This document shows, one piece after another, positions 1 to 64,000 of a DNA stretch of 64,000 bases (the stretch's first letter is position 1; each line of letters opens with the position of its first letter). The position numbers and the translations under genes were made by a program. The stretch comes from Thermococcus barophilus MP. Lineage in GTDB: Archaea; Methanobacteriota_B; Thermococci; Thermococcales; Thermococcaceae. Where the stretch lies: NCBI RefSeq assembly GCF_000151105.2, contig NC_014804.1:930001-994000 (forward strand), written 5' to 3'. Under the pieces are notes generated by a model. It was not told the origin of the DNA and searched no databases. It saw only the letters and a list, made by a program, of their open reading frames with translations.

Positions 1-2
1 GA

Positions 3-626
3 GCAGAAGGGAGTCAAGATTTAGAGTGGGCACGAAAAGTGGGTGATATGCTGGGATTGAAGCTGAAGGAATATGTTTTTGACATTAGTGACGTTGAAGA
101 AGTTATTCCAAAGGTGGTCTTTGCTATTGAAGAACCTAACCCCATGAATTTAGCAATAGGAATTCCTCTCTATTTTGCAACAAAACTGGCAAAAGAGGAC
201 AACCGCAAACTCCTGCTTAGTGGGCAGGGGGCTGATGAGCTCTTTGGAGGATACTTTAAGTATCTGGAAAATCCAGGACTCATGGAAAAGGATCTGATTG
301 AACTTGGAGAAAAAAACCTGGCAAGGGATGACAAAATAGCAATGCTTAATAGCGTAGAAGGAAGGTTTCCATTTCTGGATCTAAATGTTGTCAGAACAGC
401 GTTGAGAACCCCCATTGGATTCAAAATAAAGAACGGGATCAGAAAAGCAATTTTAAGAGAAGTGGCATTTGAATTAGGATTGCCAAAAGAAGTTGCATAC
501 AGAGAAAAGAAAGCCTGCCAATATGGAACAAATTCGCAGAAAATACTACAGAAAATTGCAAAAAATAAGGGGATGAAGACCAAAGAATTCGTACACAGAG
601 TATTCAATGAAGTATTTAAACACTGA
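3..626 (+). CDS. Asparagine synthase-type ATP pyrophosphatase domain, C-terminal part
   Basis: The reading frame is open from base 3, so the gene begins before the window and only its C-terminal 207 residues are seen. The segment SGQGADELFGGY followed by an 'EGRFPFLD' motif is typical of the synthetase domain of asparagine synthase (AsnB family), which amidates aspartate using ATP and ammonia from glutamine. The N-terminal glutaminase half, if present, lies outside the window. It may be a true asparagine synthetase or one of the AsnB paralogues found in glycan clusters; the glycosyltransferase 1.5 kb downstream is compatible with the latter. Family assignment is firm, substrate is not. Confidence 0.88.
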   Translation, partial: AEGSQDLEWARKVGDMLGLKLKEYVFDISDVEEVIPKVVFAIEEPNPMNLAIGIPLYFATKLAKEDNRKLLLSGQGADELFGGYFKYLENPGLMEKDLIELGEKNLARDDKIAMLNSVEGRFPFLDLNVVRTALRTPIGFKIKNGIRKAILREVAFELGLPKEVAYREKKACQYGTNSQKILQKIAKNKGMKTKEFVHRVFNEVFKH

Positions 627-727
627 TAAACGATCCTAAACTCTCTTTAACATCTACAGATATACGGAGCCACCAGCTAACACTTTGGTAAACAATTTCA
701 GAGTTAAAGCTACGATTTCATGAAAAA

Positions 728-741
728 AGCTTAAATATTAG
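728..741 (+). promoter_or_regulatory. TATA box for the exported CWB2-like gene
   Basis: An AT-rich element, agcttaaatatta, lies about 35-45 bases before the ATG pair at 774/777. With an archaeal start site about 25 bases further on, this gives a short leader carrying the ribosome binding site aaggtg at 761-766. Assigned by eye. Confidence 0.5.
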
Positions 742-773
742 ACCTCCGTACAAATTAACGAAGGTGTAAAGTG

Positions 774-2060
774 ATGATGAGAAAAAAAGTCTTAACAACA
801 TCCTTAGTCATGATCTTCATGCTTTCACTAATCCCAATATCACACGCTGCGGATGTTAACATAGTGATACTTGTGAGTGATAATGAGGCAGATTCAACTT
901 TAGCCGATAGTGTCGCAAACATTATTAATGCTTACGCAGTTATTAAAGTCCCTTGGGGAATCTACAACCCAAACTATTCTGCTGAAGTATTAAAATATGC
1001 CCCCGATAAGGTTATAATAATTGGAGGACCCACAGCAGTTCCAATTGATTATGAAAAAGATCTTGAAGAGATGGACATCCCCTTCGAGAGATGGTACGGA
1101 AAGAACAGATATGAAACCAATCTGGTGGTGGTTCAAAAGCTTAAGGAGGAATTCCCCGAAGAATTTTCCCAAATAGAGACAGTCTACATTGTACATGGTA
1201 GGGACGTCCTTAGCATGCTTATGCAGAGGTGGCTTGATGCATTACCCAATGTGGCTAAGTACAAGTCAATTTGGGTATTTACAGGAGATGGGTACGAGAA
1301 TTTAAGCCTTCAAGTTCTTGATGATATACTCGAAGCATCGCAGGGACGCCCATGGGTTGAGGTGATAGTAACTTCAAGATGGATTCAGCTGGAGCATAAA
1401 AAAGTTCCAAAACCTCTATTCAATATTAACACAGATGAAATTGCCAATTTTCTAAGGAAGAAAGGATATGAAGTAACTGTTGGTAATTACACGCGCGGAA
1501 CGTATTTTACTATCAAGTATGCAGGCACAATAGGTCAGGTTGTCTTAGAAACTCTGAAACTTGTGGACAACAAAACGCAAGTAGCAGAAAACTTCCTTGA
1601 TGGTCTCGATATACCTGAAGCGAAGAAGAGACTCAACATGGCAAAAGAACAGATCACAAAAGCCTGGAAGCTTTACAGTCTGGGCAACTATCAGGAGGCT
1701 TATCTTCTTGCAGTTGCAGCAAACAGAAATGCTGACTTCGTAATAAGTATGTCCGCTAAAGAGTGGAACAAAATTGCCCAGATGTCTCTGAACTATGCAC
1801 TTAATAGGGAGGTTTTAAGGCTCGAGGCGAGAATCAACGCATTAAAAGTCCTCGGCATTAATACCGAGAGCGTGGAGGAAGTTTTAGCAGAGATAAAATT
1901 AGCGATAAAATCCAAAAACTACTCAAAAGCCCTCAAACTTATCAAAGAAGCAAAGGAAGAGCTTAGAGAAATGTTTATCAATGAAAAGAGACACCCTCTC
2001 CCGGTACCCCCAGATCACAGAGAAGAAAGAGGGGGACATGCTAAAAATCCAAGACCATAA
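774..2060 (+). CDS. Exported protein with a cell wall-binding repeat 2-like domain
   Basis: About 428 residues with an N-terminal signal peptide (basic start, hydrophobic stretch, cleavage near SHA). Residues about 70-115 hold IIIGGPTAVP followed by RWYGKNRYETN, the pattern of cell wall-binding repeat 2 (CWB2) domains, here on an archaeal secreted protein. The last 150 residues are mostly charged helix with a helical-hairpin look. The reading frame allows GTG 771, ATG 774 or ATG 777; the aaggtg at 761-766 favours the ATG codons. It stands alone with its own TATA box. Likely on the cell surface; its partner is unknown. The DUF4932-like protein at 16773-18413 ends in a comparable GGPAANELT segment. 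Confidence 0.72.
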   Translation: MMRKKVLTTSLVMIFMLSLIPISHAADVNIVILVSDNEADSTLADSVANIINAYAVIKVPWGIYNPNYSAEVLKYAPDKVIIIGGPTAVPIDYEKDLEEMDIPFERWYGKNRYETNLVVVQKLKEEFPEEFSQIETVYIVHGRDVLSMLMQRWLDALPNVAKYKSIWVFTGDGYENLSLQVLDDILEASQGRPWVEVIVTSRWIQLEHKKVPKPLFNINTDEIANFLRKKGYEVTVGNYTRGTYFTIKYAGTIGQVVLETLKLVDNKTQVAENFLDGLDIPEAKKRLNMAKEQITKAWKLYSLGNYQEAYLLAVAANRNADFVISMSAKEWNKIAQMSLNYALNREVLRLEARINALKVLGINTESVEEVLAEIKLAIKSKNYSKALKLIKEAKEELREMFINEKRHPLPVPPDHREERGGHAKNPRP

Positions 2061-2121
2061 TTTGGCATTTAACTAAAACTTTTTAATTTCTTGTTCTTTT
2101 ATCTGAGCAGAGGATGGAAAG

Positions 2122-3156
2122 ATGAGAATTCTCATGGTTGGGCATTACCCTCCACACACAGGTGGAATTGCGAGACACCTTGATAAGTTAGTTAGGGAGC
2201 TTAGAAAGAGGCACGAAGTACATGTTCTTACATATGGCCCCATAATCCCCAGAAAATTTGAATCGGAATTTGTCCATCAGGTTAAACCTCCAAACATTTT
2301 TGGGGTAAGAGGTATAAGCTTTACTTTCTTGGCATCTAAAAAAATTCGGGAGCTTCACAAAAAATACAGATTTGATATCATACATGCCCACTATATAGGA
2401 ACAACCACATATGCTGCAATATTAGCCAAGAAACATGTTAAAGTTCCAGTAGTTATTACAGCACACGGCAGTGATCTTGATTTCATGTCCAGACTGCCTT
2501 TAGGCACATATTATGTGAAAAAAAGCCTGAGTGAAGCAGATAGAATTATAGCTGTTAGCCATTACTTGGCTAAAAAGGCACTCTCTCTTGGTGCAAAAAA
2601 GGTTTATGTTGTTCCAAACGGAGTCGGGAAACTTCAATATGACGGGAGGGAGAGGAAGTTCATAACCTTTATTGGAGCACTGAGGCACTATAAAAGTCCA
2701 GAAACAGTGCTTAAACTTGCCGAAGCTTTCCCCAACGAGCAGTTCTTAATTGTTGGGGATGGTCCTCTTAAAAAGGTTTTAGAAGAAAAAGCTCCTTCTA
2801 ATGTCAAATTTTTGGGCTATAGAAGGGATATAGAAAATATTCTTTCGAAAACCAAAATCTTAATCTTGCCTTCCAAACGAGAAGGTTTTGGACTGGTAAT
2901 AGTTGAAGCAAACGCCTCAGAAGTTCCAGTAATTGGAAGAAAGGTAGGAGGTATTCCAGAGCTAATCCGAGAGGGCAAAAATGGGGTTACATTTGAAAAA
3001 TTTGAAGAGTTGATTGAAAAGTTTCAAGGGATGCTGACTCCAAAAAAACAGCGTAAAATGGGAGATTTTGGAAAAAAGATCTCTGAAAAGTATACATGGA
3101 AAGCCATTACAAGACAAATTGAAGCAATTTACGAATCTACACTACACTTTCCTTGA
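2122..3156 (+). CDS. Glycosyltransferase family 4 (GT-B fold)
   Basis: 344 residues. The N-terminal MRILMVGHYPPHTGGIARH loop and the C-terminal sugar-nucleotide segment (LILPSKREGFGLVIVEANAS, around residues 249-268, with the EGFGLVIVEA signature) mark a GT-B retaining glycosyltransferase of family GT4. It would transfer a sugar from an activated donor in surface polysaccharide, glycolipid or N-glycan assembly at the cytoplasmic face. The ribosome binding site is gaggatgg before ATG 2122. Its 3' end overlaps the minus-strand gene at 3137-3448 by 20 bases. Donor and acceptor cannot be read from the sequence. Confidence 0.9.
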   Translation: MRILMVGHYPPHTGGIARHLDKLVRELRKRHEVHVLTYGPIIPRKFESEFVHQVKPPNIFGVRGISFTFLASKKIRELHKKYRFDIIHAHYIGTTTYAAILAKKHVKVPVVITAHGSDLDFMSRLPLGTYYVKKSLSEADRIIAVSHYLAKKALSLGAKKVYVVPNGVGKLQYDGRERKFITFIGALRHYKSPETVLKLAEAFPNEQFLIVGDGPLKKVLEEKAPSNVKFLGYRRDIENILSKTKILILPSKREGFGLVIVEANASEVPVIGRKVGGIPELIREGKNGVTFEKFEELIEKFQGMLTPKKQRKMGDFGKKISEKYTWKAITRQIEAIYESTLHFP

Positions 3157-3448
3157 GCTCCCTAATCCTGCTAACAGCTTTGTAAAACTCGTTAATATCG
3201 ATCTCGTAAACCAATGTCCTACCCTGATATTTTGTTAAAAACCTAACACTTCCATTCTCATCATCAACTGAGTATTCAACTAAGAGTCTCAGCTTGTCAC
3301 AGACATCGATGAATTCCTCCAAAGACTTCACTCTTACTTCGTCCCCTTCCAACTCCTGCATCTTAACCTCAAGAAAAGGCGTGTTGGGGAATAACCTTTT
3401 TAGCTCTCTCATCGAGTATTTAAATGCATAATCTGACCTGCTCACCAT
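3137..3448 (-). CDS. Hypothetical protein, about 100 residues
   Basis: Small soluble protein of 103 residues starting MVSRSDYAFKY. A GTG at 3457 is in frame, but the same bases form a GGTG ribosome binding site six bases before ATG 3448, so ATG 3448 is chosen. No domain recognised. Its C-terminal codons overlap the end of the convergent glycosyltransferase, and its start faces Sua5 across a short AT-rich divergent promoter. Function unknown. Confidence 0.6.
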   Translation of the reverse strand: MVSRSDYAFKYSMRELKRLFPNTPFLEVKMQELEGDEVRVKSLEEFIDVCDKLRLLVEYSVDDENGSVRFLTKYQGRTLVYEIDINEFYKAVSRIRELKESVV

Positions 3449-3508
3449 GGGAAACACCGAGAGTAATTAATATCATAAGATTAAATAAAGATGTTGGAAG
3501 TGAGGGTT

Positions 3509-4534
3509 ATGACGATTGTAATAAATATGAGAGACAGAGTTGATAATAGAAAAATCAAAATTGCCGCAAAGTTCATTAGAGAGGGTAAACTTGTTGCATT
3601 TCCAACTGAGACAGTGTATGGACTTGGAGCCGATGCATTAAACGAGAAAGCAGTTAGGAGAATTTTTGAGGCAAAAGGCAGGCCTGCTGATAATCCTCTA
3701 ATTGTGCACATAGCTCGGTTTGAGCAGCTATATGAGTTGGCAAGAAACGTTCCCAGAGAAGCCGAAATTCTGGCAGAGCACTTCTGGCCGGGGCCTTTAA
3801 CTATAGTGCTGCCGAAAAAAGACAATGTCCCTAAAACTACAACAGGTGGGCTTGATACTGTGGCAATAAGAATGCCCGCTCATGAAATTGCCCTAAACCT
3901 AATTAAAGCGAGTGGAAGACCAATAGCAGCCCCTTCGGCCAATATAAGTGGTAAACCCAGTCCCACCTTAGCAGAACATGTAGTGGATGACTTTTATGGG
4001 AGGATAGAGTGCATAATTGACGGGGGAGAAGTAAAAATTGGAGTCGAGTCTACGGTTTTAGATCTAACAACAAAGCCACCCACTCTTCTGAGACCGGGAG
4101 GCTTGCCCTTAGAGGAGATAGAAAGGATCATTGGAAGAATAAAAATCCATCCGGCTGTAAAAGGTAAAACTGTAGATATTGCAAAAGCTCCAGGAATGAA
4201 GTACAAGCACTATGCTCCAAATGCCCAAGTGATTGTAATTGAAGGGAACAGGGAAAAAGTTAAAGAGAAAATCAAGGAGCTTTTGAAGGAATACAAAAAA
4301 AGAGGGATAAAAGTCGGTATTATGGCTACTGGAGATTTTTATGAGGCTGATGCATATGTAAATCTGGGAAATAGTGAAGAGGAAGTAGCAAAAAATCTCT
4401 TCAGAGCCCTGAGGGAACTTGATAAATCTGGAGTTGATGTAATCCTTGCAGAAGGAATAGAAGAGAAAGGTCTCGGATTAGCAGTAATGAACCGTCTCAG
4501 AAAAGCTGCCGGATACAAAATAGTTAGAGCATAA
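3509..4534 (+). CDS. sua5: L-threonylcarbamoyladenylate synthase (Sua5/YrdC)
   Basis: About 341 residues. The N-terminal YrdC domain carries FPTETVYGLGADA, KGRPADNPLIVH and the SANISGKPSPT block, the residues that bind threonine, bicarbonate and ATP. The enzyme makes threonylcarbamoyl-AMP for the t6A37 modification of ANN-decoding tRNAs, then used by the KEOPS complex. Residues about 225-341 form the extra Sua5 C-terminal domain, separating it from short YrdC proteins. The frame can start at ATG 3491, but AT-rich promoter sequence runs right up to it, so ATG 3509 (MTIVINMR) after gaggg is preferred. It is divergent from the small gene at 3137-3448. Confidence 0.93.
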   Translation: MTIVINMRDRVDNRKIKIAAKFIREGKLVAFPTETVYGLGADALNEKAVRRIFEAKGRPADNPLIVHIARFEQLYELARNVPREAEILAEHFWPGPLTIVLPKKDNVPKTTTGGLDTVAIRMPAHEIALNLIKASGRPIAAPSANISGKPSPTLAEHVVDDFYGRIECIIDGGEVKIGVESTVLDLTTKPPTLLRPGGLPLEEIERIIGRIKIHPAVKGKTVDIAKAPGMKYKHYAPNAQVIVIEGNREKVKEKIKELLKEYKKRGIKVGIMATGDFYEADAYVNLGNSEEEVAKNLFRALRELDKSGVDVILAEGIEEKGLGLAVMNRLRKAAGYKIVRA

Positions 4535-4626
4535 CCCTTTTATCTAATGAGAGATAATGCTTAAATAATGCAAAGAATATAAAATTAAGGCTTGAAGGGA
4601 ATTGCAATCATGAAGAGGTGAGAATC

Positions 4627-5814
4627 TTGCCATTTAACCCATTCACTTCAAGTCCAGAGGACTTAGAAGGTATTGGTTACAAGCGCATTACAGATGGAAA
4701 AATCAAGGAGGGGCTAAAATATCTCATTAAAGCCGCAAAGGGATATGAAGAAATTGGAAAACTCATGGATGCGGCAAGACTTTATAAGTATATTGGAGTT
4801 TCCCTTCTGAACAAAACCAAAACCCCACAAAAAGCACGACCGTTTCTTCTCAAAAGCGCTTATATGTACCTGCACCTGATTGAAGAAGAAATTGAAAAAA
4901 TAGAGATAAACCTCATAAAACTTGAGGATTTCTGCTTAAATGTGCTTGAAATCTTTACTCTCCTGAATGACGAGAAGAACCTGAAAAAATACACCAGAGA
5001 ATTTGCAGTGATGTATGAGGACCTCGCCAATGCATACCTTGATACTGATGATATAGAATCTGCAATCGCCGCGTATGAAACATCGTATAGATATTACAAG
5101 CTTATTGGGGATTTAGATGGGGTTCGTATAGCTGCAGAGAGACTTATAGATCTGTATGGAAAGTTAGCCGAGCAGTATCTCGAAAATGGTTATTATAATG
5201 AAGCGGGGGACACATTTTTCAGGCTGGGATACTTTGTTAAGGATCTCTTTGATTACGATTCCCATTTTATAGAGATCCTTGACACCGCTGGAAAAAACTA
5301 CGAGAGAGCAAGCAAGGAAGCATATGCTGAAGGAGACCTCGATCAAACCACGGAAAGATTGCTTAAAGCAGAATACGCCTATCTCTTAGCAAGAAACTTC
5401 AATAGAGCAAAGCTGATAGGGCTGAATGTTAGCAGAATGCTGTATCAGCTTGTAAACAGTTACAGAAGCAAAGGGAAATTTGAAAAAGTTGGGGATAAAT
5501 TGTTGCAACTTGCAGAAGCATTAATTGGTGTGGGAAAAATTGAAAATGGACTGGAGGTATATAAAACCGCCCTTGAAGAGTCCAAGGGCAAGATAAACTA
5601 TAGAGTCAGAATTAGAACTGCGCTGCTTCGGTATCTTGCAGCTAAGAAAAAGGATGTTACAATACTTGAACGGATAGAGCAGATAGAATTCTATTCAAAA
5701 CGTGCGGATTATATAAAAGCCTTAGAAATTGCAGAGAAGATAATTAGTGAATATCCTGAGCTAAAAGAAATTAAAAACAAATTATACCATGCAGAAGGTA
5801 TAGTCACTGGTTGA
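4627..5814 (+). CDS. Tetratricopeptide-like helical repeat protein
   Basis: About 395 residues of amphipathic helical pairs spaced 35-40 residues apart (for instance YLIKAAKGYEEIGK and AIAAYETSYRYYKLIGD), resembling TPR or SNAP-type repeats. It has no signal peptide or membrane segment, so a cytoplasmic scaffold is likely. Start: gaggtg at 4615-4620 is well spaced for TTG 4627, while GTG 4618 lies inside it; either may be used. A TATA-like ttaaataat sits at 4561-4569. Its 3' end overlaps the broken regulator by 11 bases. Partner unknown. Confidence 0.7.
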   Translation: MPFNPFTSSPEDLEGIGYKRITDGKIKEGLKYLIKAAKGYEEIGKLMDAARLYKYIGVSLLNKTKTPQKARPFLLKSAYMYLHLIEEEIEKIEINLIKLEDFCLNVLEIFTLLNDEKNLKKYTREFAVMYEDLANAYLDTDDIESAIAAYETSYRYYKLIGDLDGVRIAAERLIDLYGKLAEQYLENGYYNEAGDTFFRLGYFVKDLFDYDSHFIEILDTAGKNYERASKEAYAEGDLDQTTERLLKAEYAYLLARNFNRAKLIGLNVSRMLYQLVNSYRSKGKFEKVGDKLLQLAEALIGVGKIENGLEVYKTALEESKGKINYRVRIRTALLRYLAAKKKDVTILERIEQIEFYSKRADYIKALEIAEKIISEYPELKEIKNKLYHAEGIVTG

Positions 5815-6029
5815 TCCCCGCCCTTCTGTACCCCCTCCTTCTTGTGTCTCCCAAAAAGAAAACCTCTTCAACAAGTCCCTTCTGCTTTAAAATTCTCAAT
5901 GCGTAGCGAACGGTTCTTTCCGAAAGAGACGTCAGACGGGCAATTTCCTTAGAAGAGAGCGGTTTTTCACTTAAGCTCTCAAAAACTCGTATTGCTGAGG
6001 TAGGTAAAGCAAACTACATCCCCCCTCAT
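5804..6029 (-). pseudogene. Small winged-helix transcription regulator with a frameshift
   Basis: Read on the minus strand from TGA at 5804, the frame encodes LSSKEIARLTSLSERTVRYA, a clear winged-helix DNA-binding unit, then a basic tail ending RRAGINQ. The frame is open only back to 6013, where TAG blocks it. A start with a strong ribosome binding site (ggtggtgaca, then ATG at 6027-6029) lies one base out of frame and reads MRGDVV. Removing one T from the TTT at 6011-6013 joins them into a 74-residue protein beginning MRGDVVALPTSAIRVFESL. From memory, intact small regulators of this kind occur in Thermococcales. It is a recent pseudogene, a sequencing error or, less likely, a frameshifting gene. 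Confidence 0.72.
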
Positions 6030-6089
6030 TGTCACCACCACTAAAAAGTTTAGAAGAGGGGTTATAAAGTTTCCGATTAAGGCAAAGAT

Positions 6090-6509
6090 TCACTCCCTTG
6101 GCTTAAGTGCAACCCTTGGGAGGGGAATGTGATATGGAATCTTCATGTCTTTTGCAGCGATCATTAAAAAGGGGCTGATCTCATTTGTTATGAAGTTGAC
6201 AACTTCAGCAAATACCTCCGGTCTAACTTTTTTCTCCTTCTCCCAAAGATCAAGGATCCCATCAATCTGCTCTTTCTGAGGAGGCAGGTAGAACACCATT
6301 CCCTCAACCACAGCACTTGCGACCTCGGGACGATAATTTATTCTATATTCAAAAAGAATCTCAATTCCGTTTACCTTCCCCGTAGGCATTCTCAGCTCCC
6401 CAAGTCTGACTTCTTTAATCTGTGGGGAAAGGTTAACTTCAACCCTACCGATTACTCCTCCTTTTTTCTCAATCTGTATTTTGGTAATGTTTATTCCCAA
6501 CACTGGCAT
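6090..6509 (-). CDS. Conserved-looking hypothetical protein
   Basis: 139 residues beginning MPVLGINITKIQIEKKGG. ATG 6509 is chosen because the upstream ggtgaaaaag places GGTG six bases before it; the longer GTG 6521 start merely reads through that site. Predicted mostly beta strands in the first 90 residues (alternating patterns such as GRVEVNLSPQIKEVRLGEL) and a helix later. It has no signal or membrane segment. Not assigned to a family. It is transcribed after neither neighbour, so probably monocistronic. Confidence 0.65.
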   Translation of the reverse strand: MPVLGINITKIQIEKKGGVIGRVEVNLSPQIKEVRLGELRMPTGKVNGIEILFEYRINYRPEVASAVVEGMVFYLPPQKEQIDGILDLWEKEKKVRPEVFAEVVNFITNEISPFLMIAAKDMKIPYHIPLPRVALKPRE

Positions 6510-6600
6510 CTTTTTCACCACTCCAACTTCAACTGATGCTTATAAAACCTTATTGGTTCCCCCAGCTAAAAGTTAAAAGTCCACATGAATAGTCTAAATC

Positions 6601-7308
6601 ATGCCGAGAGAAAAAGTTGTTCGCGTCTGGGATGAGCGGGAGATAGTGTATTCTCCGAAGAGATGGCGCTATTTGTGGGAAAAGCGAGAGAAAGCGCTGC
6701 AGATCATGGAGCGCTTAGCTCAGTTTGATCCCCACGTTTATGGAAGCGTTGCAAGGGGAGACGTTAGGAAGGATAGCGATATAGATATTGTTATTCCTTA
6801 CAAAGTGCCAAGCTATCTAATTGAGCTTGCCCTTGAAGGGATATCAATTCAAGCAAGAAGAATTGTTATGGCAACTCCATGGCACCTCATAAAGGGACAT
6901 ATTGAAATTGATGAGGAAACAACCGTGACATTCTTTTTGACAAATCCCACAGATAAAGAGCTTGAATTCTACAAATGGGGCGGAATGGTCGATATCTGGG
7001 GAGTAAAAACCAAGCAGAGAGTTCCGGGGGTTAATAAAAAGCTGATCCTGATTATTCCGACAGAAAAGGGACATATTGAGAGGGAAGTTGTTGGGAGGGA
7101 AAGTGAAGTTGCAAAGATTATCGGTGTAAGTGTGGAGCTTGTCAAAGAGAGGGTGCACATCCTAACAAGAAGAGACGCAATTGGGAGGACAGGAGTTTAC
7201 CTCAACGAAGAAGTTCCGGACTGGATGAGCTTTGAAGAAGCTTTAAAGATGATAGCTGACAGAGACCCAAACATCAGGAGAAAAGTTAGGGAGAGCGGAG
7301 GAATTTAA
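6601..7308 (+). CDS. Nucleotidyltransferase-fold protein (polymerase beta type)
   Basis: 235 residues. GSVARGDVRKDSDIDIVIP at about residues 46-64 is the GS...D-x-D motif of the polymerase-beta-like nucleotidyltransferase fold, whose two aspartates bind the catalytic metal. The rest (HIEIDEETTVTFFLT; MVDIWGVKTKQRVPGVNKK) resembles the archaeal MJ0604-type branch of stand-alone nucleotidyltransferases. There is no ribosome binding site before ATG 6601, so the transcript may be leaderless. Its stop codon overlaps that of the convergent cyclase-family gene by four bases. Substrate unknown. Confidence 0.8.
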   Translation: MPREKVVRVWDEREIVYSPKRWRYLWEKREKALQIMERLAQFDPHVYGSVARGDVRKDSDIDIVIPYKVPSYLIELALEGISIQARRIVMATPWHLIKGHIEIDEETTVTFFLTNPTDKELEFYKWGGMVDIWGVKTKQRVPGVNKKLILIIPTEKGHIEREVVGRESEVAKIIGVSVELVKERVHILTRRDAIGRTGVYLNEEVPDWMSFEEALKMIADRDPNIRRKVRESGGI

Positions 7309-7871
7309 AGCAATGCAACAGCCCTAACAGGACTTCCGGAACCGTTTTCAATCTTAAGTGGAAATGCAATGAAAGTAAAGTTTTTCCCAATCAGCTTTTC
7401 AAGGTTTGCCAAATTTTCAAAAATTGGAATCTCAGCAGAGAGGAGCACTCTGTGAACCTCCTCGTTGCCAATGCTCATTCCATCAGTTCCAACAGCCTTA
7501 ATCCCAGCATTGACTAAAAACTCAGCAAGCTCTACACTTAGCTCTCTCCCTCCCGAATAAAACAGCACAATTTTTCCTTCTAAGTCTGTTTTGGGAACTT
7601 CTTTAATAATTACTTCACCCTGACCATTAGAGACATCAACGACGATAGCTCTTCCAAAGAACTTCTCTAAAGGAAGTCCATCCACAGCTTTTCCACCTTT
7701 TATGAAGTGTGCTGGAGCGTCAACATGAGTCCCGCTGTGCTCTCCAAAGCAGAGAAGATTCATGTAGTATCCCTCCTTTTCAAGGCTTGTCCACTCTTTA
7801 ATTTTGATCTCCGGATCACCTGGAAAAACTTCAAGCTCTTCGCTCAAAGTTTTTGTTAGATCAACAATCAT
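7305..7871 (-). CDS. Cyclase family protein (kynurenine formamidase-like metal hydrolase)
   Basis: 188 residues starting MIVDLTKTLSEELEVFPGDP. The motif HSGTHVDAPAHF at about residues 44-55 matches the HxGTHxDxPxH metal site of the cyclase/arylformamidase family. These enzymes hydrolyse amide or lactone bonds; with no tryptophan-degradation neighbours, kynurenine need not be the substrate. ATG 7871 follows ggtggggg, whereas TTG 7883 reads through it. It is divergent from ahcY and overlaps the preceding plus gene by four bases at the stops. Confidence 0.85.
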   Translation of the reverse strand: MIVDLTKTLSEELEVFPGDPEIKIKEWTSLEKEGYYMNLLCFGEHSGTHVDAPAHFIKGGKAVDGLPLEKFFGRAIVVDVSNGQGEVIIKEVPKTDLEGKIVLFYSGGRELSVELAEFLVNAGIKAVGTDGMSIGNEEVHRVLLSAEIPIFENLANLEKLIGKNFTFIAFPLKIENGSGSPVRAVALL

Positions 7872-7926
7872 TGCCCCCACCAATTGATTTTTAACACCTG
7901 AGCCTTAAAAGTAAACAGGTGATAAC

Positions 7927-9192
7927 ATGGACTGCACGAAAGATTATTGCGTTAAGGATATTAACTTGGCTCCAGAAGGAGAGAAGAAAATTGATTGGGT
8001 TTCTCGATTTATGCCCGTCCTCCAGAGCATAAGAAAGGATTTCGAGAAAGAAAAGCCGTTTAAAGGCATCAGGATCGCTGCCTGCCTGCATTTGGAGATG
8101 AAAACTGCTTTCCTCCTTCTCACGCTGAAAGCAGGAGGAGCAGAAGTTTCGGCAACTGCAAGCAATCCCCTAAGTACTCAAGATGATGTCGTGGCAGCTT
8201 TAGCAAGAGCGGGAGTAAAGGTTTATGCATGGAAAGGAGAGAACACGGAGGCGTATTACGAGAACATGCACAAAGCCCTTGACATAAAGCCCAACATTCT
8301 CATAGACGACGGAGCGGACATGATCAGCGTTGTTCACAGAGAGAGGCAGGAGCTCATTGACGATATTTGGGGAGCCAGCGAGGAAACGACAACTGGAGTT
8401 ATCCGCTTAAGGGCGATGGAAAAAGATGGGGTGCTTAAATTCCCGATCATAGCTGTCAATGATTCATATACAAAGTATTTATTCGACAATCGCTATGGGA
8501 CTGGTCAGTCCACATGGGACGGCATAATAAGAACTACAAACCTCCTTGTAGCGGGCAAAAACGTCGTTGTCGTCGGTTATGGCTGGTGCGGGAGGGGAAT
8601 AGCAATAAGAGCAAGAGGATTAGGTGCTACAGTTATAGTGGTTGAAGTTGATCCAATTAGGGCATTGGAAGCAAGGATGGATGGCTTTTTGGTCATGCCT
8701 ATGAGCAAAGCTGCTGAGATTGGAGACATATTCATAACGGCAACCGGTGATATAAACTGCATCCGCAAGGAGCATTTTGAAGTTATGAAGGACGGAGTAA
8801 TCTTAGCCAATGCGGGGCATTTTGATGTTGAGATTTCAAAGCCTGACCTTGAGGCATTAGCTGTTGGGATCAGCAAACCAAGGCCCAACATAACTGAATA
8901 CAAGCTCAAAGATGGGAGAAGATTGTATTTGCTTGCAGAAGGAAGGCTTGTTAATTTAGCGGCAGCAGATGGACATCCAGCTGAGATAATGGACATGAGC
9001 TTTGCCCTGCAAGCTATGGCGGCTAAATACATCAAAGATAATCATGAGAAGCTCGAAAATAAGGTCTACGTCCTTCCAAGGGAGATTGATGAAATGGTAG
9101 CGAGGATTAAGCTCAAAGCCATGGGCATTGAGATTGAACAGCTGACAGAAGAACAAAAGAAATACTTAGAAAGCTGGGAGCACGGAACTTAG
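7927..9192 (+). CDS. ahcY: Adenosylhomocysteinase
   Basis: 421 residues. It hydrolyses S-adenosylhomocysteine to adenosine and homocysteine, removing the product inhibitor of methyltransferases. Visible hallmarks are [13 protein letters not shown] near residues 188-200, the NAD-binding loop [10 protein letters not shown] near 218-227 and NAGHFDVEI near 296-304. Length fits archaeal and thermophilic forms. ATG 7927 follows aggtgataac. A T-rich run after the stop is a likely terminator. Assignment is secure. Confidence 0.97.
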
Positions 9193-9195
9193 TTA

Positions 9196-9218
9196 AGTTT
9201 TGTTCTTATTCTTTTTAT
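9196..9218 (+). terminator. T-rich terminator after ahcY
   Basis: Bases 9196-9218 contain three runs of T just after the ahcY stop, typical of archaeal intrinsic termination. Downstream is the end of a convergent gene, so it may also slow transcription there. Confidence 0.45.
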
Positions 9219-9221
9219 CGC

Positions 9222-9482
9222 CTAAAGACCCAAAATGTTTCCAATAATGCAAATGACAACTGCACTAAAAACCATACCAACTGCTATCCCAACAGTTCTG
9301 AGCTTGGGATATTTTAGCTCAAAGAGCCTTTGAAATCCGGAAATGGACAGATCAAACAGCAAAAACACAAAAAACCACCATAAAAATAAATGAGGCAAAC
9401 TTAAAGACAGGATATTTTTGAATAGCAGTGTGAGAGTCCCTGCTGCAAGGAGGTAACTTCCTATACGCTTTAAATATTCCAT
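9222..9482 (-). CDS. Small membrane protein, third gene of the micro-peptide operon
   Basis: 86 residues beginning MEYLKRIGSYLLAAGTL, with three hydrophobic segments (about residues 9-25, 30-48 and 66-84). An in-frame extension to 9605 is possible, but ggaggtg just before ATG 9482 fixes the shorter start. It lies 46 bases after the 128-residue membrane gene on the same strand. No family recognised. Position suggests it works with the membrane protein and the cysteine peptide upstream. Confidence 0.62.
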   Translation of the reverse strand: MEYLKRIGSYLLAAGTLTLLFKNILSLSLPHLFLWWFFVFLLFDLSISGFQRLFELKYPKLRTVGIAVGMVFSAVVICIIGNILGL

Positions 9483-9528
9483 CTTAAGCACCTCCCTAAT
9501 TATGGAGTCCTTTATCTTCAGGGTTAGT

Positions 9529-9915
9529 CTAAAACAGAGTTGTATTATTTTTAATGATGCCTCTTTTTTCTTCCATATAAACAAAGGGGATAACAAGAAT
9601 TCCAACTATTCCAGCTATCAGAAAGTCTCTGCTGTATTGGCCGTATCCAAGAATCTTTGTAAGTATGCTCCAAATAAACTCAATAGATACTGCAAATAAC
9701 ACAGCAATAGTAACTTTGAGCTTCTTTTTTTGAGCATAATAGAGAATTGCCAAAGGTGCTAAAAAGAATGCTGAGGCAAGTAAAATTCCTCGAATTAATT
9801 CGAACGATAATTCCAAAAATGTGGATGGTTTATGAACAATAATATCACTATACCCTATTGTCAGCATGAGGAAGAAGGAAAATACAAAAAGCTTTCTCAC
9901 GTCTACCTTTCTCAT
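9529..9915 (-). CDS. Four-helix membrane protein, second gene of the micro-peptide operon
   Basis: 128 residues starting MRKVDVRKLFVFSFFLML. Four hydrophobic stretches are visible: about residues 10-27, 39-62, 68-85 and 98-115. ATG 9915 has gaggtgaacaat in front; ATG 9936 is an alternative. The ribosome binding site lies just next to the TGA (9926-9928) of the 36-residue peptide gene, so the two are likely co-translated. No domain recognised; an immunity, export or sensor role would be guesswork. Confidence 0.62.
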   Translation of the reverse strand: MRKVDVRKLFVFSFFLMLTIGYSDIIVHKPSTFLELSFELIRGILLASAFFLAPLAILYYAQKKKLKVTIAVLFAVSIEFIWSILTKILGYGQYSRDFLIAGIVGILVIPFVYMEEKRGIIKNNTTLF

Positions 9916-9925
9916 ATTGTTCACC

Positions 9926-10036
9926 TCATGAGCCATGATAAACACAAGTTGTGTCCCACTCTAAACAATTGCTATCAACAAAACCACAACTTTTAGCTTT
10001 GAACTGTTCAAAGTATCCGCTCCAACAAACTACCAT
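9926..10036 (-). CDS. 36-residue cysteine-containing peptide, probably leaderless
   Basis: This frame is too short for usual gene finders. It starts MVVCWSGYFEQFKAKSC and ends CVYHGS, with cysteines at 4, 17, 24 and 31 and three aromatic residues near the N-terminus. A strong TATA-like element at 10053-10067 lies about 22-25 bases before ATG 10036, so the transcript should start at or next to the ATG. Its stop sits on the ribosome binding site region of the next membrane gene, as in an operon. It has no signal peptide. Four spaced cysteines suggest disulfides or metal binding. It could instead be the remnant of a larger gene. Confidence 0.5.
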   Translation of the reverse strand: MVVCWSGYFEQFKAKSCGFVDSNCLEWDTTCVYHGS

Positions 10037-10052
10037 ATAAGTTTTGCAACCA

Positions 10053-10067
10053 AAAATTATAAAAATT
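10053..10067 (-). promoter_or_regulatory. TATA box for the micro-peptide operon
   Basis: The minus strand reads aaatttttataattttt here. The spacing of about 22-25 bases to ATG 10036 fits an archaeal TATA box driving a leaderless message. It is the only good promoter candidate upstream of the three-gene operon. Confidence 0.55.
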
Positions 10068-10169
10068 TCGTGAACCAAAAGTTTAAAACTTTACAAAATT
10101 CCAAAAAGAAACAAGTATAAAACAAAAACAACTCAAAGAAGTAATACAAAAAGTGAACCCGGACTTATG

Positions 10170-11348
10170 TTAATCCCTCATCAATTTTTTCGTTAAAACG
10201 ATAGCAACAAGCACTCCAATTAAAATAAATCCAACGCCACATGTTTTCTTTTTTGTTTTATTTTCCACAATGCCAAAGGCATAGATTTTTGATTTATTCC
10301 ACGCCTTTCTCTTATTGTCCCAGATGCTGGTACCAACAATAATCTGGTTGTTATTCGAATCAACTGATAAAAAGTATTCATCGGCTTTTTCAAACTTCCA
10401 AAGTATTGTTTCATTTTCATCTACCAAATATATACCCCCACCACCATTTTCAGTATCCACTGCCACTCCAACTAAATACCTCTTAAATATTGAAACATCA
10501 AAAACACCTATCTTAGTTGTGTTGCCGAGATGTTCCTCCCAGAGAATATTTCCATTATTGGAAAGCAGAGAGAAATCACCATTAGCAGTTCCTACAAGTA
10601 TCTTCCCACCAAATGTTTCTAAATCCCATATTGAACCACGAAGCTGGATCTTCCAGATTAATGTTCCATTTGGTGATAGATAAACAACTGTTCCGTTGTA
10701 ATCTCCAGCTACAACATATGTTTTATCAAAATCAACTGCAAAAACAGGCATTTTTGTTAGATATGCTCCCAAAATCTCACCATTTAAGGATAGAATATAC
10801 ACATACCCACTAAATCCACCAACAGCTATAAGTTGATTATCCTTAGAGATAGACACTCCAGCAAGTTTGTCTTCCAAATAACGTTTCCATTTTAGACCTT
10901 CTCGAGAAAACACATACAGATTTCCATCATAGCTGGAAGCCGCAACAATGCTCCCATCTTCTGATATTGCCACTCTCTTAACTTTTGTCATAGCATTAAA
11001 TTTCCAAAGCAAATTGCCATTTTTATCAAAGAGCATAATCGTTCCATCTCTGCATCCTGTTGCGATGTAGCTATTGTTGGAAATTGCCGTATAACAATAA
11101 CCAAAATCTCCGGTGTAGTTCCACATTTGTCTGCCATTTAAAGAGAGCACTACGATTCCTCCTTCAGTCCAAGTCCCGTTTATAGTTTGCCCGATACCTA
11201 CAGAAATAAGCTCGTCGTTGGAAGAAATGTCGATGACACGAAAATCATTGATATTATACGCCCACAAATGCTCAATCTTCTCTGCATTTACCATAGGGAC
11301 TATACAAAACAAAAATAACATCAATGTAAATGCAGGTACTTTACTCAT
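10170..11348 (-). CDS. Exported beta-propeller protein with C-terminal membrane anchor
   Basis: 392 residues: signal peptide (to about residue 22, ending VNA), then repeated four-strand units of about 40 residues (for instance YIATGCRDGTIMLFDKNGNL and VAASSYDGNLYVFSREG), the pattern of PQQ- or WD40-like propellers. A hydrophobic C-terminus, GVGFILIGVLVAIVL followed by KKLMRD, should anchor it with the propeller outside. Similar propeller sheets occur in the PEGA protein at 32165-34120. Ligand unknown. The 133 bases between it and the peptide gene are AT-rich promoter DNA. Confidence 0.78.
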   Translation of the reverse strand: MSKVPAFTLMLFLFCIVPMVNAEKIEHLWAYNINDFRVIDISSNDELISVGIGQTINGTWTEGGIVVLSLNGRQMWNYTGDFGYCYTAISNNSYIATGCRDGTIMLFDKNGNLLWKFNAMTKVKRVAISEDGSIVAASSYDGNLYVFSREGLKWKRYLEDKLAGVSISKDNQLIAVGGFSGYVYILSLNGEILGAYLTKMPVFAVDFDKTYVVAGDYNGTVVYLSPNGTLIWKIQLRGSIWDLETFGGKILVGTANGDFSLLSNNGNILWEEHLGNTTKIGVFDVSIFKRYLVGVAVDTENGGGGIYLVDENETILWKFEKADEYFLSVDSNNNQIIVGTSIWDNKRKAWNKSKIYAFGIVENKTKKKTCGVGFILIGVLVAIVLTKKLMRD

Positions 11349-11409
11349 GTCTTTTCCCGTATTTCCTTTGTAACAAAGATTTAAAAAATTGTTTGGTTAA
11401 TTTCAAACC

Positions 11410-11640
11410 ATGAGCATCAAACCTAACTGGCAATCTGCTTTGAACAAATTCCTCAAGGATTGGAAAGACAAAGACTTTGTCGAAGCGGCTTTACTCACCG
11501 GTAATCATGCTGTTGGAGTGCAGACCAAATATTCTGATGTAGATGTTTACATCGTGCTTTCTGATAAAGTTGACTGGCGTAAGAGAGGAATTGTCATAGA
11601 TGGCGTTTTGATTGAATACCTTGCAAACCCGGTCAGCTGA
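11410..11640 (+). pseudogene. Truncated nucleotidyltransferase-domain gene
   Basis: Only 76 residues. The start resembles the N-terminus of archaeal nucleotidyltransferase proteins of roughly 250 residues: LLTGNHAVGVQTKYSDVDVY is the metal-binding GS...DxD region, and the frame stops at PVS just after a predicted strand. The usual Gly-Ser is Gly-Asn here, which would weaken catalysis. The helical C-terminal two thirds are absent, replaced by the convergent gene, which overlaps by eight bases. It is probably a deletion remnant. Confidence 0.6.
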
Positions 11641-13015
11641 CTTCAATTCCCTCAACAAGTTTTCTCCGGATTTCATAAATTCTGTTCCTGAAGTGTTCTG
11701 AGTATTCTTTAAGCCTGGCTATTTCAGAAAGCTCAAGACCTTCTTTGTACTCTCTCGCAGCTCTCTCCAAATTCCCCCCTTTGGCGCTTTCTTCCGCATT
11801 TTGGATCTTTCTATTGAGAAAGTCCAAGAGCTGATTTCTGAGGTTCACCGTTGCCAATCTGAGTGCTATATCAACGAAAAGCTGGGAGCGTAGCCGCTGA
11901 TTTTTAATGGTTTTTGCCTCTTCTATTGCCTTTTCAAACAACACTTGATATCCATCCCTTCCCCTGTTGAAGAGCTCCAAGCCGATTACAGAAAATGCCC
12001 TCCCCCTATAATAGCCATCCCGGATATGTCCAACGACTTGCAATGCCCTTTCAAATTCACCTTTCTCCGCCAACGCTATGCTCATTTCGCTTAAAGCTAA
12101 ATCTTTATGGATTTGATCTTTAAGGCTTTCAACGATTTTTAACGCCTCCTCATAGTGACCAGCTTTTATGAGTGCACTAACGCTCAACGCTCGAAGCTTA
12201 AGTTTCTTTTTTCTGTCGTCAATCAGCATCATGAGGTTTAGAGCTTTGGTCAGATTTCCGGCGCTTATAAGCCTCAAAATAACTGATTCAAGAACCTGAA
12301 TCTGAGCTTCTTTTACCCTCAACTTCTCTATAAGATTTAAACTTTCATCAACTTTTCCAGCTTCTGCAAGCTTTGAAATTATTTCTCCAAACGTCATCTC
12401 TCTCATGACGAAGTTCTCTATCTCTGAAGCACTTTTTAATGCCTGAGAGAATACCGACAGATATAGTTGAATACCAGCTTCTGCGAGGGCTTTCCCTATC
12501 TCGCTAAATGCTATTGCCCTATAATAGGGATCTGAAATTTTCTTTGCAACTTTAATTGCCCCTTCAATGTCTTCACTCTTAAGCAAATCCCTCAGAAAGT
12601 ACATTACTGCTGCAACTTTGTCTTCTTTGAGTTCTATTTTAAAGATCAAAGTTAATATCTCTTCAACGAGCTTAAGGACAAGTGTTTCATCAAATGTGAC
12701 AACCTCCACAGCTATATCAGATAGTGCCATCGCCTTTTCTTTAGGGTTGGCAAGCTTCTTTGTTTCATTTATCGCCATTTGAAGGAGCCCTTTGTAGAGA
12801 CCCACATCTGCATCTTTAACCGCAGTAGCTAAGCTCAGGAGCGATTGAATTCTCGTTAAATCATCCCCAATTGCTTCAACAGTGTCGAATCCTAAAGATA
12901 ACAACTGTTGATCTCCGTGAGAAATCCTTAAAAGAGTGCTTATTATTTTCATTTTCTCACTGTTGTTATCAATGAATGGTAGCAACTCCAAGATTTCATT
13001 AATTTTCTCCTCCAT
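11633..13015 (-). CDS. Helical repeat protein
   Basis: 460 residues formed almost wholly of helix pairs of 30-36 residues (for example ALSDIAVEVV, AIAFSEIGKALAEAG, RAFSVIGLELFNRG). This looks like a TPR or HEAT-like solenoid, with a coiled-coil-like basic C-terminus. It has no signal or membrane segment, so it is cytoplasmic. A single gene facing the truncated nucleotidyltransferase. Function unknown; a protein-binding scaffold is inferred from the fold only. Confidence 0.68.
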   Translation of the reverse strand: MEEKINEILELLPFIDNNSEKMKIISTLLRISHGDQQLLSLGFDTVEAIGDDLTRIQSLLSLATAVKDADVGLYKGLLQMAINETKKLANPKEKAMALSDIAVEVVTFDETLVLKLVEEILTLIFKIELKEDKVAAVMYFLRDLLKSEDIEGAIKVAKKISDPYYRAIAFSEIGKALAEAGIQLYLSVFSQALKSASEIENFVMREMTFGEIISKLAEAGKVDESLNLIEKLRVKEAQIQVLESVILRLISAGNLTKALNLMMLIDDRKKKLKLRALSVSALIKAGHYEEALKIVESLKDQIHKDLALSEMSIALAEKGEFERALQVVGHIRDGYYRGRAFSVIGLELFNRGRDGYQVLFEKAIEEAKTIKNQRLRSQLFVDIALRLATVNLRNQLLDFLNRKIQNAEESAKGGNLERAAREYKEGLELSEIARLKEYSEHFRNRIYEIRRKLVEGIEVS

Positions 13016-13144
13016 CCCAACTCACGAATTTATCTACCCCTTGGAGTTTATAACGTTCTCGGCTTGAGCCTATCCATATTAAACTTGTCTGCCTAAGTAA
13101 CATTTTTATTCCTCTTTCCCCCCACTTTTTATCTGGTGTTTTCG

Positions 13145-13915
13145 ATGATATACAAGGCCAAATTTGGAACTCCTGAAAGGGGATGGATTGTTCTTGTTCA
13201 CGGTCTTGGGGAACACAGCGGCAGATATGAGAAGCTGATAAACATGCTTGTGGATGAGGGATTTGCCGTCTATACCTTCGACTGGCCCGGACATGGGAAA
13301 AGCGAAGGGAAGAGAGGACACGCAACAGTTGAACAGGCTATGAAAATAATTGACGAAATTATCGAGGAAATCGGAGAGAAGCCATTTCTCTTTGGACACA
13401 GCTTAGGTGGATTAACGGTCATCAGATATGCACAAACACGACCAGATAGGATTAAAGGGATCATAGCTTCTTCACCAGCCTTGGAAAAAAGCCCCAAGAC
13501 TCCGAGCTTTATGGTACTCTTAGCAAAGGTACTGGGAAGCATTGTTCCCACTCTAACTTTAAGCAACGGAATTGATCCAAATCTATTGTCTCGAAACAAA
13601 GAGGCTGTTAGAAAATATGTTGAAGACAAACTCGTGCATGACAAAATTTCAGCAGCTTTGGGGAAGAGTATTTTTGAAAATATGGAAAAAGCACACGAAG
13701 ATGCTGAGAAGGTCAAAGTCCCCATACTAATCCTAATAGGCACGGAAGATGTCATAACACCACCAGAAGGGGCGAGAAAGCTGTTTGAAAACTTGACAGT
13801 TGAAGATAAAATGCTCAAAGAGTTCAAAGGGGCATACCATGAGATTTTTGAAGATCCGGAGTGGGGAGATGAGTTTTATATGACAATAATTGAATGGTTG
13901 AGAATCCACTCTTAA
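13145..13915 (+). CDS. Alpha/beta hydrolase (monoglyceride lipase / lysophospholipase-like)
   Basis: 256 residues. HGLGEHSGRYEKL near the N-terminus is typical of the monoacylglycerol lipase group, GHSLGG (about residues 84-89) carries the nucleophilic serine, GTEDVITP holds the catalytic aspartate and YHEIFEDPE the histidine. It probably cleaves ester bonds in lipids or short esters in the cytoplasm. ATG 13145 is used: the in-frame GTG 13136 is part of the GGTG ribosome binding site. It may be co-transcribed with the next two genes on the plus strand. Confidence 0.87.
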   Translation: MIYKAKFGTPERGWIVLVHGLGEHSGRYEKLINMLVDEGFAVYTFDWPGHGKSEGKRGHATVEQAMKIIDEIIEEIGEKPFLFGHSLGGLTVIRYAQTRPDRIKGIIASSPALEKSPKTPSFMVLLAKVLGSIVPTLTLSNGIDPNLLSRNKEAVRKYVEDKLVHDKISAALGKSIFENMEKAHEDAEKVKVPILILIGTEDVITPPEGARKLFENLTVEDKMLKEFKGAYHEIFEDPEWGDEFYMTIIEWLRIHS

Positions 13916-13949
13916 GATAAAGAAAATATATTTTAGTCTGGGGATCGAA

Positions 13950-14882
13950 ATGAAAACAATTCTTATCAAACCTAAAGGTGGGAAAATTATTTCAGCAATT
14001 TTCGTAGTGTTCTTTATACTCTTCTTACTTCCAGTAGTCTTCGTTTACACCCATACTTCAGGAGGCAAAACTTTTCTGTTACTATTTATGGCATTTGCCG
14101 CATTGCTCTTTGTAGCAGGAGTTTATTTTCAGCATGCCATTCTAAAACAAGCAAAAAAAGCGGAAAGCCTATTCTCAATAGTGAGCATCTCAGAAAGTGG
14201 GATTTCATTCCCGGAAGAACTCGAATTTGAGTATGGGATTTTAAACATGAAAGCATGGTGGAGCAGCAGCGGGAAGAGTAGAAGCTACCATGTATCGAGA
14301 GAATTTATTTCAGCTGGGACTGCAAGGGCTTCAAATATTCCGTTCATAAATGCCGAATTCAAAATGCTGATAACCGCAGATGGTTCGGGCTTTGTAAGTG
14401 CTCCTGCAGTGAAAATTCTCAGCGAGCCCTACAAGGATGTTGTCTTCTTATTCTTAACTGAGAAAGGAAAAGTAGATGCGAATGGAACCTTAGTTTTATC
14501 AACAGACAATGACTCCGCTCAAATAATAGTTAAAGGTGTTGAGGAAAACATAGCCGGTAGAGTGTACTCCACACTCAACAAAGCAAGAAAGGTCAAGATT
14601 GCAATTTCTGCTCCAGAGAGCACTTATGAAATCCCTATTGCAGAGGGAGACAACTTTGAGTTCTCTTACAGGATGCTCCCAGAAGAGAAAATACTTATCG
14701 CTGGGGGTTACAGTGTGGTTGACCCAAACAGGATCAGAAAATACCTGAACAAGAGAGAGGTAGCAATGGGTCACGGGGAGTTCATCTTAACGGGGACGCT
14801 TGATCTGCCATTAAGAAGGGATGTCTCAGAAAGCATCACATTTAACGTCTCCCTCGAAGAGAGAGATGAGTGGGGATTCTAA
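13950..14882 (+). CDS. Membrane protein with extracytoplasmic beta-rich domain
   Basis: 310 residues. Two membrane segments (about residues 13-33 and 42-60) are followed by a long soluble region rich in beta strands. The end, GHGEFILTGTLDLPLRRDVSESI, is like [23 protein letters not shown] at the end of the protein at 19482-20198, so the two appear to be paralogues. ATG 13950 lies 34 bases after the hydrolase stop. The stop overlaps the start of the metalloprotease gene by one base. Function unknown. Confidence 0.72.
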   Translation: MKTILIKPKGGKIISAIFVVFFILFLLPVVFVYTHTSGGKTFLLLFMAFAALLFVAGVYFQHAILKQAKKAESLFSIVSISESGISFPEELEFEYGILNMKAWWSSSGKSRSYHVSREFISAGTARASNIPFINAEFKMLITADGSGFVSAPAVKILSEPYKDVVFLFLTEKGKVDANGTLVLSTDNDSAQIIVKGVEENIAGRVYSTLNKARKVKIAISAPESTYEIPIAEGDNFEFSYRMLPEEKILIAGGYSVVDPNRIRKYLNKREVAMGHGEFILTGTLDLPLRRDVSESITFNVSLEERDEWGF

Positions 14883-15676
14883 TGCTCATTGACACTTTTC
14901 CAACTTTCCTTAAGCATTGGGATGGCACTGAAGAAAGCTGGCTACGGTATATTCAAGAGTATCCGGAGCTTCTTGAGAAAATTAAGTGGGACTATGAGCG
15001 CTATAAGATGGACTGGAGGGAATATCTAAAGCTCCTCACCAAGAGAAATACCGATGAGCTTAAGCTTGCATATGAGAATCTGCTGAAAGTTCTCCCGGAG
15101 GTAGAGAGTGAGATTAGGGCACGCTTTGACATCAAAGACTACAACATTGTAATCTATGTTGGTCTTGAGAACGGAGCCGGATGGGTAACCGAATTCATGG
15201 GAAAGCCCTCAATTCTTTTCGGCCTTGAAGCTATAGCAGAACTTAAATGGTACGACAGGCTTAAGGGGCTGATTGCCCATGAGTTTGGACACTTGGTTCA
15301 CTGGATTTTACGAGGAGAGGACATAGAAAAGCTTGAAGATGAGCAGATAATGTGGCTCTACACGGAAGGATTCGCCCAGAGGATTGAAGATTTAATTACT
15401 GGCAGACCTTGGGAGGTCGAGAGTGAAGGCTGGTTTGAATGGTGCGAAGAACATGAAAAGCTCCTTAAAGAAGAGTTCTTGAGGAGGGTTAAAAAGGGAG
15501 AAGCTTTGAATCCATTTTTCGGCTCATGGTATCAGCTCTTTGGAAAACAGTTTTTGGGCTACTATCTTGGCTATAAGTTTATCCTAAAGCTTGAAGAAAA
15601 GTTTTCACTTGAAGAAATAGCAAAACTTGAAAAGGAGAAAATTAAAGGAGAAATCCTAAAGTTTTTGGAAGATTAG
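14882..15676 (+). CDS. Zinc metalloprotease-like protein (HExxH, DUF2268-type)
   Basis: 264 residues. [12 protein letters not shown] near residues 137-148 is an HEFGH zinc site, and EGFAQRIED about 30 residues on supplies a candidate third ligand as in gluzincins. There is no signal peptide, so it acts inside the cell. ATG 14882 overlaps the preceding stop (TAATG), which points to coupled translation; the longer GTG 14870 start is unlikely. Its stop overlaps that of purA by four bases. Substrate unknown. Confidence 0.8.
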
Positions 15677-16692
15677 ATGTTCTCCCTCAGGTCAATTATG
15701 TGCTCAAGCTCTGGACCCGTCCGTATCAAGCCAACTGGAACGCCAACTTTGTCTTCAATCTCCTCTATGAACTCCTTAGCCCTCATGGGTAGCTTATCAT
15801 AATCTGTTACGCCAAAGGCTTCTTTGTCATATTTGTCAAGCATCGTTATTGCAAGCATCGTAGCGCCGTTAATCTTTGCAGAATAGCGTGCAAATTCAAA
15901 GTCAAACCAACCAACTCTTCTCCTTCTTCCTGTCACTGTGCCATATTCAACCAACCCCATTTTCTCTGCCTCTTCCATTGGCATCTCCGTTGGGAACGGT
16001 CCAGCCCCTACTCTCGTTGGAAAGCTTTTGAAGACCACTATGACATCATCAACCCTTGTCGGCCCAATTCCAACGTCACTTGCTATTGCTGAAGCCGAAG
16101 TGTCTTTTGAGGTTACATAAGGATACGTGCCAAAATACAAGCTCAGCCCAAAGCCCTGTGTGCCTTCAACCAGAACAAGCTTTCCTTCATCCAAGGCATC
16201 ATTAACTTCCTGTGCAACATCTGTCAAATAAGGCTCAAGCTCTTTGATGTCTTTAGCTTGTCTTGCCTTCCTTAAAGCTCTGTCAGCGTTTGCCGGACCG
16301 CACCCACTTCCTGTTGTGCCTATCTTCCCATGCAAATAACCGTTTTTCCTGTCCATCTCCTTGTGGTGTGGCTCAATTATTGAACACCTGTAATCTATGC
16401 CAACCCTCCTGGCAACATCAAAATCTTTAAGATGCTCAAGCTCATGGAAGAAAACCTCTGGGTCAACTAAAACTCCAGCTCCAACCAAAAGTCTTGCTTC
16501 CCTGTTCATAAAACCTGTGGGCAGCTGTCTAACTGCGTATTTTTTTTCGTTTATAAAAACGCTGTGTCCTGCGTTTGTTCCCACGCCTCCGCGTGCAATG
16601 ATATCTGGTTTGTCATGCAGAGCGAGATAGGCAATTACAGAACCTTTTCCCTCATCTCCCCATTGTCCACCAACAACAATAACACTTGGCAT
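15673..16692 (-). CDS. purA: Adenylosuccinate synthetase
   Basis: 339 residues from ATG 16692, [19 protein letters not shown], the GTP-binding N-terminal signature. It joins IMP and aspartate using GTP, the first step from IMP to AMP. The compact length near 340 fits archaeal PurA, shorter than the bacterial enzyme of about 430. The 28 residues that could extend the frame to 16776 are low-complexity and lack a ribosome binding site. It runs convergent to the metalloprotease gene with a four-base stop overlap. Confidence 0.96.
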
Positions 16693-16772
16693 GGCTCTTA
16701 CCCATAGATAAGTCAATAACACCCTTAAAACAGTTTCGGAAGGAGGAAAAATTAACAAGAAAATGTTAAAGT

Positions 16773-18413
16773 TCATCCAGCTTGGAAATAAAATCCCTCT
16801 TCGAAAAAAGTTCTCCCTTTGATCAGATAGCTGCTGTTGTAGTTAAAATATCGGAGCATTTTTCTTGTGCAGTACCTATCAACGCCAGCAATTACAATCA
16901 TGAACTTTTCCTTGTTCCATGGGTTTCTTAAGGTCTGAACAACTCCTAAAGGATATTCTTGAGAGATCGGAGTATTCAGCTTAGCCATTCTAATACTGCC
17001 GTTTGAAAAGATGAACGAAATTGGATTTTCAACAGCTGTAAAGTTTTTTACAAGTCTCCACTCATCGTTAAAAGAAAATCTCACTACGAGCTCTTTGGTT
17101 AGGTTCTTAGTTAATTCATTTGCTGCAGGCCCTCCGATTACTATTAAATTACTCTTCAAATCTTCATTTGTGAGTTCTTTATCACTCTTAACTTCAACCG
17201 ATATTCCAACACTTCTCAACCAATCAGCAAGCATTAGTGCAGACTCTTTATCGTATTCATTTCCCCTCTCATCAGGATTCTGCGTTCCGTAAACTATGAT
17301 GACCTTCTTATCTTTGTAAATTTTATTTGTTGCCCAAAACCCATTTACAGGCATTTTTGAATTAAAGTATCTGCTTAGGTTATCTTTCGTTACCAGCTTT
17401 CCCACAACTTCCGGTATCTGTTCAAAAGAGATGTTCTCTTGAAATGCTTTAGCCAAATCCCCAACAAGAATATAGCCGATAGTTGCATCTTTTAGGATAG
17501 AGTATTCTGCGATGATATCGTTGTAGTGTTCCCCAAGATAATAATGGGTGAAAGCCTCAACCAAGTTTTCGTTTAGATATGCTCCACTTGTGGAAAAATC
17601 CCGCTCATATGCCATTAGGGGAAGCTCTTCCAAGATTTTTTGATATATGAAGCGGTACTCTGATGATATGCCAAGCCTATCAGAATCCAGAAAAGCGTGG
17701 GCAAACTCGTGGATGAAGAATGCTCTAAACGTGTAATTGATGATTGCTTGAACATTTGGCAAGCCAGTATATCGCAGATTTTCCAGATAAATCCTCGGTA
17801 TAGATCCAATCATGTATGCTTTGGTCACCGTTTGACGTGAGTGAAGGTGAATGAGTAGGGAATATGAAAGTTCAACTCGGTATTCGGCATATTTCTCTCC
17901 AGAACGATTCTCAAGCTCCTCAATAAAATTCAACTCTTTGAAAATATCCTCAATTGGAGTAAGTGCTCTCTCATATTCCTCTCTGTGAGCGTTGTAGAAC
18001 TCCATGAAGTTACTCTCCCTGGCAAAGTCTGAAAGCTCAGCATAAAAATCTGGCAAGTTCCCCTGATCTCCAAGATAATCTCTAACAGCCAAACTGCTTG
18101 CCCAGTTCCAGATGTTTTCATCTTTGATATAATTAGGGAGGTCTTTGGGAAACATTTGTTGCATCGATTTCACTGCTACATGACCTTTATAAGGTGCAAA
18201 GTAAGTCAAAACATTCCTAACATAATCCTGAGGGGCGGTTATGAAGTCATCACTCCCATTAAAGGCTAAAATGTAAACCACAGCGAACAGTTCTAGGTTT
18301 GGATTGACTTCTACCACAACCTGGGGCTGCTCTTCGGCTTTGATAAGAGGTGTTTGAGAGATGAGCAAGAGAAAGCACAAAATTAATGAAGCTCTCTTCA
18401 CATTTACCACCAT
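16773..18413 (-). CDS. Exported DUF4932-like metalloprotease-type protein
   Basis: 546 residues. A signal peptide (hydrophobic residues 9-24, ending IKA) is followed by a large helical domain with [12 protein letters not shown] near residues 233-244, an HExxH zinc site, and [11 protein letters not shown] about 55 residues later. The last third holds [17 protein letters not shown], like S-layer-associated C-terminal segments. It is likely attached to the cell surface. ATG 18413 has a TATA-like ttttattct about 25-30 bases before it, suggesting a leaderless message; GTG 18401 after ggtggtaaat is an alternative start. The DUF4932 name is from memory of similar Thermococcus proteins. Confidence 0.78.
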
Positions 18414-18500
18414 ATCAAGTTTGGAAAGTTAAGAATAAAAGTTTTATTGCAAAGGGTAAAGGATAAAACTCGAAAATACAAATGCCCTTAGGTGTTTAAC

Positions 18501-19427
18501 ATGATAAAAAACAAGCTCATTGTGGTTACTGGTGGGGCTGGTTTCATAGGCTCACACATTGCCGAAGAGCTCAGCGAAGACAACGAAGTTGTTGTTATTG
18601 ACAACCTCTATTCTGGAAAAGTTGAGAATGTACCAGAAAACGTAAAATTCATCCAAGCCGATATCAGGGACTATGAAAGCATAGCCGAGATAATAAGCCA
18701 AGCTGATTACGTATTTCATGAGGCAGCACTCGTGAGTGTTGTCGAAAGCGTAGAGAAGCCAATTTTAACCGAAGAAATTAATGTTCTGGGAACGCTGAAC
18801 ATCTTGAAAGCTTTAAGCGAAGGACATGGCAAACTTATCTTTGCCTCATCTGCCGCTGTATATGGCGACAATCAAAATCTGCCTCTGAAAGAGGACGAGA
18901 AGCCCAAACCCTTATCGCCCTATGGAGTAACAAAAGTCTCTGGAGAATATTATTGCAGAGTCTTTTACGAGCTCTATGGAGTCCCAACAGTGACTTTGAG
19001 GTATTTCAACGTCTTTGGTGAAAGACAGGGATACAACCAGTATGCCGGAGTTATAAGCATCTTCATCAACCGTGCTTTGAAAAATGAGCCGCTGATAATT
19101 TTTGGAGACGGAAAGCAGACGAGAGACTTCATTTATGTTAAAGATGTCGTTAAGGCAAACATTTTAGTTGCAGAAAAGGAGAAAGCAAACGGAGAAGTGT
19201 TCAATGTTGCTCGCGGTGAGAGAACGACAATCCTTGAGCTGGCTATGAAGATCATTGATGCAACAAATTCATCAAGCTCAATAATTTTTGATAAGCCGAG
19301 ACCCGGCGATATAAAACACAGCCAAGCTGATATAAGTAAAATAAAGAAGCTTGGATTCAAACCAGATTACTCTCTTAAGGAAGGACTTTTGAGGACGATT
19401 GAGTGGTACAGGGGGCAAAAAGCATGA
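18501..19427 (+). CDS. NAD-dependent sugar-nucleotide epimerase/dehydratase (GalE-like)
   Basis: 308 residues. GGAGFIGSH is the NAD-binding glycine loop, SSAAVYGD gives the catalytic serine region and YGVTKVSGE supplies the Tyr-x3-Lys pair of extended short-chain dehydrogenases. It most resembles UDP-glucose 4-epimerases and would feed sugars to surface glycans. ATG 18501 follows GGTG at 18491-18494; the GTG 18492 start is within that site. The last codons overlap a 32-residue reading frame by ATGA. Confidence 0.9.
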   Translation: MIKNKLIVVTGGAGFIGSHIAEELSEDNEVVVIDNLYSGKVENVPENVKFIQADIRDYESIAEIISQADYVFHEAALVSVVESVEKPILTEEINVLGTLNILKALSEGHGKLIFASSAAVYGDNQNLPLKEDEKPKPLSPYGVTKVSGEYYCRVFYELYGVPTVTLRYFNVFGERQGYNQYAGVISIFINRALKNEPLIIFGDGKQTRDFIYVKDVVKANILVAEKEKANGEVFNVARGERTTILELAMKIIDATNSSSSIIFDKPRPGDIKHSQADISKIKKLGFKPDYSLKEGLLRTIEWYRGQKA

Positions 19428-19519
19428 AAGTTTTGACCATAACCCCAAGCTTCAAACTGTCGTCCTTTCTAAGGAGGAAGCTTGTTAAAGCTGTTGAAGG
19501 GTTTTTCAAGCAAAATTGA
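19424..19519 (+). other. Possible 32-residue reading frame coupled to the epimerase
   Basis: ATG 19424 overlaps the epimerase stop in an ATGA arrangement typical of co-translated genes. The peptide starts MKVLTITPSF, like the first strand of many glycosyltransferases, then loses that likeness and stops at 19519, 35 bases inside the next gene. It may be the remnant of a glycosyltransferase lost from a glycan operon. No direct evidence that it is translated. Confidence 0.3.
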
Positions 19520-20198
19520 GACTGAAGAAAATCTGATTATTCTGCCAAAGGAAGAAAAAGCCGAATTTGGAACATTCCTATGCTCAAGCACCATAATAAT
19601 GGGAAAGCATATGAGAGGAACTTACCACGAGGGATTAGTGTTTTCCACATCGCGGAGATTTGAAAAGGAAGGGAAGATTACGGTAAAGGAACTGCTCCTT
19701 GAACCAAAAGAATGCAGGGTGGAGGTTGATGTAAGCGGAGTAGGAGCCTTAAAATTGCCTGGCTTCAGGTTGGAAAACGGCATTTTAATCCTTTACATAC
19801 TGCCTAAATATATTTTTGAATTCTCACATGAGAACCTAACGCTGGCAACTCAAGAAGATTACGCCCAGATAACGTTTTTCCCGCTGGAATACGGATTTGG
19901 AGGGGAAGTTTCTCTGAGTCTGAATAAGGCGAAAGAGGTTAGAGTTCTTCTCAGGGGGAATAAAGCCGAGGAATTTCTGTTCTGGGATCATGAAGATGGC
20001 TCATTCGCTTACAATTTTATAGATGAATCGCTGGTGATTATCTCACATGAGAAGTTCATAACACCAAAAGAATTTGCCAGAAGTCTTGGAAGAGTCTCAA
20101 TAATCAGCGGGCACGGAGAATTTGAGATTGTAGGAGAAATGGTGCTGTCCCTAAAGAAAGAGGTAAGGGAAAGCATAAAGCTGGCGGTTACTTTTTAG
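19482..20198 (+). CDS. Hypothetical beta-rich protein, paralogue of 13950-14882 product
   Basis: 238 residues from TTG 19482, with the strong ribosome binding site aaggagga at 19470-19478. It lacks the membrane segments of its relative at 13950-14882 but ends in the same GHGEF-x5-L-x4-V-x-ESI pattern. Much of it is alternating strand. It follows the epimerase closely and probably shares its transcript. The 3' end overlaps pfdA by 11 bases. Unknown function. Confidence 0.68.
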
Positions 20199-20634
20199 GA
20201 ACCTTGAACCCCATTGCCTGCTCCTGCTGTATCTTTTGAGCTTTCTGTGCCAAATCTTGGAGCTTTTCTTGTATTTGTTGCAATGCCTCTTGAGTTCTCT
20301 TTATAGCATCTTCATATTCCTTGATTCTTGCATCCAAGTAAGCAACTGCATCCTCTAAGCTTTTCTCAACTGCATAGCCTGACCCTACGCTGATGATTGC
20401 ATGCTCCTTATCGACTATCATGCCCTTGAGAAATGAGCCTGCCCCTACTGGAACAAGTATCTCAGGTTTCTCTTCTTCAACCTTTTTAAGCTCTTCAAGG
20501 GTTTCCTTTACTGCTCTAAACTCGTTCATTCCAAGAGTTAGGAGTTCTAAATTCTGAGCTAAAAGTTGAGCCTGAGCCTGTAAGAGCTGATACTCATAAG
20601 CCAACCTTTCAAGCTGCTCTTGATTCTGCGCCAT
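20188..20634 (-). CDS. pfdA: Prefoldin subunit alpha
   Basis: 148 residues from ATG 20634, which follows ggtggtgaaa. Two long coiled-coil helices (about residues 5-45 and 95-140) flank a short beta hairpin containing [12 protein letters not shown], the prefoldin alpha layout. Two alpha and four beta subunits form a jellyfish-shaped holdase that passes unfolded proteins to the thermosome. It closes a minus-strand cluster of L39e, L31e, eIF6 and L18a, an order common in archaea. Confidence 0.95.
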
Positions 20635-20714
20635 TTTCACCACCAAAGAAAAATTGGAGAGTTGCCTTTTAAGAGTTTGCATGGATAGAACTATACAAAA
20701 AAGAGGAACAGAAG

Positions 20715-20951
20715 TTAAGCAAGTTCCAAGCTGAGCCTCCTAACCACTGGGTTTTCGGCTTCCTCGGGTTTTATTTCCTCAATTTTCTCAATCCATATTT
20801 TTGTTCTCTTTACCCTGTGCTTGCTTCCGATTTCTGAATAAACGAGCTCAACAACGTCTTCCGGCTTCACTGCCCTGTACTCCTTAGTGAACTTCTGCTT
20901 CTTTCCGTTCCTTTCAAAAATCCCCTTAACGCGATAAACCTTAACCTCCAT
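20715..20951 (-). CDS. rpl18a: Large-subunit ribosomal protein L18Ae (LX)
   Basis: 78 residues, [20 protein letters not shown]. This matches the short archaeal L18Ae/LX (eL20) protein, which packs on the large subunit. It lies six bases after the eIF6 stop and before pfdA in the same operon. Confidence 0.93.
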
Positions 20952-20957
20952 CTTGCC

Positions 20958-21644
20958 TCACCCCAAAAAGCCCAGTGCTTCCTCAATCTTAACAATCTCA
21001 GGACCAGTGGTGAGATGTCCAACAACAACCCCAAAGGAATTGGCTAACATGCATGAGCCGACAAACGGAACACCCTGATTTGCTGTGCCAAGATAAATAT
21101 CCACTTTAAACAGATCTCTCAGCCATTCAAGTTCTTCTTCAGTTGTTTCAGGGTGGACTAAACCACCTTTATTTGTAACAACGCCGACGCTTCCAACAGC
21201 GTGGAACTCAGCTATAATACCTCTCTCCACTTCCACTCCTAAGATATCCTCAAGTTGCTTTGCTTCCTCCCTTGTGAACTTCGCACTCACGAGAGCTGCT
21301 TTGTCGTTGGCTAAAATTAAGTTACCCAAGGCGGTCAGCTTGCTCAGGAAGGGTTCAATTCTAATATCGAGGTCGTATTCCCTTAAGGCGGCATTTATTC
21401 TCTCAAGCTCAGTGTCCCAAATGTAGTAGGGCACAACAATTGCATTCGAGTTTCCAGCAGCAAAGATACCAACTATCCTGGATTTCATAATGCTCGTTTC
21501 GATAATTGGGACTTTTAGAACCTCCCTCAAAACATTGAGTTTCTTTTCTTGAAGGCCCTCTCTAACCAGGAGTACTTTATCGGTAGCGACACCAAACACA
21601 CCCAGATACGGGGAATTTTCAAAGTCAAGTCTTTCTATGTGCAT
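20958..21644 (-). CDS. eif6: Translation initiation factor aIF6
   Basis: 228 residues. The repeated alpha/beta units with LDFENSPYLGVFGVATDK at the start and the GSVGVVTNKGGLVHPETTEE block identify the pentein-fold factor. It binds the 50S subunit and prevents joining with 30S until released. ATG 21644 has ggtgaaaa just ahead. It sits between L31e and L18a. Confidence 0.96.
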   Translation of the reverse strand: MHIERLDFENSPYLGVFGVATDKVLLVREGLQEKKLNVLREVLKVPIIETSIMKSRIVGIFAAGNSNAIVVPYYIWDTELERINAALREYDLDIRIEPFLSKLTALGNLILANDKAALVSAKFTREEAKQLEDILGVEVERGIIAEFHAVGSVGVVTNKGGLVHPETTEEELEWLRDLFKVDIYLGTANQGVPFVGSCMLANSFGVVVGHLTTGPEIVKIEEALGFLG

Positions 21645-21678
21645 TTTTCACCACTCACGAGAAATAAAAATTGAGAGA

Positions 21679-22056
21679 TCAGCTCTCCGTTGCCTGTGCT
21701 TCGGGTTCCTTTTCTTCTTCCTTCTTTTCCTCAGTCTTCTTTTCTTCTTTTACTGTCTTCTTTGCCCCTGGGGGGAGCTCAACGTAGGCAACCCTGACCT
21801 TGCCTTTTCCTTCAACTTCCTCCTCGACCACCTTGACTTTAACTCTAAGCTTGCTTGGGGGCTTCTCAATTCCTCTTTCCCAGATCTTCTCGTTGACTTC
21901 CGGAGCTATGACAACCTCTTCAGCTTTTGCATGCCTTGCAATGAACTCCCTAACGAACTTAGCTGCTCTTGGTGCTCTCTTCCACCTTGGAACGATCTTT
22001 TTGATCTTCCTTATTGGGACAGTGAAAATAACCTCATCTCCGACCTTAATCGCCAT
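21679..22056 (-). CDS. rpl31e: Ribosomal protein L31e with a long charged tail
   Basis: 125 residues. The first 95 ([36 protein letters not shown]) are standard archaeal L31e, a protein near the peptide exit tunnel. Residues about 98-125 form a Lys/Glu-rich low-complexity extension not needed for the fold and longer than usual. It starts six bases after the L39e stop. Confidence 0.94.
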
Positions 22057-22062
22057 TTTTCA

Positions 22063-22218
22063 TCACTCCTTAAGCTTTGTCCTTCTCCAGTATCTTCTCT
22101 TGGGGTGAGTTATAACTCTTCTGTTTGTCTTAACAATAACCCACACAGGAACTCTTCTATTCTGTTTAGCAGCCTTTGCCAAGCGGAGCTTCTTTGCAAG
22201 AGGCTTGTACCTTGCCAT
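22063..22218 (-). CDS. rpl39e: Ribosomal protein L39e
   Basis: 51 residues, found by direct translation: [17 protein letters not shown] at the start, [14 protein letters not shown] in the middle and [10 protein letters not shown] at the end. This is the small, basic L39e that lines the peptide exit tunnel. A purine-rich site, gggagg, precedes ATG 22218. It is first in the minus-strand cluster. Confidence 0.95.
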
Positions 22219-22321
22219 TCTTATCCCTCCCAAAAGTTATCGTAATAAGTCCTAACCAAGCTTCAAGATTAAGCTTATTTAAATCTTCCCATTACTTCAG
22301 AGCTAACATTTCAGTTTCATT

Positions 22322-22927
22322 TTATAAATCTTGCTTCTTCCATCCCAAAACTCTCGACTGATAGTGCCTCTTTGGGAATATTGTCAGTGGATCTATTCCC
22401 CTAAGCCTTAAGAGGTGTCTCAGCTCAACTTCATAATCACTCTTTTCTAGTTTTTCGCTTTCCCTAATTTCAATGATGAAGAGTTTTTCTGCAAGCTCCC
22501 TTATTGTTTTGTAGCCCAATCCAAGCAAAGGACGTATATACTGAACGTTAAATCTATCTTCAAGGCTCCTTGTCCTTCTCAAATCTAAAAAAGGAACCCT
22601 GTCATCTCTCCTTGTGCCGTCGCTTATTCTCTCAACATCTTTACGGCTTGCGATCTCTTCGAGAGCCTTTTCGTGGATAAACTGGATTGCATTACTTGGA
22701 TGTCCATCCCTAATGCACATCTCAGCAGCTTCTTCTAAAATTTCTCTACCTAAAACCACAACTTCGTGATTAAATCCCAACCTATCAGCAGTTTCCTTTG
22801 CATACTTCCAATTATCGAGAAGACCAAAGCTTATCGTGACTAACTTCACCTCATACCCCAATTTTTGCAGAATCCAAGCAGCTAAAGATGAATCTTTGCC
22901 TCCGCTGTAGAGGTGATAGACTTCCAT
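22322..22927 (-). CDS. PP-loop ATP pyrophosphatase (N-type)
   Basis: 201 residues from ATG 22927, MEVYHLYSGGKDSSLA, whose SGGKDS is the ATP-pyrophosphatase loop. These enzymes adenylate an oxygen for replacement by nitrogen or sulfur, often in tRNA modification. The DGTRRDDRVPFLDLRRTRSL region suggests substrate positioning. No cysteine pair typical of tRNA thiolases is seen. It is divergent from the YhbY-like gene, with TATA-like elements for both between 22935 and 22965. Substrate unknown. Confidence 0.8.
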   Translation of the reverse strand: MEVYHLYSGGKDSSLAAWILQKLGYEVKLVTISFGLLDNWKYAKETADRLGFNHEVVVLGREILEEAAEMCIRDGHPSNAIQFIHEKALEEIASRKDVERISDGTRRDDRVPFLDLRRTRSLEDRFNVQYIRPLLGLGYKTIRELAEKLFIIEIRESEKLEKSDYEVELRHLLRLRGIDPLTIFPKRHYQSRVLGWKKQDL

Positions 22928-23010
22928 CTTCCCCACGGCAACCTTTAAAAGCCAAACCCTTATAAACTCTTTTGCCTCTTTGCGAGAGGTTGAGATTTGA
23001 GGTGAGAGAT

Positions 23011-23427
23011 ATGGAAAAACGCCTACCTGGAAAGGTGAGAAGGGCTATAAGAGCCAAATATTACGATATTCAACCTAAAGCATGGATTGGAAAGAAAGGG
23101 TTAGAGGAGGGTGTGATTAACGAAATCAACACCCAGCTCAAGAAAGACGGTATTCTCAAGGTGGAAATAAGAAAAGGGGCACTTATTGCAACGGGAATGG
23201 ACAGAAAGCGGATAGCTGAGAAGGTTGCCGAACTAACTGACAGCGAGCTGATTGAAGTAAGAGGCAAAAGATTTATATTATTCCGTCCGAGAGAGGGATG
23301 GGAAAAGTATTTAAGGAAGCTTAAGCTTAAGGAACTCTCAAAGGAGAAGCGGGAGGAGAAGCCCGTTAAAAAGGTCAGGCTCGATATCGCTCAATTCAGA
23401 AAGAAGTTCAAGAAAGGGAGGGATTAA
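23011..23427 (+). CDS. YhbY/CRM-domain-like RNA-binding protein
   Basis: 138 residues from ATG 23011, preceded by gaggtgagagat; the upstream 13 codons read through that site and are dropped. The middle section, [14 protein letters not shown] and [19 protein letters not shown], fits the small CRM (YhbY) fold that binds ribosomal RNA. The C-terminus is basic ([13 protein letters not shown]). It is followed after two bases by S19e, so a role in small-subunit assembly is reasonable but inferred. Confidence 0.72.
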
Positions 23428-23429
23428 GG

Positions 23430-23882
23430 ATGGCGACAGTTTATGATGTTCCCGGTGATTTGCTCGTTGAGAGGGTTGCTCAAAAGTTGAAGGAGATACC
23501 TGAGATTAAACCACCAGAGTGGGCTCCATTTGTCAAAACAGGAAGACACAAGGAAAGACTTCCAGAGCAAGAGGACTGGTGGTATTATAGAGTTGCTTCA
23601 GTCTTTAGAAAGATATACATCGATGGCCCTGTTGGCATTGAGAGGCTCAGGACTTGGTATGGAGGAAGAAAGAACAGAGGACACGCTCCAGAGAAGTTTT
23701 ACAAGGGGAGTGGAAGCATAATCAGAAAGGCTCTCCAGCAGTTAGAAGCAGCAGGATTCATTGAGAAGGTTCCAGGTAAGGGAAGAATCGTCACACCTAA
23801 GGGAAGAAGCTTCCTTGACAAAGCGGCAACCGAACTTAAAAAGGAGCTTGAGGAAGTCATCCCAGAGCTTAAGAAGTACTGA
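23430..23882 (+). CDS. rps19e: Ribosomal protein S19e
   Basis: 150 residues. [19 protein letters not shown] at the start and [19 protein letters not shown] in the centre are hallmarks of S19e, a small-subunit head protein needed for 30S maturation. The gene is the second of a two-gene unit with the YhbY-like protein. In other archaea S19e often precedes the PDCD5 gene; here they are split by a 1.7 kb exported-protein gene on the other strand. Confidence 0.96.
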
Positions 23883-23928
23883 ACTTTTTGAATCTTTTTA
23901 TGTCTATGAATTTTTCACCGCAAAATCC

Positions 23929-25617
23929 TCACTCCTTTTTCTTCCAAAACCTCCAGAGTGTTACAAAAATTACAATTGTGGCAATTCCTGTAAGAAATGT
24001 GATGCTTTTTGTTGTCCCGTTTGAAACCTTGGTTTCCTCTTCTAAACATTTTCTATCCATCTCGCGATACAACTCTAGCATTCTATTCACATTTACCGGC
24101 TTTATCCATGGAGGCAGAATGAATGCTTCGTAGTATGTTATAAACAGGAAAGTACTATTTCCAACGACGACACTTTCAGTTTTCTTAGCTACAGTAAAGT
24201 TCACTGGGATTTTCTCCTTATCTGTTATGAGAAAAGCCGTTTTGTTTGGAATGTCAACTATAAGCGTTCCTGTTACGTTGTTCCATTTGCCCATGAGCAC
24301 GCTTGAGGGAATTAGATTTTTACCCAATTCTTTCTTGTCAGTCGTGTTAATTATTACAAAGCCCCTTTCAGTAATCTCATAAGCAAAGTATCCTTTTTTC
24401 GCTTTCCGAGTCTGATTGTGCCATATTTCCCAAGGAAACACTATCACCGGGTGTCCATTCTTCTGATAAAGTTCCAGCGAAACATACCCTTTACGCCATG
24501 GATAATTCGTATTGTGCCCAAAATACATCCTCATTGGCGTTTTTACAGTGTAGTTTTTCCAGCTTAGCGTCCCATTGCCAAGGACAACATAATATCCCAG
24601 ATAGCTGGCAAGGGGCAAATAATCAATCTCAAGAGGCACTGTGCAGTTTCCTTTGACTTCATAAGCCAGAGGAAGCCCGTAGAGATCATAGACAACAACC
24701 CATTCCTTCTCGTCCTCATTCCAGAAGCCTATAAGTGAATACAGGGGCTCAACGCTTTCAGCAAGCTTCTTTATCTCATCTGTAACGTCCTTCCTTCTAT
24801 CATTTTCTATAAGGATGTAGCGAGTCGGAACGTACACAGGAGGAAATTTTGGAAGATAATACATTAAGCCCCTCTGAATTTCAATTTTAAATGGTCCGTT
24901 CGGCGGCTCATATGGGTGAAGCTTTGGTGTTTCGTTGGTCATGACGAAATTTGTCCCATCGTAAAGATAGTAAACGGTTGTGTTTGGAAATATCATATCA
25001 ACCTTTGCCCACAACTTCCCGTTATCATCCAATCCAAGATGGACCCAAGCATAGGGAGTATTACCAGCGTTCTCTGGAGCTATGGTATTTCTAGCGTTCC
25101 AGGCAAGACTCCACGTTTTCTCAACTTTGAGTGTTCTTGGGTTCAACTGAAAAACCGAATCGCTTGCATAATGAGGTCCGCTGCCTGTTTCAGCCACAAA
25201 GAAAACACTGCCACTGTAGAATACAAAATCTCTTGGCTTCCAAGAATACCACCCTACAACAGGCTTCATCCTAATCGGAATACTGCCGTTATAAATTCCC
25301 ATGTATATGGAATCGTGGTAATTGGAATAGACTAAAACCACATCCCCAACAGTAGTAACTCCTAAGTTTGAAATGAACTCTCGAATGTCCAAAGGATCAC
25401 TTATTCCAGCTTCCAAGTGCCACGTTAAATCTATAAAATCACTACCATTGTAAGCAAAGAGTCCTTCATTTGCAACGAGAACCTGATGGCAGTCTTCACA
25501 CCATGCCGTTGAATGCGCACTCACTGGTGACAGCAATAACATGGAAAGCAAAATCACTGTCATACATTTCTCTACTACTTTTCTATTTTCCATAATTACC
25601 TCTTTAAACTTTTTCAT
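23929..25617 (-). CDS. Large exported protein with CxxCH motif and C-terminal anchor
   Basis: 562 residues. The signal peptide (hydrophobic residues 20-35) is followed at once by WCEDCHQ, a CxxCH motif, then by about 480 residues rich in beta strands and aromatic residues with repeated short NGS/NGT glycosylation-type sites. A final hydrophobic helix (ITFLTGIATIVIFVTLW) and KKKE anchor it. The single CxxCH could bind heme, but could as well be a disulfide or metal site. It separates S19e from PDCD5. No enzyme family recognised. Confidence 0.7.
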   Translation of the reverse strand: MKKFKEVIMENRKVVEKCMTVILLSMLLLSPVSAHSTAWCEDCHQVLVANEGLFAYNGSDFIDLTWHLEAGISDPLDIREFISNLGVTTVGDVVLVYSNYHDSIYMGIYNGSIPIRMKPVVGWYSWKPRDFVFYSGSVFFVAETGSGPHYASDSVFQLNPRTLKVEKTWSLAWNARNTIAPENAGNTPYAWVHLGLDDNGKLWAKVDMIFPNTTVYYLYDGTNFVMTNETPKLHPYEPPNGPFKIEIQRGLMYYLPKFPPVYVPTRYILIENDRRKDVTDEIKKLAESVEPLYSLIGFWNEDEKEWVVVYDLYGLPLAYEVKGNCTVPLEIDYLPLASYLGYYVVLGNGTLSWKNYTVKTPMRMYFGHNTNYPWRKGYVSLELYQKNGHPVIVFPWEIWHNQTRKAKKGYFAYEITERGFVIINTTDKKELGKNLIPSSVLMGKWNNVTGTLIVDIPNKTAFLITDKEKIPVNFTVAKKTESVVVGNSTFLFITYYEAFILPPWIKPVNVNRMLELYREMDRKCLEEETKVSNGTTKSITFLTGIATIVIFVTLWRFWKKKE

Positions 25618-25721
25618 TTTTACCCTAACATATAGTGTGCACCAACAGTTTAAATCTTTTGCAATCTCTGCAATAACTTTTTAACCATCTTATCATAAAT
25701 CCTCTTGGCGAGGTGATAGAA

Positions 25722-26060
25722 ATGGCTGAGGACATTGAAGAGATTAGAAAGAGAAAGCTCATGGAGCTACAGAGAAGGCTTGCCGAGCAGCAAAAAGCTC
25801 AAGAAGAAGCCGCAAGACAGCAAGCTGAACTTGAAGCCCAAATACAGGCAATTCTAAGGAGAATCCTTACTCCAGAAGCAAGGGAAAGGCTTTCAAGAGT
25901 TAAACTTGTCAGACCAGAACTTGCACAGCAGGTTGAGCTTATACTGGTTCAGCTTTATCAAGCTGGACAGATCAGGGAAAAAATAGATGATGCAAAGCTC
26001 AAGAAAATTTTGGCTCAGATTGATGCGAGAACAAGGAGAGAATTTAGGATTAAATGGTAG
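25722..26060 (+). CDS. PDCD5-family DNA-binding protein
   Basis: 112 residues from ATG 25722 after gaggtgatagaa. A charged coiled-coil N-terminus (KRKLMELQRRLAEQQKAQEE) and a three-helix core ending RTRREFRIKW match the archaeal TFAR19/PDCD5 family, reported to bind nucleic acid and to link to chaperones in eukaryotes. It has its own TATA-like region after the exported gene. A secure family assignment with unclear archaeal role. Confidence 0.92.
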   Translation: MAEDIEEIRKRKLMELQRRLAEQQKAQEEAARQQAELEAQIQAILRRILTPEARERLSRVKLVRPELAQQVELILVQLYQAGQIREKIDDAKLKKILAQIDARTRREFRIKW

Positions 26061-26096
26061 TGAGAGACATACTTTCCCAATTTGACATCCTTAAAA

Positions 26097-26105
26097 TTTA
26101 TATAC
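26097..26105 (+). promoter_or_regulatory. TATA box for the 26144 gene
   Basis: tttatatac lies about 40-47 bases before ATG 26144, the spacing expected for a TATA box plus a short leader. Confidence 0.5.
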
Positions 26106-26143
26106 CTTTTGTGTGTAAATAAACAAAGGCGAGTGGGAAGAGC

Positions 26144-26422
26144 ATGGATATCAAGAGGGTCATAAAAGAGCTGAACGAAAAAGGTGAGATTAGCTTAGAG
26201 ACCTGGAAACCGCTCTCCGCCAAGAAGAATGGTGACGGTACTGTTGATATTCTATACCGCAATCTACTGCTTGGAGATGAAAACGATCCCGTATTCCTCT
26301 GGGTTTATGTTAACATTATAGAGGAAGATGAAGAGGATACAGAAGTTAGAATTTTGGAAAGGATGACATTTAAAAAAGAGGACCTTGCATGGGTGGCAAA
26401 GTTCGTATCAAAGTTTGGTTAA
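26144..26422 (+). CDS. Small acidic hypothetical protein
   Basis: 92 residues, MDIKRVIKELNEKGEISLET, acidic (NIIEEDEEDTEVRILE) with alternating helix and strand. It has its own TATA box and ends two bases before the TFB promoter. No family recognised. Placed directly upstream of TFB, it could be a regulator, but nothing in the sequence shows that. Confidence 0.65.
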   Translation: MDIKRVIKELNEKGEISLETWKPLSAKKNGDGTVDILYRNLLLGDENDPVFLWVYVNIIEEDEEDTEVRILERMTFKKEDLAWVAKFVSKFG

Positions 26423-26423
26423 T

Positions 26424-26433
26424 TTTATATAGT
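26424..26433 (+). promoter_or_regulatory. TATA box for TFB
   Basis: tttatatagt starts just after the previous stop codon and lies about 40-50 bases before the GTG start of TFB, leaving room for a leader of about 20 bases with the ggtg site. Confidence 0.5.
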
Positions 26434-26473
26434 ATGAATTTATTAACCGTAACCCGCAGATGGGGGTGTCAAA

Positions 26474-27373
26474 GTGGAAAAGCGTAGGGTCTGCCCAGTT
26501 TGTGGTTCAACTGAATTCATTTATGATCCCGAGCATGGAGAAATTGTTTGTTCCAAATGCGGATTCGTCATAGAAGAAAATATAGTTGATATGGGACCGG
26601 AATGGCGTGCTTTTGATGCTTCTCAGAGGGAAAAGCGTTCAAGAACTGGCGCACCTGAGAGCATTCTGCTCCACGATAAAGGTTTATCCACAGACATCGG
26701 GAGCGACAGGAATATTACCGGCTTGATGAGAGAAAAGATGTACCGTTTGAGAAAGTGGCAGTCTCGCTTGAGAGTCAGTGATGCCGCCGAGCGTAATCTC
26801 GCCTTCGCTCTCAGCGAGCTTGACAGAATTGCCTCACAACTCAAGCTTCCGAAGCATGTTGAGGAAGAAGCGGCAAGACTTTATAGAGAGGCTGTGAGGA
26901 GGGGACTTATCAGGGGGAGATCCATTGAGAGTGTTATTGCTGCCTGCGTTTATGCCGCCTGCAGGCTCTTAAAGATTCCGAGGACGCTTGATGAGATTGC
27001 CGACATTGCAAGAGTTGATAAAAAGGAAATTGGAAGAAGCTTCAGATTCATTGCAAGGAATCTTAACTTGACTCCAAAGAAGCTCTTTGTTAAGCCAACT
27101 GATTACGTGAACAAGTTTGCTGACGAGCTTGGCTTAAGTGAAAAAGTAAGAAGAAGGGCAATTGAGCTTTTGGAAGAGGCTTATAATAGAGGACTAACGA
27201 GTGGCAAAAGTCCAGCTGGATTAGTTGCTGCCGCATTGTACATTGCTTCTCTGCTTGAAGGTGAGAAGAGAACCCAGAGGGAAGTTGCTGAAGTTGCAAG
27301 GGTTACTGAAGTAACCGTTAGAAACAGATACAAAGAATTAGTAGAAAAGCTTGGACTGAAAATAACACTCTGA
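26474..27373 (+). CDS. tfb: Transcription initiation factor TFB
   Basis: 299 residues from GTG 26474 with gggggtg ahead. The N-terminal zinc ribbon CPVCGST...CSKCGFV (residues about 6-28) is followed by the B-reader and two cyclin folds (residues about 100-190 and 200-295). TFB binds TBP at the TATA box, contacts the BRE and recruits RNA polymerase. Thermococcales can carry two TFB genes; this one has the standard complete ribbon. A T-rich terminator follows the stop. Confidence 0.97.
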   Translation: MEKRRVCPVCGSTEFIYDPEHGEIVCSKCGFVIEENIVDMGPEWRAFDASQREKRSRTGAPESILLHDKGLSTDIGSDRNITGLMREKMYRLRKWQSRLRVSDAAERNLAFALSELDRIASQLKLPKHVEEEAARLYREAVRRGLIRGRSIESVIAACVYAACRLLKIPRTLDEIADIARVDKKEIGRSFRFIARNLNLTPKKLFVKPTDYVNKFADELGLSEKVRRRAIELLEEAYNRGLTSGKSPAGLVAAALYIASLLEGEKRTQREVAEVARVTEVTVRNRYKELVEKLGLKITL

Positions 27374-27374
27374 G

Positions 27375-27390
27375 TACTTTTTACTTTTTT
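27375..27390 (+). terminator. T-rich terminator after TFB
   Basis: Two T runs, tactttttactttttt, follow the TFB stop within two bases. This is the usual archaeal termination signal. Confidence 0.5.
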
Positions 27391-27456
27391 GAGCTTACAA
27401 GTCGATTAAATGCTCAAATACTAAACCGGTATTATGATTCAAAGAATAAAGGGAAA

Positions 27457-28485
27457 TCATTTCTTTCTCATGAACCAGCTCTCCAAAGTTGACTGTTTTC
27501 CGGCTCTTATTGCTTTCTTCAGCCTTTCGAGACCGTTCTTTACTCTTTCCTCGCTGAAATCGTGCTCATCACATAAGAACTTTAAAATGCCTTCTTCATC
27601 TGGCATCTTCCAGACGAGCTTGTAATCATCCGTAACAGGGGGATTTAGGAAGAACTCCTTGATTGCATATAAATCAACGTCGCTCATCTTCTGATACTTC
27701 TTTAGGGGATCTTTTGAATATCTGACAATCTCCAGAGCTTTCTTTGGACCAACTCCCTTAATGCCACCTGGATTATAATCCGTTCCAACCAGAATAGCAA
27801 GTTCTATGAGCTTTTCCCTGTCAATTTTCAGTTCTTTTAGAACTTCTTCCAAAACAATTAGCTCTGGCTTTACTTCAACATAAACATCTTTTCCGGGAAG
27901 CTTTCTTCTGCCCGTTATTGTCAAATTCCTAACAAGCCTTGGTGCTCCAAACAAAAGTGAGTCATAGTCCTGAGAAGCTGAAGCCCAGACTTTACCCTTT
28001 GATGCCATATAAGCCGCTTGAGCCTCACCTTCACTCGGAGCCTGCACCCATGGAATGCCCATAAGCTCTAACAATTTTTTAGCATCCTCTATCAGCTGCT
28101 CATTCACCCTTGAAGCTCTCTGGGCATATTTCTTTGCCTCCTCCAGATCACCTCTTGCTAAAGCCTCCTGCCACTTTTCCTCAGCTTCTTCCCTTGCTTC
28201 CGCTCTTTTTTCAAGCTCCTTCTTCTTGAATTCTGGCGGCTTTCCATCAAAGACATAAGCTGGCTTTATTCCTGCTTCCATGAGGTTTATCGTCCTGTAG
28301 AACAGCCCAGAAAGATGTGAAGTTATCCTCCCCTTAGAGTCCATGAGAGGTGTTCCATCTCTTTGTCTGATAATGGAGAGGAACTGATAAATTGCATTTA
28401 AAGCATCAATGGCTATCTTCCTTCCGTTTAGATTTTCAATCTCAATTTCTTTTCTTGGAACAAGCTCACCTATCTGAACTCCCAT
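27457..28485 (-). CDS. fen1: Flap endonuclease 1
   Basis: 342 residues from ATG 28485. [24 protein letters not shown] (catalytic aspartate), [10 protein letters not shown] and [14 protein letters not shown] (helix-hairpin-helix) are FEN1 hallmarks, and the C-terminal QSTLESWF is a PCNA-binding box. It removes 5' flaps during Okazaki-fragment maturation and repair. The ATG overlaps the TGA of the upstream psiE gene (TGATG), so translation should be coupled. ggtgagga precedes it. Confidence 0.97.
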
Positions 28486-28910
28486 CACTCCTCACCTATC
28501 TTAATGTATAGATATCCTAACACAAATATAAGGCCTGCGATTGCAAAGAGCTTTATGGCATCCAGCTCTCTAAAATCGGAAGCAACAACAAGCTTTTGAA
28601 TGAGAGCAACTATTCCAACTTCCAATATGTGGGTCAGGCTAACTCGGTGCTGTCTTAAGTAGATTATCAGAATTCTATAGGTTTCTATGAGGATTATCGT
28701 AACGAGGACATTTGCAATCAACAGCTTAGGCTCGGCAACTTTGTATGTGAGCTTGAAGTTCAAATAAATGGAGTACATGGTAAGATATAGTATGAAAAAC
28801 AAGAATACCATAACCACCATATCAAAGCATATCTCAAGGGTCTTTCTGAAGGCTTTGTGAACCTGAGTATATTGGGCGACTTTCTCTTCTTCCATCTTTG
28901 CCATTTTCAT
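28485..28910 (-). CDS. PsiE-family membrane protein
   Basis: 141 residues (138-139 if one of the later ATG codons is used). Four hydrophobic segments with [16 protein letters not shown] between segments two and three match the phosphate-starvation-inducible PsiE family, of unknown biochemical role. Start is unclear: ATG 28910, 28904 and 28895 are all possible, and the first overlaps the D box of the predicted C/D RNA. Its stop overlaps the fen1 start. Confidence 0.82.
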
Positions 28911-28966
28911 CAGCCTACCGGTGTGCTCATCACCCCTCAGATGAGGGGAAGGATCATCATCACTTT
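28907..28966 (-). ncRNA. C/D box guide RNA overlapping the start of the psiE-like gene
   Basis: On the minus strand the order is C box gtgatga (28957-28963), a 16-base guide (28941-28956), D' box ctga (28937-28940), a 3-base spacer, C' box gtgatga (28927-28933), a 13-base guide (28914-28926) and D box ctga (28910-28913). Box sequences are all perfect and spacing fits archaeal sRNAs that direct 2'-O-methylation by fibrillarin, Nop5 and L7Ae. The base paired with the fifth guide base before each D box would be methylated. Targets were not identified. The D' region also forms a short inverted repeat (28933-28948). Confidence 0.82.
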
Positions 28967-29133
28967 TATTTTCTGTCTTTGACTTTAAAATCTTCTCCTC
29001 TTATTATCCAACAATCGTTCAAAACCATTAGTTCTTTTAACGAACGCCGATACACAAGTCGGCAAATCAATAAGAGAAAAGTTATAACTGATTTTTCAGA
29101 TTAACCTTTGTAAAGTTTATTGGGGTGAAGGAA

Positions 29134-30522
29134 ATGAGTATTGAGGCACTATTCAAGCCAAAGAGCGTTGCCGTCATTGGAGCTTCTGGAAAGCCAGGAA
29201 AGATAGGCTATGCAATCATGAAGAACCTCATCGAGTACGGTTACGAAGGGAAAATCTATGCAGTTAACATCAAAGGGGGAGAAATTGAGATAAGCGGGAG
29301 AAAGTTCAAGGTCTACAAGAGTATTCTTGATGTTCCCGATGAGGTTGATATGGCAGTTATCGTTGTTCCTGCCAAGTTTGTTCCACAGGTTGTCGAGGAA
29401 TGTGGAAAGAAAGGGGTTAAAGTATTACCAATCATAAGCTCAGGATTTGGTGAACTTGGGCCAGAAGGCAAGAAAGTCGAAGAACAGCTTGTAGAGACAG
29501 CTCATAAGTATGGAATGAGGATTCTCGGTCCAAACATTTTTGGTGTCGTTTACACACCAGCAAAGCTCAACGCAACCTTCGGTCCAACAGATGTCATGCC
29601 AGGCAGCTTAGCGTTAATCAGCCAGAGCGGTGCTCTCGGTATAGCCCTTATGGGATGGACAATTCTTGAGAAAGTTGGTCTCTCAGCAGTTGTCAGTATT
29701 GGAAACAAGAGCGATATTGACGATGCTGACCTCTTGGAGTACTTTAAGGATGATGAAAACACAAAGGCAATCCTCATCTACATGGAAGGCGTCAAAGACG
29801 GTAGGAAGTTCATGAAGGCTGCAAAAGAGGTCAGCATGAAAAAGCCAATTATAGTCATCAAGGCTGGAAGAAGTGAGAGAGGTGCAAAGGCGGCAGCATC
29901 ACACACTGGTTCATTGGCAGGTGCTGATAGCATTTACACCGCAGCATTCAAGCAGAGTGGTGTTCTGAGAGCATTAACAATTGGCGAAGCTTTCGACTGG
30001 GCAAGAACACTCAGCAACTTACCAGAACCACCAGGGGAGAATGTCGTCATCATCACGAACGGCGGTGGAATTGGAGTCATGGCAACAGATGCAGCCGAAG
30101 AGGAAGGATTAAAGCTCTACGACAACCTTGAGGAGCTTAAGGTCTTTGCAAATCACATGCCACCATTCGGAAGCTACAAGAACCCGGTTGACTTGACCGG
30201 TATGGCAGATGCAAAGGCTTATGAAGGTGCTGTTAGAGATGCTTTAGCTCATCCAGAGATGCATGCAATAGCTGTTCTCTACTGTCAGACCGCTGTTTTA
30301 GATCCAAGAGATTTAGCAAGAATAGTAATTGATGAGTACGAAAAGAGCGGAAAGAAGAAGCCAATAGTTGTTGCAATCGTGGGTGGAATTGAGGCAAAGG
30401 AAGCAATTGACATTCTCAACGAGAACGGAATCCCGGCATATCCAGAACCGGAGAGGGCCATCAAGTCATTAGCCGCTCTGTACAGATGGAGCAGATGGAA
30501 GGCAAGCAAGAGGAAAGAGTGA
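29134..30522 (+). CDS. acdA: ADP-forming acetyl-CoA synthetase, alpha subunit
   Basis: 462 residues from ATG 29134 with ggggtgaag upstream. VAVIGASGKPGKIGYAIM is the CoA-binding Rossmann loop, and SHTGSLAG carries the phosphorylated active-site histidine (about residue 255). The enzyme converts acetyl-CoA, ADP and phosphate to acetate, CoA and ATP, the main substrate-level ATP step of sugar and peptide fermentation in Thermococcales. The beta subunit is not in the window. Nested inverted repeats lie upstream. Confidence 0.96.
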   Translation: MSIEALFKPKSVAVIGASGKPGKIGYAIMKNLIEYGYEGKIYAVNIKGGEIEISGRKFKVYKSILDVPDEVDMAVIVVPAKFVPQVVEECGKKGVKVLPIISSGFGELGPEGKKVEEQLVETAHKYGMRILGPNIFGVVYTPAKLNATFGPTDVMPGSLALISQSGALGIALMGWTILEKVGLSAVVSIGNKSDIDDADLLEYFKDDENTKAILIYMEGVKDGRKFMKAAKEVSMKKPIIVIKAGRSERGAKAAASHTGSLAGADSIYTAAFKQSGVLRALTIGEAFDWARTLSNLPEPPGENVVIITNGGGIGVMATDAAEEEGLKLYDNLEELKVFANHMPPFGSYKNPVDLTGMADAKAYEGAVRDALAHPEMHAIAVLYCQTAVLDPRDLARIVIDEYEKSGKKKPIVVAIVGGIEAKEAIDILNENGIPAYPEPERAIKSLAALYRWSRWKASKRKE

Positions 30523-30658
30523 TTTCCTTTTTCTTACTTCCTGTTTTCTGCTTCTCAGATATCCGATCAATATTCTTTTTGTTTATCCTTTTGGGACTTT
30601 AATTTTGACATAAAGTTTTAATAGGATAACGAACATATGTTGTATGGGGAATCAATAA

Positions 30659-31699
30659 ATGGGTAGAGCTCTCAAAGCTCTATCTATCCTTGCAGCTTTT
30701 GCGGCTGTCTCATTCCTCCTCTTAAAGCCTAACAACATATACCTCGAGGTGTACTACCCCGGAAGTTTAGAATACCTCGGCTACAAACACGGATCTTTTG
30801 AATTCGAGTTAGTAGAGAGAAGTGATGAGATTAATATAATAACAGTTAAGGATAGGATATGGACACTCATAGATGAAGACTTGAAAAATAATCCAATGTA
30901 TGTGAGAGTTAATGGAGATAAATTTAGAGCTGTTCTTCGCTTCTGGCATGAGTTACCGATAAAGGGAGAAGATTTGATTTACATTGCATCTCCATACAAC
31001 TTCACAGAGCTTGCGGTTGTTCATCTTCCTGAAAATTACACTCTCAAAGGCTGGGAATTCGAGAAAGGAGCATTAATCCTTGAGATTGAACCGGCAGATA
31101 GAAATGAAGGAAGAGTCATTATACACAATGAAAAACTTAGAGAAGTACAGGCAAAAATAAAGTACCAGTACGCTCCAGTATTCTACACATACAGGGGTAG
31201 AATAATCGCGAGAGGAGAAGTTCACGAAAGAGTCCCGGGAGTTCCTCTTTACATATATCCCGGAGAAATAACACAAGGAATTTTCCCTCAACATGACCTT
31301 TATGATTTAATAAACGTTAAAAACATCCTTCTGAGCCACTATGAGGTCAGATTAAAGCAAAATGAAACGATAACAGTTGAAGGAAGAATTCTCCCTGCTC
31401 CATGGAAGTTTAACTATACAAGAGGCGTAAATGCCGGCAAAGTAAGGCTTGAAGCTTATTGTGGACCGGATAGAGAAGAGTGGGAGTGGTCGTACTTAAG
31501 GAGAAGCCTTTATGAACCAGAAGGTCTGAAAATCCAGATTACACCAGAAGTATTCGAAATTCCAGTTAATGGAAGTGCAGAGTTTAAAGTTCAAATAACA
31601 GCAGAGAAGGATTCTTTGTTCTGCCCGCTCTTCATAATAGCCTTTGCAGATGAAGGCTGGAAGAGCTGGGAAAGGGTTAGGATTATAGTTGGGGGGTAA
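30659..31699 (+). CDS. Exported or membrane-anchored hypothetical protein
   Basis: 346 residues. One N-terminal hydrophobic segment (about residues 6-22) acts as signal or anchor; the rest is extracellular-looking beta-rich sequence with glycosylation-type NFT, NYT and NGS sites. Its last 100 residues (LKIQITPEVFEIPVNGSAEF) resemble immunoglobulin-like strands. The following gene starts three bases after its stop, so the two form an operon. No family recognised. Confidence 0.68.
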   Translation: MGRALKALSILAAFAAVSFLLLKPNNIYLEVYYPGSLEYLGYKHGSFEFELVERSDEINIITVKDRIWTLIDEDLKNNPMYVRVNGDKFRAVLRFWHELPIKGEDLIYIASPYNFTELAVVHLPENYTLKGWEFEKGALILEIEPADRNEGRVIIHNEKLREVQAKIKYQYAPVFYTYRGRIIARGEVHERVPGVPLYIYPGEITQGIFPQHDLYDLINVKNILLSHYEVRLKQNETITVEGRILPAPWKFNYTRGVNAGKVRLEAYCGPDREEWEWSYLRRSLYEPEGLKIQITPEVFEIPVNGSAEFKVQITAEKDSLFCPLFIIAFADEGWKSWERVRIIVGG

Positions 31700-31702
31700 A
31701 TA

Positions 31703-32140
31703 ATGAACTGGGAAAAGACTTTAAGAGATTATGAAAGGACAAATCGGAGAATAGGACGAATTTTTATTTTACTGGGAATTGTAATTGCCGTATTTGGAAT
31801 TATAAACGTCTACCTGAATTTTGAGTACCTCTGCATTCAAGCGTTTGGGACGGTGTATCCAAACACCAGCAGTGCTTTAGCTTTTACAGCATTTCTGCTT
31901 CCCTATCTTTTTACAGGCACTGGGCTTGGATTGTTAGGAATAACAATTGAGAGAAAACTGAATTTAAAGAATGCAGAAGTTCCTTTAGTTGTGTTGATAC
32001 TTCTCCCCATAATGTATTCCACGACAAAATTTCTGCTGAGCTCTCTAATGGAAACATACTACTCCCCAATTAGTATGATTGAAAGCGTTCTGATCAGTGT
32101 GTTTTTGATTGCTGGATATTTGTTCACAAAAAAGATGTAA
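31703..32140 (+). CDS. Four-helix membrane protein
   Basis: 145 residues with four hydrophobic segments (about 18-38, 55-78, 91-112 and 121-141). It starts three bases after the previous stop behind ggggggt, so it is co-translated with the exported protein. Function unknown. The pair may form a membrane complex. Confidence 0.66.
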   Translation: MNWEKTLRDYERTNRRIGRIFILLGIVIAVFGIINVYLNFEYLCIQAFGTVYPNTSSALAFTAFLLPYLFTGTGLGLLGITIERKLNLKNAEVPLVVLILLPIMYSTTKFLLSSLMETYYSPISMIESVLISVFLIAGYLFTKKM

Positions 32141-32164
32141 GTTAAAAACTGACTAATCCAGAGG

Positions 32165-34120
32165 TTATTGTTTCTCCCTCATAACTTCCCTAAAAACCAG
32201 AAGTGCAAGGAACAAAGCAAGCACAACTTCAAACCCAAAAACCCTTTGAAGTTCTGAAGCTCTCGTTATGGCTACCGTTGTGGTATATGTCCTTCTTGAA
32301 CGGTCAAGCTTAAGGACAAGAACTTCATTCTCCTTGAGGCTCACTCTAAGAGCTCTCCCGTAAAGTTCTATCTCATGCTCCCCTGCACTTAATGGCAGCA
32401 TAAAGATGTTTCGCAAAGGTTTACCATCAATGGCCACTTCTGTTATATTACAGGGAAGCATCAGGTATCCAATTGGGTTTTTCAGGATAGAGGTGTTGAT
32501 AAAGATCATGGTGGTCTCATTTTCTTTTATTCTGACCCCATAATACAGCTCTCCGAAATAAGACATCCTGCCAAGACATCCGAAGCAGTAAAAAGTTATG
32601 TTGTAATTTCCGGGGGGAAGATAAAACTCACCCGGACCTTTCCCCAAAGACTTGTTGTCTGTTTTCAGCCAAGCCTCTACAGCTGAAGAAACATTCAGAA
32701 CACCGGCGGCGAACTTAAAAGTTATGTTCATGTCATAATCATTAACATCAATGACTTTGCTCTTCATTTTTCCAAAAGCTACAACCGTTATGTTATGCCT
32801 GCCCCTTTCAAGTCCCGTCCTTAGGGGAGTTTCTCCTGCAAACTTTCCATCAATATACACCTTTCCTTCGAGATTTGAAGTGATGTTTATATAACCTCCA
32901 GGAGCTTTCTTCAGGAGCACAACACGGTAATCCGGAATATAAGCAAAGTCCCTGGTTGGAGTGTCCAGCCTCTCTTGGAGATAGCCTATTGTTATGACAA
33001 CCAGATTTCCCCTGAAAAATCCAGCAAATCCAACTGGGCCGGGAAATTCAATCAGTTCACTTCTGTTATCTTTTAACAGCAGTACAAACCCGTAAGGCTT
33101 CTCTATCGGAAATCCAACACTTGGAGAACCCCCATAAACTAAAACTGTGCCATTATACACTTGGGCTCCGAAGATCTGTCCTTTTCCAACGCTTATGCTT
33201 AAATTTTTTATAAGCCTACCATCGTTTGAATAGACTTCGACTCTATCATTCCAGACCATGATTATCCCTTTTTCCGTTATCTCATAGCTTGTTGGACTTG
33301 CACCCAGCAGATTAATCCTCGAAATCCTCAAATTGGCCAAAAGGTTTCCGTTCAAATCAAAAATCATGAGCACATCATTTGTCCAGTCCGACACATATAT
33401 TCTGTTTGAGACTGCATGAACCCTTATGTAAGGCTTACCAAAATCCTTAATCCACCTTAGAGTCCCGTTCAGAGAATAGGACATCACCCGTGAGACTGAG
33501 CGGTTTCTCTCCAAGATTATCAGACTGTTTCCAGCACATTCTGCCCCATCAACAAATTCATCAAACCTTAATCTCAGCTCTGAAGAGTTGTCAAAAACAA
33601 CAACCTGCGATCCATTGCCAGCAAATCCATATACGACAAGCTTCCCTGAACATGCAGTAATCCACTGTGCATACCTAAATTCTCTGCTCCACAACAGACT
33701 TCCATTGGTATCAAAAACCTTAACTTTTCCGTTTCGGCTTAAGGTTACCGGATTATTGCCCAGAAATGTAACACCCATTATGTATCTCTCGTGGACGAGT
33801 GTCTTTCTTACGATTCTTTTGGAGAAATTGAAGAGAACAGCGGAATCATAAAAGCTTATGAGCAATAAATCGTCTTTCTTCACAACCCTGGCAATGGAGA
33901 GGAATTTATTTTCGTAAACAACGCCACTCTCATTGAAGATATAAAAACCCGCGATAATGCGGAGAGGTATGAAGTAGTTTCCAACTGCAATTATTTCTGG
34001 CATAATCATGGGAAAGCCGCCCTCGATGCCATCAACTTTCTTTTCCCACATTTCCACATAAACAGCGCCTGCTTGGGATGAGCATACCAGCAACAGCAGG
34101 AGCAAAGCAAGCTTTTTCAT
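32165..34120 (-). CDS. Exported propeller protein with PEGA domain
   Basis: 651 residues from ATG 34120, with aggaggtaac ahead. Signal peptide to about residue 19, then AVYVEMW, then a propeller of about 350 residues with repeats like FDTNGSLLWSREF. Residues about 405-460 hold a PEGA domain (SNLEGKVYIDGKFAGETPL) and a second PEGA-like unit follows. A C-terminal helix (VVLALFLALLVF) anchors it. The upstream protein shares AVYVEMW and PEGA units, so they are likely paralogues acting together at the surface, perhaps binding polysaccharide. Confidence 0.76.
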   Translation of the reverse strand: MKKLALLLLLLVCSSQAGAVYVEMWEKKVDGIEGGFPMIMPEIIAVGNYFIPLRIIAGFYIFNESGVVYENKFLSIARVVKKDDLLLISFYDSAVLFNFSKRIVRKTLVHERYIMGVTFLGNNPVTLSRNGKVKVFDTNGSLLWSREFRYAQWITACSGKLVVYGFAGNGSQVVVFDNSSELRLRFDEFVDGAECAGNSLIILERNRSVSRVMSYSLNGTLRWIKDFGKPYIRVHAVSNRIYVSDWTNDVLMIFDLNGNLLANLRISRINLLGASPTSYEITEKGIIMVWNDRVEVYSNDGRLIKNLSISVGKGQIFGAQVYNGTVLVYGGSPSVGFPIEKPYGFVLLLKDNRSELIEFPGPVGFAGFFRGNLVVITIGYLQERLDTPTRDFAYIPDYRVVLLKKAPGGYINITSNLEGKVYIDGKFAGETPLRTGLERGRHNITVVAFGKMKSKVIDVNDYDMNITFKFAAGVLNVSSAVEAWLKTDNKSLGKGPGEFYLPPGNYNITFYCFGCLGRMSYFGELYYGVRIKENETTMIFINTSILKNPIGYLMLPCNITEVAIDGKPLRNIFMLPLSAGEHEIELYGRALRVSLKENEVLVLKLDRSRRTYTTTVAITRASELQRVFGFEVVLALFLALLVFREVMREKQ

Positions 34121-34121
34121 G

Positions 34122-35393
34122 TTACCTCCTCCTGAGAAGTAAATAAATTCCAAGTTCCACTAAAATAACCACAGCAAAAAGTGTAATAAGCTTTGAATAC
34201 ATTCTGTTCTCTTGCGGTTGTGTTTGAGTTAATGTAACTGTCATTGTAGGGTTATCACTTTCAATTTGAATTATGCTCGTGATGTAAGATAACTTTCGTG
34301 TATTCTTACTCTCAGGGGTTCCTATCCCAAGCATCTCTTTCGCGATCTCCAGCCTTGTTGTTTTTCCAGCTTTAACCGCCACCTGAAAGTTCGCTTTTAT
34401 GCCGCTGTATTTCTCGTCAGGGCATCCGATGCAGAAAATCGTAACGGTATGATTGCCAGCTGGAAGCTCTATTCTCTGGCTGGAGTCGCCTATGACTATC
34501 CCATCCACTTTAACCCATGCATGAACCGGCAGGAAAACTTCCAAGTAGCCGGTCTGATACGTGACGTTTAGTGCCGTGGTTTTGTTCTCCTCTATCTCTA
34601 CGCGGTATTCTTTTGGAACTCCAAAGGATACAACCCTAACATCATGTTCTCCAGCAGGCAACGGAACTACAGCGGGAGCCCATCCTTTATCTTTTCCATC
34701 AACAAAAACTTTAGCTTTGACGTTGGACTTTATGGACAAATATCCTCCGGGAACGTCTTTAAAGAAGTAGACTATCCCAACATATGCATAAAATGGTCCC
34801 ATTTCGCCCCACGTTCCGGCGCGGTTGAAATATTCATAGCCCTTTGTCCCAATGAAGATGCCGTTTTTTATCAAAGCAACAGCACCAACCGGATATGGGA
34901 GCGTTATTCTCTGAGTATCTCCATGTTCTGTGGTTATCTCAACATAGCCACTTGGCTGACCGAGCGGCAGTTCAACTATCCCTGAACCCCCATAGCTAAC
35001 TTTCAGATTTGGAGGATTAACGTTTTTGACATTCAAAGTTATTGTAAAATTTGCCCATGTTTCATTACCGTAAAGCACGGAAAGGGTACCATTTCGGTAA
35101 GCAAAGGATATGCTGTTACATTCCTCCTGAGACCTCACACGTATTGGGTTTTGAAGCTGAAATTCAGCCACCAGACCGCTTTCATTGAACACCCACACTT
35201 TATCAAACTCAAAGAGCCTACAGGCAACTGGAAGGGCATAATTACCAAGCAATACAATTTTTGAAACCTCCCTTTCAGGCCATCTTAATCCACTGTTTAA
35301 GTCATAACTCCACATTTCCACATACACGGCACTTGCATAATTTGCAAAGATGACGATCATGAGGAAGAATGCGAGCGCATAACGTTTCTTCAT
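34122..35393 (-). CDS. Exported PEGA-domain protein
   Basis: 423 residues from ATG 35393; the GTG at 35402 is in its GGTG ribosome binding site. Signal peptide then AVYVEMW as in the next gene. PEGA units at about residues 220-275 (SNVKAKVFVDGKDKGWAPA) and 290-345 (VHAWVKVDGIVIGDSSQR) precede a C-terminal anchor. There is no full propeller, so it looks like a shortened version of its partner. Its TAA lies inside the ribosome binding site of the downstream gene, so translation is coupled. Confidence 0.76.
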   Translation of the reverse strand: MKKRYALAFFLMIVIFANYASAVYVEMWSYDLNSGLRWPEREVSKIVLLGNYALPVACRLFEFDKVWVFNESGLVAEFQLQNPIRVRSQEECNSISFAYRNGTLSVLYGNETWANFTITLNVKNVNPPNLKVSYGGSGIVELPLGQPSGYVEITTEHGDTQRITLPYPVGAVALIKNGIFIGTKGYEYFNRAGTWGEMGPFYAYVGIVYFFKDVPGGYLSIKSNVKAKVFVDGKDKGWAPAVVPLPAGEHDVRVVSFGVPKEYRVEIEENKTTALNVTYQTGYLEVFLPVHAWVKVDGIVIGDSSQRIELPAGNHTVTIFCIGCPDEKYSGIKANFQVAVKAGKTTRLEIAKEMLGIGTPESKNTRKLSYITSIIQIESDNPTMTVTLTQTQPQENRMYSKLITLFAVVILVELGIYLLLRRR

Positions 35394-35527
35394 CAGTTTC
35401 ACCCATTATTACTAAGTTCCTGAATTATAATAAACCTTTTGCTCCAAAGTAATAATTGGAAAGTTACAAACAGAAAAAGCGACATAAACTTTTTAATCCC
35501 AAGTAGAGTTTTAACTTTGGTGAGTAA

Positions 35528-36451
35528 ATGAAAAAGGCTGCTGGTGTTATCTTCGTGCTCCTCGGTGCATTCATGCTTTATGCAGATCATATGTACTTCA
35601 GGCCACCATACAGATGTGTCTCCGCCTATGTTTTACCCTTGCCAGTTCTTGAAGTTGGAGTTAAAAACATCACAAATGGAGAAGAAGTTTACACGATTAT
35701 TCTGGCGCTGGGAATCGATTCAAACAAAAGCGAAATCATGGTCCATGATTCAGAGCAGAATTTGAGTGTTCCCTTCATCCGAAAAGGGGAGTTATATTAT
35801 CCTCCCGAACCCCGCTATATTAACAAAATCACAATTAACGAAAATGCCTCCACAATAACGGTTTATTATCTCAATTATTATAACTCAAGCTCAACAAATG
35901 TAGAGAACATTTCGCTGAAGATTTCGCCTTCAGCTTTCACACTCAACACTACCCTAAGAATAAAGCCAACAAAGGATGGCTTTTATCTCAACATTACCCT
36001 GCCAACGGGAAACATAAGCATAAATGGAAATCCAGAGACATTTATCTTCTTTGGCAACAATATTACAGAAGTCCCCATACTCAATGAAATATTTATAGGA
36101 AAAGTTCTTAACGCCACTTTGGCATACGACACCCATGATCCTGTCGTCAGAGAGAAGCTCTGGCTTCTCATGGATATCAAAGTATACAGGGGAGGTTTTG
36201 AATTTCATACTCATGGATTGAATGTTCAAAACATTAAAAGAGTTGAACTCCAAAAAGGCTTTTCATTCAAAAATTTGATACTTTACGACAATTACACGGC
36301 AATTGAAAGAATGTATGACGTTAAGTCAGGCAGATACCAAGAAGAGTGTTATGAATACTTCCCAGGACTTCTCGCTTATGTTGGGGGCTTAGTGACTTTG
36401 CTGGGCATTACACTATTTGCCGATGCCGTGAAACATGGCAAAGTAAATTAA
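35528..36451 (+). CDS. Membrane-anchored hypothetical protein
   Basis: 307 residues. One N-terminal membrane segment (VIFVLLGAFMLYA), a large outside domain rich in glycosylation-type sites (NTTLRIKP, NITLPTGNI), and a C-terminal helix (LLAYVGGLVTLLGITLF). ggtgagta precedes ATG 35528. Its last 39 bases overlap the convergent membrane gene. No family recognised. Confidence 0.66.
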   Translation: MKKAAGVIFVLLGAFMLYADHMYFRPPYRCVSAYVLPLPVLEVGVKNITNGEEVYTIILALGIDSNKSEIMVHDSEQNLSVPFIRKGELYYPPEPRYINKITINENASTITVYYLNYYNSSSTNVENISLKISPSAFTLNTTLRIKPTKDGFYLNITLPTGNISINGNPETFIFFGNNITEVPILNEIFIGKVLNATLAYDTHDPVVREKLWLLMDIKVYRGGFEFHTHGLNVQNIKRVELQKGFSFKNLILYDNYTAIERMYDVKSGRYQEECYEYFPGLLAYVGGLVTLLGITLFADAVKHGKVN

Positions 36452-36883
36452 GGCGGCGTAAACGATACCTGAAAGGAACACTCCAAAGGTAAGCTTTTTC
36501 TTCTCAATTTTTCCGTAATTCACAAAGAGAAACGCTAAAGAGCCAACCAAAAAATTAACTAAAGATAAGCTGCCTCTCCTTGGGAAGAACAGTATTGAAT
36601 CAATCATGATTATGAGAAAGTAAAGCGGAATGAAAAGGAACTGTGTCAGAGCAAATGCCCTGATTATGCTCATCTTGTTCCTTGAAATTAGTGCCGGTAG
36701 CGAGGTCAGGATGGATAATACTATGGATGCCTCAAAGAAAGGCCAAAAGAATTCAAGCACACTAATGCCAAGTTTAATGTTTGTGGCATAATCAAACTCG
36801 TAAAACATTGAAGCAACGCCCAACTGCATCAAAATGCCAGCAATCAAGAAAAAGACATAAAGTCCCTTTTCATCATCCTCCAT
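36413..36883 (-). CDS. Multi-helix membrane protein
   Basis: 156 residues with about five hydrophobic segments. It starts inside the end of the gene at 36873-37391 (11-base overlap) and ends inside the convergent one (39-base overlap), so coding space is used on both strands. No family recognised. The conserved-looking acidic start MEDDEKG supports ATG 36883. Confidence 0.64.
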   Translation of the reverse strand: MEDDEKGLYVFFLIAGILMQLGVASMFYEFDYATNIKLGISVLEFFWPFFEASIVLSILTSLPALISRNKMSIIRAFALTQFLFIPLYFLIIMIDSILFFPRRGSLSLVNFLVGSLAFLFVNYGKIEKKKLTFGVFLSGIVYAALIYFAMFHGIGK

Positions 36884-37391
36884 TTTTCATCAACTCCTCT
36901 GAAAGCTTAAAAAATTCATCAGCCAGCTCATCCGGAATTTCCCAGGGAGTATTGTACTTAGAAAGCTCCTTAAAGAGATCATCAAACCTCTTTAAAGTTT
37001 CAAGATTTTTCTTCAGGTCCTCTTGAAGCTCTCCGGGTGGCTTACGCATATGATTTAAGGCAACCGATAAATCCACCAGTGCGGCATTCAACTTTCTGAA
37101 CTTCTGCTCATTAGTATAAGCTGCCAATATACCGAAAGTCCAGTACAAATTCCGCACATGGAAATAGTAAATGTCGAGATAGAGCAAAAGAACTTCATAG
37201 GAAGCATTATTTCTAAGCAGGTATTCAAAAGTTCCTCCCATGTAGCTGAGCTCTATGCTGCTTGTTTGAAACTTCCAATAAAACTCAGCTAAAACCTCCT
37301 TCTTCTCCTTCTCGGCTTTCCACCAAGAGTAGGTTGAAAAGACTGAGATCAAGAGCAACACCATTAAGATAAATGAGCCACTCTTTTTCAT
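36873..37391 (-). CDS. Exported or anchored helical hypothetical protein
   Basis: 172 residues from ATG 37391, preceded by ggggagtgaa. A single N-terminal hydrophobic segment (FILMVLLLISVFSTY) is followed by a helical, charged domain of about 140 residues. Upstream starts at 37403 and 37424 are possible. It is translationally coupled to the following membrane protein. Function unknown. Confidence 0.64.
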   Translation of the reverse strand: MKKSGSFILMVLLLISVFSTYSWWKAEKEKKEVLAEFYWKFQTSSIELSYMGGTFEYLLRNNASYEVLLLYLDIYYFHVRNLYWTFGILAAYTNEQKFRKLNAALVDLSVALNHMRKPPGELQEDLKKNLETLKRFDDLFKELSKYNTPWEIPDELADEFFKLSEELMKNGG

Positions 37392-37450
37392 TTCACTCCC
37401 CATAAAAACTTTATAACACCACATTATATTAAAAATTCCTGGTGAAACAA

Positions 37451-38149
37451 ATGCTTATCGGTTTAATCTCCGATATCCACTCCAATTGGGAAGCTCTTCA
37501 GGCTGTATGGAGGGAAGTGAAGAAGGCAGATGTAATATTCTGCATGGGTGATTTAGTTGGTTATGGGGCAAACCCCAATGAAGTCGTTGAATTCTTCAGG
37601 GAGCAGATGAAAAAGAGAGAAGTTCTCTGTGTGAGAGGAAATCATGACAACGCTGTTGCTTTTGGCATGGATTGGGGATTTAATCCATATGCAAGAGCGG
37701 CTGTGAGATGGCATCAACAGGTTATGAGCATTGAGAACCTTGAGTTTTTAAGGAGATTGCCGATAAGGCAACTCTTTACTGATGACACTGGAAGGAGCTA
37801 TCTCATAATCCACGGTTCGCCAAGAGCACCTTTGGACGAGTATTTGTTTCCCTGGTTCCCAGACAGCGAGCTCAAAGATGTTCTGAGCTATGTGAAGCAA
37901 GATGATCTTATTGTGGGGCATACCCATATGCCGATGCTAAGGGAAATTGACGGAAGGAGAATAATAAACCCGGGAGGAGTTGGACAGCCAAGAGACGGAG
38001 ATTGGAGGGCTGCTTATGCCTTCATTGATACAGAGACCCGAGAGGTTATTTTTGAGAGGGTTGAGTATGACATTGACAAAGCTGTTAGAAAAATAATTGA
38101 AGCTGGGCTACCCAAGTTTCTGGCTTACAGACTTTACGAAGGATATTAA
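37451..38149 (+). CDS. Calcineurin-like metallophosphoesterase
   Basis: 232 residues from ATG 37451 after ggtgaaacaa. ISDIHSN, GDLVGYGANP, RGNHD and VGHTHMP are the four metal-binding motifs of the YfcE/MJ0936-type phosphodiesterases, which bind two manganese or nickel ions. Probable substrates are cyclic nucleotides or small phosphodiesters, not certain. It is divergent from the exported protein gene upstream, with a short shared promoter region. Confidence 0.9.
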   Translation: MLIGLISDIHSNWEALQAVWREVKKADVIFCMGDLVGYGANPNEVVEFFREQMKKREVLCVRGNHDNAVAFGMDWGFNPYARAAVRWHQQVMSIENLEFLRRLPIRQLFTDDTGRSYLIIHGSPRAPLDEYLFPWFPDSELKDVLSYVKQDDLIVGHTHMPMLREIDGRRIINPGGVGQPRDGDWRAAYAFIDTETREVIFERVEYDIDKAVRKIIEAGLPKFLAYRLYEGY

Positions 38150-38161
38150 ACAGAAGAAGAA

Positions 38162-38467
38162 TCAAGGAGACTGAACCCTTTCTTTTACAGTCCTCAACCT
38201 TCTGAGCTTAGACTTTACTGCCAGCTTTGAGGAGTCAATTATTATCACTTCTCCAATGCTTTTAACTGCACTTATTGGGATTAAAAGCAATCCCTCATGA
38301 TCAGTAACGAATTCACTTGTATCTAAATCTTCATCCGGTTCAGCTACAATTACAAGCAGATCACCAGTTTCTTCATCAAAGCTCAAATCGTAAACCCATC
38401 CAAGTCTTATTCCCGTGTCTGTAATGAGCTCAACATCCCTAAGCTTTGACGCCTTTATCTTTACCAT
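38162..38467 (-). CDS. PRC-barrel domain protein
   Basis: 101 residues from ATG 38467 with gaggtggcaaag ahead. IKASKLRDVELITDTGIRLG followed by DLSFDEETGDLLVIVAEP is the PRC-barrel beta fold, found in RimM and archaeal stand-alone proteins linked to RNA processing and cell division. The stand-alone archaeal form has unknown partners. It lies just after the phosphoesterase in convergent orientation. Confidence 0.88.
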   Translation of the reverse strand: MVKIKASKLRDVELITDTGIRLGWVYDLSFDEETGDLLVIVAEPDEDLDTSEFVTDHEGLLLIPISAVKSIGEVIIIDSSKLAVKSKLRRLRTVKERVQSP

Positions 38468-38581
38468 CTTTGCCACCTCAGAACTTTAAACTATACTATT
38501 AGTCGGGTTTTTTGTATAAAAATCTTTTCTGCATGAGCAAAAACCGAAAAGTGAGATGAAAAATAAAAGGCAAATCCCCAT

Positions 38582-41086
38582 TCAGCCTGTGAAGTAATCC
38601 ATCTCCTTTCTCTCTTTAGGTGCCTTTCTGCTCTCTTCGAACTGTTTGTAGTACTCAATCATGTATTTTGTAACACTCGGCCTTATCTTCTTCATAGCTT
38701 CTTCAAAGTCCTTCCGTGAAACTTTGAGTTTTTCAAGGAACTCTTCACTTTGCTCTTCAATGAGCTCTCTGGGTATTTTTGCAACAGTTCTTCTTAAAGC
38801 GTTCATTGCCGCTTCTCTTACAAGAGCTGCTATATCCGCTCCTGTATAACCTTCAAGTCTCTTGGCAAGCTCTTTTAAGTTTACATCTTCCGCTAAGGGC
38901 ACTCTTCTCGTGTGGACTTTTAGAATTTCATATCTTGCTTTCTCGTCTGGTGCTGGAACTAAAATCAGGCGGTCAAACCTTCCCGGTCTAAGCAGGGCTG
39001 GATCTAAAATGTCCGGTCTGTTGGTTGCTGCAATAACAACAACCCCACTATTCTCTTCCAGTCCATCCATTTCTGTCAACAGTTGGTTAATTATCCTATC
39101 GGTTACTCTGTTTACATCGCTTCCCCTCATTGGAGCAATTGCGTCAATTTCATCGATGAACACCACTGTTGGTGCCGCTTGTCTCGCTTTCCTGAAGATT
39201 TCTCTAATTCTCTTTTCGCTTTCTCCCACCCACTTGCTTAAAACTTCTGGGCCTCTGATTCCAATGAAGTTAGCCTCGCTCTCCGTTGCCACAGCTTTAG
39301 CGAGCATGGTTTTGCCTGTTCCCGGTGGTCCGTAGAGGAGAATTCCCTTCGGAGGATTAATTCCCAAACGCTGAAACGCTTTTGGGTATTTGAGCGGCCA
39401 CTCAACTGCCTCTCTGAGTGCCTGCTTCACATCTTCCAATCCTCCAATGTCCTCCCAGTGAACGTTTGGAACCTCAAGCATCACTTCTCTCAAAGCTGAA
39501 GGTTCAACCATTTTCAATGCTTCGTAGAAGTCTCTCTTAGTGACTTTGAGCTCCTGAAGGACTTCTGGTGCAATCTTTTCCTCTTCTGGATTAATCTTTC
39601 CTTCTTGGATTAGCCTCCTCAGAACGACCATTGCAGCTTCTCTCGCTAAAGCTGCCAGATCCGCTCCAACAAATCCGTGCGTCTTTTCGGCTAACTCATC
39701 AAGCATCTTGTCAATCAGCTTCGCCTTAACTTCGCGGTAAATTTCCCCATCACTCTTGAGGATTTCTTTTATCTCATCTTCATCTTTGGCTTTCTCAACT
39801 TTCTTGATGATCTCCTCAAGCTTCTTTTTATCGAAGCGCTCTTCTTTAAGGAATTCTTTAAGAACTTTCAAAACTGACGGTTTATCGTAGTCCGGCTCGA
39901 GAGGCATCCCCCTTGTGTGAATCTGGAGGATTTCTTTTCTTCCCTGCTTGTCTGGAACGCCAACTTCAATCTCTCTGTCGAATCTTCCTGGTCTTCTTAA
40001 AGCCGGATCAATTGCATCAGGTCTGTTTGTTGCGGCTATAACTATGACCTTCCCCCTCTTCTTCAGTCCATCCATTAAAGTTAAGAGCTGACTAACAACT
40101 CTCTTTTCAACTTCTCCGGTAACCTCTTCTCTCTTTGGTGCAATCGCATCAATCTCGTCAATGAAGATTATGCTCGGAGCGTTTTCCTCAGCCTCCTTGA
40201 AGACTTCCCTCAAACGCTCTTCACTCTCACCGTAGAATTTGCTCATAATTTCTGGACCGTTGATGGCTATAAAATGAGCATTTGTCTCGTTAGCTACAGC
40301 CTTTGCGAGCAAAGTTTTACCGGTTCCCGGTGGACCATAAAGCAAAACTCCCTTAGGCGGCTCAATTCCAAGACGTTCAAAGAGCTCTGGATGCTTCAAA
40401 GGCAGCTCAACCATCTCCCTGATCTTCTGAATCGCATCCTTGAGACCACCTATGTCTTCATATGTAACCTCTGGAACCTTCTCTTCTCTAACTTCGACCG
40501 CTTGAGGAAGAACTTCAATTTCGGTGTTGTATGTTATCTGAACTATTCCCTTGGGATTTGTGTTCACGACAATGAACTTTAATTCACCAAATGCTAATGG
40601 AAGTGCTTCAAAGAACCCCCTAAAGAACTCATCGAAAGGAGAACCTGTGTAGAATTCCTCCCTTCCACTTGCAACTATAATGTCGCCTTTCACAACTGGT
40701 CTGCCAAGAAGGTTCTGCTTGATCATATCGCCAGGAATCTGAATTAGGACTCCTCTCTGGGCAGGTGCAAGAACAACTTTTTTTGCTTCTTTGACTTCAG
40801 CTCTCCTAACAGTCACATAATCCCCGATGCTGACCTTAGCATTTCTCCTGATGTAGCCGTCCATCCTGATTATGTCCAGCCCTCTGTCGTCTGGATGGGC
40901 ATTTGCAACAATTGCTGCTGTACTCCTCTCTCCCTCAAGCTCAACTATGTCCCCCGGTTCAACACCCAACTCCCGCTGATATTTTCTGTCAAATCTGACT
41001 ATCCCTCTCCCAACGTCCCTTTTCAAAGCTTCGGCGACTCTGAGTTTAATCTCATCTTTAACCTCATCTCTTTTTCCTAAAATCAT
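38582..41086 (-). CDS. cdc48: CDC48/VCP-type AAA ATPase (VAT)
   Basis: 834 residues from ATG 41086 after aaggagggataaag. An N-terminal double-psi barrel (to about residue 190) precedes two AAA modules, each with GPPGTGKT and a DEIDAIAP Walker B block. The C-terminus ends in an aromatic Tyr-Phe (YFTG), close to the HbYX-like tail that docks on the proteasome. It unfolds substrates for degradation. The upstream gene overlaps its first eight codons, suggesting coupled translation. Confidence 0.96.
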
Positions 41087-41849
41087 CTTTATCCCTCCTT
41101 TGGTAAATCTCAATTGCTTCCTCCAACGTTAAATTACCCTTAGCAACTTCACGTGCAAGCTCAGATGAAATTGTAATCCTTCCTCCACTCATAATTCTAC
41201 TTTTGCTTTTTATATGCTCAATCTCCCTTTTAGTCGGCTCGTTTGTGTAAATCAATTCTCCAATTTTAACTTCTCTCCCTTCCCTTAAAGCTATGTTGAT
41301 TGATGCAACTATATCTTGAACCTGAGAGCCTTCAATACCGCCGACTTTAGGTGTCGTCCCTCTCTCGTTTACAATGATCACTGGATAGCTCTCACCTAAA
41401 ACCCTTGCAAGTGCTTTAAGCATTAATATGCGGTGCCTCTTTGCTCCGTGCCCAATCTTAATCCTCGCTTTTGGATACTTTTCAAGAAGATCAAGAATCA
41501 CATCCACGTCTTTGGGGCTCTTCAGATGGTAGACCTCAACCACCCTGTTATCTCCAACGACTGCAACTCCGGGCCTCTCTCCAGGATCTATTGCAATGAA
41601 GACCTTTTTGAATCTCTTCCTTCCCTCAAGTCTCGCTAAAAGTTCATCTATGAAGTTCTCGTTCTTAACAATTATCTTGACTGGAAAGTTTATTTTATCG
41701 TAATCTTCTTCACCTGTCAGAACAACCTCAACGTCAAAAGGGATCTTCTCATCTAAGCGGAGGCTGTAAAAAGGGATTCTATACTCTTTAAGCACCTTTG
41801 AAGCGATATAGTACACGCGAGCATTTCTTGTTACAATTGCAACTCTCAT
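41064..41849 (-). CDS. Hypothetical protein with RNase H-like fold segment
   Basis: 261 residues. [19 protein letters not shown] near residues 87-105 resembles the first strand of YqgF/RuvC-type RNase H folds, and a later [15 protein letters not shown] has aspartate placed as in that fold. The basic C-terminus ([11 protein letters not shown]) overlaps the CDC48 start by 23 bases. A nuclease or an inactive relative are both possible. It has no ribosome binding site visible at ATG 41849. Confidence 0.68.
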
Positions 41850-41963
41850 GGTTTGTGATACGCAGTTAGGTATTAAAAAGGTTGAGGCTTGGAATGACGA
41901 GGTAAATTAAAGTGCTTACCTAAAGCTTTTTTATTAAAGTGATGAGCTTTTTAAGGTGGTGAC

Positions 41964-43166
41964 ATGGCATTCCTGAAGGTTGTTCCACTCGAAGAGGCTT
42001 TGAAGGTTATTAATTCATTTTCCTTAAAGCCCAAAATTGAAGAGATCAAGCTTGAAGAAGCCTTGGGAAGAGTGCTGGCTGAGGACATAGAAAGTCCAAT
42101 GGATGTTCCTCCGTTTGATAGGTCGACTGTTGATGGATACGCCGTAAAAAGCAAAGATACATGGGGTGCAGGTGAAACAAATCCTGTAAAATTAAAAGTC
42201 GTTGGGGAAATAAACGCTGGAGATATGCCAAAGATAGAGCTGAAAGATGGAGAAAGCGCTTACATTTCGACAGGTGCACCTCTGCCAAAGGGAGCAGATG
42301 CCGTCATTCCTTTTGAGGAAGTTGACAGAGAAAATGAATGGGTAGTCATATACAAACCAGTGTATCCTGATTATGGAGTTATGAAGGCGGGAGCAGATGT
42401 ACCAAAAGGAAAGCTTCTGCTGAAGAAAGGAACAAAGCTGAGCTTCAAAGAAACTGCCCTGCTTTCTGCTGTCGGTTTTGAAAAAGTCAAGGTTTTTGCA
42501 AAGCCCAAAGTTGCCGTGATAAGCACGGGAAATGAGATTATTTTGCCGGGCAAAGATCTGAAATACGGTCAGATTTATGACATAAACGGCAGGGCGATAA
42601 GTGATGCCATAAGAGAGCTTGGTGGAGAAGCATATTTCTTGGGAATAGCAAGAGATGACAGAGAGAGCTTAAAAGAGAAAATACTTGAGGGACTAAAGTA
42701 CGATATGATAATCCTTTCAGGAGGGGCAAGCGGAGGAATTAGGGATTTAACAGCATCAATAATTGAAGAACTCGGCGAGATAAAAGTTCACGGCATAGCT
42801 ATTCAGCCGGGCAAACCAACAATAATCGGACTCATAGAGGGAAAACCAATCTTTGGTCTGCCGGGTTATCCAACAAGCTGTCTAACAAACTTCACTCTGC
42901 TTGTAGCACCGCTCATCAAGAAACTTCTCGGTCAGAGTCAGGAATACAGAAAAGTCAAGAAAAAGCTTGCTCACAAAGTTTTCTCGGTAAAAGGAAGAAG
43001 ACAGTTCTTGCCGGTGAGGATTGAAGATGATAAAGCCGTGCCAATACTAAAGGGAAGCGGTGCTGTTACGAGCTTCATTGATGCAGATGGGTTCATAGAG
43101 GTGCCAGAGAACGTTGAGATACTCGACGAAGGAGAAGAAGTTGAGGTGATATTGTTTGGTGTCTGA
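41964..43166 (+). CDS. moeA: Molybdopterin molybdenumtransferase MoeA
   Basis: 400 residues. PPFDRSTVDGYAV, GADAVIPFE and GLPGYPTSC are family signatures. MoeA inserts molybdenum or, in these organisms, tungsten into adenylated molybdopterin for the tungsten-dependent aldehyde and formate enzymes. ATG 41964 follows aaggtggtgac. It stands alone between the RNase H-like gene and serS. Confidence 0.95.
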   Translation: MAFLKVVPLEEALKVINSFSLKPKIEEIKLEEALGRVLAEDIESPMDVPPFDRSTVDGYAVKSKDTWGAGETNPVKLKVVGEINAGDMPKIELKDGESAYISTGAPLPKGADAVIPFEEVDRENEWVVIYKPVYPDYGVMKAGADVPKGKLLLKKGTKLSFKETALLSAVGFEKVKVFAKPKVAVISTGNEIILPGKDLKYGQIYDINGRAISDAIRELGGEAYFLGIARDDRESLKEKILEGLKYDMIILSGGASGGIRDLTASIIEELGEIKVHGIAIQPGKPTIIGLIEGKPIFGLPGYPTSCLTNFTLLVAPLIKKLLGQSQEYRKVKKKLAHKVFSVKGRRQFLPVRIEDDKAVPILKGSGAVTSFIDADGFIEVPENVEILDEGEEVEVILFGV

Positions 43167-43248
43167 ATTTTTGCTTTATCATTTTATCAATCCCACTAAC
43201 AAATGATTTTTAAACTTCTCCTTCGCTTTAAATTCTTAGGTGAATGCT

Positions 43249-44616
43249 ATGCTCGACATAAAGCTCATTCGTGAAAACCCCGACATTGTTAAAGGTGACC
43301 TTATAAAGCGCGGTGAACTTGAAAAGCTCAAATGGATTGATGAAATTCTTGAGCTTGACAAGAAATGGAGAGAAAACCTCAGAAAGATTAACCAGCTGAG
43401 AAGAGAGAGGAACAGAATAGCTGTCGAGATAGGCAAAAGAAAGAAAGCGGGAGAAAGCGTGGATGACCTCCTTACAAAGAGCAAAGAGATAGTCAAGCAG
43501 ATTGAAATACTGGAGAAGGAAAACGAAGAAATAAGGAAGAAAATCGACTTCTACCTCTGGAGATTGCCAAACATAACCCATGAAAGTGTCCCAATTGGAA
43601 AGGACGATACCGAAAATGTTCCGATAAAATTCTGGGGCAAGGCAAGAGTCTGGAAAGGTCACCTTGAGAGCTTTCTTGAGCAGAGTCAAGGAAAGATGGA
43701 GTACGAGGTTTTAGAGTGGAAGCCAAAACTTCATGTTGATTTGCTCGAGATTTTGAGAGGTGCAGATTTTGAAAGAGCTGCAAAGGTCAGCGGTTCAAGA
43801 TTTTATTACCTTCTCAATGAGATTGTTATCCTTGACTTAGCACTAATCCGCTTTGCTCTTGACAGGCTGATTGAGAAAGGATTCACACCAGTTATTCCTC
43901 CCTATATGGTCAGGAGATACGTTGAAGAGGGTGTTACAACTTTTGACGACTTTGAAAACGTCATTTACAAGGTTGAAGGCGAGGACTTGTATCTGATCCC
44001 GACAGCAGAGCACCCATTAGCTGGAATGCATGCCAACGAGATCATTGATGGAAAAGATTTGCCACTCCTCTATGTTGGAGTCTCACCGTGCTTCCGTAAA
44101 GAAGCGGGAACTGCAGGAAAAGATACAAAGGGGATTTTCAGGGTCCACCAGTTCCACAAGGTTGAGCAGTTCGTCTATTCAAGACCAGAAGAGAGCTGGG
44201 AGTGGCATGAAAAGCTCCTCCAGAACGCTGAAGAGCTGTTCCAAGAACTTGAGATTCCGTATAGAGTGGTCAATATCTGTACTGGAGATTTGGGCTATGT
44301 TGCAGCTAAGAAATACGACATTGAAGCATGGATGCCGGGCCAAGGAAAGTTCAGAGAGGTTGTCAGCTGTTCAAACTGTACCGACTGGCAGGCAAGGAGG
44401 TTGAACATCAGATTCCGAGACAAGACTCATGAGAAGCCGAAGTTCGTACACACCTTAAATTCAACAGCGATAGCAACCTCAAGAGCAATAGTTGCCATTT
44501 TGGAGAACTTCCAGGAAGAGGATGGAACGGTTAGGATACCAAAGGCACTGTGGAAGTACACAGGATTCAAGGAAATTGTACCAGCAGATAAAAAAGAGAA
44601 GTGCTGTCAAAGTTAA
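43249..44616 (+). CDS. serS: Seryl-tRNA synthetase
   Basis: 455 residues from ATG 43249 with aggtgaatgct ahead. The N-terminal 110 residues form the tRNA-binding coiled coil (WRENLRKINQLRRERNRIA), then the class II catalytic core with FRKEAGTAGKDTKGIFRVHQF (motif 2) and a final motif 3 near GTVRIPKALWKYTGF. This is the canonical type, not the rare methanogen form. The stop overlaps that of the RNase P gene by four bases. Confidence 0.97.
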   Translation: MLDIKLIRENPDIVKGDLIKRGELEKLKWIDEILELDKKWRENLRKINQLRRERNRIAVEIGKRKKAGESVDDLLTKSKEIVKQIEILEKENEEIRKKIDFYLWRLPNITHESVPIGKDDTENVPIKFWGKARVWKGHLESFLEQSQGKMEYEVLEWKPKLHVDLLEILRGADFERAAKVSGSRFYYLLNEIVILDLALIRFALDRLIEKGFTPVIPPYMVRRYVEEGVTTFDDFENVIYKVEGEDLYLIPTAEHPLAGMHANEIIDGKDLPLLYVGVSPCFRKEAGTAGKDTKGIFRVHQFHKVEQFVYSRPEESWEWHEKLLQNAEELFQELEIPYRVVNICTGDLGYVAAKKYDIEAWMPGQGKFREVVSCSNCTDWQARRLNIRFRDKTHEKPKFVHTLNSTAIATSRAIVAILENFQEEDGTVRIPKALWKYTGFKEIVPADKKEKCCQS

Positions 44617-44996
44617 CTCTTATTTTTAACCCTCTCTTCAAGTCTTCTCCTACGCCTTTCTTTCTGCTCTCTTAGATATGGATACCTCATAATATGTCCG
44701 CATTCAAGACACTTGATAACAACATGCGGCATCCTCTTCTGCCTCAGCCTAACTTGAGCATTAACCCCCGGCAGTAAAAAGGAATGACATTTTTTGCAAT
44801 ACCGCCGCTTCCACTTTCTTGGCATCCTCACTTTAGCCTTCTGCTGCACAGCCAAGGCGATTTCAACATATCTATTAGCCAACTCCTTATCATAAGGAAA
44901 AACTCTCTCAGCTAATGTAAAGAGTATGTTAATTCTCTCCAGAGCAATTTTCCTCTTCTCTCTCTGCTCCTTCTTCCTCAAAAACTTCTTTGACAT
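44613..44996 (-). CDS. rnp4: Ribonuclease P protein component 4 (Rpp21)
   Basis: 127 residues from ATG 44996. The zinc ribbon CKKC...CLEC (about residues 70-104) and flanking basic helices match archaeal Rpp21/Rpr2, which with Rpp29 helps the RNase P RNA remove 5' leaders from tRNA precursors. It lies nine bases after the OB-fold gene on the same strand. Confidence 0.94.
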   Translation of the reverse strand: MSKKFLRKKEQREKRKIALERINILFTLAERVFPYDKELANRYVEIALAVQQKAKVRMPRKWKRRYCKKCHSFLLPGVNAQVRLRQKRMPHVVIKCLECGHIMRYPYLREQKERRRRRLEERVKNKS

Positions 44997-45005
44997 TTCA
45001 ACCAC

Positions 45006-46520
45006 TCACTCTGGCTTTATCATTTTAAGCTTTCCAAAGAAAGGTTCATAAAGGTGCCCTTCTGCAATTAAACGCTCTATGATCTCTTTAGCATATGCCT
45101 CTTTAAATCCATATTCAAGCAACGCTGTGTAGAACTCCTCTCTACTAACAGTTCCGTCAAGAGATGTTGCCTCCAAGTCCATAAAAATATTCAGTGCAGT
45201 GTTTGCCCTTTTATCCCCACTAATATATCTCTCGTAAGTTTCCACGGCACTCAATATGACTTTCTCTGGCAGTTCATTCATCCATAAGTCAAGAATTTCT
45301 TGGTTTATAAGCAAGACATCATGGATAATGCCCGTATCAATTTTCCCCTTAAATCTACCAATCGAACCCAAAATATGAGCGCTCAGCAGATATCTTGTAT
45401 TTGTTTCAAATATCATGCCTTTGATCATCAATGCGTCAAATTTCTCACCATATTCATGGCGATTTTTCATTATCCACCGCTCAAATCTGTCCCTGAATTT
45501 CTGCATAATCTCATCCCCAGCACTAAGCGATGCTATTTTCTCCCTTTCTTTGAAGATTGTTATGATAACATTTGGAATCAGCTCTTCAAGTTCCTTATTC
45601 CTCTCATAACCAATAGGTTCACTAAGGATGAACGGAGTTTCAGAAGAGTAAGCCAGTGGATCGTCTGGTGATAACAGGCTGTATCTCTTTGGCGTCAAAA
45701 ACACAGCATTTTTGTTCTCAAAATATTCAACAGCCCAATTTGGAGCCGGAATTTCTTTGCTGAGGATCTTCTTGTTGTATGGGACATAGTATTTCAGGTT
45801 TGTATTATTGGGATTAAATAGGACGAAATCTAAATCAAGCTCTGGATCAACAAAAGAGTCCTTGTTGTCCTTTCTTAAGTGCAGTTCCATAGGGAAGAGT
45901 GAATAAAGATAGCGAACAGTTTCCCAGACTGATAGGATAATTTTCTGCTCATTCTTGAATACGGAAAAAGTAACCCCTTCCCCCCAGTTCTTTTTTGTGC
46001 CCACAATTATTGGAGAGGCAAAGAGGGAGTAAATTACAGCTTTCTCAAGGTCGTAATTGGCATATATTGTTTTCATAAATAAGTCCTCAAATTCTTTCTT
46101 GCTCAATGCCATTTCCTCATATTCGAGCCAATAATCAGAGTAGTTTGCACTCTCAAGAGATTCAACATGGATCATACGCAAGTTTCCATATGGGTAGCTG
46201 TCGATAATTCCACTGACTTTTACGTATTCTCCGCTCCTAAATCTAGCATTAACTTTGCTGTTTTCGGTGATTCTGAGAATAAGATACGCTCTCAGCCCAG
46301 CTTTTTTAAGCTCGCTTGGAGAGAGGGGCGAAAGGATGTAGTAGAGAGCATCCTTTGGAGCATAAGGGGGCTGTCTGAGGAGTAAAAAGCCCTGAACTTC
46401 AACAGGCTCACCATTCTTTGAATTCTGGATCTTACTCTGGAAATCCCTAACCCTTTTAGCTGGTGTAAGCTTTTCTCGCCTTCCTGCAAATCTCAGAAGT
46501 TTAAACACGTAATCCTCCAT
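45006..46520 (-). CDS. OB-fold and winged-helix protein, co-transcribed with rnp4
   Basis: 504 residues from ATG 46520. Residues 35-120 (GEPVEVQGFLLL; GEYVKVSGIIDSYPYGNLRM) look like an OB fold that binds single-stranded DNA or RNA. The last 55 residues (SREEFYTALLEYGFKEAYAKEII, then a wing-like LYEPFFGKLK) look like a winged helix, the RPA32 layout. The centre, about 300 residues, is not recognised. The TATA atttataaac lies about 25 bases upstream, so the message is leaderless. A single-strand binding or RPA-linked role is inferred. Confidence 0.7.
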   Translation of the reverse strand: MEDYVFKLLRFAGRREKLTPAKRVRDFQSKIQNSKNGEPVEVQGFLLLRQPPYAPKDALYYILSPLSPSELKKAGLRAYLILRITENSKVNARFRSGEYVKVSGIIDSYPYGNLRMIHVESLESANYSDYWLEYEEMALSKKEFEDLFMKTIYANYDLEKAVIYSLFASPIIVGTKKNWGEGVTFSVFKNEQKIILSVWETVRYLYSLFPMELHLRKDNKDSFVDPELDLDFVLFNPNNTNLKYYVPYNKKILSKEIPAPNWAVEYFENKNAVFLTPKRYSLLSPDDPLAYSSETPFILSEPIGYERNKELEELIPNVIITIFKEREKIASLSAGDEIMQKFRDRFERWIMKNRHEYGEKFDALMIKGMIFETNTRYLLSAHILGSIGRFKGKIDTGIIHDVLLINQEILDLWMNELPEKVILSAVETYERYISGDKRANTALNIFMDLEATSLDGTVSREEFYTALLEYGFKEAYAKEIIERLIAEGHLYEPFFGKLKMIKPE

Positions 46521-46542
46521 CAAACATAGCATCTACCGAAAT

Positions 46543-46552
46543 GTTTATAAAT
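46543..46552. promoter_or_regulatory. Symmetric TATA box serving 5S rRNA and the OB-fold gene
   Basis: tttataaat at 46543-46551 is nearly palindromic. To the right it sits about 25 bases before the 5S rRNA start; to the left it sits about 25 bases before ATG 46520. No second TATA box is seen for either gene, so one element may be read in both directions. Confidence 0.6.
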
Positions 46553-46573
46553 CCTCCTTTAAAGGTATGTACT

Positions 46574-46700
46574 GGTACGGCGGTCATAGCGGCGGGGCTA
46601 CACCCGGTCTCGTTTCGATCCCGGAAGTTAAGCCCGCCAGCGATCCCGGTTGTACTGCCCTCCGAGAGGGGGCGGGAAGCCGGGGACGCCGCCGGCCACT
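46574..46700 (+). rRNA. rrf: 5S ribosomal RNA
   Basis: The stretch carries the full archaeal 5S sequence: helix I from ggtacggcgg paired with ccgccggcc at the end, the loop ttcgatcccggaagttaagc, and the GC-rich helix with ccctccgagagggg. About 127 bases; the ends are set by the pairing of helix I and may shift by a base or two. A TATA box lies 25 bases upstream. It is a stand-alone 5S gene, not attached to 16S/23S, as is usual in Thermococcales. Confidence 0.96.
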
Positions 46701-46862
46701 CAAACTGTTTTTCTGTTGAGATTTTAAGAAATCAGTACACTTTAGTTGGTGAAGATTTTTAGTTTCGAGCAAACAGCGTCTGTTAGGGAAAGGTTTAAAA
46801 ACTAAATTCTCCTTTGCTATCTTGACAGCTCGATGAACGATGAAGTTTTGGAGGGATGTGAA

Positions 46863-47234
46863 ATGGCAAAGCCAAGTTACGTAAAATTTGAGGTTCCAAA
46901 AGAGCTGGCTGAGAAAGCCCTTGAGGCTGTTGAGATTGCAAGAGACACTGGAAGAATAAGGAAAGGCACAAACGAGACAACAAAAGCCGTTGAAAGGGGA
47001 CAGGCAAAGCTTGTCATAATCGCAGAAGATGTTGATCCAGAGGAGATTGTCGCACACTTACCACCACTCTGTGAGGAAAAGGAGATTCCATACATCTATG
47101 TTCCAAGCAAGAAGGAGCTTGGGGCTGCTGCTGGTATTGAGGTTTCAGCTGCAAGCGTTGCTATAATCGAGCCGGGTAAGGCTCGTGAGCTTGTTGAGGA
47201 AATCGCTATGAAGGTTAGGGAGCTTATGAAGTGA
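46863..47234 (+). CDS. rpl7ae: Ribosomal protein L7Ae
   Basis: 123 residues from ATG 46863 after ggagggatgtgaa; the upstream frame is non-coding leader. [20 protein letters not shown] is the K-turn binding segment. L7Ae binds 23S rRNA, C/D and H/ACA guide RNAs and RNase P RNA, so it also serves the guide RNAs found in this window. First gene of the L7Ae-S28e-L24e-NDK-aIF2 cluster. Confidence 0.97.
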
Positions 47235-47326
47235 GCTCCCTCTTCCTCCCCTTTACATTCACACTCATCGAAAGATTTAAAGGTCATTGAGTGAGGTTTT
47301 TTATAGCTATAATAGAGGTGTGAGGA

Positions 47327-47536
47327 ATGAGCGACGAAGGATACGCTGCTGAGGTTATTGAAATCGTTGGAAGGACTGGAGTTACAGGTGGCGTTACTCA
47401 GGTTAAGGTTAGGGTTTTAGAGGGCAGAGATAAGGGAAGAGTCATCAGAAGGAACATTAAGGGCCCAGTGAGAGTTGGCGACATTGTCATTCTCAGAGAG
47501 ACTGAGAGAGAAGCAAGAGAGATTAAGGCAAGGTGA
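47327..47536 (+). CDS. rps28e: Ribosomal protein S28e
   Basis: 69 residues. [20 protein letters not shown] and [13 protein letters not shown] identify S28e, an OB-fold protein of the small subunit. It follows L7Ae and precedes L24e by five bases. Confidence 0.96.
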
Positions 47537-47541
47537 TGTAA

Positions 47542-47751
47542 ATGGCAAGGTGGAACGTCTGCTCATATTGTGGAAAGGAATTCGAGCCAGGAACAGGAAA
47601 GATGTTCGTCAGAAACGATGGCAGAGTTTTCTTCTTCTGCTCAAGCAAGTGCGAAAAGTACTTCCTCATGGGCAGAAACCCAAGAAAGCTTAAGTGGACA
47701 AAGGCATTCCAAGAGGCAAGGCTCCAGAGAGCAAGGAGCAGAAGAAGGTGA
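47542..47751 (+). CDS. rpl24e: Ribosomal protein L24e
   Basis: 69 residues. [11 protein letters not shown]...CSSKCEKYF is the zinc-binding pattern of L24e, and the [12 protein letters not shown] tail is conserved. In most related genomes the nucleoside diphosphate kinase gene comes next; here an exported gene intervenes. A T-rich run after the stop suggests that transcription now ends here. Confidence 0.96.
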
Positions 47752-47754
47752 ACT

Positions 47755-47773
47755 TTCTGTTCTTTATTTTTTG
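47755..47773 (+). terminator. T-rich terminator after L24e
   Basis: The stretch just after the L24e stop has three T runs including tatttttt. It would end the ribosomal transcript before the inserted exported gene, which has its own TATA-like ttaaatatt at about 47860-47870. Confidence 0.45.
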
Positions 47774-47914
47774 AATCGTTAGCGGGATTACTTTTATCGA
47801 TAGTTTCAAAATTCTGCAGTTATACTATGGCTTTGTTGTCTAATAACCAGCCGAAAATCTTAAATATTATCAGTGGTTTATAAAGTTTTGAAATACCCCT
47901 TGGGGAGGGGGCGA

Positions 47915-48739
47915 ATGAAGCAGAAGATTGTATGGTTTATATTTGGGATATTATTGGGTAGTATGTTTCTTGTATATGCAGACAGTGGATTTAGGAACAA
48001 CTCTTGTAAATGCAGTACAAACATTGAAGAATTACACGCAAGTGGGACTCTCAATTATACTATTAAGGGACCTTACAATCTGACTCCAAGGGAAGTTATG
48101 CTCTCACTACCTTTAGAGGGAGCAAAAATACTAAACAAAAAAATTCAAGGAGCAAAACATATAGCAACATTTCCAGTAAAAGGGGCATATTATTCTATAT
48201 TCCAGAAATCGTCTAATCCCTTAACAGACTCATTTTACGTCATTTGGGATAAGAATGGAATCAAAGAAATTGACAAATTAAAATTCAAAATACTGGAAGA
48301 AAAGACAGAAACAAAAGCATCTGGTAAAGAAACATTCTATTATATTAAAGCTCAGGTATCTAATGTAGAAGCACTAAGCACAGTTTATGTAATTACTGCA
48401 GAATATACTTACACTTGGAGCATAGGTGATGCTGTTTGGTCAAAAACAGTTGCTAAAGGTACTTTTTGGGTAGATTATGGAAATAAGATTCTTAGTGTTA
48501 ATGATCTTTCATATGAATATCACCCATGGGGAGTTATCAAGTGCTCATTCAGCTCCCATACCAGTGGAGTTGGTACAGTTTCTGCTGGAGTTTATGCAGA
48601 CGCCAGCTATATGTTCTGGGATCTATTATCCCCAGTTGCTGCCCATTGGGACGCACACTCTAGAGTTTTTGTAGACGCATGGACAAATATTAACGGCTAT
48701 GGCTGGGGTAATAAGTGGATTGGTGGACCATGGTGCTGA
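47915..48739 (+). CDS. Exported protein of unknown function inside the L24e-NDK cluster
   Basis: 274 residues from ATG 47915 after ggagggggcga; the longer start upstream is not supported. Signal peptide (IVWFIFGILLGSMFLVYA), then SCKCSTN, two close cysteines, a middle of polar beta-rich sequence, and a final aromatic part (AHWDAHSRVFVDAWTNINGY) ending GGPWC. AT content and codon use differ from the ribosomal neighbours. No family recognised. It may be a surface or toxin-like protein; this is a guess from context. Confidence 0.66.
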   Translation: MKQKIVWFIFGILLGSMFLVYADSGFRNNSCKCSTNIEELHASGTLNYTIKGPYNLTPREVMLSLPLEGAKILNKKIQGAKHIATFPVKGAYYSIFQKSSNPLTDSFYVIWDKNGIKEIDKLKFKILEEKTETKASGKETFYYIKAQVSNVEALSTVYVITAEYTYTWSIGDAVWSKTVAKGTFWVDYGNKILSVNDLSYEYHPWGVIKCSFSSHTSGVGTVSAGVYADASYMFWDLLSPVAAHWDAHSRVFVDAWTNINGYGWGNKWIGGPWC

Positions 48740-48857
48740 TTTCCAAATTTTTCTTTTAGCTTTAGCGTCTTCAGCTCTTTCAACTGCCTTACTGAATGAA
48801 ATATTTATGACCAAAAAGCATTTTAACACTTCATGCTAAGCTCTTCTGGTGTTGCCA

Positions 48858-49364
48858 ATGGCTGACAATAAGGTTGAGCGCACATTGGTTATAATAAAGC
48901 CAGATGCCGTTGTTAGGGGATTAATAGGAGAAATCATCTCAAGATTTGAAAAGAAAGGCCTTAAAATCGTTGGAATGAAGATGATTCACATTGATAGAGA
49001 GCTGGCGGAGAGACACTATGAGGAGCACAAAGGGAAGCCGTTCTTCAATGCCCTCATTGACTACATAACAAAGGCTCCAAGCGTTGTCATGGTGGTTGAG
49101 GGTCGTTACGCCATCAGCGTCGTGAGAAAGATGGCTGGTGCAACTGATCCAAAAGACGCAGAGCCGGGAACAATAAGGGGAGATTTAGGTTTGGATGTTG
49201 GGGATGCAATCTATAATGTTGTCCATGCAAGCGACAGCCCGGAGAGCGCTGAGCGTGAGATAAACCTCTACTTCAAGCCCGAAGAAATCTTTGAATATTC
49301 AAAAGCCGCTGACTGGTTCTACAAGACGCACTGGGATAAGGAAAAGGGCGAGTGGATTGAGTAG
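48858..49364 (+). CDS. ndk: Nucleoside diphosphate kinase
   Basis: 168 residues from ATG 48858 after ggtgttgcca. [19 protein letters not shown] is the N-terminal signature and [16 protein letters not shown] carries the phosphorylated histidine. It equalises NTP pools. The TATA-like atatttatga about 50 bases upstream suggests its own promoter now that it is split from L24e. A T-rich terminator follows. Confidence 0.97.
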
Positions 49365-49376
49365 TTTTTCTTTTCT
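49365..49376 (+). terminator. T-rich terminator after ndk
   Basis: tttttcttttct directly follows the ndk stop codon. aIF2 then has a separate leader. Confidence 0.45.
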
Positions 49377-49473
49377 ACCAAACTTTTAAAAGTCAATTTT
49401 TTAAATTAGCTTGGAGCTTGCATTAAGTTGACGCTCATTTAATAATTTGACAAACGACAAGAAGGTGGGAAAA

Positions 49474-52400
49474 ATGAAAAGAATTAGACAGCCAATTATA
49501 GCTGTTCTTGGTCATGTTGATCATGGAAAGTGCCTCTTACCAGATGAAAAGATAATAGTTCCAGAGCTTGGTGAAGTTACATTAAAAGAGCTGTTTGAGC
49601 TTGGAGGAGAAGTTATTGCTAAAGATTGGGAAAAAGAAATCAGAAAACTTAACATTGAGGTTCATGTTGTAAGTCAAGACGGGACTATTCGGAGAGCTAA
49701 AAGTCCCTATATCTGGCGGTTGAAGCACAGGGGCAAAATCCTTAGGGTGAAGCTAAAAAACTGGCACTCTATTAGTGTAACCCCGGAGCATCCGTTTCTA
49801 ACGAACAAAGGATGGAAACGAGCCGACCAGCTTAAGCCAGGAGACTATGTTGCAGTTCCAAAGAGAATCGAGGGGAATGAGAGCTACGAGCGTTTTATGG
49901 AGTTCGTTTACTCGAAAATTCTAACGAAAGAACTAATTGTAAAGATAGGTGAGGATAAGCTCGAAAAAATTAGGAAGCACTTTAGAGAATATAAGATATA
50001 CAAGGTCCAAAAAAATGTCTTCAGAAAAGAGGACATTGAAAAATTGAATCTCAACGATAGCATTGAAAAAATAGCTTTTACTCCCCGGGTTCATCGCTCT
50101 GGAAAGCCTCTATACTATCTGGAAATGCCAAAAAGTATGGGCGAGTGGAAGGCTGTGTTCTACTTTGCTGGAGTCATGTTCGGTGATGGAAGTCAAGAAA
50201 AAATAGCAAACAACGATGAGGAAGTCTTCGAGAGGCTCAAAGGTCTTGAATCCCTTGGTGTAGAGCTTGTTAGAGTCAAGAGGAGAACTTCCTACGAAAT
50301 AGAACTGAGAAAAGCGAAAAATGCCCTGCTTAGATTGATAAAAGTGCTTTTCGAGTATCCGGAAGAGAAAAAGGCTCATAACATCAAGGTTCCAAAAGTC
50401 CTCTTCATTGCTCCAAAGGGGCTCGTGGCTGAATTCGTTAGGGGCTACTTTGATGCAGACGCTTATGTCAGCTTGAAGGATGCAAGAATTGAAGTAACGA
50501 GTGCATCAAAGGAGTTCATTGAAAAGCTAACTCTCGTGCTTCTCAGGTTTGGAATCCTGTCGAAAATTTATGAGAATAAAGGATACTGGACACTGATAAT
50601 CTCAGGAAGAAGGAACCTTATTGAATTTAGGAGACATATCGGATTCACAGTAAGAGCCAAGGCTGAGAGGCTTGATGAGATAATTAAGAAGAGTAAAAAG
50701 AGCGAGCTTTATCCAATTCAGGAAGAGCTCAAAAGGCTGAGGCTTTTATTTGGATTTACAAAAAGCGAACTCAACAGCGAAGTTTCTTATTACTCAAAAT
50801 ATGAAAGCTCAGAGCTTCCGAGTTATGAAATCCTCAAGAAGATTCTTGCTGCAATCAGGCGGGGCTCAAAAAACCTTGATACAAAGCTCAGTACCCTTGA
50901 AGGCTCAAAAATAGATCACAACTACATTAAGGCTTTTGAAGCAGACGGTTTAATCAAAAACGGAAAGCTTACAGAACTCGGCAAAGAGCTCGTCGAAGTC
51001 TGGAAGAACAAAGAGTTCGATTCAAAGGACGTGGACTACATTGAGAACATAATTGAGAACCTTGCCTTTATACCTGTGGAAAGTGTTGAAGAAATAGAAT
51101 ATGACGGCTATGTCTATGACCTCACAACCGAAACTCACAACTTCATAGCCAACGGAATCTTAGTCCACAACACCACTCTGCTTGACAAAATCCGTAAAAC
51201 AAATGTCGCCGCTAAAGAAGCCGGGGGGATAACCCAGCACATAGGTGCAACTGAAGTCCCTATCGATGTTGTTAAGCAAATTGCTGGGCCTCTCCTAAAG
51301 CTCTGGAAAGGCGAGATAAAGCTTCCTGGCTTGCTGTTTATTGACACTCCAGGTCACGAGGCATTCACAAGTTTGAGAGCGAGAGGAGGCAGTTTGGCTG
51401 ATTTGGCCATTCTCATTGTTGACATAAATGAAGGCTTTCAGCCCCAGACAATTGAGAGTATTGAAATCCTGAGAAGATATAAAACACCGTTCATAGTTGC
51501 TGCAAACAAGATTGACCGTATAAAGGGCTGGAAAATCCAGGAATGGGAGCCTTTCTTGGTGAACATTAAAAAACAGGATCAAAGAGCTGTGCAAGAGCTT
51601 GAGACAAAGCTCTGGGAGCTTATTGGAAAGTTCTATGAGATGGGCTTCCAAGCGAACAGGTTTGATAGAGTTCAAGACTTTACACGTGAGCTGGCTATCG
51701 TTCCAATTTCAGCCAAGTATGGGATAGGTGTTCCGGAGCTTTTAGTCCTCATAGCTGGTTTATCTCAGAAGTATTTGGAGAAAAAGCTCAAGATTGAGGT
51801 TGAAGGTCCAGCGAGGGGTACGATCCTTGAGGTTAGGGAAGAGCCGGGATTGGGGACAACTATTGATGTCATAATCTACGATGGAACACTCCACAAGGAT
51901 GACATCATAGTCGTCGGTGGAAAGGACAAAGCAATAGTAACGAAGATCAGAGCTTTGCTCAAGCCGAAGCCCTTGGATGAGATTAGAGACCCAAGGTTCA
52001 GGTTTGACCAAGTTGATGAAGTCGTTGCAGCGGCGGGTGTTAAGATAGCCGCACCCGATTTGGAGGAGGCCTTAGCAGGTTCACCGGTGATAGCGTGCAG
52101 GAGTGAAGAGGAAATCGAAAAAGCAAGGCAGGAAATTCTTAACCAGATTAAAAGCGTTGTGATAAGCACGGACAAGGTTGGGGTAATAGTTAAGGCTGAC
52201 ACTCTTGGAAGCCTTGAAGCGTTAAGCAAGGAGCTCCAGGAGAAAAACATCCCCATTAGAAAAGCTGATGTCGGAAACATAAGCAAAACCGATGTCATGG
52301 AGGCTCTAAGCGTAAAAGAAGAAAAGCCTCTCTACGGTGTCGTTCTTGGATTCAACGTCAAAGTCAACGAAGATGCGGAGGAAATTGCAAAGGCCAAGGG

Positions 52401-52908
52401 GGTGCCAATATTCGTCGGGAACATCATCTATAAGATAATTGAGGACTACGAAGCATGGGTAAAAGCGGAAGAAGAGAAGAAGAAAAAGGAGCTGTTAGCT
52501 AAGACAACTTTCCCCGGCGTTATAAGACTGTTCCCAGATGAACGTTACGTCTTCAGGAGAAGTCATCCAGCAATAGTTGGTGTTGAAGTCCTTGAGGGAA
52601 GAATTAAGCCTGGCTACACTCTAATAAAGCAAAACGGACAGAAGGTCGGAACAATAAAGTCCATTAAGTCCAAAAATGACTTTCTCCAAGAAGCCAAAAA
52701 AGGTGAAGCCGTTGCCATTGCCATTGATGGCCCAATAGTTGGAAGGCACATCCATCCAGGAGAAATTCTCTACGTTGATTTGAGCAGAGACGATGCAATA
52801 AGGCTTGTGAAAGAGCTTAGAGATATGCTTGACGAGACCGATATAAAGGCTTTGAAGATGATTGCAAAAGTTAAGGCAAGAGAAGATCCGTTCTGGGCGG
52901 CTCTTTGA
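49474..52908 (+). CDS. infB: Translation initiation factor aIF2/IF5B-type GTPase with intein
   Basis: 1144 residues before splicing, about 597 after. ATG 49474 follows aaggtggg; the nine codons before it are not used. The host protein has AVLGHVDHGK (P-loop), FIDTPGHEAF (G3) and NKID (G4), followed by beta-barrel and C-terminal domains of the IF2/eIF5B type that promote subunit joining and Met-tRNA placement. The intein interrupts the P-loop just after Lys 19, so the factor is inactive until splicing. Confidence 0.96.
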   Translation: MKRIRQPIIAVLGHVDHGKCLLPDEKIIVPELGEVTLKELFELGGEVIAKDWEKEIRKLNIEVHVVSQDGTIRRAKSPYIWRLKHRGKILRVKLKNWHSISVTPEHPFLTNKGWKRADQLKPGDYVAVPKRIEGNESYERFMEFVYSKILTKELIVKIGEDKLEKIRKHFREYKIYKVQKNVFRKEDIEKLNLNDSIEKIAFTPRVHRSGKPLYYLEMPKSMGEWKAVFYFAGVMFGDGSQEKIANNDEEVFERLKGLESLGVELVRVKRRTSYEIELRKAKNALLRLIKVLFEYPEEKKAHNIKVPKVLFIAPKGLVAEFVRGYFDADAYVSLKDARIEVTSASKEFIEKLTLVLLRFGILSKIYENKGYWTLIISGRRNLIEFRRHIGFTVRAKAERLDEIIKKSKKSELYPIQEELKRLRLLFGFTKSELNSEVSYYSKYESSELPSYEILKKILAAIRRGSKNLDTKLSTLEGSKIDHNYIKAFEADGLIKNGKLTELGKELVEVWKNKEFDSKDVDYIENIIENLAFIPVESVEEIEYDGYVYDLTTETHNFIANGILVHNTTLLDKIRKTNVAAKEAGGITQHIGATEVPIDVVKQIAGPLLKLWKGEIKLPGLLFIDTPGHEAFTSLRARGGSLADLAILIVDINEGFQPQTIESIEILRRYKTPFIVAANKIDRIKGWKIQEWEPFLVNIKKQDQRAVQELETKLWELIGKFYEMGFQANRFDRVQDFTRELAIVPISAKYGIGVPELLVLIAGLSQKYLEKKLKIEVEGPARGTILEVREEPGLGTTIDVIIYDGTLHKDDIIVVGGKDKAIVTKIRALLKPKPLDEIRDPRFRFDQVDEVVAAAGVKIAAPDLEEALAGSPVIACRSEEEIEKARQEILNQIKSVVISTDKVGVIVKADTLGSLEALSKELQEKNIPIRKADVGNISKTDVMEALSVKEEKPLYGVVLGFNVKVNEDAEEIAKAKGVPIFVGNIIYKIIEDYEAWVKAEEEKKKKELLAKTTFPGVIRLFPDERYVFRRSHPAIVGVEVLEGRIKPGYTLIKQNGQKVGTIKSIKSKNDFLQEAKKGEAVAIAIDGPIVGRHIHPGEILYVDLSRDDAIRLVKELRDMLDETDIKALKMIAKVKAREDPFWAAL
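49531..51171 (+). mobile_element. Homing-type intein in the aIF2 P-loop
   Basis: 547 residues from Cys 20 to Asn 566 of the precursor, inserted between GHVDHGK and TTLLDKIRK, so splicing restores GHVDHGKT. Block A starts CLLPDEKIIV; block B has VTPEHPF with the needed histidine; the end is ANGILVHN, with His-Asn, and the first extein residue is Thr. Two LAGLIDADG-type motifs (FAGVMFGDGS and VRGYFDADA) mean a homing endonuclease is present and looks intact. This is the known aIF2 insertion site in Thermococcales. Confidence 0.95.
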
Positions 52909-52911
52909 TTT

Positions 52912-54291
52912 TTATTTTCTCACATCTTTCTTTTCAATAAGCCTTTCGAAATCCTCCAAATCCCAGACCAGCCAGCCTTTGCTCCTCAACTTTTCTTTTC
53001 CTTCTAAGCTCTTGGCCACCAGTCCGTAAGCCTTTGTCCAGCCGTCCAGCCCAACGAGTTCTGCCTTCCGCTCAAGATCTTTGAGAACTCCACGAGCTTC
53101 CCTATCTTTCAAATCCTTCCACTTGACCTCAACGAAGAGCGCCTTCTTTTCCCGCTCGTTCAAAGCCACAAGATCAATCTCCTCATTCTTGTGCCACCAC
53201 TTCCCGATCTTCGTGAACTTAAATGGGAGCTTTTCTCTCCTGTTCAGCTCCCTGAGGAACTGCTCGACAACCTTTTCGAAAACGAAGCCCAAATACTGGT
53301 TATACTCCTCCTCAAAGTTCTCAATATATCCGAACTCAAGAAGCTGAGAGCGGTTGGGGTAGACAAAGCGGAACCAGAAGTTAAAGTAGAGGTCGCTGAG
53401 GTAGTAGCGTGCGTTCCTCCTCCGTTCGGGTTCCCCAACAGGATGCTTCTCTTCAACTATGTGAAGGGTCTGGAGGTTACTGAGATATTGGGAGACCGTC
53501 GAACTTGGCAAACCCGTAAAGCTCACTATATCGCCGAACTTTGTCTTGCCAAAGGCTATTGCCTTGAGTATTGCGAAGTAGCGCGCCGGCTCTCTCAGTT
53601 CTGTTCTAAGCAAAAATTCCGCCTCATCAAAGAGGGGTTTATTTGGCTGGAATACCCCTTCAAGCTTCTCTCCAGCGCTCAGCCTGAACTGAACCTCCTT
53701 TATATAAGCCGGGATGCCATCTGTTATGCCGTAAATTCTAACGAGTTCTTCCCAGCTTTTTTCAGGGAAAAACTCGCGCAGATGGAAGAATTTTAAGGGT
53801 TCAAGCTTTATTGAGAGAGTTCTCCTTCCATAGAGCGGACTTTTGTATCCGAGAACTTGGCTTTCCATGATGCTTATTGAAGAACCTGTGAGGACGAGCT
53901 TAAGGTTTTTTGAACTGTCCCAAATCTTTTGAAACTTTGAGATTATTGCCCTGTTGGACTTAATAAGGTTCGGAAACTCATCTATTATCACAATGACATT
54001 TGAACCATCAAGAAGCTCGAAAAGCTCCTCCCACGAGAGTTCTGCCTTTGCTATGATGGGATTTCCAAGAACTTCAGCAGTTAATTTCCTGAACATCAGA
54101 AGATTTTCTTCTTCAAGTGTTTCTTCGGCGAAAAAATAAATATGGTTAAGACTCTTCACGGATTTTTGAACGAGAGCGGTTTTTCCCACTCTTCTGCGTC
54201 CGTAAACAATTATAAGCTCCTTTCTTTTGCTGATGTATGCTTTTCTCAATGCCTCAAGCTCATTTTCACGGTTCACAAATTGTTCATACAT
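52912..54291 (-). CDS. Archaeal-type ATPase with DUF234-like C-terminus
   Basis: 459 residues. IIVYGRRRVGKTALV is the Walker A loop of the archaeal ATPase family (Pfam 01637), and VIVIIDEFPNLI the Walker B. After a winged-helix (FTGLPSSTVSQYLSNL) comes a nuclease-like region with EIDLVALNEREKKALFVEVK, which matches the DUF234/PD-(D/E)XK pattern. Such proteins are numerous in Thermococcales and of unclear role, perhaps DNA-linked or defence-like. It ends three bases after aIF2 on the other strand. Confidence 0.88.
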   Translation of the reverse strand: MYEQFVNRENELEALRKAYISKRKELIIVYGRRRVGKTALVQKSVKSLNHIYFFAEETLEEENLLMFRKLTAEVLGNPIIAKAELSWEELFELLDGSNVIVIIDEFPNLIKSNRAIISKFQKIWDSSKNLKLVLTGSSISIMESQVLGYKSPLYGRRTLSIKLEPLKFFHLREFFPEKSWEELVRIYGITDGIPAYIKEVQFRLSAGEKLEGVFQPNKPLFDEAEFLLRTELREPARYFAILKAIAFGKTKFGDIVSFTGLPSSTVSQYLSNLQTLHIVEEKHPVGEPERRRNARYYLSDLYFNFWFRFVYPNRSQLLEFGYIENFEEEYNQYLGFVFEKVVEQFLRELNRREKLPFKFTKIGKWWHKNEEIDLVALNEREKKALFVEVKWKDLKDREARGVLKDLERKAELVGLDGWTKAYGLVAKSLEGKEKLRSKGWLVWDLEDFERLIEKKDVRK

Positions 54292-54317
54292 GATTATGAT
54301 AATTAAGCCTGAACTAT

Positions 54318-55580
54318 TTAAACTTTTCTCACCAGCTTAACAACAGCCTCAACGTGCGGCGTATGCGGGAACATATCAATTAAAAGGGCATCTTCAATCT
54401 GGTAAGCCTTTTTCAAGTGATTCTCATAGTCAAGCTTGAAAGCCTTTGGATTGCAGGAAACATAAATAATGTTCTCAACGTTACTCTTTGCCAAGAGTTC
54501 TGCCGTCTCTTTCAGCCCTTTTCTTGGAGGGTCAACTACAGCAGTATCGTAATCTCCGATTGCCGTTTCTTCTGCCTTCCCAAGTCTAAAAACTGCATCA
54601 ACACCGTTGAGCTTGGCGTTTTTATTTGCCATCTCAACTGCAAATGGATTAGCTTCAACCCCCTCAACCTTAAAACCCCTCTTAGCCAGCCAAATTCCAA
54701 AAGTCCCGAGTCCTGAATATAAGTCCAGGATTTTCTCACCTTCCGTGAAGCCCTCAGCGGCTTTCAACAACAGAGGCAGGGCATAAGAATTTGCTTGGAA
54801 AAAACTGTTTGGGTGAATTAGATAAACCACATCCCCGATCCTTTCGCTGATGTAGGGTTTCCCAGCTATGAGCTTAGGCTCTCCTTTTGGGTCGTCTCTT
54901 TTGTCAGCTTTAAAGCTCCAGTAGAGGGAATCTGCAAAGTAGAAGTAGTCCCTAAAAGCTTCTGCAAGCTTTTCATTCGGCTTAATGTGGGCTATAAGGC
55001 TTATCATGACTTCGTCTGTAGATTTGCCCTCTCTAACGCTCAAGTAGTGGACATCCCCTCTCTTTCTTTTTAAATCCCAAGCTTTAAGATTCTCTTCCTT
55101 CATAAACTCCTTTAAAGTCTTTAGATAGTCCCAAGTTTTGTTTGAGAAGACAGGGCACTCTTTGACATCAACGATGCTTAAGGGTCTGGCATATTCCTTA
55201 AATCCAATCCCTTGAGTTGTCACGATGAAGTTGCTCGAATTCCTAAATCCAAAGAGCTTTGGTGAACCTTTGATATCGGTTGCAATGCCTGTAATTTTCC
55301 TAAAATTTTCTTGCTTAAGCTTCAGCTGTTCTTTATACCTTATATGCTGCCACAAGCAGCCTCCACACTTTCCAAAATGCATGCATCTTGGAGATTGCCT
55401 GAGTTGAGAAAACTCAACAACTTCAAATTTCTCAGCAATATATCTTCCAAATCTTCTCCTCGTTGTATACACTCTCACAAAGTCTCCAGCAACAGTATAT
55501 GGGACATAGATCGGCTTTTCAGCCTTTAAAACACCTAACCCTTCATCGCTCATCTCTTCAATGTAGCCTTGAGCTTTCAT
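54318..55580 (-). CDS. TrmA/RlmD-family RNA m5U methyltransferase
   Basis: 420 residues. A TRAM-like N-terminus, CMHFGKCGGCLWQ with ECPVF (iron-sulfur cysteines), the SAM motif ILDLYSGLGTFGIWLA, DPPRKGL and the catalytic YVSCNPK are present. It methylates uridine at C5 in tRNA (position 54) or 23S rRNA; Pyrococcus has paralogues for each and the sequence alone does not decide. ATG 55580 is the only good start. Confidence 0.93.
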   Translation of the reverse strand: MKAQGYIEEMSDEGLGVLKAEKPIYVPYTVAGDFVRVYTTRRRFGRYIAEKFEVVEFSQLRQSPRCMHFGKCGGCLWQHIRYKEQLKLKQENFRKITGIATDIKGSPKLFGFRNSSNFIVTTQGIGFKEYARPLSIVDVKECPVFSNKTWDYLKTLKEFMKEENLKAWDLKRKRGDVHYLSVREGKSTDEVMISLIAHIKPNEKLAEAFRDYFYFADSLYWSFKADKRDDPKGEPKLIAGKPYISERIGDVVYLIHPNSFFQANSYALPLLLKAAEGFTEGEKILDLYSGLGTFGIWLAKRGFKVEGVEANPFAVEMANKNAKLNGVDAVFRLGKAEETAIGDYDTAVVDPPRKGLKETAELLAKSNVENIIYVSCNPKAFKLDYENHLKKAYQIEDALLIDMFPHTPHVEAVVKLVRKV

Positions 55581-55622
55581 GGAGAAAAAGTTGAAAGGAA
55601 AGCTTAAAAGAATATCGAAACC

Positions 55623-56840
55623 TTAGAATTTCTCATTATAGAGTTCTGCAAGCCTCTTTATTCCCTCTTCGATCTCCTCTTTGCTTGGTCTTGAGAAGTT
55701 GAGCCTTATTGTATTTCTTCCACTCTCATCTGTGTAGAACGGCTTTCCCGGAACCACAACAACGCCTTTTCTCTCCATCAGCTCATTCGCAAATGCCATC
55801 CCATCAGCATTTTCTGGAAGGAACAGCATAACGAACATTCCGGCTATCGGCTTCGTGAATTCTGCATTAGGCAGATGCTCCTGGAGAGCATTTACCATGG
55901 CATCTCGCTTTTCTTTATAACCTGGGAGGGCTCTTTTTAGGTGATATTCCTCAAAATATCCTCTCTTCAAATATTCGAGAGCAATGTATTGAGAAATTGT
56001 TGGAGCACAGAAGTCTATTGGAGACTTCTCCATCAGGACTTTATCCCTGATCTCTCCTTTCGCTACTACCCACCCAATCCTAAAGCCTGTTCCAAGAACT
56101 TTGCTCAGTGTTCCAGCCACAATGACTCTTCCCTCCTTATCAAGCGCTTTCAATGATCTTATTTCCCTGTCTTCGTATTTCATAAAATTATATGCTGTAT
56201 CCTCAACTATCAAAAGGTCATGCTCACTTGCAATTTCAAGGAGTGCTTTTCTTCTCTCCTCACTCATTGTTACTCCCATGGGATTCTGACCTGTTGGAAT
56301 TGTGTAGATGAACTTTATCTTCTGACCCTTTGACTTAAGCTCTCTAATCTTTTCTTGGAGAGCGTCTGGTTTCATTCCTTTGCTATCAATAGGAACCCCT
56401 TCCACTTTTGCTCCAAGCTGCTCAAACGCCAGTATTGTATTGATGTAGCTTGGATTCTCAGTGATTACAACATCTCCGGGATCTATAAGAATCCTCCCAA
56501 GCAAATCAAGAGCCCCAGTGCCCCCTACAGTTATTACTATCTCCTCCGGAGAAACCTCCACGTGTTCATACTTTTTGAGGAATTTAGCAACCTCCTCTCT
56601 GAGCTCAGGAATTCCATTTGCTGGCGTGTACATTACAGAGCTTGGAATATTGGCTAAAACGTCCTTTGCAAGCTTCCCTAAGACTTCTCTTGGAATTAAA
56701 TTAGGATCCGGATCTCCAGCGGCTAAAGAGATAAGGTTTTTCCCTTTGCTCTGGAGCTCTGCAGCTTTTTTCATAACTTCTGCCAGTGCTGATCCTTTAA
56801 TCCAGTTAGCCCTTCCAGCCAAAAATTTATTATAGTCCAT
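55623..56840 (-). CDS. PLP-dependent aminotransferase, class I
   Basis: 405 residues. The internal lysine of AGTLSKVLGTGFRIGW (about residue 246) carries PLP and RLNFSR near the C-terminus holds the substrate-binding arginine. It resembles the multi-substrate aminotransferases (aromatic, 2-aminoadipate/LysN-like) of Thermococcales, which make or use amino acids with 2-oxoglutarate. It is divergent from the glyoxylate reductase gene, with a shared AT-rich promoter region at 56841-56931. Confidence 0.9.
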   Translation of the reverse strand: MDYNKFLAGRANWIKGSALAEVMKKAAELQSKGKNLISLAAGDPDPNLIPREVLGKLAKDVLANIPSSVMYTPANGIPELREEVAKFLKKYEHVEVSPEEIVITVGGTGALDLLGRILIDPGDVVITENPSYINTILAFEQLGAKVEGVPIDSKGMKPDALQEKIRELKSKGQKIKFIYTIPTGQNPMGVTMSEERRKALLEIASEHDLLIVEDTAYNFMKYEDREIRSLKALDKEGRVIVAGTLSKVLGTGFRIGWVVAKGEIRDKVLMEKSPIDFCAPTISQYIALEYLKRGYFEEYHLKRALPGYKEKRDAMVNALQEHLPNAEFTKPIAGMFVMLFLPENADGMAFANELMERKGVVVVPGKPFYTDESGRNTIRLNFSRPSKEEIEEGIKRLAELYNEKF

Positions 56841-56931
56841 GGGATCCCCTCCAATGAGAATCTTAGCATTAAGATATACATCGTCATGATATTAATATTT
56901 TGTTCACACCAAGGTATAAGATGGTGATACT

Positions 56932-57942
56932 ATGAGGAAACCCAAAGTGTTCATTACAAGACAGATTCCGGAGACCGCGATCAATGTTATCAGAGAGTAC
57001 TATGAGGTAGAAGTCTGGAGAGATGAAAAAGAACCCCCGAGAGAAGTACTGCTTGAGAAGGTTAGAGACGTTGATGCCTTAGTAACTCTGCTGAGCGACA
57101 AAATTGACAGGGAAATCCTTGACAATGCCCCAAGACTTAGAATCATCGCTCAATATGCAGTCGGCTACGACAATATTGACATTGAAGAGGCTACGAGAAG
57201 AGGAATCTATGTAACCAACACGCCAGACGTTTTAACCGAAGCCACAGCAGATTTCGCTTGGGCTCTGCTTTTAGCAACAGCGAGGCAGTTAGTTGATGCT
57301 GATAAATTTGTGAGGAGTGGGGAATGGAAGAGAAAAGGCGTTGCATGGCATCCGCTCATGTACCTCGGCTATGATGTCTATGGAAAGACAATCGGAATAA
57401 TAGGCTTTGGAAGAATAGGACAGGCGATAGCAAGAAGAGCCAGGGGATTTAACATGAAGATTCTCTATTATTCTCGCACAAGAAAGCCTGAAAAAGAGGA
57501 AGAACTTGGAGCTGAGTTTAAACCGTTAAATGAGCTGCTTAGGGAGAGCGACTTCGTGGTTTTAGCAGTTCCATTGACAAAGGAAACCTACTATATGATA
57601 AACGAGAAGAGGCTTAAGCTCATGAAGCCAATGGCAATACTTATCAATATCGCAAGAGGAAAGGTTGTTGATACAAAAGCCTTGATTAAAGCTCTCGAAG
57701 AGGGCTGGATTGCCGGAGCGGGCTTAGACGTCTTTGAAGAAGAACCCTACTATAACAAGGAGCTCTTTAAACTGAAGAACGTGACCTTGGCACCACATAT
57801 AGGTAGTGCAACTTACGGAGCAAGATATGCAATGGCAGAGCTTGTTGCGAGGAATTTGATAGCCTTCGCTAAAGGTGAAGTTCCGCCAACACTTGTGAAT
57901 AGAGAAGTCCTGAATGTTAGGAAGCCTGGGTTCAGCCGATGA
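56932..57942 (+). CDS. gyaR: Glyoxylate/hydroxypyruvate reductase (D-2-hydroxyacid dehydrogenase)
   Basis: 336 residues. [19 protein letters not shown] is the NAD(P)-binding loop, [13 protein letters not shown] and LAPHIGSAT are family signatures, with the catalytic His of the latter. Length and sequence match the glyoxylate reductase of Pyrococcus and Thermococcus. It starts at ATG 56932. One or two C/D box RNAs follow its stop. Confidence 0.93.
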
Positions 57943-57990
57943 GGAGCTGGATCCGACCTGAAGGGTGATGATCCAAAGATTCCGAGGCTT
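57937..57990 (+). ncRNA. Probable C/D box guide RNA with weak D box
   Basis: C box atgagga (57939-57945, one mismatch), 12-base guide, D' box ctga (57958-57961), 3-base spacer, C' box gtgatga (57965-57971), then a guide of about 12-16 bases. No perfect D box follows; cttc at 57987-57990 is the nearest candidate. The regular spacing on the first half is convincing, the end is not. The C box overlaps the gyaR stop codon, so it is read on from that gene. Confidence 0.5.
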
Positions 57991-57991
57991 C

Positions 57992-58045
57992 AGATGATGA
58001 TCCCACCCTTGGCTGATGTGATGATGAAGCCTCGTGGTTCTGATT
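57992..58045 (+). ncRNA. C/D box guide RNA
   Basis: C box atgatga (57994-58000), 12-base guide (58001-58012), D' box ctga (58013-58016), 1-base spacer, C' box gtgatga (58018-58024), 15-base guide (58025-58039), D box ctga (58040-58043). All four boxes are perfect. It should bind L7Ae, Nop5 and fibrillarin to direct 2'-O-methylation. It fills the gap between gyaR and the DUF72 gene. Target not identified. Confidence 0.85.
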
Positions 58046-58754
58046 AAATCAGCCTCTTAAACCTTTTTGCATCGTCACACATATAGACATTGTTAAAGTA
58101 AATGTAGCTTTCCTTTTTGTTCCACTCTTTTACCCGTTCTGCAATCTTTTCAAGCTCTTCATCAGTATATTTGTGCTTGTAAATTATCCTCCCGTTCTCG
58201 TATGCCCCATGAAGGCGATAGTAATTGATGTTCCCTTTGTGAAGAGGCTTTCTGGCGAGAGGGTCTGTTACATCAATGACATCAAATTCTCTCACGAATT
58301 TCTTTATCCCCTTTTCGCTCCAGCCTCTAAGCTCAACAGCTATCTCAATGTCCCTGCTTATCTTCGAGAAGAACCCTTCAGCGTTGGCAAAGTTTTCCTC
58401 GGTTTCCTTAAAACTTTTGGGAAGCTGGATTAAGATAAAACTTGCGTTCAAAATTCTTGCTTCGTTGAGTGTTATCTCCCAGTACTTAAAGACCTCATTG
58501 GTAGGCTTCAAAAATCCAACATCTCTGCTTGGCTTAACGTTGCTCCTCTTCCATGTTGGACTATTGGCTGGATGTGTTATTCCCTGAAAAGCCTTGATTG
58601 AGAATATAAAGTCCTCGGGTGCTTCGCTCTGCCATTTTTTAAGGGTCTTTTCTTTCAAAATTCGGTAAAAAGTCTGCTGAATTTCAACTGTCTTGAAATT
58701 TTGGAAATATCTTTTGCGGGCTTCACAAAAGCCACAGGTACCAACAAAGATCAT
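58044..58754 (-). CDS. DUF72 domain protein
   Basis: 236 residues with the DUF72 TIM-barrel-like pattern: VEIQQTFYRI near the start, IELRGWS-type (EIAVELRGW) in the middle and YYRLHGAYENGRIIY in the later part. DUF72 proteins are widespread and uncharacterised. ATG 58754 follows ggtgagactcc. The stop codon touches the D box of the C/D RNA on the other strand. Confidence 0.9.
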   Translation of the reverse strand: MIFVGTCGFCEARKRYFQNFKTVEIQQTFYRILKEKTLKKWQSEAPEDFIFSIKAFQGITHPANSPTWKRSNVKPSRDVGFLKPTNEVFKYWEITLNEARILNASFILIQLPKSFKETEENFANAEGFFSKISRDIEIAVELRGWSEKGIKKFVREFDVIDVTDPLARKPLHKGNINYYRLHGAYENGRIIYKHKYTDEELEKIAERVKEWNKKESYIYFNNVYMCDDAKRFKRLI

Positions 58755-58811
58755 GGAGTCTCACCAAAATTAGAATTAGCATTCCAAGAAATAAAGCTAT
58801 TGACAAACCCC

Positions 58812-59489
58812 CTATTTCCACTCCAAATGCGCTCTTTTAACGACCAAAACTCCCGAATAGGTGTATTCATCCCAAATTTTTTCAACTTCATCAAAAACTA
58901 TTCTTGCTTTAAAAAACGGCGCATCCTTAACGAAGGTCTCAAATTCCCCGCCCTCTCCTCCAATGTGAATGCCATATTTTCTGTTCAGCTCTTTAAGATC
59001 CTCAATGGCTTTTTCATCAACAATTCTTCCAAGCCACTTCTTATCCAGACCGTAAGCAGACACTCCAACTATCACAATCTCAAAGCCAGCATGCAGCATA
59101 TCCCTCAAAAGCATCTCTGGGTTCTTGTGCCACAGCGGAGTGTAGCTTCTCAGCCCAAGCTCATGACAAACCCTCTCAATCCTCACTCTCTGATATTCGC
59201 TCTCCAAAGCCCCAGCAACGACCCCATCAATGTCCAACCCTTCAAGAACCCTCTTTAAGTCCTCAACTTCCTTTTCTTTTTCCCCAGTGGTATATCCTTT
59301 AATTAGGGGAATCCCTATCGCCTCAGCCTGCAAATCTGTTAGATGAATGTTCGGGACATGGTACATATAGCTCTCTTCACTCTTAGAGTGAATGCTAACC
59401 AGATATTTCACATCAAATCCCTGCTGCATTGCCCAGTATAAGGCGTATGTTGAGTCCTTCCCTCCCGAAAACAAAGTTGCTATTTTCAT
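58812..59489 (-). CDS. dph6: Diphthine--ammonia ligase-like PP-loop protein (Dph6)
   Basis: 225 residues from ATG 59489, after cgggtgggaac. [20 protein letters not shown] holds the SGGKDS ATP-pyrophosphatase loop, and [16 protein letters not shown] is the conserved C-terminal Dph6/MJ0570 block. It should amidate diphthine on elongation factor 2. It is probably in one unit with the DUF72 gene downstream, 57 bases away. Confidence 0.9.
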
Positions 59490-59588
59490 GTTCCCACCCG
59501 AAAGCTTTAAATTAACCTTTAGTAAATTTAATATTGGTCTCAAAATAGGATTCTCAATACATCTTAAAAAAGCTTGGGGGTGAAGTTA

Positions 59589-60875
59589 ATGACCCCAAAG
59601 AGGGCAGTGATTCTTGCGGCTGGACTTGGAACAAGGCTGAGAAAGCTGACTGAAGAAACCCCCAAAGGTCTTCTAAAAGTTGCTGGTAGAGAAATCCTCT
59701 ATAGAACCATGAAAGTTCTCCAAGAGCTTGGTGTTGAAGAGTTTATAATCGTTACAAATCCAAAATACGAGACTAAATTTAGAGAATTCGCTAAGAAGAA
59801 TAGTTTTAAGGTTCAGATTGTAATAAACGAACATCCAGAGAAGGGCAATGGGTATTCTCTTTACTTAGCCAAGGATTTAGTTGGCGAAAAGTTCATCCTT
59901 GTCATGAGTGATCATATCTATGGAAAAGCTTTTCTTGAGAGAGCTGTGAAAGGGAAAGGTCTCATTGTTGATAAAGCCCCAAAGTATACCAGCGTTGAGG
60001 AAGCAACAAAGGTTAGAATCAAAGATAGCTGCGTGGAGGACATTGGAAAGCACCTTAAAGATTTTGACGCCATTGATACTGGATTCTTCGTCTTGACTCC
60101 CGAGATATTTGATGTTGCTGATGAGATTCTATCAGAAAAAGGAAAAGCTGAGCTGAGCGAGATCGTGAAAAGAGCAAAGCTTAAAGTAACTTCTGTGAGC
60201 GGATTTTTCTGGATGGACATTGACACTCCAGAGGATATCAAGAAAGCAAGAAAGCTTGTAATCCAGAGTTCTGTAAAGGGGAGTGGAGATGGTGTCATAT
60301 CAAGACATTTGAACAGAAAAATCTCCACGAGAATAAGCTCTTTCTTAGTTGATTACGTTACTCCCAACCAGATGACAGTTGTAACTTTCTTGCTTGGCAT
60401 TCTCTCAGCTTTACTGAATTTTGTCAGCATTCCCCTAGCCGGGATTCTGTATCAAATAAGCTCTATTCTTGACGGTGTTGATGGAGAGATTGCACGTGCG
60501 AGCATGAAGACGAGCAGATTTGGTGGTTATGTGGACTCAATTCTTGACAGATACGTGGACTTTGCATTTCTGCTCACATTGGCTTATGTTACAATTAAAG
60601 AACCACTCTGGTGGGCAATAGCTGTGACAGCAATCTTTGGCTCAGCGATGGTAAGCTATTCAACGGAGCGTTATAAGGCAGCGTATGGAAGCGACATTTA
60701 CAGGGAAATATATACAATGCGATACCTTATCGGAAAGAGGGACGAAAGGATATTCCTAACAATGTTATTCTGCTTAGCCGGGCAAATAAAAGCTCTCTTT
60801 GCTCTATTAGCAGTCTTAACAAATCTTAGAATAGCGGCGACAGTTTGGCTGGTATGGAAAAATAAGAAAGACTAA
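59589..60875 (+). CDS. Bifunctional inositol-1-phosphate cytidylyltransferase / DIP synthase
   Basis: 428 residues from ATG 59589, after gggggtgaagtta. The first half is a nucleotidyltransferase ([20 protein letters not shown], residues about 5-24); the second a CDP-alcohol phosphatidyltransferase with [20 protein letters not shown] (residues 298-317), the DGxxAR...G...D core, and several membrane helices. Such fusions make di-myo-inositol 1,1'-phosphate phosphate, the precursor of the heat-protective solute of Thermococcales. The stop overlaps that of the ABC ATPase by four bases. Confidence 0.93.
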
Positions 60876-61954
60876 ACCAAAAACTCCAGAGCTTTTTCTG
60901 TCTTTTTATCAAACAGAACAATTCTATCTTCCCTAATTTTCACCGTCACTTTCTCTCCAAATGTGAAGTGTTCCCCTTCTGGTGCAAACACTTTAACAAA
61001 TGCCTTATCAACGGAAACAGTGACTATCTGCTCTCTTCCAAGAGGTTCGAAAGAGTATACCTCTCCAACCAATCCTTCACTGATGCCCTTTACAACCTCT
61101 GCATCATGCGGTCTAAATCCAAGGAGCACTTCCTTTATGCCGAGCTTTTCAATCAGCCCCCTATACTGACCAGGGACTGGTATTCTGCTTTCATAAACCC
61201 TTAAGTAGTCATTTTCAACTTCCGCTTCAACAAAATTCATGGGTGGATTTCCAAGGAATCCCCCAACAAACTTGTATTTTGGCTTGTAGTAAACTTCATC
61301 CGGAGTCCCCACCTGAAGTATCTTCCCTTCCCTAATCACAGCTATTCTGTCAGCCATTGCCAATGCCTCAGCTTGGTCATGAGTAACGTAAACTGCTGTA
61401 ATGCCTAACTCCTTCTGCAGTCTCTTCAGCTCAGCTCTAACTTCAATTCTAAGCAGAGCATCTAAGTTGCTCAGAGGCTCATCCAAGAGCAGGACATCAG
61501 GTTCTTTGACTAAAGCTCTTGCTATTGCAACTCTCTGCTGCTGACCACCGCTGAGCTGCCATGGATATCTGTCAAGCAGGTTTTCAATGTGGAGCATCTT
61601 TGCAACTTCTATAACCTTCTTCTCAATTTCCTGCTTGGGAGCTTTTCTCAGCTCAAGAGGAAACGCTATATTGTCAAAAACTTTCATGTGAGGATAAAGT
61701 GCCCAGTTCTGGAAAACCAATCCCACGTTTCTGTCCTTTGGAGGAACTTCTGTAACATCTCTATCATCAAAATAAATTCTCCCACTTGTCGGTTTATAAA
61801 TCCCGGCTATCGTGTAAAGCAAAGTGGATTTTCCACTTCCTGAAGGACCTAACAATGCCATGAACTCTCTATCATCAATTTTTAGATTAATATTGTCCAG
61901 AGCCGTGAAGTCTCCAAATTTTTTGGTTATATTTTCAAGGGTAATCTTAACCAT
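60872..61954 (-). CDS. ABC transporter ATP-binding protein (MalK/UgpC type)
   Basis: 360 residues from ATG 61954 after gaggtggttgaa. Walker [10 protein letters not shown], signature LSGGQQQR, Walker B VLLLDEP and a C-terminal TOBE domain ([10 protein letters not shown]) define a CUT1 carbohydrate importer ATPase. It follows two permeases and a solute-binding protein, so it powers that importer. Substrate not certain. Confidence 0.95.
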
Positions 61955-61964
61955 TTCAACCACC

Positions 61965-62834
61965 TCACCCTTTGATTCCACCTGAATAGCCCTGCAGTAA
62001 TATCTGCTGAGCCGTAAGGAAGAATATTATTGTTGGAAGCAGGTAAAGGGTTCCAGCCGCAGCTATCAGCGGCATGTGTGTGTATTCAGCTTCGATGTTT
62101 GCCTCAATAAATGTCGCTAAGGTCTGGTCAATGAGGAAAGTTCTTACGTAGATTATGTCCTGCCAGCCAGCCAAGAATGCAAAAAGTGCGACAGCCAAGA
62201 TTCCCGGCTTAATTAAAGGCAGCATGATTTTCCGCCAGACTTTTATCCTTGATGCTCCGTCAATTATGCCCGACCACTCAAACTCCCAAGGTATCGTGTC
62301 AAAGAAGCCCTTCATCAACCAGACGGACATCGGAATCTCAAGAGCCGCCCTTGCCAGTATCACGTAGAAGAATGAGTAAAGCCTTATCAAATCTGGGCTC
62401 TGTGGAAATGTCAAACGGTAGAGCAGGTAAACACCAACGATTAGTGCAACTCCCGGGAAGGCGTGAAGAATTAAGAGCAGAATCATCATATGCTTTCTCC
62501 CTTTAAAGTCAATTCTTGAAAGTGAGTATCCAGCCAAGGCACTTATGAATGTTACAACCCCTGAAACTCCAAGAGCGACCACAAGAGTATGGAAGGTAAC
62601 TTTCAGTATGTTTGTTCTGATTCCACCTGTCGTTGCCAGTTTTCCTTGAAACACATTAATCCAGTTCTCTAAAGTGAAGTGGAATGATTTTAGATCCAAA
62701 TTGGTGACCATCTCTTTGCTGAAGCTTGAAAGCACTAACAGAGAAAAGCCGAGGATCAAAGGCAAGCTTGCGAAGAGGATTGCAAGAATGATTACCCACT
62801 CATATCTGCTCGGTCTCGTTTCTACGTCTTTCAT
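61965..62834 (-). CDS. Sugar ABC transporter permease (MalG type)
   Basis: 289 residues with six membrane segments. EWSGIIDGASRIKVWRKIML is the EAA loop that contacts the ATPase. It starts at ATG 62834, one base inside the stop of the first permease, and ends 10 bases before the ATPase. Member of the carbohydrate importer operon. Confidence 0.94.
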   Translation of the reverse strand: MKDVETRPSRYEWVIILAILFASLPLILGFSLLVLSSFSKEMVTNLDLKSFHFTLENWINVFQGKLATTGGIRTNILKVTFHTLVVALGVSGVVTFISALAGYSLSRIDFKGRKHMMILLLILHAFPGVALIVGVYLLYRLTFPQSPDLIRLYSFFYVILARAALEIPMSVWLMKGFFDTIPWEFEWSGIIDGASRIKVWRKIMLPLIKPGILAVALFAFLAGWQDIIYVRTFLIDQTLATFIEANIEAEYTHMPLIAAAGTLYLLPTIIFFLTAQQILLQGYSGGIKG

Positions 62835-63781
62835 CAGAAGTCACCCCTCGGTCTTTTCATCATTTTCTCAAATTGTAGAACTTTCAAGGTTACAAATCCC
62901 CCAATCACGCCAATTATTGACAATATCACTGCTGCCGCTGCCGCTAATCCTTGATCCTGCTCCCCTCTACCAAAGGCTGTGTTGAATACATACAATGCGA
63001 GGGTTGTTCCGTAGTCCCTGTTCACCAAGTCCCACTGAACAAGAAGGAAGATGTGCGGATACGTCGTGAGTAGGCTTAGGAACTGCCATGTTAAAACATA
63101 GAGAAAGTGCCACTTTGTAAGGGGAATTAAGATTTTTCTTGAAATTTCCCACGCAGATGCTCCATCAACTCTCGCCGCTATTACAAGCTCCCTCGGAATC
63201 TGGTTCAAAGCTGATGTGAAGACTATCATGCCAAAGCTCACACCAACAAGACCGTTCACAAAAATAATTATGCTCCATGCTCCCCAAGGTACAGTTTGAC
63301 CCCATGGAATTGGCTGAGAAATCACTCCAAGCTTCATTAAAATTGAATTCAATGTCCCAATTTCACTTCCATGGAAGAAATAATACCAGACAAGACTGTA
63401 AACAGCTATTGGAGACATTCTCGGCAGAAGCCAGAGAAGCCTAAAACTTGAAGCTGGCTTTTCGCTTATGAAGAAAGTAGCTAAAGCTAACGCTAAACCT
63501 CCAAAAACGTTAATGATGAGCGTGATTCCAACGAAAACCACAGTTGTTAAAATCACAGCCTTAAAAGTTGGATCATGCTGGAACATATAAAACAATCGCT
63601 CATAATTGTAAAGCCCAACAAAGTCTTTAAGATACCTTTCAACATTCCAGTTCCGCATCTGGGTGAAGCTTATATAGACCGTCATAATAAGCGGAATCAA
63701 ATAGAACAGCACAACCATCAGAAGCATTGGAGAAAGAAAAAAGGAAAGGGCTGTAAACTTCTCCTTATTAATTTTATTCAT
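62834..63781 (-). CDS. Sugar ABC transporter permease (MalF type)
   Basis: 315 residues with six membrane segments; ARVDGASAWEISRKILIPL is the EAA loop. ATG 63781 follows aggtgggagc, placed just after the solute-binding protein stop. Pairs with the MalG-type permease to form the channel. Confidence 0.94.
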   Translation of the reverse strand: MNKINKEKFTALSFFLSPMLLMVVLFYLIPLIMTVYISFTQMRNWNVERYLKDFVGLYNYERLFYMFQHDPTFKAVILTTVVFVGITLIINVFGGLALALATFFISEKPASSFRLLWLLPRMSPIAVYSLVWYYFFHGSEIGTLNSILMKLGVISQPIPWGQTVPWGAWSIIIFVNGLVGVSFGMIVFTSALNQIPRELVIAARVDGASAWEISRKILIPLTKWHFLYVLTWQFLSLLTTYPHIFLLVQWDLVNRDYGTTLALYVFNTAFGRGEQDQGLAAAAAVILSIIGVIGGFVTLKVLQFEKMMKRPRGDF

Positions 63782-63793
63782 GCTCCCACCTCT

Positions 63794-64000
63794 TCACTGT
63801 GGAAACTTCCAGTTCTTTGGAATCTCTCCCTGTATCTCAACATTCTCCTTGAGCTCTGGATCAGCGTTAACCTTCTGGATAATGTAATTAACGGCATCTT
63901 CTGGTGTCATTTCACCTCTAAGGACCTTATCAACTGCTTCCTTGAAGATATCTGCCAGTGCTGGATACTTTGGATGTGCTGGGGCTAAGTGCGTGTATTC
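63794..64000 (-). CDS. Extracellular solute-binding protein, C-terminal end
   Basis: The frame is open to the window edge and shows the last 68 residues, ending IQGEIPKNWKFPQ. The pattern LADIFKEAVDKVLRGEMTPEDAVNYI is the typical C-terminal helix of CUT1 solute-binding proteins. The rest lies outside. It stands first in the operon with both permeases and the ATPase, so it should capture the sugar outside the membrane. Confidence 0.85.
   Translation of the reverse strand, partial: EYTHLAPAHPKYPALADIFKEAVDKVLRGEMTPEDAVNYIIQKVNADPELKENVEIQGEIPKNWKFPQ

Follow-up and report, generated by a model that had tools for sequence, protein, structure and literature searches.

Two C/D box RNA genes behind gyaR

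The window, the whole stretch of 64,000 nucleotides analysed here, is part of genome G000 (2,064,237 bases, 2 contigs). Between gyaR and a convergent DUF72 protein gene it holds two adjacent putative C/D box guide RNA genes, termed RNA1 and RNA2, with the following features.

56932..57942, + strand: gyaR, glyoxylate reductase (NCBIfam NF009714, 621.6 bits, cut-off 455)
57934..57989, + strand: RNA1, sR49-related C/D box guide RNA gene (R1 relative model)
57934-57937 (AGCC) with 57986-57989 (GGCT), + strand: RNA1 C stem, 4 bp
57939..57945, + strand: RNA1 box C, ATGAGGA (alignment, pair counts)
57946..57957, + strand: RNA1 D′ guide GCTGGATCCGAC; candidate target 23S 2462-2471, G2464
57958..57961, + strand: RNA1 box D′, CTGA
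57965..57971, + strand: RNA1 box C′, GTGATGA
57972..57981, + strand: RNA1 D guide TCCAAAGATT, replaced relative to G002, G004 and G005; without convincing target
57982..57985, + strand: RNA1 box D, CCGA; G-C at 3b.3n with box C
57983-57992 and 58025-58034, + strand: perfect 10-nt inverted repeat across RNA1/RNA2
57988..58045, + strand: RNA2, sR48 (RF01132) C/D box guide RNA gene (47.5 bits, gathering score 40)
57994..58000, + strand: RNA2 box C, ATGATGA
58001..58012, + strand: RNA2 D′ guide TCCCACCCTTGG; pairs with 23S 2637-2648, predicted G2641
58013..58016, + strand: RNA2 box D′, CTGA
58021..58027, + strand: RNA2 box C′, ATGATGA (alternative: overlapping GTGATGA, 58018-58024)
58028..58039, + strand: RNA2 D guide AGCCTCGTGGTT; target ambiguous
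58040..58043, + strand: RNA2 box D, CTGA
58044..58754, − strand: DUF72 protein gene, convergent on RNA1/RNA2 (PF01904, 137.9 bits, cut-off 25.3)

A first-pass annotation had proposed two adjacent C/D box RNA genes at this site, and the Rfam matches, a box scan and the RNA1 relative model all agree with it. Its account of both edges also holds: RNA1 and gyaR overlap, with the TGA stop of gyaR (57940-57942) inside RNA1 box C, and RNA2 box D directly abuts the stop of the opposite-strand DUF72 gene (58044-58046). Scanning both strands of the window for C-D′-C′-D at archaeal spacing, with a scoring scheme made for this analysis, returned three candidates (RNA1, RNA2 and 28907-28963) and none in 30 first-order Markov sequences of window length. 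The site at 28907-28963 (− strand) is another C/D RNA (Rfam snoPyro_CD, 49.5 bits, cut-off 45), which overlaps the ATG of an ORF at 28485-28910 (− strand). The window also contains a 5S rRNA gene (46576-46697, + strand), separate from the 16S-23S operon (G000:C1:812425-817203).

RNA1- and RNA2-type genes are adjacent in five g1 genomes, while in g2 genomes with both types (for example G012, G016, G020 and G044) the two genes lie at separate places. The five aligned tandem loci have identical boxes, RNA1 D′ guides and RNA2 D guides; they differ in linkers, flanks, the RNA1 D guide and, in G003 only, the 5′-most base of the RNA2 D′ guide. We are highly confident that two C/D box guide RNA genes are jointly the best explanation of this tandem, and both RNAs are very probably guides of rRNA methylation, as predicted from features visible in the sequence itself: the boxes and their spacing, the RNA2 family match, RNA1 homology, covariation in the RNA1 k-turn and a 12-bp duplex of the RNA2 D′ guide. 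From these we infer transcription, processing, RNP assembly and methylation.

Anatomy and predicted targets of RNA2

All four RNA2 boxes are perfect, with guide spacers of 12 and 12 nt and a D′-C′ linker of 4 nt (archaeal box C/D sRNAs have guides of about 12 nt and linkers of 3-5 nt), so that the earlier description of four perfect boxes at guide spacing (57994-58043) stands. Of the two guides then proposed, 58001-58012 is retained, while 58025-58039 included the end of box C′ and is corrected to 58028-58039. At 47.5 bits against a gathering threshold of 40, RNA2 belongs to Rfam sR48, and its counterparts exceed the same cut-off in 4/4 same-genus loci. RNA2 is without a stable terminal stem (1 bp in G000 and G003, 0 in G002, G004 and G005); in an excerpt of PMC7994747 it is the boxes that count as essential for C/D sRNAs, and not the stem.

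Aligning the guides to rRNA and tRNA, as the first-pass annotation had suggested, gave mixed results: the RNA2 D′ guide fits 23S rRNA and the RNA1 D′ guide fits it weakly, while the RNA2 D guide is ambiguous and no target was found for the RNA1 D guide (target p values for the several guides are uncorrected). The RNA2 D′ guide forms 12 bp with 23S 2637-2648 (11 Watson-Crick and one G.U; p 0.007 with 300 shuffles, p 0.015 with 200) and is predicted to specify 2′-O-methylation at G2641 (N+5). This 23S site is identical in 11/11 genomes aligned, and G2641 corresponds by alignment to approximately E. coli G2543, a position in helix 91. Helices 90-93 are described as a methylation hotspot in the excerpted text of Dennis et al. 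2015 (PMC4644070).

For the RNA2 D guide, 16S G576 can be paired with three G.U pairs (p 0.06-0.10). A second candidate at 23S 2580-2590 was rejected: the nucleotide that would be methylated is mismatched there, and the p value of 0.013 holds only with that mismatch allowed, rising to 0.70 if pairing is required there. The Rfam consensus sR48 D guide likewise shows no fit at 23S 2580-2590 (p 0.72-0.75). Among 44 tRNA genes, of which the intron-bearing ones may be incomplete, none of the four guides of the tandem found targets above shuffled guides (p 0.20-0.96).

RNA1: k-turn, homology and an exchanged guide

In RNA1, the guide annotated earlier at 57946-57957 is the D′ guide exactly as written, but the accompanying statement that this RNA has no clear D box does not hold, as CCGA at 57982-57985 is box D, paired with ATGAGGA. 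We set box C at ATGAGGA (57939-57945) because in this placement the C stem has 4 bp, the D′ spacer measures 12 nt and relatives show compensatory changes; the alternative CCGATGA (57936-57942), without a C stem and with a 15-nt spacer, was set aside. The resulting C/D k-turn has tandem G.A pairs, G-C at C6/D1, a C5/D2 pair and the C stem. Its C5/D2 (3b.3n) pair is G-C here, A-U in G012, G020 and G023, and U.U in six relatives. Across 13 distinct rows, both partners vary in 4/6 of the C-stem and k-turn pairs, giving a covariation score of 0.485 compared to a shuffled mean of 0.200 (sd 0.044; 0/500 as high) and to 0.333 with the pairing slid by +1. The count of further pair types is not unusual, being reached by 83/500 shuffles, and the rows are related, so that the covariation may represent perhaps two or three events.

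Box C/D k-turns are mostly U.U at this position (excerpt of PMC5689011), and those of U4 favour G-C or G-U; a k-turn with G-C at 3b.3n fails to fold in ions but does so on L7Ae (both from an excerpt of PMC4382518). Since such a k-turn folds on L7Ae and that of RNA1 covaries, RNA1 is plausibly a working C/D RNA. It would nevertheless fail a k-turn rule such as that of snoReport, which requires a uridine in the U-U pair (excerpt of PMC7994747), and so illustrates how a C/D RNA with G-C instead of U.U can escape rules of this kind.

Homology was assessed with a profile (R1 model) built from 12 sR49 loci (3 same-genus, 9 g2), with the window genome and G003 left out. The model finds RNA1 at 57936-57971 (37.7 bits, E 6.9e-11) as its best match in the window and its one match in the whole G000 genome, covering the C-to-C′ part and ending before the D guide. 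Among 94 family genomes it matches 15, compared to 12 for Rfam sR48 and 19 for Rfam sR49. In Rfam itself RNA1 reaches 27.4 bits for sR47 and 25.1 bits for sR49, both below cut-off (gathering threshold 50 for sR49), and an Rfam sR49 search of G000 returned nothing at E<=0.001. Its counterparts in G002, G004 and G005 score 48.1-48.6 bits for sR49, also below 50. RNA1 is therefore called sR49-related and not an sR49 member.

The RNA1 D guide is TCCAAAGATT in G000 and G003, GGGAGGTACTGT in G002 and G004, and TGGAGGTACTGT in G005; judged from the alignment, RNA1 has exchanged or lost this one guide and kept the rest. The D guides of G002, G004 and G005 fit 23S U2500 (G000 numbering), with p 0.020 in G004 (U2501 there) and p 0.080 in G005. 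Both G004 RNA1 guides, D′ and D, match 23S at sites 36 nt apart (joint p 0.0013), and paired guide targets within 100 nt are usual (excerpt of PMC4644070). A compensatory difference is seen in G016, where the sR49 D guide has A against T in G004 and the 23S has T against A in g1; the sR49 D guides of G012, G020 and G023 have drifted and show no fit to the 23S site (p 0.24-0.46). For the RNA1 D′ guide, 23S G2464 is the first candidate and 16S G326 the second; at p 0.12-0.16 the G2464 target is weak by itself.

The G000 RNA1 D guide has no rRNA target (p 0.995-1.0), and its longest exact complement in the rRNA operon and flanks is 7 nt. Its full complement occurs at 39 sites in G000, one of them the guide itself, compared to 7 for the reversed pattern. 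The 15 of the 39 sites that were inspected share no common repeat, and ATC-TTT-GGA codons are a likely candidate for the cause.

The first-pass annotation had suggested that the first RNA may be a decayed duplicate. We find the contrary, as RNA1 and RNA2 have different nearest Rfam families and no guide in common, g2 genomes with both types hold them at separate loci, and RNA1 keeps a covarying k-turn. A related reading, in which RNA1 is a dying sR49 gene that has lost its D guide and serves at most as a single-guide RNA beside a functional RNA2, is unlikely, although it is the alternative we take most seriously. Consistent with it, the D guide of G000 and G003 is replaced, 2 nt shorter and without rRNA or tRNA match, and decay does happen, because G018 keeps a broken tandem remnant. 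Against this, the terminal k-turn boxes, C stem and D′ guide are identical in 5/5 g1 loci, the k-turn shows compensatory change, and orphan guides beside a working guide are common, amounting to 28% of Pyrobaculum guides (excerpt of PMC7994747).

Predicted expression, the gyaR slot and comparison with known systems

Under the preferred reading of two guide RNA genes, the gyaR transcript would extend at its 3′ end through RNA1 and RNA2; the C/D and C′/D′ motifs would be bound by L7Ae, Nop5 and fibrillarin, the flanks of both RNAs would be trimmed, and the guides would direct 2′-O-methylation of 23S rRNA. The RNA2 (sR48) D′ guide would act at G2641 and the RNA1 (sR49-related) D′ guide would probably still be used near G2464, while the RNA1 D guide, which fits U2500 in G002, G004 and G005, would have been exchanged for a sequence without recognisable rRNA target. 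Only 8 nt separate RNA1 box D from RNA2 box C, and 57880-57993 contains no stretch of five or more consecutive A/T bases; processing of a joint precursor into both RNAs is plausible on this layout. The 10-nt inverted repeat occurs in 5/5 g1 loci. One arm covers the D box and C stem of RNA1 and the other the end of RNA2 box C′ and the RNA2 D guide, and their pairing would be in competition with the RNA1 k-turn; the repeat may also have arisen simply from constraints on the sequence. Folding the stretch as a whole gives a weak signal (z −1.95; equalled by 10/200 shuffles).

RNA1 could instead be mainly a k-turn element at the gyaR end that, bound by L7Ae, protects or processes the message and releases RNA2. 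The stop codon inside box C, the lack of an A/T-rich promoter-like run in 57880-57993 and the targetless D guide would suit such a role, and cis elements may be among the predicted guide RNAs (excerpt of PMC4247193), but we consider it improbable, given that the RNA1 D′ guide is conserved with g2 sR49 at unrelated loci and that in three relatives the D guide has a 23S match. Chance C/D-like sequence, favoured by nothing weightier than RNA2 D and RNA1 D guides without clear targets, has a negligible probability in view of the empty control sequences, the Rfam match over cut-off and the conservation in five loci.

Returning to the two guide RNA genes, we compared the site across genomes. gyaR was found in 79/94 family genomes, and its 3′ flank was read in 69 of the 79. 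A C/D candidate lies behind gyaR in 29/69 (5/5 g1, 4/9 g2 and 19/44 g3 genomes, plus G093; none in 1 g4, 3 g5 and 6 g6 genomes), with guides that differ between lineages. G093, a draft contig assigned to g3 and perhaps misplaced, has a gyaR with 92% identity to that of the window. Its locus (L019, contig C61, ~1475-1555) is a deletion-shortened tandem with the RNA1 start fused to the RNA2 D′ guide half. In G018 (g5; L008, ~1525-1560), an apparent remnant of the g1 tandem behind gyaR consists of the RNA1 start and the RNA2 D half. The g2 RNAs behind gyaR carry guides other than those of the window; one g2 locus (L118, G044) has at least two C/D candidates in a row, also with guides unlike the window's. 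The 19 g3 RNAs have a common D guide (17 carry CTGGACCCGTG and 2 differ from it by one change), which can form 11 pairs with 16S in 3/3 genomes tested (p 0.005-0.025), and their D′ guides (C-D′ half) fall into four types, in 11, 4, 2 and 2 genomes, one type being the sR48 D′ guide. Among those g2 and g3 loci that were searched against Rfam, only L135 scored over a cut-off (snoPyro_CD, 45.8 vs 45).

C/D genes behind gyaR with lineage-specific guides are less expected than the tandem itself. It is possible, and we suggest it only tentatively, that the gyaR 3′ end is a long-lived Thermococcales C/D slot whose RNAs swap guide halves without changing position (the g3 halves; the D-guide swap between close genomes in the g1 tandem), and where the 10-nt complementarity in g1 could make a precursor fold that excludes the RNA1 k-turn. 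The locus offers a natural series for guide turnover, with one gene slot, constant boxes and exchanged guides.

The tandem is mostly ordinary and belongs to a well-known kind of RNA. According to an excerpt of PMC7994747, one in four archaeal C/D genes extends into the 3′ end of an ORF, in almost half of these cases with the stop in box C, and C/D gene clusters occur in archaea; with both stop-codon overlap and clusters already described there, the tandem arrangement is expected. Our search of the main texts of open-licence papers found none on a gyaR-linked C/D pair. Compared to C/D genes at ORF 3′ ends and in clusters (Tripp et al. 2017, as cited in that excerpt), the locus is alike in its stop within box C and in its tandem genes without a visible promoter of their own, and differs in the particular genes only. 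It contributes two well-placed additions to Thermococcales C/D guide RNAs, with one testable 23S site.

RNA1 is like Rfam sR49 (RF01303) in its D′ guide CTGGATCCGA, its boxes and their spacing, but scores below cut-off, has a replaced D guide and combines D box CCGA with C box ATGAGGA, giving G-C at 3b.3n. RNA2 matches the full sR48 model (RF01132) above cut-off and has the D′ guide CCCACCCTTGG in common with g2 loci; it is located behind gyaR next to RNA1, whereas the g2 copies lie elsewhere, and its D guide begins AGCCTCG where most g2 copies have GTCTCG. The closest parallel to the g3 loci is guide-module rearrangement (Dennis et al. 2015, excerpt of PMC4644070): in both, one half of the RNA is constant and the other differs, but here the difference lies between species at one orthologous site, not within one genome.
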